NCBI GenBank assembly: GCA_019638285.1
Contig: JAHBUB010000037.1
Coordinates: 1 to 33,981, forward strand
From: Cyclobacteriaceae bacterium
GTDB taxonomy: Bacteria > Bacteroidota > Bacteroidia > Cytophagales > Cyclobacteriaceae
Direction: 5' to 3'
Length of the DNA stretch: 33,981 bases
Below, in pieces: positions 1-33,981 of the stretch. Both the position numbers and the translations under genes were made by a program. Each line of letters starts with the position of its first letter. Position 1 is the stretch's first letter. The notes below the pieces were generated by a model. It was not told where the DNA came from, searched no databases, and saw only the letters and a program-made list of their open reading frames with translations.

Positions 1-1
1 G

Positions 2-817
2 ATGGCCTATGCACAAATTCAGACTCCTCAGCCCAGTCCTGCAGGATCGGTGTCAAGTGTCGTTGGTTTAACGGATATTAAAATCGATTACTCACGTCCT
101 CAAATGAAAGGACGCAAGATTTTTGGTGAAGGCGCTAACTATCTGACACCCTACGGGCAAATTTGGAGAACCGGTGCCAACAATGGTACAATTATTTCCT
201 TTTCTGACGATGTTACCGTAGAGGGCACAAAAGTACCGAAAGGTGAATACCTTATTTTTACATGGCCTGGCGCTAGCGAATGGACAGTTTCACTATATAG
301 CGATCTTTCTTTAGGAGGAAGCACTGCAGGATATGACAAAGCCAAGGAAGTTGCCAATTTCAAAGTAAAATCAGAGAAACTTGCGGAGACAGTTCAAACA
401 CTTACGTTTAACATTGCAGATATCGCTGAAGATAGCAAAAGTGCAAACGTTCAGTTTACATGGGAAAACACATCGGTAAAATTCAAGGTAGTTGTGGATT
501 TCGATACGAAAGTAATGGCAGACATTGAGGCAAACACAAAGGTAAATCCAGCCAACTTGATTGCTGCAGCTCAATACTACCGCGCAACAAAAAGGGATTT
601 AAAACAAGCATTGGCCTGGACAAATGAGTATCTAGCCACAGGAAAAAATGCTGATCAGTTTTGGAATGTTCACTTCAAAGCATTGCTTTTGAAAGATATG
701 GGAGATAAAAAAGGTGCTTTAGCGGCAGCCACCCAATCACTCGAAGCAGCTAAAAAAGCAGCAAACGATTCTGGTTATATTAGGTTAAATGAAGACCTAA
801 TTAAGTCTTTGAAATAG
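2..817 (+). CDS. DUF2911 family secreted protein, 5' end cut by window edge
   Basis: The frame is open from the first base, and the first Met is followed by AYAQ, which looks like the end of a signal peptide. The true start therefore probably lies before the window, and this is a 3' partial gene. Residues about 10-170 match my knowledge of DUF2911: the run DIKIDYSRPQMKGRKIFG, then PYGQIWRTGANN and the KVPKGEYLIFTWPG strand. The last 90 residues are helical and TPR-like (ALAWTNEYLATGKNADQFWN, ALAAATQSLEAAKKAAND). DUF2911 proteins are common in Bacteroidota and probably exported; no biochemical function is known to me. A strong hairpin with a T-run follows the stop within 25 bases. Family assignment is fairly secure, function unknown. 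Confidence 0.85.
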   Translation: MAYAQIQTPQPSPAGSVSSVVGLTDIKIDYSRPQMKGRKIFGEGANYLTPYGQIWRTGANNGTIISFSDDVTVEGTKVPKGEYLIFTWPGASEWTVSLYSDLSLGGSTAGYDKAKEVANFKVKSEKLAETVQTLTFNIADIAEDSKSANVQFTWENTSVKFKVVVDFDTKVMADIEANTKVNPANLIAAAQYYRATKRDLKQALAWTNEYLATGKNADQFWNVHFKALLLKDMGDKKGALAAATQSLEAAKKAANDSGYIRLNEDLIKSLK

Positions 818-835
818 AATTACTAACAAAGATCC

Positions 836-867
836 TAAAAAGCATCCCTTATCGGGATGCTTTTTTT
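836..867. terminator. Bidirectional rho-independent terminator
   Basis: Perfect 8-bp stem AGCATCCC (841-848) and GGGATGCT (854-861) around a 5-base loop, with A-run on the left and seven T on the right, so it can act on both strands. It closes the plus-strand DUF2911 gene and the minus-strand symporter. The symporter stop codon (851-849) falls in the loop, and its last codons (KKASR) are encoded by the right arm and T-run. Confidence 0.85.
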
Positions 868-2552
868 ATGCCTTGATTTTCTATGAATTGAATAATGAAT
901 GCGACAGCCACGACCACCAAACATCCTATAATGTTGTAAAGAAGGAAAGCCATCTCGGTAAAGAAGTAACAGTAAAGAATTACAGCTTCAGCTATAATGG
1001 CAGCAATAAACACCGCATTGGATTTGATGTATTTTAAATAAAATGCACTGAGAAAAATACCAAGTATCGTACCGTAGAATAGGGAGCCTATAATATTCAC
1101 AAATTGAATAAGGTTTTCCGCTTGATTGGCTATCGAAGCAAACAGCATCCCAAAAACAGCCCAACCCGCAGTAAACCACTTTGATGCCTTCACGTAATGG
1201 TAATCATCTGCATTTGGCTTAATGGATCGCTTATAAATATCAACGGCAGTGGTAGAGGCCAAAGCATTAAGTTCAGAGGCGGTAGAAGCCATTGCCGCAG
1301 AAAACACCACCGCGAGCAATAATCCTATCAGTCCATGGGGTAAATACGTCATTACAAAAGTGATAAACACATAGTCTTTATCGAGTGTATTGGCTCCGGG
1401 TATGGCCGTGGCTATTTTTTCTTTTACCTGATTCCGTATTCCTCTCTCCTCCGCTTGAATTTTTTCAATGGAATGCCTTGTGTGTTCGATCAGTTCAGTA
1501 TTCTTCTGACGAATAGCTCCCACAAGGTTTTCTGCTTCCCTTCTTTTTTCGACAAAGACTTCATCGTATTGAGACTCCAAGGCAGTAATGTCTCCGGCAT
1601 ACTCAGTTTGCATGGCCTTGTCTTTCAATGATTGGTTATGAAAAACAGGAGCTTGATTGAACTGATAAAACACGAATACTAAAATCCCTATATAAAGGAT
1701 TATGAATTGCATGGGAATCTTTAAAAGACCATTGAATATCAGTCCTAATCTGCTTTGCCCAATGGAGCTTCCTCCAAGATATCTTCCCACCTGAGATTGA
1801 TCAGCACCGAAATAGGAAAGAAAAAGAAAAAGACCTCCAATCAAACCCGACCAAATATTGTAACGATCACTTAAATCAAATGATAAATTGATAAGGTTTA
1901 GTTTTCCCATCTCCCCCGCCACCTGGAAGGCTTCAGTAAACGTAATGTTGTTCGGTAGTTTAGAAAACGCAGTCCAACCTGCAATAAACATACCCCCCAT
2001 AATAATGGTGAGTTGATATTTTTGAGTCATGCTCACTGCCTTTGTTCCACCGCTGACGGTGTAAATCATTACAAGTGTGCCAATAAATATGGTAGTGATG
2101 TTAATATTCCAATCCAACATGGTGGAAAGAATCAATGATGGCGCATAGATGGTTATTCCAACAGAAAGCCCTCGCAACATCATAAAGAAAAATGCAGCAA
2201 GCGAACGTGTCTTTAAATCAAATCGACTCTCCAGGTATTCATACGCGGTGTATACTTTTAGCCGATGATACAGTGGCACAGCAGTGATGCTTAGAATAAC
2301 CATTGCCAATGGCAATCCAAAATAGAATTGGAGAAAACGCATCCCATCTTCATAGGCCTGCCCGGGGGTAGAAAGAAAGGTGATGGCACTCGCTTGTGTT
2401 GCCATTATGGATAAACAAACATTCCACCATGGTAGGCTTTTATTACCTAATAGATATCCATCTATGTTCCTGCTTCCACGGGTCTTCCATGTACCATAAG
2501 CTACAATAAGAGCGAGTGTGGAGAATAAAATTATCCAGTCAATAGAATTCAT
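849..2552 (-). CDS. Sodium:solute symporter, SSS family
   Basis: 567 residues with about 13 hydrophobic spans, the LeuT-fold layout of the SSS (SLC5-like) family. It should import a small solute with Na+ across the inner membrane. Family marks are the first helix followed by GYLLGNKSLPWWN, the conserved ATQASAITFLSTPGQAY stretch (residues 51-67), and the small/hydroxyl-rich helix SAAMASTASELNALASTTAV (418-437), where SSS proteins bind the second sodium. Residues about 298-390 form a long charged, helical insert between two spans, rich in Glu, Lys and Arg and probably coiled coil. The ATG shares its A with the stop of the 39-residue ORF upstream, so translation is probably coupled. Substrate cannot be read from the sequence; the linked PIG-L deacetylase suggests a sugar or sugar-derived compound (inference). 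Confidence 0.9.
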   Translation of the reverse strand: MNSIDWIILFSTLALIVAYGTWKTRGSRNIDGYLLGNKSLPWWNVCLSIMATQASAITFLSTPGQAYEDGMRFLQFYFGLPLAMVILSITAVPLYHRLKVYTAYEYLESRFDLKTRSLAAFFFMMLRGLSVGITIYAPSLILSTMLDWNINITTIFIGTLVMIYTVSGGTKAVSMTQKYQLTIIMGGMFIAGWTAFSKLPNNITFTEAFQVAGEMGKLNLINLSFDLSDRYNIWSGLIGGLFLFLSYFGADQSQVGRYLGGSSIGQSRLGLIFNGLLKIPMQFIILYIGILVFVFYQFNQAPVFHNQSLKDKAMQTEYAGDITALESQYDEVFVEKRREAENLVGAIRQKNTELIEHTRHSIEKIQAEERGIRNQVKEKIATAIPGANTLDKDYVFITFVMTYLPHGLIGLLLAVVFSAAMASTASELNALASTTAVDIYKRSIKPNADDYHYVKASKWFTAGWAVFGMLFASIANQAENLIQFVNIIGSLFYGTILGIFLSAFYLKYIKSNAVFIAAIIAEAVILYCYFFTEMAFLLYNIIGCLVVVAVAFIIQFIENQGIKKASR

Positions 2553-2671
2553 TAAAAAGAATTAGTGATAAAAAGATAGACAATGATTTGGACAGCCAGC
2601 ACGATCATCACCAGCCAATACCACATACTCCACCGGGAAAAAACAGGAGGCTTCTCTTCTTCTTCTGACAT
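2552..2671 (-). CDS. 39-residue single-span membrane protein, candidate symporter subunit
   Basis: This short frame begins with ATG at 2671 and ends with TAA at 2554-2552. The N-terminus is acidic (MSEEEEKPPVFSR), followed by an aromatic belt (WSMWYW), one hydrophobic helix (residues about 20-35, LVMIVLAVQIIVYLFI) and the tail TNSF. Its start overlaps the stop of the PIG-L gene as TAATG, and its own stop overlaps the symporter start in the same way, so it is almost certainly translated. I recall similar small acidic/aromatic single-span proteins beside SSS transporters in Bacteroidota, but I know of no characterised member. The likely role is a small accessory or stabilising subunit of the downstream symporter. 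The existence of the gene is well supported; its function is inference from position. Confidence 0.8.
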   Translation of the reverse strand: MSEEEEKPPVFSRWSMWYWLVMIVLAVQIIVYLFITNSF

Positions 2672-5187
2672 TATTTAATAGATTTATTTTTTTGATTGGT
2701 TGGCTTCTTTGTTTTGCTCAAGGAAACCAAGTTGGCGAATAGCTTGTAAGCACCCGGTACACCTTCTGGTAGCTCTCGGAAAAAAGATAAGCCAGTGTAC
2801 ACATAATTTCCTTCTCCATATTTGGCTACCAGTAAGGAGCCCGCAGTCAAATCTTCACCCGGATCATTGGTTGCAATGAGTGCTTCAAATTTTGGATCCC
2901 ATTTATTGGGGAAGTACAAGCCCCGCTCCTGCACCCAGCCCTCAAAATCTTTCGCTGTGATTTTATTAGGTGCGCTAAGTGCAACGTGCTCTGGTTTCAA
3001 AATTTTCACATCACTCTCTTCGTCTGTTACCCGGTCGCGTGATAAAGTAAGTGGATAGGGAGAAAATTTATCTTTATCAATTTCCAAACTGGAGTTGGTA
3101 TTGTACTGCACCACCAAGGTCCCTCCTTTTTTAACATAGTCCAGTAGGTCAGGCATAAAATATTTAATTCTTTCGTTTGTGTTCAATGCACGCACACCCA
3201 GCACGACTGCGTCTAACTTGGCAAGGTTCTCAGGTGTAACCTCATCGTTTTTCATCTCCAATACTTGATACCCCATGTTTCGAAGTGCTGCCGGTATTTG
3301 GTCCCCCGCCCCTTCTATATAACCTATAAGTGCTCCCTCTTTCTTCAAATTGATGCGTACCAATTTGGCTTCAGCAGGTGGCAATAAAGTTTGAATTGGA
3401 AAATGATCGTATGCAATAATCTGCATAGATTGATCAAATGTTTGATTGCTTATAATTGCATTGGCCTTAAGGGTAGATGTGGTTTCCTCATTAGATGGAA
3501 ATACATTAAAAGTTATTGATTTCTCATCTCCCCTATTGGCAAGTTCAAATGCATGATGAGCAGGCTCAGATCTCCATCCTTTTGGCAAATCAAGTGTGAT
3601 CTCGCCACTTAGCTTATGGTCTGCATTGGATTTGGCCAACACTGAAACTGCTTTTGGACTGGCATCATTGAACACCACAACCGATTCTGATAAATTGAGG
3701 GACAATGGTGGCACTACTTCAACGGGGCGCCAGAGTTCACCCTTTACAGGATCTGTCCATTTATAAATTAATGGCACCGAAAGAGATAACATTTCGCCAT
3801 TAAGTTCAAGTTGAAACTGAAATACAATGGCTGGATCATTCTCTGGTTTTCCAATTAATGATTTGTCTTTAACCGTAAACAGCCCCAATGAGTGAGGTTC
3901 CTTTAACCAATAAGGATTTGAATAGGGAGTGTTAGGGTTGAGTATTTTAGCTGTTTTTAATTCTAAAGGTTTATTGTTAACCAGCGTGTTGTCAAGTACA
4001 GAATCGTATTCCAGCGTAGAAGCTGAAATTCTCCTCACTTTCAAAGGCAGCCCTGATCTGTTAACCAACTCAAATGAACTCCCCACCTTTTCTCCGGGTG
4101 CGATGTAGTAGTTATCTGCTTTTGCTTCAAGATACAAACCCAGACAATCTTCAATTAACACGTTTACCTCTTTCAATTTTCTTGTTTTCCAAATTCCATC
4201 TTTCAAAGCGATAATTTCCTTTCTCGCCTTTAAAAGATCTGGAATAGATGCCGCAGGATTATCTTCCGTATACTCTGCAATCAATTTTTTAACAATGGGT
4301 TCCACCTTATCACCACCCTCCACTCTTGACCATGTGGTATTTACATTTTCTAAAATATTACTCTTAGCATGATACCCTTTTACATATTCAAAAAATTCCA
4401 AGGCTTCACCTCTGCTTCCGGAAGAGCCAAATCCCTGACTTTTATGCTGAGTTCTGCTCACCGCAGCCATTTCAGAATATGAGGTGCCGAGGAGTGGATT
4501 GTATACCCCTACATCCATTACTACTATACCGGACGTGTTTTGATTAATGTCAGTATTCCACCATCTACCTGTGTTGGTGTAAAGCCCCTTTACCTGCCAC
4601 AACCCTACCTCCGAAATCTGCTCAGGAAAAGCGGATGGATCATTAGTGAGGTCAAATGCTTCTTGTGCTAATACAGCCGAGGCGGTATGATGACCATGAC
4701 CTGCCCTGGCATCAGGAGGAAATCGAGTCAAGATAATGTCCGGCTGAAATTTTCTTATTATGCGCACTATATCCGATAATATTTCCTGCTTATTCCAAAT
4801 TTTAAAAGTTTCCGTTGCACTTTTAGAATAGCCAAAGTCATTGGCGCGAGTAAAAAACTGATGACCGCCATCTATTCTTCTTGCGGCTAACAATTCTTGT
4901 GTGCGTATCAACCCTAGTTGGTCTCTGATTTCCGGTCCAATCAAATTTTGGCCCCCATCCCCTCTCGTCATGGAGAGATACCCTGTAGTGGCTAAACGTT
5001 CGTTGGAGAGATAAGCAATTGCCCTTGTATTCTCATCATCAGGATGAGCCGCCACATATAAAACCGTTCCTAAAAAATTGAGTTTTTTAAGGTGCAGCTT
5101 AATTTCTGCTGCATTGGGTTGTGAGTGAGTTTGCGCAAATGAACCTACTGTTGCGCTCAGAATAAATATTATAACTATCCTTATCAT
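2671..5187 (-). CDS. PIG-L/LmbE-type deacetylase with long C-terminal extension
   Basis: 838 residues. A signal peptide (about 1-19, ending SFAQ) predicts export. Residues about 40-270 form the PIG-L/LmbE domain: AHPDDE at 47-52 gives the zinc His and Asp and the catalytic Asp, and GHGHHTASA at 163-171 supplies the second histidine cluster. The family hydrolyses N-acetyl groups from amino-sugar compounds. A beta-rich middle (about 350-630) resembles NEW3-like domains. The C-terminal 200 residues resemble a class-I glutamine-amidotransferase-like fold (LDAVVLGVRALN, YVKKGGTLVVQYN) without an obvious catalytic Cys, so it may be a binding module. It is the first gene of an operon with the mini-protein and symporter. 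Exact substrate unknown. Confidence 0.85.
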   Translation of the reverse strand: MIRIVIIFILSATVGSFAQTHSQPNAAEIKLHLKKLNFLGTVLYVAAHPDDENTRAIAYLSNERLATTGYLSMTRGDGGQNLIGPEIRDQLGLIRTQELLAARRIDGGHQFFTRANDFGYSKSATETFKIWNKQEILSDIVRIIRKFQPDIILTRFPPDARAGHGHHTASAVLAQEAFDLTNDPSAFPEQISEVGLWQVKGLYTNTGRWWNTDINQNTSGIVVMDVGVYNPLLGTSYSEMAAVSRTQHKSQGFGSSGSRGEALEFFEYVKGYHAKSNILENVNTTWSRVEGGDKVEPIVKKLIAEYTEDNPAASIPDLLKARKEIIALKDGIWKTRKLKEVNVLIEDCLGLYLEAKADNYYIAPGEKVGSSFELVNRSGLPLKVRRISASTLEYDSVLDNTLVNNKPLELKTAKILNPNTPYSNPYWLKEPHSLGLFTVKDKSLIGKPENDPAIVFQFQLELNGEMLSLSVPLIYKWTDPVKGELWRPVEVVPPLSLNLSESVVVFNDASPKAVSVLAKSNADHKLSGEITLDLPKGWRSEPAHHAFELANRGDEKSITFNVFPSNEETTSTLKANAIISNQTFDQSMQIIAYDHFPIQTLLPPAEAKLVRINLKKEGALIGYIEGAGDQIPAALRNMGYQVLEMKNDEVTPENLAKLDAVVLGVRALNTNERIKYFMPDLLDYVKKGGTLVVQYNTNSSLEIDKDKFSPYPLTLSRDRVTDEESDVKILKPEHVALSAPNKITAKDFEGWVQERGLYFPNKWDPKFEALIATNDPGEDLTAGSLLVAKYGEGNYVYTGLSFFRELPEGVPGAYKLFANLVSLSKTKKPTNQKNKSIK

Positions 5188-5200
5188 GCGTTGAATTGGA

Positions 5201-5232
5201 GTAAATTAGTTTTAACGGAATATAAGTGCAAA
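5201..5232 (-). promoter_or_regulatory. Possible Bacteroidota-type promoter for the PIG-L operon
   Basis: On the minus strand TTTG (5232-5229) is followed after 20 bases by TAATTTAC (5208-5201), a partial match to the Bacteroidota -33/-7 pair TTTG and TAnnTTTG. The predicted start would lie a few bases before the ATG at 5187. The -7 box has two mismatches, so this is tentative. Confidence 0.3.
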
Positions 5233-5314
5233 AGGTAACAAGGATTCTGATCTTTTGGGGAGATAGTTACATGATTTGTCCAATGGCGCAGTAAGTGGCA
5301 ATAGTAGCTAAACA

Positions 5315-5749
5315 TCAAAATTTTGCCTGTTTTTCACCATTAATCAGAAGGGTGCCATCCGCCTCAACAAAAAGAGTAATCCGGCTTGCATCTCCATGCT
5401 TAGAAAAGAAAATTAGATCAAAAGAATAGACATCGATCTGGTCTTTCAAATCATCCGTAAATCCCATGTCGATCAATATTTCATCATTTACACTTGCTTT
5501 GCGCGAATATATGCGATGTCCGAGATTATTAGTAATTCTCACCCGTTCTTCATTCTCTGAAAGCCTGGTTGGGGTGATTCTAATTTCTGCATAGGGCAAC
5601 TTGCCTGCAGCAAAGCCACCCGGTTTTCCATCACCACCCGGTTTAGTTCTAAATTCAAAGTTCAACTTGAATTCAAATTCATCACTGGGCTTCAACGGAA
5701 CTTGATTCTGTAAAAGGAAAGGAAGAAGAAGAATTACAATCAGATTCAT
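5315..5749 (-). CDS. Small secreted protein of unknown function
   Basis: I place the start at the internal ATG at 5749, giving 144 residues and a clean signal sequence (MNLIVILLLPFLLQNQ). An upstream ATG at 5842 would add 31 Cys- and Arg-rich residues that hide the signal peptide. The mature part is soluble and beta-rich, with a Gly/Pro stretch (TKPGGDGKPGGFAAGKLPY) and alternating hydrophobic strands ending in TLFVEADGTLLINGEKQAKF. I do not recognise a family. It lies 127 bases downstream of the PIG-L operon start, in the same orientation but as a separate unit. Neighbours give no clear functional hint. Confidence 0.6.
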   Translation of the reverse strand: MNLIVILLLPFLLQNQVPLKPSDEFEFKLNFEFRTKPGGDGKPGGFAAGKLPYAEIRITPTRLSENEERVRITNNLGHRIYSRKASVNDEILIDMGFTDDLKDQIDVYSFDLIFFSKHGDASRITLFVEADGTLLINGEKQAKF

Positions 5750-5878
5750 ATTAAGCCGAGTAATGCATAAACTTAGCCAAAAAAATTGGTGACGACCGGA
5801 AGAGTACCGATTGCAGCACTGGATGAACCTTGCTTCTCGCAATAATTTATCGAAAGCCTATACCCCATCATAGGTGCC

Positions 5879-5988
5879 CTCCAGCCTAATTCTTCCAATT
5901 CAATCCAACGTCATGTTTTCGAATCAATGGCATTGGTGAGCTCATATATACCCTCTACTGCCAGCAGGCTTTTGCCAGTTGAGATATC
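5879..5988 (-). pseudogene. Relic of the 3' end of an ABC-F ATPase gene
   Basis: Read on the minus strand from 5943 to 5884, this region gives ELTNAIDSKT, stop, RWIELEELG. The intact ABC-F gene downstream ends ELTDTIDSKTLRWLELEEFG. That is 15 of 20 positions identical, and about 48 of 63 bases match. The Leu codon has become TGA (5913-5911), and the original stop has become TGG (5883-5881). Weaker similarity continues upstream (DISTGKS, then LLAVEG) to about 5988, and beyond that the frame has several stops. No ABC domain remains. It is either the leftover of a duplicated gene or of a divergent paralogue that was deleted. It sits just upstream of the APC permease, while the intact copy sits just downstream of it. 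Confidence 0.75.
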
Positions 5989-6046
5989 ACCAAACCGCAC
6001 TTTATCTCAATATTGCAAGACTTTTTAATCACTGACAAATTTTTAA

Positions 6047-7489
6047 TTGGTGAGTCTACATAAAAAATTCCGATCTTGTCAGGATAGAATACTGCTATTG
6101 AATAAACCTGCTACCACACTAAACCAATCATTGGGGTTAAAACTTGCCATAGTGGTAGTGGTGGGAAACATCCTTGGGTCAGGCATATACAAAAAAGTAG
6201 CACCAATGGCAGCAGAATTGGATTCTGCTTTTTTGGTCTTGTTATGTTGGCTACTTGCGGGAATCGTCACCTTATTTGGAACCTTAAGCAGCATGGAGCT
6301 AGCGGGTATGCTTGCTGATACGGGTGGAGAGTTTGTGTATTTCAAACGTATTTACAATCGTTTTTTCTCTTACTTGTATGGTTGGGCTAACCTATCAATT
6401 TTAAAAACGGCTACGATTGCTTCACTGGGTTATGTGTTTGCCCAATCGCTCAATGAGATCGTGGCTATTCCATCCGTTCTTTCGTCTCTTCATGATTTTA
6501 GTGTGTTCGGTATATTTTATCCGTTTGCAGATTTCAATATTAAACTCGTAGCCATCTTATTAATCCTAATTCTCACATACATAAATACCTATGGAATACG
6601 TGCAGGTATGGGGTTGAGTACTGGATTGTTAGTGATGATCTTACTGGGAATATTTCTAATTGTCTTTTTTGGGTTAACTAGTAGCAAGAGTGATTTTACC
6701 CCCGTTGCGCAGGTTCCACTATTAAAAGATGTAGGTGTAAGTGCCATACTCACAGCAATGCTGGCAGCTTTCTGGGGCTACGAGGGGTGGAATTCTGTCG
6801 GGTTCATTGCAGGGGAAATAAAAGAGCCACGGAAAAACATTCCACTGAGTTTGCTTTTTGGGTTATTGATCGTAATAGCGCTTTATATGCTGGTCAATTT
6901 TACATATCTCACACTTTTACCAATCGACCAACTTACAAAGGTTTATGAATCTACCAATCAAATAGCAGCGGTAGAGGCAGTGAAAATATTTTGGGGAGAT
7001 AATGGCGGGGTAGCTATTTCTACCTTAATACTCGTCACGGTGCTGGCATGTACCCATGCATCTGTTATCAGTTCTTCAAGAATATATTATGCCATGAGTA
7101 ACATGGGAATGTTCTATTCTTCGGTTGGGAGGTTGAACAAAAATCGAGTTCCAGGAAATTCATTGTGGCTACAAGGAATTTGGTCTTCTTTATTGGTATT
7201 GTCAGGTACCTTTGATCAGCTAACGGATATGCTTGTCTTTGCTGCTTTTATTTTTTACGGGGCCACGGCATTTGGTGTATTTGTAATGCGTGTGAAAGAA
7301 CCTGATACTCCAAGACCCTATAAAACATGGGGATATCCAGTGATACCTGCACTCTACATCCTTTTTTGTGTTGCCCTCATCGGGAACACACTCTTCAGTA
7401 AGCCCAGAGAAGCCATGATTGGAATTTTTCTGGTAGCTACCGGAATTCCCTTTTATTTTTACTTTAGGAAGTCCATTAATAGGCAGTAA
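6047..7489 (+). CDS. APC-superfamily amino acid permease
   Basis: 480 residues with about 12 hydrophobic spans. The first span carries the APC fingerprint VGNILGSGIYKKVAP, where the broken helix binds the amino acid. FWGYEGWNSVGFIAGEIKEPRKNIP (about 243-267) matches the conserved TM6 and following loop of LAT/SLC7-like exchangers and SteT-type transporters. It should move amino acids across the inner membrane. No ATG starts the frame: 6047 is TTG, 6050 is GTG, and another TTG at 6098 would give MNKPATTLNQSLGLKLAIV, which looks more like a normal family N-terminus and has AGGA a little upstream. I consider 6098 at least as likely as 6047. It converges on the ABC-F gene. Family secure, substrate unknown. 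Confidence 0.88.
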   Translation: MVSLHKKFRSCQDRILLLNKPATTLNQSLGLKLAIVVVVGNILGSGIYKKVAPMAAELDSAFLVLLCWLLAGIVTLFGTLSSMELAGMLADTGGEFVYFKRIYNRFFSYLYGWANLSILKTATIASLGYVFAQSLNEIVAIPSVLSSLHDFSVFGIFYPFADFNIKLVAILLILILTYINTYGIRAGMGLSTGLLVMILLGIFLIVFFGLTSSKSDFTPVAQVPLLKDVGVSAILTAMLAAFWGYEGWNSVGFIAGEIKEPRKNIPLSLLFGLLIVIALYMLVNFTYLTLLPIDQLTKVYESTNQIAAVEAVKIFWGDNGGVAISTLILVTVLACTHASVISSSRIYYAMSNMGMFYSSVGRLNKNRVPGNSLWLQGIWSSLLVLSGTFDQLTDMLVFAAFIFYGATAFGVFVMRVKEPDTPRPYKTWGYPVIPALYILFCVALIGNTLFSKPREAMIGIFLVATGIPFYFYFRKSINRQ

Positions 7490-7604
7490 CCTTATTATTT
7501 TTGACCCTCCCTTTACCCAAAGTATATTACTCGCTACTTTTCTATCTCGGCTTTACTGTGTTTGAAAACCAAAGGAGTTCTATAAAAAAAATGATAATGT
7601 AGCT

Positions 7605-9464
7605 CTAGCCGAATTCTTCCAACTCAAGCCATCTCAAAGTTTTTGAATCGATGGTATCGGTAAGTTCTTTAATTCGCTTTGAGCAGTTTACCAATTCTTC
7701 GGTTTCCAATCCAGAGCTCAACTTCTCAATGAGGGCTGCTTTTTCCTTTTCTAATCTTTCAATTTCTTGCTCTAAGAGCTTGTGTTCTTTTTTCTCTGTA
7801 AAAGAAATTTTTCGCTTTGCCTCTACTGCAGGAATTTCAATTTTTTCTGTGACTGGTTTTTTCGTTTCTGTTACCTCCTCCTCTCCTTCTTTATTCAATT
7901 TGTAATCAGAGTAATTTCCATTCACTACTCTTATCTTTCCATCACCTTCAAATATAAATAGCTGGTTTACCAAATGGTCCATAAAGTAGCGATCATGGGA
8001 AACCAACACCAGGCAACCGGTAAACTTATCAAGAAAATCTTCCAGCACATTAAGAGATTCAATGTCAAAATCGTTGGTTGGCTCATCCAACACCAAAAAA
8101 TTTGGATTCCTAATCAGCACCTTCAGCAACTGCAGCCTTTTCTTTTCGCCTCCACTTAACTTTCCTATGATATTGTATTGTTTCTCCGGAGGGAAGAGAA
8201 AGAGGTCCAAGAAGGAAGACGCAGAAATCTGAGTGCCATCTGCCAGCGTGATAAACTCTGCAATGGCCTTTACCTCCTCAATTACACGGTGATCGGGATT
8301 AAGCTCAGATGCTTCCTGGGTAAAGTATCCTAACTTAGTAGTTTGACCCGGCAATATCTCACCTGAATCTGGTTTGGTTTTGCCTGTGAGTAAGTCTAAA
8401 AAGGTGGACTTGCCTACACCATTGCTCCCCACAATACCTATCCGGTCTTTCTTTTTAAAGATATAGGAGAAGTCGTCCACCAGCTTCTTGTCGCCATAAC
8501 CTTTACTTACATTATAAAGCTCAATGATCTTTCCACCTTGCCTGGTTTTTTGGATATCCAGCTCCATCCTATCCTTCTTCAGATTTTGAGACGCCTTATC
8601 TTTTAGCTCGTGGAAAGCTTCAATTCTGTATTTTGCTTTAGTGCCTCTGGCTCTTGGCTGACGTCTCATCCACTCCAATTCTTTCTTCAAAAGGTTTCGC
8701 GCTTTCGACACTTCTGCTTTAAGTATATCTTCACGTTCAGATTTCTTTTCCAGAAAGTAGGCGTAATTTCCTTTATAAGTATAAAGCTTTCCATTATCCA
8801 ATTCTATAATGGTATTGGCCACATTATCCAAAAAGTACCGGTCGTGGGTGACCATAATTAAGGTGATGTTCTGTCCCGATAAATAATTTTCCAGCCATTC
8901 AATCGCATCAAGATCCAGATGATTGGTAGGCTCATCCATGATCAGGATATTGGGATCCTGCAAAAGCATTTTTGCCATAAAAACACGCTTGCGCTGCCCC
9001 CCTGATAGTGTCGAGAATTTTTGATCAAAATCTGTGATCCCAAGCCTGGAGGTAATTTCATTTACTTTGGAATCAAATTCCCAGGCATTCAACTCTTCCA
9101 TTTTCTCCAATGCGGCCTGCATTTCTTCTCCTGAAGCTTCACTGTTATGTATGCATGCCTCGTACCTCATCACGGCAGACGCCACCTCGTTGCTATCATC
9201 GAAGAGAATGTCTTTGATGGTGAAATGTCCTTCTGCCTTTGGCTGCTGGGTAAGATAACCCAGCCGAATGCCTTCACGAACGCTCACTGTGCCGGAGTCA
9301 GGGGCGAGTTCTCCCGTAAGTATTTTCAATAGGGTAGTTTTACCAGTTCCATTCTCTCCAACAAGAGCGAATTTTTCACCGGCTGAAATACCCAATGTGA
9401 GGTTTTTGAATAACCAACGGTCGTTATACGACTTCGATATTTGATCTGCGGATAAATAATTCAC
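7605..9464 (-). CDS. uup: ABC-F family ATPase, Uup-like
   Basis: 619 residues with two ABC cassettes and no membrane spans. Cassette 1 has Walker A GENGTGKTT (36-44), signature LSGGQRKR (153-160), Walker B LIMDEPTNHLD and switch His 207. Cassette 2 has GSNGVGKST (346-354), LSGGEKKR (436-443), LVLDEPTNDFD and His 490. The inter-domain linker (about 240-300) is basic and helical. The C-terminus (about 555-619) is a charged coiled coil, as in Uup. ABC-F proteins act on ribosomes; Uup-type members are linked to ribosome-collision or assembly rescue and to transposon excision. The start is GTG at 9464: a TGA lies in frame just before it, and MNYLSADQISKSY is the expected family beginning. The Uup symbol is by domain layout only. 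Confidence 0.87.
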   Translation of the reverse strand: MNYLSADQISKSYNDRWLFKNLTLGISAGEKFALVGENGTGKTTLLKILTGELAPDSGTVSVREGIRLGYLTQQPKAEGHFTIKDILFDDSNEVASAVMRYEACIHNSEASGEEMQAALEKMEELNAWEFDSKVNEITSRLGITDFDQKFSTLSGGQRKRVFMAKMLLQDPNILIMDEPTNHLDLDAIEWLENYLSGQNITLIMVTHDRYFLDNVANTIIELDNGKLYTYKGNYAYFLEKKSEREDILKAEVSKARNLLKKELEWMRRQPRARGTKAKYRIEAFHELKDKASQNLKKDRMELDIQKTRQGGKIIELYNVSKGYGDKKLVDDFSYIFKKKDRIGIVGSNGVGKSTFLDLLTGKTKPDSGEILPGQTTKLGYFTQEASELNPDHRVIEEVKAIAEFITLADGTQISASSFLDLFLFPPEKQYNIIGKLSGGEKKRLQLLKVLIRNPNFLVLDEPTNDFDIESLNVLEDFLDKFTGCLVLVSHDRYFMDHLVNQLFIFEGDGKIRVVNGNYSDYKLNKEGEEEVTETKKPVTEKIEIPAVEAKRKISFTEKKEHKLLEQEIERLEKEKAALIEKLSSGLETEELVNCSKRIKELTDTIDSKTLRWLELEEFG

Positions 9465-9574
9465 GTGTGTTCAATTGGGCCGCAATTTAGCACAACAAAG
9501 AAGGAAATACAGGATGCCCCATAGAAATCGAGACCCAATCCTTAAATTAAATCACTCAGGTTTTTCGAACAGGC

Positions 9575-9667
9575 CTAAACCGCTCTAACCTGCCTTAGGT
9601 GAATGCATAGAAAGCAGAGACCCAATTGAAAGGCCGAAATAGCAGCGATGGCAAAAAATACTAACAT
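9575..9667 (-). CDS. Possible 30-residue membrane peptide
   Basis: ATG at 9667 to TAG at 9577-9575. The peptide starts MLVFFAIAAISAFQLGLCFL and ends HLRQVRAV: one hydrophobic helix followed by a positively charged tail, consistent with a single-span protein with its C-terminus inside. It lies 110 bases upstream of the ABC-F start on the same strand. The frame stays open 12 codons before the ATG, so it could also be the remnant of a longer gene. No family recognised; a chance frame is quite possible. Confidence 0.22.
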   Translation of the reverse strand: MLVFFAIAAISAFQLGLCFLCIHLRQVRAV

Positions 9668-9901
9668 AGACTCATCGTTTAAGTTGAATATGAAGTTAAA
9701 GTAAAGTCATTAAAAAACCTAACATTCAGCTAGTTATGTTAATTATACTGAGATAATTTATTGATTATGAGCCAACTAAAAAACCCTAAAAGAGCTTTAA
9801 TAAGGCAATCTGTGGCTTGGTTGTGGTCAACATTGGAAATGACCAAGAGCAGAATTCAGCATTGATTGATGCTTTTTTCAATAGTGAATGCCTAATTACA
9901 C

Positions 9902-10150
9902 AGCGCCCAGTTTCTTCGATTTATTGCAACTTCAAAGGCACTTCACGGCCTTACACCAGGCGTCTGTCTTCAACTGCTTCTCAGTAAAAATGAAACAGTG
10001 GCTGTTAAGATATTTGGAATGAGTGTCTTAACTAATATGACTGTTGAACACACCAATTTAAAAGGAGAACTAATAACCATAAATCCCCTAGCGCAGTGCC
10101 TCGTTCCTACCAGAGAAAAGAAAGCGCTAAAACAACTGAGAAAGGTTTAA
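9902..10150 (+). pseudogene. Possible decayed gene fragment, unknown family
   Basis: The frame is open for over 80 codons with no ATG, GTG or TTG in a sensible place near its beginning. It contains FLRFIATSKALHGLTPGV and GELITINPLAQCLVPTREKK and ends in LKQLRKV. Codon use looks coding-like (hydrophobic alternation, basic helix at the end). The preceding 100 bases are open in a different frame, compatible with a frameshifted gene. I cannot name the family. Confidence 0.25.
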
Positions 10151-10435
10151 TTGGTAAGAGTGCTAATCAATTCAATATGACACTTTTCTTCCTGATAACT
10201 TATTTTGCAGTTCATTAGAGATAGGTCTTCTATGCTAACTTTAAAAGCGCTTTCATGATGCATACTGGGTTACTTGAAATATTAAATAGAAGAGTACTAA
10301 ATCATTAATAATGAGTTAGTTAATCAAATTTAATTGCGCTTTTTCTCAGGTTAAAGTCGCCTCCATTTAGTGACCATAAAATGCAGGCTTATTCAAGTTG
10401 AGGTGTTAAATCGTTTAATTTAAGTTTCACTCATT

Positions 10436-10723
10436 TTACCGTTTCAACACAAGGTACCCACTTAAACCTGGCCTACCTGAATCAAATTTCAATAAATAAA
10501 AATATGTACCAGAGGGCAGTCTGTCTCCGTCCTTATTAAGGCCCGTAAATTTATTATTCAGGTTGTCGTAGTTCTTCATTTCATATACCAAGTCTCCCCA
10601 ACGATTGTAAATCTTTAATCGATTGGCGCGTGTATCCGGGAACATCTCAATATTTTTGATTTGTAGATAGCTGTTTAGATCGTCATCATTGACGGATATA
10701 CCATTATAGACGACTAATTCAGA
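10436..10723 (-). other. Type B T9SS C-terminal sorting domain
   Basis: The last about 95 residues carry the gliding-motility-associated (type B) sorting domain: VYNGISVNDDDLN at its beginning, RLKIYNRWGDLVYEMKNYDN in the middle and LPSGTYFYLLKF then GYLVLKR at the very end. This matches the TIGR04131-type pattern from memory and marks the protein as T9SS cargo. Confidence 0.88.
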
Positions 10724-13700
10724 GCAGGATTCTTCTACGATGTTCACTGCCACTGACACTTCACTTTCACACCCTTGCATGTTAATCACCTGAACACTAT
10801 AATTACCAGCACTGGTCACAACAATTTGTTCGGTAATTTCAGAGTTTGACCATAAATATTCGGTAAAACCTGAAGAGGCCTCCAGAGTGACACGCTCATG
10901 TTTTTCCGGGCACAATGTTGTATTGCCAATTATTGTGATTATGGGTTGATCAGGAACAGGGTTTATGGTCGCTACCACTTCCATTCTCGGGCTTTCGTTT
11001 GACACTGATCTTACAGAAACATAATAACTAGTTGTTGCAGATATCGAGGGGGTAACAAAGACAGGGCTAGCTGATTCCTGTATTGGAGTGCCGCCAGCAG
11101 CCTGTGAATACCATGCATAGGTTTCTGCACTTCCAGCTCCAATAGCACCCAACGTTACTGTTCCCTCCCCACAACGATCTCCGTTCTGAACTGTTGGAAT
11201 GGCAACCGTTCTACTAAACAATGCAGAAATGTTTCGATCTCCGGTGAGGTTTAAGGTCAGTGGATTTGTAATGCCGGTAACATCTCCCTGCCAACCTATA
11301 AAATCCCAACCGACAGCAGGAGTAGCCGAAAGCTCAACTTGTTGTATGCCTTCATAACGACAAAGGTTGGGAGTCTTTTGAACGATCCCCTGACCCTCTG
11401 CTGATACTAAAAGATTATAATAGGGCCCACCACACAATTTCGTCAGAATCGAATTATCTGTAAGATCAAATTCTTCAGGACCGCTATCTTTTATTTCTGC
11501 ATAGAGTTTATGATTGTTGTTGATAACAAGCCAATCGGTTTGTATAGAAACGGATTGATTGCCAGCAAGGGTAAATCGTTTCACATCTATAGGGATAGTA
11601 TCCAATTCAGTAATGTAAAAGAAATGTACATCGGCTGTAGCATCGATATCTCCGGAGTTAAACAATGTTGCAGTAATTACTACATTATCACCATCAACAG
11701 GGCAGGAAATACTTGGCTGTAGATCGGTGAACAACAAGTTAGGCGCCTTCCCCACGACTAACGCCCGTGATGCCTCATTGTTCGTTTTCGTTGTTTCGGT
11801 AATCTCATTGTCGGGGTCCAATAACGCTCGAATGATTCGAACACCCGCAGTTGAGCTACTGTAAGGGGTAGTCATTTGTACCGTCCAGTCTTCTCCAGCT
11901 AATACTGTGGGCAAGCTAATATCTGGACCCACCGGAACATCATCCACAAGAATGCGTGCTTTGAATGGCCCCGTTTCCCCCATTCCAATATTGTCATAGG
12001 AAAGGAAAATTGTTATGGGTTCGTTTACATCAGGATTGATCTTACTGGGAGAAATGTATTCAGAAAGCACCCTCAAATCAGGAGCAGGTGTCCGCACTTG
12101 AATGTTTGCTTTGTATTCGTTGTTGTCCTCGCGACATTCAATGTAAGCATCCAATTCATCCACTACCACTTTCAATTCGAATGTACCCACTTGATCAAAT
12201 AAGAAGGGAATAGACACCGCATAGCTTCCAACTTGAATGCCTGGAGCAACAACTGGCAAGATTGTAGCGCCTATTGGCACATTGTCCAAAAAGAAAGTTA
12301 CCGGAACGTTGGTAGCCATAAATAGTCCATTGTTGTAAATAGATGCCGTTAAATTTTGAACAGTGTTCACATAAAATCTACCGCCCCAAACTCCAGCTGC
12401 TGGGTTTACTGAAAAATCAACACACAATGGCATCTGGGCCACATTATCCCCTTCTGAACTTTCAGTGATTGCATTACCGTTATCCAATCGAATACGGAAT
12501 GCATGATCGCCATCACTTTGAAGATTGGTTGTTATCGTGGCTGTTTTAGTGTTTCCTGGCGCCATTCCGCTGCTAACCGTTTGCGTTTCAATGCGTGGAA
12601 TTCCATCCTCAATTATTGTTAACTCCAGATCAAAAGGTGCAACAATTGGCACCGATCCCGTATTCCGATAAACAACATCAATATTGAAATTATTGCCTAC
12701 TGAAGGCAAAGCCGGAGTAACAGTAATATCCCTATTGCTCACATACAGATTGGGATATTGCGTGGGTGACGGAAGATGTCTAATGCTTTTAGAAAACTCA
12801 TTGTTGGTTTCTCTGTATTCATCCACATTTCCTGTACCGATGGGCTCGTCTACACGAATGGTTACTACATGGTTGAGAATATCTGTAAAGTTGTGGGTAA
12901 CCGTAAATGTATGGTATGTACAGGTTGACAATGAGGTCAATGATTCAGTGTGTATCAGGGTGGCATCCATGTACACATTCACGTCAAAGGCATTGGTTGC
13001 ATCAACACCCCCTATGTTATCCACCCTTACATAAAACGAAAATGGATTAAGCATATTTATATTTCCGGGTATAGATTGATTGGTAGGGTTATTCACAGTG
13101 AGATCTGGCTTACCAGGAAGCACCGTAAGATAAGCAGTGGATTGATTATTTATTTTTGTTTTCTCCACCACTTGATTATTCAAGTCAGCTTCACTCCTAA
13201 ACAAGCAATTATTGCGATTGAAACAATCGCCTATCACATTGGTAGTGGTAGTGAATTGATAGGTCAATGACTCACCCGGATTCAATTGGGCGATGACTTG
13301 CTCACCAAGGATAGCATCACAATTCAGATAGCGGAACACAAAATTATTAGCTGCTATATCACCTACATTTTGAATGATGGCAGTACCAGTAACTTGTTCG
13401 CCCTGCAAAATGGTAGACTTTGATAATGTAATAACTGTTGATAAGTCCGGTAAAGGAGGCGCAGGAAGCACTGTAAATGTTATTGGCCCTTGATATCCTG
13501 TTAATGTATAGTCAGTCACTTCTATATTAAGTGTATAAGTGCCCGCTACAGCCGGAGCACGGATACCCATTTGGTAAGTGCCATCTGCCCGGGTGGTGGT
13601 CTGGGTTGCACTGCCGCCTGTTATGCGTGCAATAACCGTAGCCCCTGCTACATTCGGATCAACGGTTGGTTCAATTCCAAAATATTCTGCCTTACCTGTA

Positions 13701-16700
13701 ATGGTAATAATACCATTGGGTTGCAAGGAAAGAGGCAATGCATTGGCAACAGGATTAATGCCACCGGGCAATTCATAATCGCCAACAACCACCGGGCGAA
13801 TGGCAAAGTTATTCAGCTCATTGTCTTCACTCAACACGTTGGTTTCATCTATTACCACCTTCACAGGGTAAAACCCTGATGCAACAAAGTTCTGATCCCA
13901 TTGCAGTGTGATGGATGATTGTGGATTTATTTGCAGTACTGTTTGGGCAAACACCTGCACATTATCTATATAGGCAGACACAATAAAATTTTCGGCTACA
14001 AAATCAGATGTATTACTGATGCGGGCATAAATTTTTATGGATTCATTAATGGCAGGGTTCGATTTACTGAATGATATGTCATTGGCATAAATGGCAACGT
14101 CCAGCAAATTATTGGAAACAAAAGGTTCTGCAATAAATGGAGATTGAGTACTACATCCATCAACATTGCTCGCCACAATTCTATTCTTCCATCTGATTTT
14201 ATCAGACAGATTAGTTATTATCACCCGATATTCCTTTCCATCAGTAACATAGGTATCAGCTGCATCCACTTCTTCCATCACCCTTATAATATCCAGTGGA
14301 TCTGTCGCCTGACCATTGTTATTCGCATCAAGCTCCACGCGAGGGTAGCCAGCCGCAGGTAAATTGCCATTGCCATCTGTATAGATCATTCTAAACTCGA
14401 AGGGGAAATCAGATCCGCCCTGCGTGGGTGATACGAATGAACTTGTATACCCAGAGTCATTGGTATAACCAATCAATGGAATCTCTTTAACAGTAACAAC
14501 TACAGATTTTTCCTCAGAGCAACCATTCGCGTTTGTTATTGTTACTTTATACGTTGATGTTACTAATGGCGAAACTGTAATTGAGGAAGATGTAGCGCCA
14601 GTATCCCAAAGATATTGGGTACCTCCTGTAGCGGTAAGTGTGATAGAGGTTGATTTACAAATCGTAGAATTGCCAGTAAGCGTTGTTGCCAAATCAGGAA
14701 AGTGCGTTATCGTTGCTTCGAGTTGATCATTTGTAGTGTTCTCATCTCCCGCCAGAATGACATATGCGTTCATCGTATATGTTTGTTTGATGGATAGATC
14801 GGCTTTTTGGGCAAATGTATATTCGTATTTTCCTGCTGGTGATATAGTCACTGTGCCTGGTAGGGTTTCAACTACAGGGGTACCTCCATTAATTTGATAA
14901 GCAATCTGAAATCCGGAAATAGATGCAGCTCCCAGGTTGGTAATTTCTACACGAACATCTGTTGCATTAGTTAAGGAACATGAATTCGAGGGAGTAATGA
15001 TTCGGCTTAGCGTTCCATCTTTAGCAAATGCTGCCGAATATTGGGTGGCGCCTATACTCACTGGAATGGTACGATTGCTTCCATTAATATCAGTGGGTAC
15101 AACAGCTGTTAAATCAAGACCAGCGCCTGCCAGCGATGAGGCCAGTGTAGTGAGATCACCTTCTGATTGGTACTGTGGGTCGACAGAAAGTGAATTGGCA
15201 TCTTGCCCTGTTGCTCCTTGCAACGCACCCAGAGCAGGTTGGTCTACACTATTCCAAAGTGCCAATGTTGTACCAGTTGTAAAGTAATTATTATAGTTAA
15301 TTTGACTAATGGCTGGCGTGTTGATAACGTTAAGTGTGTAGCCATTTGATTTGATATTGTTATTTATCAAATTAATATTTTGTCCAGAAGCTGAGGCATA
15401 ATACAAACCTGTACCCGTACCAGTCGCATTAACATTGTTGTGATAAAAATTAGCATTCTGAATATAGTTCATATTGACTGTTGCAAAACTTGATCCGTTA
15501 TTGGATTGGAAGAAGTTGTTAGCGATAAGTGCTGGTGTTCCTATGGATGCTAAGGCAGCATACATGTCCAAGGCGGTTGCATTACCACCCGTTACTTTAT
15601 TAGCCGTGATTTGATAGGATCCATCCACATTAGCGATGGTAATCCCCTGAAAGCTGCTGGATGATGGATTGTTGGACACCTGGTTTTTATCAAGAACAAA
15701 AGCTGTATGATAATCCAATACAATCCCCCTATGATAAGATTGATAGATCAAGTTATTTTGTAAAAGTGTTCCTGTGGCCTTTGATGAGGGTCCTTTAAAA
15801 TCTATCCCTACCGCCCCAAACCGAATGGTATTATTTACTATTTGAACATTTTGTGACTGGGCCGAAACGATGACAATACCACTGCGATCAGCTGACGTGT
15901 TGGTGGTTACTGCACTTTCAATAATGTTTCCATTCAATTCAAGGTTAATGGTCCTATTAATAGCGTGAATCACCCTTCCATAGGTAGCACCTTCGGCCTT
16001 GATCGTAAGATTTTTCAATTGATGATAGTCAGCATTATTCAATCTTATGGTAAAATTCGATCCACTGGTTGTTGAGGCGTAGCGAATTATAGCATCATCC
16101 GGCACTCCTGTTGCCGATTCAAAAGTTATTGTGTTGGTCGCTGATGATCCAGAAACTGCCAGAAATGTCAGTTGTTCATTAAAATCACCTGTTATCTTAA
16201 AACTAACAGGCCCACTTATGCCAAAGTTTTTAAGCGCGTCCAGCGCTGCGGTAATAGTAATATAATTGTAGGAGCCTGAACCAGAAGCGTTGATCGTATA
16301 AACACCGTTTAATGGAGTCCCTGTTGATCCAAATTGGTTGGCTCCGATACTTGGTGTGGAAGGCCTTGCGATACCATCAATATCATCAGGCACGATTGCG
16401 TTTATATTTTTTCCAATATTTGAAAGTGCTGACACGGCTGTATAAAGTACTGTGTTGGATTGATATTGAGGGTCTATGGAGAGAGCATTGGCTTCAAATC
16501 CTGTAGCCGTTTGCCATTCGTTCAGGGTACCATAATTAGTACCGCCATTTCTTGCGATAAAGGAACCCGAGGTAAACAGGTTATTGTAGTCCGATTCAAC
16601 AATGGAGCTTGCTGTTGAATTCTGATATTCATACACATACCCCGTGTTGGCCCGGAAAATGTTGTTCACAATACGGTTGTCTACCGACTGGTATCGGTTA

Positions 16701-17674
16701 AAGCTAAATGCTTCTCCCGAAGAAGTATTGTTTACACTGTTATGATAAACGTTGGTGTAGGTGATCCCATAGAACAGGGACACAGTCGCATAATTCGATT
16801 TAGATTGAAAAAAATTGTTGGCAATGATGGATGGCTGTGTATCAATCCCGGCAAAGTATTGCAAGTACATAGCATGACCCAAAGCCCCAGTAATGCGGTT
16901 GCGTTGAATCTCCTTATAGCCCGAGGTATTGATAAGGCTTAGACCATAATAATCCCCCTGGGATGTACCTGTGTGGGTGATCACGTTGTCATTAAAAATA
17001 CCTCCTGACATGTATTGAAAATAGGCGGGGCGATAATAGACATTGGTAATCGCATTGCCCGTAAAGACAGTGCCTGGTGAATAACTGCTGTTACTACCTA
17101 TGTAGTAAATTCCGTGTGACCCTCCCGTAATGGTGTTGTTGATGAAACGAATGTTGGTCGATAGCGATGGCCGAACCAGAATGGCTGATCGATCCTCCGA
17201 AACTGAAGTTGTTGCCGGAAGGGTAATAACAAGGTTCTCGAACGTGAGATTATTGACAGTATTGATGGCATGTATTCCTCTTGTGTAAGATGTACCTGTA
17301 GGTTCTATGCTCAGATTTCGAAGCACAATGAAGCTGGCATTGTCAAATTTAATAACATAGTTATTTGAGGTGGTGGGTGCAAATGTCAGAATAACATCCT
17401 GGGCATTGCCACTTTCTGCTTCAAAGGTGATAAGGTTGGTGGTGGATGCACCAGGTATCGCTGTAATAATAACTTGTTCGGTATAAGTGCCGGCTTTAAG
17501 TTTAAATGTCACAGGACTACTTATACCTTTACTCGTTACGTCCGCTACTGCCGATGTGAGTGCAGTATAAGTGCCTCCAACGCCTACTGTATAAGTCCCC
17601 GAAAGAGGTTGAGCTGTCAACTGCCCGGAAAAAAATAAGGAGAGGGTAATAAAGAAAAAATAAAACCTCAGCAT
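10436..17674 (-). CDS. Giant T9SS-exported surface protein (beta-helix, CARDB array)
   Basis: About 2,412 residues from the ATG at 17674; a TTG two codons earlier is possible but less likely. The signal peptide (about 1-22, ending LTAQ) is followed by two tandem copies of a parallel beta-helix module (about 25-446 and 456-878). Next come a PKD/Ig-like domain (about 1000-1062, CKSTSITLTATGG) and a run of roughly seven CARDB-like adhesion domains (about 1190-1975), each ending in an E-x-N-E-x-N-N-like motif. Then follow an InlB B-type repeat (about 2087-2156, GWDFIGWQGDVTG), two more Ig/PKD-like domains, and a type B T9SS sorting domain (about 2318-2412, LKIYNRWGDLVYE and LPSGTYFYLLKF). Such proteins are exported by T9SS and held at the surface or released. 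Likely role: adhesion or polysaccharide binding (inference). No porP/sprF-like partner gene is in the window. Confidence 0.88.
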   Translation of the reverse strand: MLRFYFFFITLSLFFSGQLTAQPLSGTYTVGVGGTYTALTSAVADVTSKGISSPVTFKLKAGTYTEQVIITAIPGASTTNLITFEAESGNAQDVILTFAPTTSNNYVIKFDNASFIVLRNLSIEPTGTSYTRGIHAINTVNNLTFENLVITLPATTSVSEDRSAILVRPSLSTNIRFINNTITGGSHGIYYIGSNSSYSPGTVFTGNAITNVYYRPAYFQYMSGGIFNDNVITHTGTSQGDYYGLSLINTSGYKEIQRNRITGALGHAMYLQYFAGIDTQPSIIANNFFQSKSNYATVSLFYGITYTNVYHNSVNNTSSGEAFSFNRYQSVDNRIVNNIFRANTGYVYEYQNSTASSIVESDYNNLFTSGSFIARNGGTNYGTLNEWQTATGFEANALSIDPQYQSNTVLYTAVSALSNIGKNINAIVPDDIDGIARPSTPSIGANQFGSTGTPLNGVYTINASGSGSYNYITITAALDALKNFGISGPVSFKITGDFNEQLTFLAVSGSSATNTITFESATGVPDDAIIRYASTTSGSNFTIRLNNADYHQLKNLTIKAEGATYGRVIHAINRTINLELNGNIIESAVTTNTSADRSGIVIVSAQSQNVQIVNNTIRFGAVGIDFKGPSSKATGTLLQNNLIYQSYHRGIVLDYHTAFVLDKNQVSNNPSSSSFQGITIANVDGSYQITANKVTGGNATALDMYAALASIGTPALIANNFFQSNNGSSFATVNMNYIQNANFYHNNVNATGTGTGLYYASASGQNINLINNNIKSNGYTLNVINTPAISQINYNNYFTTGTTLALWNSVDQPALGALQGATGQDANSLSVDPQYQSEGDLTTLASSLAGAGLDLTAVVPTDINGSNRTIPVSIGATQYSAAFAKDGTLSRIITPSNSCSLTNATDVRVEITNLGAASISGFQIAYQINGGTPVVETLPGTVTISPAGKYEYTFAQKADLSIKQTYTMNAYVILAGDENTTNDQLEATITHFPDLATTLTGNSTICKSTSITLTATGGTQYLWDTGATSSSITVSPLVTSTYKVTITNANGCSEEKSVVVTVKEIPLIGYTNDSGYTSSFVSPTQGGSDFPFEFRMIYTDGNGNLPAAGYPRVELDANNNGQATDPLDIIRVMEEVDAADTYVTDGKEYRVIITNLSDKIRWKNRIVASNVDGCSTQSPFIAEPFVSNNLLDVAIYANDISFSKSNPAINESIKIYARISNTSDFVAENFIVSAYIDNVQVFAQTVLQINPQSSITLQWDQNFVASGFYPVKVVIDETNVLSEDNELNNFAIRPVVVGDYELPGGINPVANALPLSLQPNGIITITGKAEYFGIEPTVDPNVAGATVIARITGGSATQTTTRADGTYQMGIRAPAVAGTYTLNIEVTDYTLTGYQGPITFTVLPAPPLPDLSTVITLSKSTILQGEQVTGTAIIQNVGDIAANNFVFRYLNCDAILGEQVIAQLNPGESLTYQFTTTTNVIGDCFNRNNCLFRSEADLNNQVVEKTKINNQSTAYLTVLPGKPDLTVNNPTNQSIPGNINMLNPFSFYVRVDNIGGVDATNAFDVNVYMDATLIHTESLTSLSTCTYHTFTVTHNFTDILNHVVTIRVDEPIGTGNVDEYRETNNEFSKSIRHLPSPTQYPNLYVSNRDITVTPALPSVGNNFNIDVVYRNTGSVPIVAPFDLELTIIEDGIPRIETQTVSSGMAPGNTKTATITTNLQSDGDHAFRIRLDNGNAITESSEGDNVAQMPLCVDFSVNPAAGVWGGRFYVNTVQNLTASIYNNGLFMATNVPVTFFLDNVPIGATILPVVAPGIQVGSYAVSIPFLFDQVGTFELKVVVDELDAYIECREDNNEYKANIQVRTPAPDLRVLSEYISPSKINPDVNEPITIFLSYDNIGMGETGPFKARILVDDVPVGPDISLPTVLAGEDWTVQMTTPYSSSTAGVRIIRALLDPDNEITETTKTNNEASRALVVGKAPNLLFTDLQPSISCPVDGDNVVITATLFNSGDIDATADVHFFYITELDTIPIDVKRFTLAGNQSVSIQTDWLVINNNHKLYAEIKDSGPEEFDLTDNSILTKLCGGPYYNLLVSAEGQGIVQKTPNLCRYEGIQQVELSATPAVGWDFIGWQGDVTGITNPLTLNLTGDRNISALFSRTVAIPTVQNGDRCGEGTVTLGAIGAGSAETYAWYSQAAGGTPIQESASPVFVTPSISATTSYYVSVRSVSNESPRMEVVATINPVPDQPIITIIGNTTLCPEKHERVTLEASSGFTEYLWSNSEITEQIVVTSAGNYSVQVINMQGCESEVSVAVNIVEESCSELVVYNGISVNDDDLNSYLQIKNIEMFPDTRANRLKIYNRWGDLVYEMKNYDNLNNKFTGLNKDGDRLPSGTYFYLLKFDSGRPGLSGYLVLKR
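11750..14104 (-). repeat. Tandem CARDB-like domain array in giant gene
   Basis: Protein-level repeats of about 110 residues. Each begins with PDL followed by a strand on dropping a Ser/Pro (PDLSTVITLSKSTILQGEQV, PDLRVLSEYISPSKINPDV), has a central NxG turn (IQNVGD, VDNIGG, YRNTGS, YDNIGM, LFNSGD), and closes with an ExxExxNN motif (LSEDNELNN, VDEYRETNN, ECREDNNEY, ITETTKTNN). This is the CARDB signature as I know it. Copies are diverged rather than recent. Confidence 0.75.
15041..17602 (-). repeat. Internal duplication of the beta-helix module
   Basis: Within the giant gene, 17602-16337 and 16309-15041 encode two copies of a module of about 420 residues. Matching landmarks are the opening GTYTVG/GVYTIN, KGISSPVTFKLKAG / FGISGPVSFKITGD, NLITFEAESG / NTITFESATG, VLRNLSI / QLKNLTI, the shared IHAIN, the ADRS/EDRS step, NNFFQS, and closing IDPQYQS / VDPQYQS and SIGANQF / SIGATQY. 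Identity is moderate, so the duplication is old. Confidence 0.85.
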
Positions 17675-18097
17675 CGTCAAGTTTTTTTAACAAAGTGTTA
17701 TGAAAAATTTAAACAAGGCAAGATAATCGATTAAAACTTACTTGAGAGTTGATTGAAATCTGTTTTTATAAAACTTAATATTTATGGGATAGAGTTACCC
17801 ACTGTGGGCAAAACTCCTCACACAAGAAGTGAATCAATTTAAAATTGATATCAGGAAGTATATAAAAATGAATGTCATTAAGGGAGTACTTCTTCACATC
17901 CACAGCCTACTTTCTGATCAACTATGGTTTTGCACTGTGCTACTGATCAAAAAATATTGGGTTAAAGGTTTATCACCCGTTAATAAGCTTGTGATTGAAC
18001 CTCCAATGAGTTAACTACCGTCCACAAAATTCCCTTTCTTGGCCCGCAAAACATTTACTTCCTTTCACAACTATTGTTATTATAATCCTTATCCCTT
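17675..18097. other. Divergent intergenic region, 423 bases
   Basis: AT-rich spacer between the giant surface gene (minus) and the M28 peptidase (plus), so it should hold both promoters. The only structured element seen is CCCACTGTGGG (17798-17808), an 11-base perfect palindrome that could be an operator. A plus frame at 17829-18014 (61 codons) shows no family features and I do not call it. No convincing -33/-7 pair was found for either gene. Confidence 0.45.
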
Positions 18098-20185
18098 ATG
18101 AGAAACCTATTAAGTCTACTACTCGTCACCCTCACCCTTTCTTTTGTGCATGCACAAAAGGGATTTATTGGCAATAATGCCACCACACAAACTAAAGTAG
18201 AAGAAACCTTCCTGAAACAACAGGAAAGTGAACGCTATAAAAACCATTTAAGGAATCTAACAAAGGAACCTCACATTGCAGGTTCTAAAGCAAATGAAAG
18301 AGTGCGCGATTATATTGTTGATGTCATGCGCAAGGCGGGGCTTCAGGTGGAAGTTTTTCCGTATGATATTTATATGCCGGTGATGCCGGGTACCGCTTCT
18401 GCTGGATTAATAACCCCCATCCGTCTGCCACTCAATGACCAGGAATATATCTACAAGGAAGATCCTTTCTCATCCCATCCCGATCTTACCATTGGGTTCA
18501 ATGCGTACAGTGGTACAGGTGATGTAACTGCTGAGGTAGTGTATGCCAACTATGGTCGTAAAGAAGATTTTGAAAAACTACAGGCAATGGGTGTTTCTGT
18601 AAAAGGAAAGATTGTATTGGCTCGCTATGGAGGAAACTTTCGAGGCTACAAAGCGAAGTATGCTGAAGAACATGGCGCAGCAGGATTGATAATTTTCACA
18701 GACCCAGGTGACAGTGGATATACAAAAGGACTTGTTTATCCAGAAGGTCCTTATTCCGATGAAAGTAGCATTCAGCGTGGTTCATTACTTACCATAGATT
18801 GGACGGGCGATCCGCTCACTCCTTTTGAACCCGCTCTCCCACTTGATGGGAAAAAGAAGATCACTCGTAAAAAGCCGGAAGATGTAAAAGGCCTGCACAC
18901 AATACCTGTAATGCCTATGTCTTATGGTGCCGTAAAAGAAATTTTTTCTCGCATGACAGGCAAGCCAGTTCCAGCGGGATGGCAAGGTGGCTTGCCTTAT
19001 ACCTATAGATTAGAAGGTGGAAGTGAATTGACTGTTCGCGTAAACGTTGCGCAGAAAATGGAAATACAACGTGTATATAATGTGGTGGGAACATTAGTAG
19101 GTACCGAAAACCCTGACCAATGGGTTATTGCCGGATCGCACTATGACGCATGGGACTTTGGTGCTAATGACCCAAACAGTGGCACTGCAATGTTACTGGC
19201 ATTAAGCGAATCGTTGGGTAAGCTTTCACAGGCCGGATATAAACCAAAAAGAACAATAAAAATTGCCCACTGGGATGCAGAAGAAGAAGGTGTGATTGGT
19301 TCTACAGAGTGGGTAGAACACTTTCAAGATGAATTGAGTGCAAAAGCTGTTGCCTACTTCAATGCCGATGGCGCAGTAACAGGCAGACGTTTTGGGATGT
19401 CTTCCAGTCCATCGTTAAAAGAACTCGCCATTAGTACAACGAAATCCATTTCGTTCCCTGATTCCTCAAAATCATTGTATGACGTTTGGCTTGGGAAACG
19501 CAAAACCCCCGAACCTCCATTGGGTAATTTGGGTGGCGGATCTGATCACATTGCTTTTTATGCCTACGTGGGGATACCCAGTTTAGGTGGCGGAAGTGGT
19601 GGTCACAGTATTTACCACTCTAATTATGACAACTTCGCTTATTACGAGCGTTTTAGCGATCCTACTTTTAAAATGGGACCAATGGTGGAGCAGGTATTTG
19701 GCACGATGGCGTTGCGCCTGGCCAATGCAGATGTCATCCCCTATGACCTTAGTCGTTACGGCACAGATCTGCGCACGCATTTTGAAGGGTTGCAAAAACT
19801 AGTTAGCGCCTATGACAAGTCATCTGCTCCCTACTCATTTGATGCACTGATTAAAGCGGCTGATGAACTGAAAAAGGTAGGAGAAGAATGTGAGACTGCG
19901 TTGAAAACAGCAAACGGGAAAAACATAAAAACCATCAATAAAGAATTGCTTACGCTAGAGCGTCAATGGATTGATAAAGAAGGAATGCCTTACGGAAACT
20001 GGTATCGTTCACTGTACGCTTCACCAGATCCTTATAGTGGCTATGCATCATGGATGTTGCCAGCCTTTCAATATGAGGCATCCATTCACTCCACAGCAAA
20101 CTTAAAAAAGTACGAGCAAAGACATATGGATGCCATCAACCGTATAAAAGCTAAGATGGAAGAGATAACGAAATTGGCCAGGTAG
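18098..20185 (+). CDS. Secreted M28-family metallopeptidase, PSMA/GCPII-like
   Basis: 695 residues with signal peptide (1-19, ending VHA). Layout matches glutamate carboxypeptidase II: a PA domain (about 130-260, KGKIVLARYGGNFRGYKAKY), the M28 catalytic domain (about 325-545) and a helical TFR-like dimerisation domain (about 575-690). Zinc ligands by motif: His348 and Asp358 in GSHYDAWDFGANDPNSG, Glu396 after the base Glu395 in HWDAEEEG, Asp424 in FNADG, and His507 in GGHSIYHSNYD. It should remove residues from peptides, possibly acidic C-terminal ones, outside the cytoplasm. It is a single-gene unit with its own terminator at 20208-20237. All catalytic residues are present, so it is probably active. 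Confidence 0.92.
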   Translation: MRNLLSLLLVTLTLSFVHAQKGFIGNNATTQTKVEETFLKQQESERYKNHLRNLTKEPHIAGSKANERVRDYIVDVMRKAGLQVEVFPYDIYMPVMPGTASAGLITPIRLPLNDQEYIYKEDPFSSHPDLTIGFNAYSGTGDVTAEVVYANYGRKEDFEKLQAMGVSVKGKIVLARYGGNFRGYKAKYAEEHGAAGLIIFTDPGDSGYTKGLVYPEGPYSDESSIQRGSLLTIDWTGDPLTPFEPALPLDGKKKITRKKPEDVKGLHTIPVMPMSYGAVKEIFSRMTGKPVPAGWQGGLPYTYRLEGGSELTVRVNVAQKMEIQRVYNVVGTLVGTENPDQWVIAGSHYDAWDFGANDPNSGTAMLLALSESLGKLSQAGYKPKRTIKIAHWDAEEEGVIGSTEWVEHFQDELSAKAVAYFNADGAVTGRRFGMSSSPSLKELAISTTKSISFPDSSKSLYDVWLGKRKTPEPPLGNLGGGSDHIAFYAYVGIPSLGGGSGGHSIYHSNYDNFAYYERFSDPTFKMGPMVEQVFGTMALRLANADVIPYDLSRYGTDLRTHFEGLQKLVSAYDKSSAPYSFDALIKAADELKKVGEECETALKTANGKNIKTINKELLTLERQWIDKEGMPYGNWYRSLYASPDPYSGYASWMLPAFQYEASIHSTANLKKYEQRHMDAINRIKAKMEEITKLAR

Positions 20186-20207
20186 TAATTTAACTATTTG
20201 AAAAGTA

Positions 20208-20237
20208 AAAGGGTGGCAATTGATGCCACCCTTTTTT
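20208..20237. terminator. Rho-independent terminator between convergent genes
   Basis: Perfect 8-bp stem GGGTGGCA (20211-20218) and TGCCACCC (20224-20231) with loop ATTGA, followed by six T. AAAA precedes the stem, so the minus strand also ends in a short T-run. It serves the M28 gene and probably also the ABC1 kinase gene ending at 20264. Confidence 0.88.
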
Positions 20238-20263
20238 ATATTCAGTGCTATATGCTAAGTCTT

Positions 20264-21577
20264 TTAAATGGAAGGCAGCCAAGTGTTTGTATTCACTTTC
20301 GCACCCATGTCATTCAAGAGAGTATACAAACCGAAATAAGTACGATTGATATAAAGCGCATCCTTCACTCCTCTTGCTCTTTTAGAATTTCTGAATTCTT
20401 TCATCGTGGAGATCGATTCCCCAAAAGCATACAATTCAGTAAAATATTTGCTGTCAGAGAAATCAAATTCAGGTGTTTGAAAGGGACGACCAAGCAGCTC
20501 TACCAAATCGGTAAAGACCTTTTTAAAGAATGCCTTATCGTGCGGGGTGTCATCCTCGTAGATAAAATTGAGTTGATAAAAGACTCTTTCCAATCTGGGT
20601 TTGTCAAATAGTATTCCTCTATCTAACAGTTGAAAGTATATCCTGTAGAAATCATCTGGAATTACTTTAACACAACCGAAGTCTATAATCCCCAATTGTA
20701 AATCGTTGGTGATTATAAAGTTACCAGGGTGAGGATCGGCATGTAACGCGCACAACTGATGCATCTGAAAGTGATAAAAATCCCACATGCCCTGCCCTAC
20801 TCTATTTGCATCTTCTTTTGAAAACTTTTCAGTCTTAAGAAACTCTCCCAATGGCTTACCTTCCAGCCAATCCATGGTAAGTATCTTAGAACAAGATAAT
20901 TCAGGATAATAAGTAGGGAATTTTATATTGGCAATTTCATTACACTTTTCAGAAAGCTCAACTGATCTCTCTAACTCCAGGGTATAATTGGCTTCTTCTA
21001 TTAATCGAGATTCTACCTCACCAATAAATTCGTCATAATCAGCGGGGTTCAACTTAAACATCCGCAATGCTATAGGCTTCACCATGGCCAGATCACTTTT
21101 AATTGAATCTGCCACCCCAGGATATTGCACTTTCACTGCCAACTCTTTTCCCTTCAATGTCGCTTTATGGACCTGTCCTATAGAAGCTGCATTGGTAGCA
21201 TGCCTGCTGAATGTATCAAATAGATCTGAGGGCTTCTTTTTAAAATACTTTTCAAAAGTCTTATTAACCAAAGGAAATGAAAGTGGTGGCGCACTGTACT
21301 GTGCCATCGAAAACTGTTTTTGATAAGCACTGGGGAGCATGCTTTTATCCATGCTCAACATTTGTGCTACCTTTAATGCACTGCCTTTAAGTTCACTTAA
21401 AGAATTATAGATATCGGTGGCATTATCTTGATGAAGTTCGTCTTTATTACGCCCTGGATCTACTAATTTTTTACTGTAATGCTTCAGGTAGTTAGTGCCA
21501 ATATTGGCTCCTGTCTTTATAAATCTGCTAGCCCTCTGAACCTTAGAGGTAGGAATACTTTTCTGCTCTTTCATCAT
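20264..21577 (-). CDS. ABC1/UbiB (ADCK)-family atypical kinase
   Basis: 437 residues. Features of the ABC1 family: a GSALKVAQMLS stretch (65-75) at the place of the KxGQ motif, the Ala-rich loop NAASIGQVHKA (129-139), the ATP-site Lys149 in AVKVQYPG, LHADPHPGNF (278-287) as catalytic loop and IIDFG (297-301) as metal-binding motif. The protein is of the ADCK3/COQ8-like type that supports quinone biosynthesis or lipid metabolism. The KxGQ motif reads KVAQ here, with Gly replaced by Ala. The ATG lies two bases after the TetR-type gene's stop, so the two form an operon. A second ATG follows directly (MM), so the start is uncertain by one codon. Confidence 0.9.
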   Translation of the reverse strand: MMKEQKSIPTSKVQRASRFIKTGANIGTNYLKHYSKKLVDPGRNKDELHQDNATDIYNSLSELKGSALKVAQMLSMDKSMLPSAYQKQFSMAQYSAPPLSFPLVNKTFEKYFKKKPSDLFDTFSRHATNAASIGQVHKATLKGKELAVKVQYPGVADSIKSDLAMVKPIALRMFKLNPADYDEFIGEVESRLIEEANYTLELERSVELSEKCNEIANIKFPTYYPELSCSKILTMDWLEGKPLGEFLKTEKFSKEDANRVGQGMWDFYHFQMHQLCALHADPHPGNFIITNDLQLGIIDFGCVKVIPDDFYRIYFQLLDRGILFDKPRLERVFYQLNFIYEDDTPHDKAFFKKVFTDLVELLGRPFQTPEFDFSDSKYFTELYAFGESISTMKEFRNSKRARGVKDALYINRTYFGLYTLLNDMGAKVNTNTWLPSI

Positions 21578-21579
21578 CT

Positions 21580-22266
21580 CTACCCCTTGGCTTGCTGAAA
21601 CAAAAACTTTCCAAATTCAAAGACATTGTCGACCACTCCTTTTTCCATTAGGTCAAATGCAAGATTGACAGATTTCTCTATCGCCTCGTCCGTCTTTTCA
21701 AATTCGGCACTGTCATCTTTCATCCAAAACATAAGCACAAAATGCAGGTGCAGCCACAACAATGATCCATACTTCTGATCTAAATAGGGTCGTTTTGCAA
21801 TTTCATCCGATTGCTTTCCTTCTTCAATTACTTCGCTGGTCCAGACATCAAATTCTTTTTTAAACTTTCGTATAAACGAAGGAGGCGATGAGCGCAAGGT
21901 TCGCTTCTCAAGCTGAAATAATATAAAACTGCGTTCTTCTTTTAAGATTTCTATCAAAGTAAAATGAAAAGCCAGCACTTTTTCTCTTGCACTGAACGAA
22001 GCATAATTACTATCTGATTTTAAGCGATCGATCGTAGATTGCGCATACTCCTGCCAAATGGCCTTTTCAAGGGCTTTAAAAGAGCCATAGTGGCTGTAAA
22101 AAGTATCCTCTTTTATACCTATCGTTTTGCAAAAACCAAATACAGTAGATGGCCTCTTTTCTTGCTCTAAAATGTATGCTATATACTCCTCACGAATCTT
22201 ATCCGCCCCCATTGATTGGGCTTTCTTCCCTGATTTCACCATCTTTTTCATACCTACCTTAAACAT
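21580..22266 (-). CDS. TetR-like transcriptional regulator
   Basis: 228 residues. The N-terminal region has a TetR-style helix-turn-helix: STVFGFCKTIGIKEDTFYSH (40-59), then YGSFKALEKAIW, which matches the conserved TFYxHFxxKEAL turn. The C-terminal 150 residues are helical and would be the ligand/dimer domain; no ligand is evident. A basic stretch (KKMVKSGKKAQ) precedes it, so an internal Met (6 or 9) could be the true start. It is the first gene of an operon with the ABC1 kinase and is divergent from the TPR gene across 79 bases, so it may control either. The regulatory target is inference. Confidence 0.82.
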   Translation of the reverse strand: MFKVGMKKMVKSGKKAQSMGADKIREEYIAYILEQEKRPSTVFGFCKTIGIKEDTFYSHYGSFKALEKAIWQEYAQSTIDRLKSDSNYASFSAREKVLAFHFTLIEILKEERSFILFQLEKRTLRSSPPSFIRKFKKEFDVWTSEVIEEGKQSDEIAKRPYLDQKYGSLLWLHLHFVLMFWMKDDSAEFEKTDEAIEKSVNLAFDLMEKGVVDNVFEFGKFLFQQAKG

Positions 22267-22309
22267 CTAAGACATAAAGAAGTTTCGAAAATGCTATAAA
22301 TTCTGATAC

Positions 22310-22341
22310 TTTGATCAACAACATCACACATCGTACCTTTA
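22310..22341 (+). promoter_or_regulatory. Bacteroidota-type promoter for the TPR gene
   Basis: TTTG (22310-22313), 20 bases, then TACCTTTA (22334-22341): seven of eight positions fit TAnnTTTG and the spacing is typical. The ATG at 22346 starts only four bases later, so the transcript would be nearly leaderless, or the real start codon lies further on. Confidence 0.4.
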
Positions 22342-22345
22342 AACT

Positions 22346-23566
22346 ATGATTCGCATCGCAACAGGGTTATTGTTTTTAAGCATTTCTGGGCTTGCTCAGG
22401 TCCCGATTAATCAAAAGAAAAGCAGCGACTACATGTACTACTTTGAAAAAGGAGAGCAATTACTGAGCGAAAGAAAGTATGATGAAGCTTTGGTTCAAAT
22501 TAATGAAGCACTGAACATCTATGCTCTTTATCCCAACTCTTACTACACCCGAGGGGCTATAAAGGAGAAACTCAATGACAAAGAAGGCGCACTGCGGGAT
22601 TACATCATTTACCTGGAGTTGAAACCCAATCAATTTGACGCTTTGTTCCGTAAGGCATTACTCAATTTCGAACTTGAGAAATGGACGCAGGCCAATGAAG
22701 ATTTCAAACAGTTGATCACATTGCCTACTGGAGAAACAACAAGTATTTATTTCAGGCAGGAACAATTTTCTGGAGGAACCAATGAGATTCTGACCGCTCA
22801 AAACGCAAACAAAGGTTACCTCTATAATTACCTGGGTCTGACCGCCTTTAAAATGGGAGCGTACGCAAAGGCCTTAGTCCACTTCGACTCTGCAATATCC
22901 TACGATCCAGGTGCTGCCAATTATTATGTCAATGCTGGCCGATGCTACGAAACGTTGGCAGAATTTGATAAGGCCAAGCAAGCGTATCAAACGGCCCTTT
23001 CTATTAACCCAAATCACAGTGTAGCAGAACATAATCTGAGTGCACTTAACCGAACGCATGGCAACACACAAGAAGCTAAAATATTGTTAGATGAAGTGAT
23101 CAATAAGAATCCCACCCTCCCCTTCCCTTATGCAGAACGCGCTTATTATGAAATGAAAAACGGGGAACTTGATAAGGCGCTGCAAGATTACAACAAAGCC
23201 ATTGAGCTATCTCCTGCTGAGGGTGACTATTGGCTTAGCCGCGGAGGCGTAAAAGAAAAACGCAAGGATATAAATGGTGCTTATCAGGATTATTCTCAAT
23301 CTATTGTTCTCAATGAGAAGGATGAAAAAGCATGGTTGGCGAGGGCCAATCTACTTTATAATCAGGGTAACCATAGTGCTGCTATCAAGGATTATGATGT
23401 AGCTATTATCCTATATGAAGCCTATGCCATTGCATTCTATAACCGTGCCCTGGCAAAGCATAGTTTGAAAAGAGATAATGAAGCATGCAGTGATTTAAAA
23501 AAGGCGCAATCACTGAGATTCGAAGTCAAACAAGAAGTGATCAGCAAAATTTGTGGGTCTCTGTAA
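22346..23566 (+). CDS. Secreted TPR-repeat protein
   Basis: 406 residues with a signal peptide (1-18, ending GLAQ) and about nine tetratricopeptide repeats covering nearly all of the rest. Clear repeats include ALVQINEALNIYALYPNSYY, GAYAKALVHFDSAISYDPGA, FDKAKQAYQTALSINPNHS, LDKALQDYNKAIELSPAEGD and the Gly/Ala-rich helix pairs between them. A non-TPR break (about 115-150) carries a GETTSIYFRQEQFSGG loop. TPR proteins act as protein-binding scaffolds; here the protein would be periplasmic or outer-membrane-associated. No partner is indicated by neighbours. Divergent from the TetR-type gene. Confidence 0.88.
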   Translation: MIRIATGLLFLSISGLAQVPINQKKSSDYMYYFEKGEQLLSERKYDEALVQINEALNIYALYPNSYYTRGAIKEKLNDKEGALRDYIIYLELKPNQFDALFRKALLNFELEKWTQANEDFKQLITLPTGETTSIYFRQEQFSGGTNEILTAQNANKGYLYNYLGLTAFKMGAYAKALVHFDSAISYDPGAANYYVNAGRCYETLAEFDKAKQAYQTALSINPNHSVAEHNLSALNRTHGNTQEAKILLDEVINKNPTLPFPYAERAYYEMKNGELDKALQDYNKAIELSPAEGDYWLSRGGVKEKRKDINGAYQDYSQSIVLNEKDEKAWLARANLLYNQGNHSAAIKDYDVAIILYEAYAIAFYNRALAKHSLKRDNEACSDLKKAQSLRFEVKQEVISKICGSL

Positions 23567-23617
23567 TGATTCAACCCACCTTAACCGGGGTCTATTCTAT
23601 AAACTGTGTCATCGTCC

Positions 23618-23755
23618 GTGATAGGAAAGGATTTTCTACCACTCAATTGGACAGCGCCTCAAATTCCTGCTGCTCTCATTGGGCACAGCCTTCTACCGCC
23701 CTTCATGCTATTTGGCAGACCATCCAGTGAAGTGTTTCAATTGAGGATAGTTTGA
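23618..23755 (+). other. Coding-like frame between TPR and M14 genes
   Basis: A 45-codon frame from a GTG, with no ATG at its start, contains NWTAPQIPAALIGHSLLPPF then MLFGRPSSEVFQLR. The residue pattern looks like real protein, with FGRP recalling the FGRP/LGRP motif of DUF1553-type proteins. It may be the leftover of a lost gene, or chance. It lies in a 221-base gap. Confidence 0.2.
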
Positions 23756-23787
23756 AATAAATTCAACAATACCATACTATTACCAAT

Positions 23788-26385
23788 ATGATTCAAAACT
23801 CGTCCTCCTTTAAGAAATCCATCATCGGTCTCTTCCTTCTGCTGGGGTTCCTCTGCCCCATGGTGGTAAAATCCCAGGGTCTTCCATCACCAGAACAATT
23901 TTTTGGCTTTCAGATGGGAGCCGATTACAAGCTGGCACACTGGAATGACCTGGTGAAGTATTACCATAAACTAGGTGAAAGCAGTCCACGCATGAAAGTG
24001 GTGGATATGGGAAAAACCACCCTGGGCAATCCATTTCTTGCTTTGTACATCTCCTCACCCGAAAACCTGGCGAAACTAGAGGATTACCGAAAAATGAATG
24101 CGCGCTTGAGTGACCCAAGGGGTGTCTCTCAAACAGAGATAGATCAGATTATTGCGAACGGAAAAGCGGTGATTGTACAATCTTTTGGACTGCACTCCTC
24201 CGAAGTAGCGGCCTCTCAGACTGCAGCAGAGTTTACCTATGATCTGCTTACACGCAATGACACTGAAATGGCTAGAATCCTGGACAACGTCATCACGATT
24301 GTAATCCCTTGCTTCAATCCTGATGGAGAAATAATGATTACCGAATGGTATAGAAAAACGTTAGGAACCGAATATGAAGGCGGCTCCCTGCCCTATTTGT
24401 ACCATCATTACATAGGCCACGATAACAACCGAGATGCCTTTATGCAAAACACGGTGGAGTCTGTGTATGGCGCGAAAATTATGTTTAAAGAATGGATGCC
24501 TCAAGCTTACGTAGACCATCATCAGATGGGCGCCTATGGGGCCAGAATGTACGTACCACCTTATGCAGAGCCCATTCGCCCTGATGGAGATCCGTTGGTA
24601 TGGAGAGAAATGTCGTGGTATGGAGCCCACATCGCCTACAAGGAAGAAGAAAATAGTAAATCTGGAATTGTAAATGCCGCTATCTATTCTGGCTGGGGCC
24701 ACTTTGGGTTTCACTGGATCACTCCGTTTCACAACATAGCCGGTATGCTTACCGAGTCGGCAAGTGCAAAGTTGGCAACACCCATATATATTCATCCGGA
24801 TCAATTGCAGGGCAACATTCATGGCATGCCTAAGTATGAGGCGCAAACCTCCTTCCCCAACCCTTGGCCGGGTGGATGGTGGCGCGTGCGTGACATTGTA
24901 GAGCAACAAAAGATTGCAGCCCTGGCCATCGCTGACATTGCAGCCCGCAACAAAGAAACCGTACTTAAGAATGCATATCTCAAGGCTATGAGACAAACAC
25001 AACGTGGCGCAGCGGCTGAGGTAAAAGCCTACATCATTCCGGCAGATCAGCACGATGCACTTACCGCCAATAAACTGGTGAATGTTTTGCTGGGTCAGGG
25101 AGTGGAAGTAAAACGCATCGGTGCTGAATTAACTCACGAAGGAAAAGTATATGGTGCCGGCTCTTACCTGGTTACCATGGCGCAGCCCAAGCAAGGTGTA
25201 ATCCGTTGGTTGGTCGGCCGTACTTTCTATCCTGACAATGATTACACCCGCGACAGAAATAACGATCCCATCCGGCCGTATGATATGTCTACGGACAACG
25301 TGGCGGAATATATGGGGGTTCGCGTTGACCCGGTGAACACCCAAGTAGTAGGTAATTATCCTGTGGTAACAGAAACGGTAGTTCCTGCCGGAACGGTAAC
25401 GAAAGGATCCAATGGTTATGTGCTTTCGGGCTATAACAATGACAGCTTTACCGCCTTGAATTTACTATGGAACAATAAAGTGAAGGTAAGTCGTGCAACA
25501 AAAACCGGTAATGGTCTTCAAGCGGGCGACTTTGTGGTGACGTCATTATCAGATAATCTGGCCAACCAAATAGCAAAAAAAACCGGAGTAAACTTTAGGG
25601 CTTTAGATTTTGATGCCAGCAGTCTTACCAAACCCGTAACCCGTCAGCGCATTGCGATGTTCCAAAGGTACCTGGGTGGCAACATAGACGAGGGCTGGTC
25701 GCGTTTGCTTCTTGAGAAGTTTGAGTTCCCTTACACTTCCTTAATGGACAAGGAATTGAAAGCGGGCGAGTTGAACAAAAAGTACGATGTCATCATATTG
25801 CCCGATGACAATATCGCCCGCATGACAGGTGAAGGTCTTGGCGATTTCTCAGGGAACAGACCTGACGCCTTTCCACCGGAATACCGAAGTGGATTCGGTC
25901 AACAAGGAGTGAATGCATTGAAAGACTTTGTAGAAAAAGGAGGTGTGCTCCTCACCTTTGGTCAGGCAGGACAATTTGCCATTGAAAAATTCAAGCTGCC
26001 CATTCGCAATGTGGTGAAGGGAGTTCCCAGTCAGAAGTTCTGGTCTCCTGGATCAACGCTGAAAATGAATTTTGATAATACCAATCCATTGGCATATGGA
26101 ATGCCCTCCACAGGCCTCGGTCTGTTTACCGGTGGAAATGAAGTGTATGAAGTAATCCCTTCTGATCGCAATCAAAGGATTGAGCGCATCATCACCTACC
26201 CCAAGAGGGATATCCTTCAAAGCGGATGGTTGCTCGGTGAAGAGGTAATAGCAGAGAAGGCTGCCATGGTTTCTGTGGGAATGGGACAAGGAAAAGTAGT
26301 GCTGATTGGGTTCAGACCTCAGCACCGCGTGCAGACGCATGGCACATTCAAGCTGGTATTTAATTCGCTGGTATCCACGAAATAA
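23788..26385 (+). CDS. Secreted M14-type zinc carboxypeptidase with C-terminal module
   Basis: 865 residues with signal peptide (about 1-30). Residues about 40-340 form an M14-like zinc carboxypeptidase: HSSE (136-139) gives the first two ligands, the FNPDG (176-180) and DNNRD (212-216) motifs follow, DHHQMG (243-248) supplies the third ligand, and MLTESAS (320-326) carries the catalytic Glu323. It should cleave C-terminal residues or act on amino-acid conjugates outside the cytoplasm. The C-terminal part (about 640-865: YDVIILPDD, LKDFVEKGGVLLTFGQ) resembles a class-I glutamine-amidotransferase-like fold with no obvious catalytic Cys. The PIG-L protein in this window ends in a similar module. 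The gene stands alone and converges on the P-type ATPase. Start ATG at 23788. Confidence 0.88.
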   Translation: MIQNSSSFKKSIIGLFLLLGFLCPMVVKSQGLPSPEQFFGFQMGADYKLAHWNDLVKYYHKLGESSPRMKVVDMGKTTLGNPFLALYISSPENLAKLEDYRKMNARLSDPRGVSQTEIDQIIANGKAVIVQSFGLHSSEVAASQTAAEFTYDLLTRNDTEMARILDNVITIVIPCFNPDGEIMITEWYRKTLGTEYEGGSLPYLYHHYIGHDNNRDAFMQNTVESVYGAKIMFKEWMPQAYVDHHQMGAYGARMYVPPYAEPIRPDGDPLVWREMSWYGAHIAYKEEENSKSGIVNAAIYSGWGHFGFHWITPFHNIAGMLTESASAKLATPIYIHPDQLQGNIHGMPKYEAQTSFPNPWPGGWWRVRDIVEQQKIAALAIADIAARNKETVLKNAYLKAMRQTQRGAAAEVKAYIIPADQHDALTANKLVNVLLGQGVEVKRIGAELTHEGKVYGAGSYLVTMAQPKQGVIRWLVGRTFYPDNDYTRDRNNDPIRPYDMSTDNVAEYMGVRVDPVNTQVVGNYPVVTETVVPAGTVTKGSNGYVLSGYNNDSFTALNLLWNNKVKVSRATKTGNGLQAGDFVVTSLSDNLANQIAKKTGVNFRALDFDASSLTKPVTRQRIAMFQRYLGGNIDEGWSRLLLEKFEFPYTSLMDKELKAGELNKKYDVIILPDDNIARMTGEGLGDFSGNRPDAFPPEYRSGFGQQGVNALKDFVEKGGVLLTFGQAGQFAIEKFKLPIRNVVKGVPSQKFWSPGSTLKMNFDNTNPLAYGMPSTGLGLFTGGNEVYEVIPSDRNQRIERIITYPKRDILQSGWLLGEEVIAEKAAMVSVGMGQGKVVLIGFRPQHRVQTHGTFKLVFNSLVSTK

Positions 26386-26427
26386 TTAGTGTCTTAGAAA
26401 GGCATTCAAAACGTGAATAATTCATAT

Positions 26428-26491
26428 CTATGTTCCCTATGTTTCTATGTGGTTAAAATTGGACAACCACATAGAAACATAGCACACATAG
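26428..26491. repeat. 64-bp inverted repeat between convergent genes
   Basis: A perfect 18-bp stem (26437-26454 with 26465-26482) around the loop AAAATTGGAC. It is extended outward, after a 3/3 mismatch, by CTATGT (26428-26433) and ACATAG (26486-26491). The arm CTATGTTTCTATGTGGTT resembles the CTATGTG/CTTTGTG...GTGGTTAAA elements I remember as frequent intergenic repeats in Bacteroidota. It sits between the ends of the M14 gene and the P-type ATPase, so it probably helps to end both transcripts. Confidence 0.75.
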
Positions 26492-26495
26492 TTAA

Positions 26496-28997
26496 TTAAG
26501 CTTGCCTATAAGCCAATAGCCTGAGCGCGTTGAGTACCACTACCACCGTAGAGCCTTCATGCATGAGCACAGCCGGGCCTATGGTAGCAATGCCTGAAAT
26601 GGTAAGCGGAACCAGTATCGCCACCATCCCCAAGCTGATCCAAACATTTTGCTTGATGATGCTTTTTGCGCGCCTGCTGAGGCCAATCACAAATGGCAAC
26701 CCATCGAGCCTGTCTGCCATTAAGGCCACATCTGCCGTTTCCAATGCCACATCACTTCCTGCAGCACCCATGGCAATACCGACAGAACTGTGGGCCATCG
26801 CAGGGGCATCGTTTACCCCATCGCCTACCATGGCCACCCTGGATTCTTTTTTCATCAATTTCTTTATCGCATTCACCTTTTCTTCGGGCAACAAACTTCC
26901 CCACGCTTCCTCTAGTCCCACTTCCTTCGCCACAGCATTGGCCACATTCTGGTTGTCACCCGTGAGCATGATCATGCGATGTATGCCCATTCTTTTCAAT
27001 TCATCCAAGGTTTCCTTTGCCGAAGCTCTCGGAACATCCATCAATGAAATGATTCCAACATAGGTTTCATTTTTTCTGATCACCATGGTGGTATTGCCCT
27101 CCGACTCCAATGCCGTTACCTTTTCAATGGTTTCATTAGAAGGCTTGATTTCATCCAGCGCTGCAAATAAGCTAAGGTTCCCTACGTAGATCTTATCGTC
27201 ACCAAGAGAAGCCATGAGTCCTTTCCCCAGCACTGCCTCCATGCTATGGGCCAAAGGGATGTCTATCGCACCGAGGCGCGACCTGCCATCTCTTACTACT
27301 GCTTTGGCCAGGGGGTGGCTGCTAAGACTCTCTACGGCAACGGCTATCTCTAAAAGTTCTGTTTCAGTAATTCCGCCCAGCGGTACCACGTGTGTAATCT
27401 TGGGTTTTCCCTCAGTAAGTGTGCCTGTTTTGTCAAACGCCATCGCTTTAATTGCACCCAAATCTTCAAGGGGTCTTCCTCCTTTTATTAACACGCCCCC
27501 GCGTGCCGCTCTGGCCACACCACTCAACACTGCACTTGGCGTAGAGATCGCCAACGCACATGGGCTTGCTGCTACCAGCACTGCCATGGCACGATAAAAG
27601 CTTTGACCATATGATTCGTCTATTATAAGAAAGGTAAAGTTTAGTAACACCACCAGCACCAACACTGCCGGAACAAAGTATTTTTCAAACTTGTCGGTGA
27701 ATCGTTGTGTGGGTGATTTTTGTGTCTGCGCTTCATTCACCAACTGCACCAGACGGGAGAGTGTAGAGTCTTTGTACTCTTTGATGATTTTTATTTCCAG
27801 CATGCTATTACCATTGATGGTACCGGAATACACCCGGTGAACATCTGGTATATCATGCACTTGTGAATAATCTTTTTCGATATCATCCACAGGCTCTTTA
27901 TCCACCGGCACACTTTCTCCCGTGATGGGTGCCTGATTGACGCTGCTGCTCCCATAGATAACTACGCCATCGGCTGAAATCTTACTGTTTGGTTTTACCA
28001 AAATAATATCTCCTACACGCAATAGCATAATACCCACCTCTTCTACCTTTCCATTCTTTTTAAGTAAGGCCGTCTTCGGAGCCAGGTCTGCCAAGGCGGC
28101 AATTGATTTCTTTGCTTTACCCATGGCATAATGTTCCAGTGCATGGCCCATGCTAAACAAGAAAAGAAGCAGCGCACCTTCAGCCCATTTACCAAGAAAT
28201 GCAGCACCTATTGCTGCAATGAACATCAAGAAGTCGATCTCAAAACCGCCTCTTAATAAAGTTTGAATGGCTTCCTTTGCAGTGTAATACCCACCAAAAA
28301 AGTAGGCACCCATGTAACATACCAAACTGTACCAGGAGGGTATTGAAGACATCCATGAAAATCCGAATCCAATAGCAAGCAGCAGTCCGCTAATGATAGA
28401 AAAGATGAGTTCGGTATTCTTACCAAAAACGCCACCATGAGGATGAGCATGGTCATGACCGTCTCCTTCATGGTGCACATGCTCTTTCACATGCATCCCT
28501 ATGGCCTCTGACTTCTTCCACTCTTGGAGAAACCGCTCCGCCTGTACTGAAGCATCTGGAATGCCCAGGCCTTGTGCCCTTAGCAACTCCAATATTCTGC
28601 TTACACTCATCTTTGAGGTATCATATTCTATCCTCACCATACCTGAGCCTGACACAGCAGCTTCCAATATTCCGGCTTCGTTGGTTAAGATTCGTTCAAT
28701 AGCACGCGCATGGCGAATGTGCCTGACCCCCTCTACTTCAATTAGTTTGTGACCATACTTTTTGGCGATTTCCGCTCCGGCTTGCTCTGCCAGAGATTGA
28801 ATTTTATCAATGGATATTATGTCGGAATTGTAGTGAAAGCAAAGACGGGGTACGATACTGCCCTCTCCCAATGAAACATGTACTTCCTCCACACCTTCCG
28901 TGTCGGCAAGTATTTCGATCAGCTTCTGCACACATCGGTCTTTCTCGTCAGGTACCTCAGGTAATAAGAAGGGGATTTCTATTTTATGCTTTTCCAT
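26496..28997 (-). CDS. P1B-4-type heavy-metal P-type ATPase
   Basis: 833 residues. All P-type motifs are present: TGES (359-362), phosphorylated Asp522 in DKTGT, HP (561-562) and GDGVNDAP (725-732). The metal-site motif in the TM helix before the P-domain is SPC (478-480), and a C-terminal span has HEGST (813-817). This pair marks the P1B-4 group, which exports Co2+, Fe2+ or Zn2+ (CtpD/CoaT/PfeT-like). The N-terminus (1-190) holds two ferredoxin-like HMA folds with no CxxC, then a His-rich run HVHHEGDGHDHAHPH (173-187), probably the metal sensor or chaperone site. It is a monocistronic gene on the minus strand ending beside the inverted repeat. Exact metal is unknown. Confidence 0.92.
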   Translation of the reverse strand: MEKHKIEIPFLLPEVPDEKDRCVQKLIEILADTEGVEEVHVSLGEGSIVPRLCFHYNSDIISIDKIQSLAEQAGAEIAKKYGHKLIEVEGVRHIRHARAIERILTNEAGILEAAVSGSGMVRIEYDTSKMSVSRILELLRAQGLGIPDASVQAERFLQEWKKSEAIGMHVKEHVHHEGDGHDHAHPHGGVFGKNTELIFSIISGLLLAIGFGFSWMSSIPSWYSLVCYMGAYFFGGYYTAKEAIQTLLRGGFEIDFLMFIAAIGAAFLGKWAEGALLLFLFSMGHALEHYAMGKAKKSIAALADLAPKTALLKKNGKVEEVGIMLLRVGDIILVKPNSKISADGVVIYGSSSVNQAPITGESVPVDKEPVDDIEKDYSQVHDIPDVHRVYSGTINGNSMLEIKIIKEYKDSTLSRLVQLVNEAQTQKSPTQRFTDKFEKYFVPAVLVLVVLLNFTFLIIDESYGQSFYRAMAVLVAASPCALAISTPSAVLSGVARAARGGVLIKGGRPLEDLGAIKAMAFDKTGTLTEGKPKITHVVPLGGITETELLEIAVAVESLSSHPLAKAVVRDGRSRLGAIDIPLAHSMEAVLGKGLMASLGDDKIYVGNLSLFAALDEIKPSNETIEKVTALESEGNTTMVIRKNETYVGIISLMDVPRASAKETLDELKRMGIHRMIMLTGDNQNVANAVAKEVGLEEAWGSLLPEEKVNAIKKLMKKESRVAMVGDGVNDAPAMAHSSVGIAMGAAGSDVALETADVALMADRLDGLPFVIGLSRRAKSIIKQNVWISLGMVAILVPLTISGIATIGPAVLMHEGSTVVVVLNALRLLAYRQA

Positions 28998-29074
28998 CCA
29001 TTTATGCTGCTACGATATTCAAAGCAAAAATGTGGATTCTTAATGACAAAGTTATGTGGATGTGCTAAAAGGTG

Positions 29075-29101
29075 ATGCTTATGCAACCGTGCTGCAAGCA
29101 T
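29075..29101 (-). terminator. Possible terminator after the amidohydrolase gene
   Basis: On the minus strand ATGCTT (29101-29096) pairs with AAGCAT (29080-29075), with a shorter inner GC pairing, followed by CACCTTTT. The hairpin is short and bulged, so the call is tentative. It lies between the end of the amidohydrolase gene (29123) and the ATPase start (28997). Confidence 0.4.
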
Positions 29102-29122
29102 TGTAAGAAAAGGTTTATTGTC

Positions 29123-30571
29123 CTAATCTTGTCGCTCCTTGTCGAGGGCCAATTTGGTTTGTGCCGCTTGTTGCAACATCGCATCCAATTCATTTCGGTC
29201 GAAGTACTGTCCCTTTGCAATCACGGCCGAAATGTTTTTAACCGCGTTGATGTCTTCTAACGGATTGTCATTGAGCAATACCAGGTCAGCTACTTTTCCT
29301 TCATCTATCGTGGACGTCTCGTCCAATACTCCAAAATACTTTGCACCATTGATAGTAGCTGTGCGTAGAATTTGATCAGGCTTTAACCCCGACTGTTGAA
29401 ATATTCCCAGTTCCTCAATCAATGATGCCGCAGGATAGACATAGGTATTTAAAGCAGCCGCATCACTGCCAGCCATAATATTTACTCCTGCCGCCTGCAG
29501 GTAAGGCAGTTGCTTTGCAATTAGACGGTAAGTATCCTTCCGTTTTTGTTTTTGTTCCGGTGTATCCCCTGCCATACGGCCAATGCGCCAGGCATAGTTA
29601 TCCGTGAATCTTTTAGTAAGGTATTTTAGAAAATCATCCTGTTGGTGGTTATCCTCCTCCAAAAAGGCCAACTGCCTTCCTCCAATCAAAGTAGGTGTTA
29701 CAAAATATCCCTTTTTGCCCAGCGCCTCATACGCTGTTATCGCCTTCTCCTGATCGAACTGATCTATGTACCGATTTGCAGCGTCACTCTTGGAAAGGCT
29801 ACCATTCAAAACAGCTTGTTTTATTTTATGCTCATCACTGCCCAGTCTTAATAGATAGCTCGCATGTTCAATACTGGTAAAACCAGCATCCACAAGTTCT
29901 TCTATTGTCAAATCAATGGGCACATGCCCTGACACCCGATACCCTCTGCCATGGGCAGCCTTCACACTCTTTAGGAACAAATCACCCGAAAGGGTATTCT
30001 CAGTGATCTTCACAAAATCAACATGGTAAGCATCCAGCTTATCCAGCATCTGATTCAGTTCTTCTTCGTTTTCTATCTCAAGGTCATCCTTCCAAATAGA
30101 ATTCTTTCCTTCCAGTTTTCTTCCCGCAGTATAAATGGTAGGGCCAATCAATTCACCGCGGTTGATTTCGTCTCTCCAGGCCAATACTTGCTCTCCCAGA
30201 TCACTGGCGCAGTCTCTTACGGTGGTAATGCCATATGCAAGAAAAACAGGTAGTAAAGCCTTGTTGTCGACAACAAGGTCTTTGCCTTCCATGTGCACAT
30301 GCATGTCCCACAAGCCAGGAATTGCATATTTCCCTGCTGCATCAATCTGCTGGTTTTCAGGAACTTCACCCTTTAACGCATCGATGGTTCCTATTTTGGA
30401 AATGGTAGCGCTATCAATAAGGATAGCCATATTGGGTTTAATGCTACCCGAAACCACATCTACCACATTGATGTTGATCAACAGGTATTTATTCGCTGAG
30501 TTTTCTTTTACCTCTCCGGAACAGCTAAGGATGAGAAACCCTAGCACTATCACTGCTAAACTATTTCTCAT
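29123..30571 (-). CDS. Lipoprotein amidohydrolase, imidazolonepropionase-like
   Basis: 482 residues. A lipobox (FLILSC, Cys17) predicts a lipoprotein. The composite domain begins at about 28, then PGLWDMHVH gives metal ligands His91 and His93 at the start of the TIM barrel. VDFVKI has the bridging Lys188, SGHVP His216, IEHASY His236, and MAGSD (366-370) the catalytic Asp370. This is the amidohydrolase superfamily, of the Xaa-Pro dipeptidase/imidazolonepropionase-like branch; in Bacteroidota such proteins commonly hydrolyse dipeptides or cyclic amides. It follows the sortilin/BNR gene by 10 bases on the same strand and is probably co-transcribed. All catalytic residues are present. Confidence 0.88.
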   Translation of the reverse strand: MRNSLAVIVLGFLILSCSGEVKENSANKYLLININVVDVVSGSIKPNMAILIDSATISKIGTIDALKGEVPENQQIDAAGKYAIPGLWDMHVHMEGKDLVVDNKALLPVFLAYGITTVRDCASDLGEQVLAWRDEINRGELIGPTIYTAGRKLEGKNSIWKDDLEIENEEELNQMLDKLDAYHVDFVKITENTLSGDLFLKSVKAAHGRGYRVSGHVPIDLTIEELVDAGFTSIEHASYLLRLGSDEHKIKQAVLNGSLSKSDAANRYIDQFDQEKAITAYEALGKKGYFVTPTLIGGRQLAFLEEDNHQQDDFLKYLTKRFTDNYAWRIGRMAGDTPEQKQKRKDTYRLIAKQLPYLQAAGVNIMAGSDAAALNTYVYPAASLIEELGIFQQSGLKPDQILRTATINGAKYFGVLDETSTIDEGKVADLVLLNDNPLEDINAVKNISAVIAKGQYFDRNELDAMLQQAAQTKLALDKERQD

Positions 30572-30581
30572 CCTTTCTGAT

Positions 30582-33500
30582 TTATTTATTACCTACCCAT
30601 ACTGCCCCAATTCCAGCATCCCACAATTTCTTTGTGTAAGCAGGCACGTCTGTTTCCATGATGGTTTTTGCTCTGGCATCCAGAACATTCCATTCTTTCG
30701 TTAACTCAGTCAATTGATCCGTGGTAGATTTATTGACCCTTGGAATAGAACTATCTGCCTCACCAATTAAAAACATATAATTGGCTGTAAATTTATTAGG
30801 GAAGTTCTCCACATCATCATAGGTTTTAGACCTGCGCTGTACCATGTCTTCATCCCACAATCTCATTTTTTCGGTAAGGGCCTTTCCTTCTTTTTTAAGG
30901 GCAGTATAACTGGCATTGTCTCCCATTGTTTTCATCGCTTCCTCTATCTGGTTGCGCATTTTCAGAATGGTGTTCACTTTGGTATGCATGTCATTCAAAG
31001 CTCCCTCCATTGTAAGCATAAGGTTGTGCTGCTCATTGTATGAGGCTGCGTCAATTTTATACAATGGATTGGGAAGAATTTTAAAATCACTCTTCGCATT
31101 CTTATCTCCATACTTTAATGTCATGGTATATGTGCCGGGAGGTGCCTTGTGTCCACTGTAACTCCCTTCAATGTAGGCAGAGGGCAATCCTACCATAGAA
31201 GGATAACGGGTGTCCCACACAAATCGATTAATTCCTTTCTCTTTTGGAATAGTCGGATCAGCACTTGGCCCTCCTGGATAACTCCGGTAAGAATCATCTT
31301 CTTTTGAACTTAATCTTCTAACTAGTTTACCGGCACTGTCTTTTATCTCCATCACCAATTCAATTGAATCTGCCAGCTGGGGCAACTGGTAATACATAAC
31401 TATCCCGTTGGGAGGATTCACACCTGTGAATGGATCAAAACCCGTTGGATTCGCACCGTTCATCTGGCTTCCCCAACTTCCATAAATAAGGTCTTCAGGT
31501 GTGAACAGTGTAAACGCATTGTCTCCTGGCTTATATTGTCTTAGCAACTTCAGGTCATCCAATATCCAAAATGCCCTGCCTGAGGTGGCCACGATCAGGT
31601 CATTATCCTTCACCTTCAAGTCCATGATAGGTGTTACAGGCAGGTTAAGTTGAAAGGGTTGCCAGGTTATACCATCGTTCCACGAAATATAAACTCCAAG
31701 TTCCGTTCCCGCATAGAGCAATCCTTTACGGATCTCGTCCTCACGTACTACTCTTGTAAACGCTCCGTAAGGAATACCCTTACTGATATTAGTCCACGTT
31801 TTACCATAGTTGGTCGTCTTGTACATAGCGGGAGTATGGTCATTGAATTTATACCGCGTAGTGGCAATGTAGGCGGTGGCAGGATCGTGTGGTGAAACTT
31901 CAATGGCATTCACCAGGCACTCTGTTAATCCTTTCGGTGTCACATTGGTCCATGTTTTTCCACCATCACGCGTCAGTTGCACATAGCCATCATCACTTCC
32001 TGTCCAGAATACTCCTTTCTCATGCGGTGATTCTACCACATAAGCAAGCGTGCCATAGTTTTCAGCTCCTACCGCTTCGTTGGTATAGGGTCCGCCCATC
32101 TTACCCTGCTTCTCCTTTTCATTGCGGGTGAGGTCAGGGGAAACTTCCTCCCAAGTAACCCCCATATCTCTTGTTCTTAACAAAAGTTGAGCGCCATGAT
32201 AATAGGTTCCTGGTTCATGCTTTGATCCGATGATAGGCGCATTCCAATTGTACCTGTATTTCATGTCTTTGCCATCCCTACCCAGGTATTGAATGGGGGC
32301 AGCCATTATCTTGGTGCTTCCACCAGAGTAGGTGTCCAAGACTTCAATGGTTCCCAAATAACTTCCTCCTAAAACATAGCGTGGGTCATCAGGATCAAAG
32401 GCCAGAAAAGCACTTTCTCCTCCTGCGGAACTGGTCCAGTTTTTATCGGAAATACTCCATGCACCCAATGCCATACTTTCAATTCTTACAGAAGAGTTGT
32501 CTTGTTGGCCCGCATAAATGCGGTATGGGAAGTGGTTATCGGTGTTAATTCTGTAAAACTGTGCGGTAGGCATATTCGACTGTGTAGACCATGTTTCACC
32601 ACGGTTAAATGTAACTCCTGCCCCGCCATCATCAGCGATCACCATGTTCTTTGAGTTGTTAGGGTTGATCCACAAATCGTGATAGTCACCATGGGGACCA
32701 TCAATGGTTTCCCATGTTTTACCTCCATCAATTGAGCGCAATGCAGAAGCACACATCACGTAAAGCGTGTGTTCATTTTGTGTGTCAGGGAATACTTCGA
32801 TATAGTACCAAGAGCGCTGTATTAAACGGTGATCGTCACTTACCTGGGACCAGCTATCACCCGCATTATCAGATACATAAAGTCCACCCAAATTCTTTTC
32901 CCAATCACTTTCTATCAACGCATATACCTTGTTAGAATTGGCCCTGGAAACAGCGATGGCCATCTTCCCCATTTCCTTAGGTAAGCCCTTTTTCATTTCC
33001 TTCCAGGTCTCACCGCCATCGATAGATTTGTACAGTCCGCTTCCGGGTCCTCCGCTGATTACTTTCCAGGGCAGGCGTAAATTATGCCACATGGCCGCAT
33101 ACATTACCATGGGATTGTTCATATCCATTGACAACTCTGCACATCCGGTATTCTCATCGATGTACAATACATTCTTCCAGGTTACTCCCCCATCAGTCGT
33201 TTTATAAATTCCTCTGTCTTTGGTCGCTCCATGTATGGCGCCTTGAGCAGCTACCAATACAATGTCAGCGTTTTTTGGATGGATGACAATTCTCGAAATC
33301 TGCATGGTCTTCTCCAGTCCCATGTGTTTCCAGGTTTTCCCGGCATCATAGGATTTGTAAACGCCATCGCCATAAGAACTCATCACCCCGCGTGGAGCGT
33401 GCTCTCCCATGCCTACGTACACAATATTGGGATCACTTTCTGAGACTGCTACGGCTCCTACTGATCCTGTCTTAAAGAATCCATCAGAAACATTATTCCA

Positions 33501-33719
33501 TTGCATCCCTGCATCCTCGGTTTTCCAGACGCCACCTCCTGTAGTTCCCATGTAGTAGGTAAGCGGGTCATTGACCACACCAGTAGCCATATTGGAACGA
33601 CCGCCTCTGAAGGGGCCAATGCTTCTGTATTTTACATTCTTAAATACACTGTCCAGATTCTGGGAAAAGCCAGAAACCGCCTGAGACAGGATTAACGTCA
33701 GGATGATAAGGTGCTTCAT
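30582..33719 (-). CDS. Secreted sortilin/BNR-repeat protein
   Basis: 1,045 residues with a signal peptide (1-19, ending GFSQ). The family beginning [20 protein letters not shown] is highly typical of this class (sortilin-like, WD40/YVTN/BNR-like repeat). At least ten Asp-box motifs ([80 protein letters not shown]) indicate a beta-propeller pair across about 30-720. A C-terminal beta-sandwich ([14 protein letters not shown]) and a helical tail (about 900-1045) follow. No T9SS sorting domain is seen, so it would be periplasmic or otherwise secreted. Function unknown; protein or glycan binding is plausible. It forms an operon with the amidohydrolase 10 bases downstream. Confidence 0.88.
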
Positions 33720-33781
33720 AGAGATGAAATAGTGGGTTGTAGTATAGTGCTAAATATAGTGAGATTTTGAAATAGATATCG

Positions 33782-33981
33782 TCACTTCGTTTTCAATGGA
33801 ATCTCTTTTAGGCCAACGGTTAAAGTGTCATTCAATCCTTTGCCTGCAAGAGCTAACGCTTAATAAGCGGATGTACTGATGGCAAGAGTATTGGCGAATG
33901 AGAAAGCACATCGCAGGATAAACCTGACGGTTCACCAGTCATGTTATTCACAGTGAATGCCTTCTGTTCAGAAACACCCTT
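33782..33981 (-). pseudogene. Possible decayed gene fragment at window edge
   Basis: On the minus strand, 33859-33782 reads ALALAGKGLNDTLTVGLKEI then PLKTK and a stop. In the same frame just upstream, after an in-frame TAA at 33862-33860, it reads FANTLAISTSAY. A second frame at the edge reads FTVNNMTGEPSGLSCDVL. The run looks like one gene end broken by a stop and a frameshift. Family unknown. It could also be chance; the upstream part is outside the window. Confidence 0.28.

Follow-up and report, generated by a model that had tools for sequence, protein, structure and literature searches.

The window, by which we mean the whole stretch of 33,981 nucleotides of Cyclobacteriaceae DNA that was analysed, carries near its beginning a minus-strand group of genes in which a very short open reading frame (ORF) lies between a deacetylase gene and a symporter gene. 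The features of this group are as follows.

849 to 2552, minus strand: 567-amino-acid SSS symporter, with 13 membrane helices counted from the helix list of its model and a SiaT-like fold; the constant partner gene
1383 to 1646, minus strand: symporter residues 303-390, an insertion between TM8 and TM9 forming two long helices in the model
2550 to 2554, minus strand: TAATG overlap of the small-gene stop and the symporter start
2552 to 2671, minus strand: 39-amino-acid single-helix membrane protein (117 coding bases and a stop codon) from an unnamed family
2669 to 2673, minus strand: TAATG overlap of the PIG-L stop and the small-gene start
2671 to 5187, minus strand: 838-amino-acid PIG-L-type deacetylase, often the upstream neighbour; signal-peptide-like N-terminus, and AHPDDE and HGHH motifs recognised by eye
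5315 to 5842, minus strand: 175-codon ORF upstream of the PIG-L gene; its TTG start and its membership of the operon are uncertain

A preliminary description of this DNA had placed the small ORF exactly between the PIG-L stop and the symporter start with TAATG overlaps at both ends, and this arrangement is confirmed; its strand, left unstated there, is the minus strand (2671 to 2552), the plus-strand reading of 2552 to 2671 being an unrelated stretch with a stop. On the coding strand the junction of the PIG-L TAA with the small-gene ATG reads ...TTAAATAATGTCAG and that of the small-gene TAA with the symporter ATG reads ...TTTTTAATGAATTC, one base being shared in each. The upstream gene contains a PIG-L domain (PF02585, E 3.9e-17, 63.4 bits against a cut-off of 28.2) and thus belongs to the PIG-L family, while the downstream gene matches both PF00474 (E 1.6e-35, 123.2 bits against a cut-off of 22.8) and TIGR00813 (213.7 bits against a cut-off of 184), which together with its fold identify it as an SSS protein. 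Weak homologues of the 175-codon ORF (66 and 68 bits) are found upstream of PIG-L at two other loci (L144 and L145), and at a third (L041) an ORF that looks similar by eye precedes the small gene, PIG-L not being found there.

The encoded peptide, MSEEEEKPPVFSRWSMWYWLVMIVLAVQIIVYLFITNSF, has the acidic N-terminus, aromatic belt and single hydrophobic helix previously attributed to it, as judged from the sequence and from an AlphaFold2 model with one helix at residues 14-38, beginning at the conserved Trp14 (mean pLDDT 88.9). The core shared across the family consists of W-x3-Y and a hydrophobic helix after it; members range from 30 to 51 amino acids with a median of 41 (110 loci, with starts chosen by rule and some genes fetched twice, e.g. 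L006 and L034), and the distance from the Trp to the end is exactly 27 residues in 198 of 248 members, these being the 254 alignment rows minus six without WxxxY. Rows of the first family alignment were taken by the WxxxY pattern; at that step no profile match lacked the motif, and later six of 254 did. A Lys or Arg lies no more than three residues from the Trp in 230 of 248 proteins, and Lys/Arg average 2.48 around the Trp (W-8 to W+3) versus 0.62 in the tail, a charge asymmetry that is a weak sign of an N-in/C-out orientation because the compared stretches differ in length (~12 versus ~5 residues). Numbered from the conserved Trp, per-position information peaks at 0, 4, 7, 11, 15, 18, 21/22 and 25, and the helix-face periodicity has its maximum at 100 degrees (p 0.0005 by permutation over the 26 positions 0-25). 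Since the choice of rows fixes positions 0 and 4, the fair values are those for positions 5-25 (p 0.014) and 5-23 (p 0.055). One conserved face of this kind, predicted from the alignment, fits specific helix packing of the small protein.

The neighbouring symporter was modelled with AlphaFold2 from 118 sequences (pLDDT 84.2, pTM 0.81), giving the 13 membrane helices counted above and, at residues ~303-390, an insertion of two long helices with pLDDT mostly above 90. Foldseek placed the model nearest to SiaT (5nva; TM-score 0.75 by query, 0.89 by target), followed by NIS, SGLT2-MAP17 and SMCT1. The alignment has ~94 residues in the window symporter where SiaT has ~11, and the insertion is 60 residues or longer in 264 of the 268 symporters aligned and measures 78-81 in four symporters without the partner gene; an insertion of ~80-90 residues, not present in SiaT, is a signature of this symporter clade. 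The N-terminus lies outside in other SSS proteins, and if the usual SSS topology holds, the insertion would be on the periplasmic side. We can only guess at the substrate, perhaps a sugar or amino sugar that the deacetylase sets free.

With the peptide as query, matches were found in 68 of 96 genomes, its own included (E ≤0.1). Among the other genomes of the same genus 54 of 57 matched, the three misses being 77-79% complete. When the symporter protein alone was used as query, 176 stretches encoding a relative were found, of which the best 80 were kept, and a member of the small family was detected by profile just upstream of the symporter in all 80 of these, with -4 to 88 bases between the small stop and the symporter start; the loci span Cyclobacteriaceae/Flammeovirgaceae, Pontibacter, Marivirga, Hymenobacter, Gillisia, Xanthomarina, Aquimarina and Saprospiraceae, among others. 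In a class-wide sample the small gene was matched in 164 of 395 genomes and 100 of 196 genera. To assess selection, 39 coding sequences from close relatives were reduced to 32 by dropping identical ones, which yielded 496 pairs, of which 95 were usable with dS between 0.05 and 1.5 and 252 were saturated in dS. Omega was below 1 in all 95 usable pairs (median 0.34), and was 0.065 for the window against L042. The small ORF is a real, conserved protein gene under purifying selection.

The distribution of the small gene was compared with that of the symporter in a phylum-wide sample of 296 genomes, with thresholds of E 0.01 for the small gene and E 1e-70 for the symporter. Matches to the small gene were found in 99 genomes, to the symporter in 114, and to both in 94 (Fisher p 4e-50, relatedness ignored), and 92 of the 106 small-gene matches sit just upstream of the symporter on the same strand. 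An adjacent small gene was detected by profile in 91 of the 114 symporter genomes, and a further 14 have a diverged hydrophobic ORF next to the symporter, recognised by eye (five with WxxxY, nine without), of which a later profile search of upstream ORFs missed four and scored three more below 15 bits. In five of the 114 the small gene is located elsewhere. Four of these (G121, G149, G194 and G133) carry it ~15 kb upstream of the symporter on the same strand and free of stops, scoring E 2e-17 to 1.2e-15 with profile A4, which has the G194 peptide as its first row and does not include the other three; the small genes of G194 and G133 are also matched by profile A1, and no SSS gene was found beside the small gene in the surroundings inspected in these two genomes (L217, L251, L268). 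The four cases may represent one event since all are in one genus (g84). In the fifth genome (G365) the small gene is ~108 kb from the symporter on the same contig.

The remaining four of the 114 symporter genomes (G255, G207, G230 and G238; loci L230 and L232-L234) have no recognisable partner, PIG-L standing directly before the symporter with no small gene, and the absence is an apparent loss; these genomes are useful for asking what the symporter needs instead of the small protein. Three of the four share genus g85 with G122, which has the small gene. Five genomes, G122 among them, have a small-gene match without a symporter at threshold; in the other four (G129, G145, G187 and G314) the match is weak (E 0.003-0.009). 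In G122 (L196, G122:C19:25500-37500) PIG-L and the small gene are kept, followed by just the first and last parts of the symporter, the rest of which appears missing through a true deletion or an assembly fault. One contig (G384:C1) has two copies of the cassette, near both contig ends (L151 and L152), with small peptides identical over the stretch read; the symporter match at 21555 on that contig contains one in-frame stop, and the open frame recovered covers just a part of it.

Usually there is one small match per genome, beside one SSS gene; the small gene as a rule directly precedes that gene, with an ATGA or TAATG overlap, and was not seen with another SSS gene in the contexts examined, which include part of the 14 non-adjacent matches. 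In the genome of the window (G000) no WxxxY ORF lies upstream of any of five SSS paralogues, indicating that the SSS fold needs no such partner in general; hydropathy gives these paralogues ~12-14 helices, the same crude method giving 11 for the window symporter. Upstream of one of them (L223) is a hydrophobic 38-residue open stretch without WxxxY that ends 99 bases before the SSS frame opens, and this was taken as chance. The genetic association of the small gene with one transporter clade is consistent, with few exceptions, and the conservation in relatives that the preliminary description had proposed as a check was borne out at the 80 symporter-selected loci and in the phylum-wide sample (91, 14 and five of 114 genomes), as was selection on the peptide in the 95 usable pairs.

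From these genomic and sequence patterns, the product of the small ORF is probably a single-helix accessory subunit dedicated to a single SSS clade of Bacteroidota, the binding itself being something that we infer. The protein would insert N-in/C-out and would pack along the symporter through one face, comprising W0, Y4, V7, L11, I15, F18, T22 and F/Y25 as numbered from the conserved Trp. Because it would be made just before the symporter from the coupled message, it would be at hand while the 13-helix protein folds. It may then stay in the scaffold and help with assembly, stability or membrane level, itself carrying no substrate.

Some small membrane proteins are known to regulate transporters, and an alternative is that the protein is a regulator of the symporter, such as a reversible inhibitor or a proteolysis handle, rather than a structural subunit. 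The same genomic evidence speaks for either role and nothing separates the two directly; however, coupled synthesis and the usual pattern of one small match beside one symporter fit a stoichiometric subunit better, and we consider a purely regulatory role unlikely.

The relation to the deacetylase bears on a further alternative, in which the operon's small membrane protein is free of the symporter and works with the PIG-L deacetylase or the envelope. A set of 154 loci with both the symporter and the small gene was assembled from the window, 80 symporter-selected loci and 73 loci reached through small-gene matches, so that the joint presence of the two genes in 154 of 154 is partly by construction. 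PIG-L lies within 2.5 kb upstream in 126 of these loci, which together with the retention of PIG-L and the small gene beside a symporter remnant in G122 would suit a free protein. Conversely, PIG-L is absent from that interval in 28 loci, of which ~25 of the 154 are true cases once one locus at a contig end with the PIG-L C-terminus visible (L036) and two with short flanks (L073, L093) are set aside, and there the small gene stays with the symporter. In addition, PIG-L adjoins the symporter in the four genomes without the small gene, so PIG-L and the symporter go together without it, although the small protein could still serve either of the two. A free protein is on this evidence rather improbable. 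The symporter is the most constant partner of the small gene, and the deacetylase, the other flank of the ORF in the preliminary description, is a frequent but dispensable neighbour.

The same description had held that double translational coupling is hard to explain by chance. The reality of the ORF is upheld by its presence in 54 of 57 genomes of the genus, its recurrence at 80 of 80 loci and the selection acting on it, but the double overlap is not general, both junctions overlapping in 23 of the 112 loci in which both were measurable, with starts chosen by rule. That the ORF is a translated leader, its translation feeding ribosomes into the symporter start while the peptide itself is idle, would suit the close spacing to the symporter start, which the small stop overlaps in 98 of the 154 loci and precedes by 0-20 bases in another 48, but is highly improbable given that the amino-acid sequence is constrained (omega < 1), that conservation tracks a helix face, and that the small gene is open and recognisable ~15 kb from the symporter in the four genus-g84 genomes, which may go back to one event and where a pure leader would not persist.

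The subunit reading invites comparison with known small partners of symporters. ActP of Escherichia coli belongs to the SSS family, and its neighbour YjcH has two helices. Like the window peptide, YjcH is a small membrane protein whose gene immediately precedes that of a symporter, in its case with a 4-base overlap; it differs in its length of 104 amino acids, against 39 for the window peptide, and in its match to DUF485 (PF04341, 2.8e-31). BLASTP gave no alignment between YjcH and the window peptide, profile comparison gave a probability of 1.4%, and DUF485 was absent among the Pfam matches of 62 family members in a search whose library does find YjcH, which places the family outside DUF485. 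In its accessible portion, PMC6498577 treats the acs-yjcH-actP operon, acs and actP, and not YjcH alone. The small protein thus resembles YjcH in gene order.

A second comparison is with MAP17, which is longer than the window peptide and has a membrane orientation opposite to that predicted for it. MAP17 (PDZK1IP1) is a single-helix auxiliary subunit of SGLT2 that forms part of a fixed scaffold and contributes to stabilisation, contacting TM13 (with helices numbered from TM0), and the role of the single extra helix in SGLT2-MAP17 is still discussed, according to the accessible portion of PMC10803289. The likeness of the small protein to MAP17 with SGLT2/SGLT1 is that of a single-helix partner of an SLC5/SSS-fold transporter, and perhaps one of role. 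The model of the window symporter matches the SGLT2-MAP17 structures 8hez, 8hb0, 8hg7, 7vsi and 9kkq with query TM-scores of 0.72-0.76, and the helix contacted by MAP17 seems to be absent from the window symporter because its model has 13 helices. A search of PDB chains with the family profile returned no MAP17 match and no relative, its one match (E 6.8) being to another chain. The small protein may be regarded as analogous but unrelated to YjcH-ActP in gene order and, perhaps, to MAP17-SGLT2 in role.

An extended form of the subunit reading can be put forward tentatively, as a possibility that we rate somewhat short of even: across much of Bacteroidota the transporter would be a near-obligate two-part SSS system, with a 13-helix core bearing a periplasmic helical hairpin and a helix of 30-50 amino acids supplied in trans at a fixed site and needed for a working transporter, and would be an independently evolved bacterial counterpart of MAP17-SGLT2, possibly replacing the last (14th) helix of SGLT-type proteins. 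The small protein would then share what we take to be the in-to-out direction of that SGLT-type helix. Docking of the small helix in place of the missing 14th helix is not specifically supported, because the paralogues with ~12-14 helices by hydropathy in the genome of the window have no partner.

Covariation between the two proteins was examined in a set of 281 loci, 13 of which had no usable symporter, while 14 of the other 268 had no upstream partner (L288 among them). Coupling analysis of 248 pairs (effective number 136) ranked some pairs of small-protein and symporter positions high; pairs of Trp+21 with symporter residues 218 and 220 recurred at three regularisation settings, and one of the two in each half of the data. 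Of six cut-offs, one gave p 0.025 for depth agreement, and none did so with a second depth measure. In a control based on mutual information in 133 loci with PIG-L, the small protein and the symporter gave z 7.2, four of 24 PIG-L windows gave a higher z and three of 24 a higher peak; the top pairs differed from those of the coupling analysis, Trp+21 with 218 ranking tenth. Covariation was accordingly dropped as evidence of binding, as the signal falls inside the range that PIG-L segments give with the symporter.

Small accessory membrane proteins of LeuT-fold symporters also include MetS (with the NSS transporter MetP, PF16951), DUF4212, YhdT and DUF3311. DUF4212, DUF997/YhdT, DUF3311 and MetS were absent among the Pfam/NCBIfam matches of the 62 members at E up to 1, a result that holds only if the libraries include each model. 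The window peptide has no Pfam or NCBIfam match, and no model in either collection matches the family at E up to 1 when the 62 members are searched. The interpretation in the preliminary description is thus supported in part: a new family of symporter partner is well supported, whereas a bound subunit with a part in setting assembly or substrate coupling, as suggested there, is an inference. The open literature searched for the peptide yielded no paper, the subscription literature falling mostly outside that scope. A search of PHROGs gave one match to the small family at chance level (E 0.36), and the plasmids searched held no related symporter at E 1e-60. No natural fusion of the small protein to the symporter occurs among the matches listed in the class scan, where open frames run up to 132 amino acids; in the peptide search two weak matches lie in long frames (G073, 519 amino acids, E 0.026; G081, 713 amino acids, E 0.047). 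The genome of the window itself contains three weak matches to possible paralogues of the small gene (E 0.18-0.51), and no symporter was read in the region of the best of them (L002).

Transporters of the SSS/SLC5 type are important in medicine and metabolism, and a bacterial partner of 30-50 amino acids kept with one clade would offer a minimal system for testing what one extra helix does. It is also a widespread family of short genes matched by no model in the searched copies of Pfam and NCBIfam. Lastly, elsewhere in the window, at 26496-28997, an 833-amino-acid ORF resembles by eye a heavy-metal P-type ATPase with a His-rich stretch.
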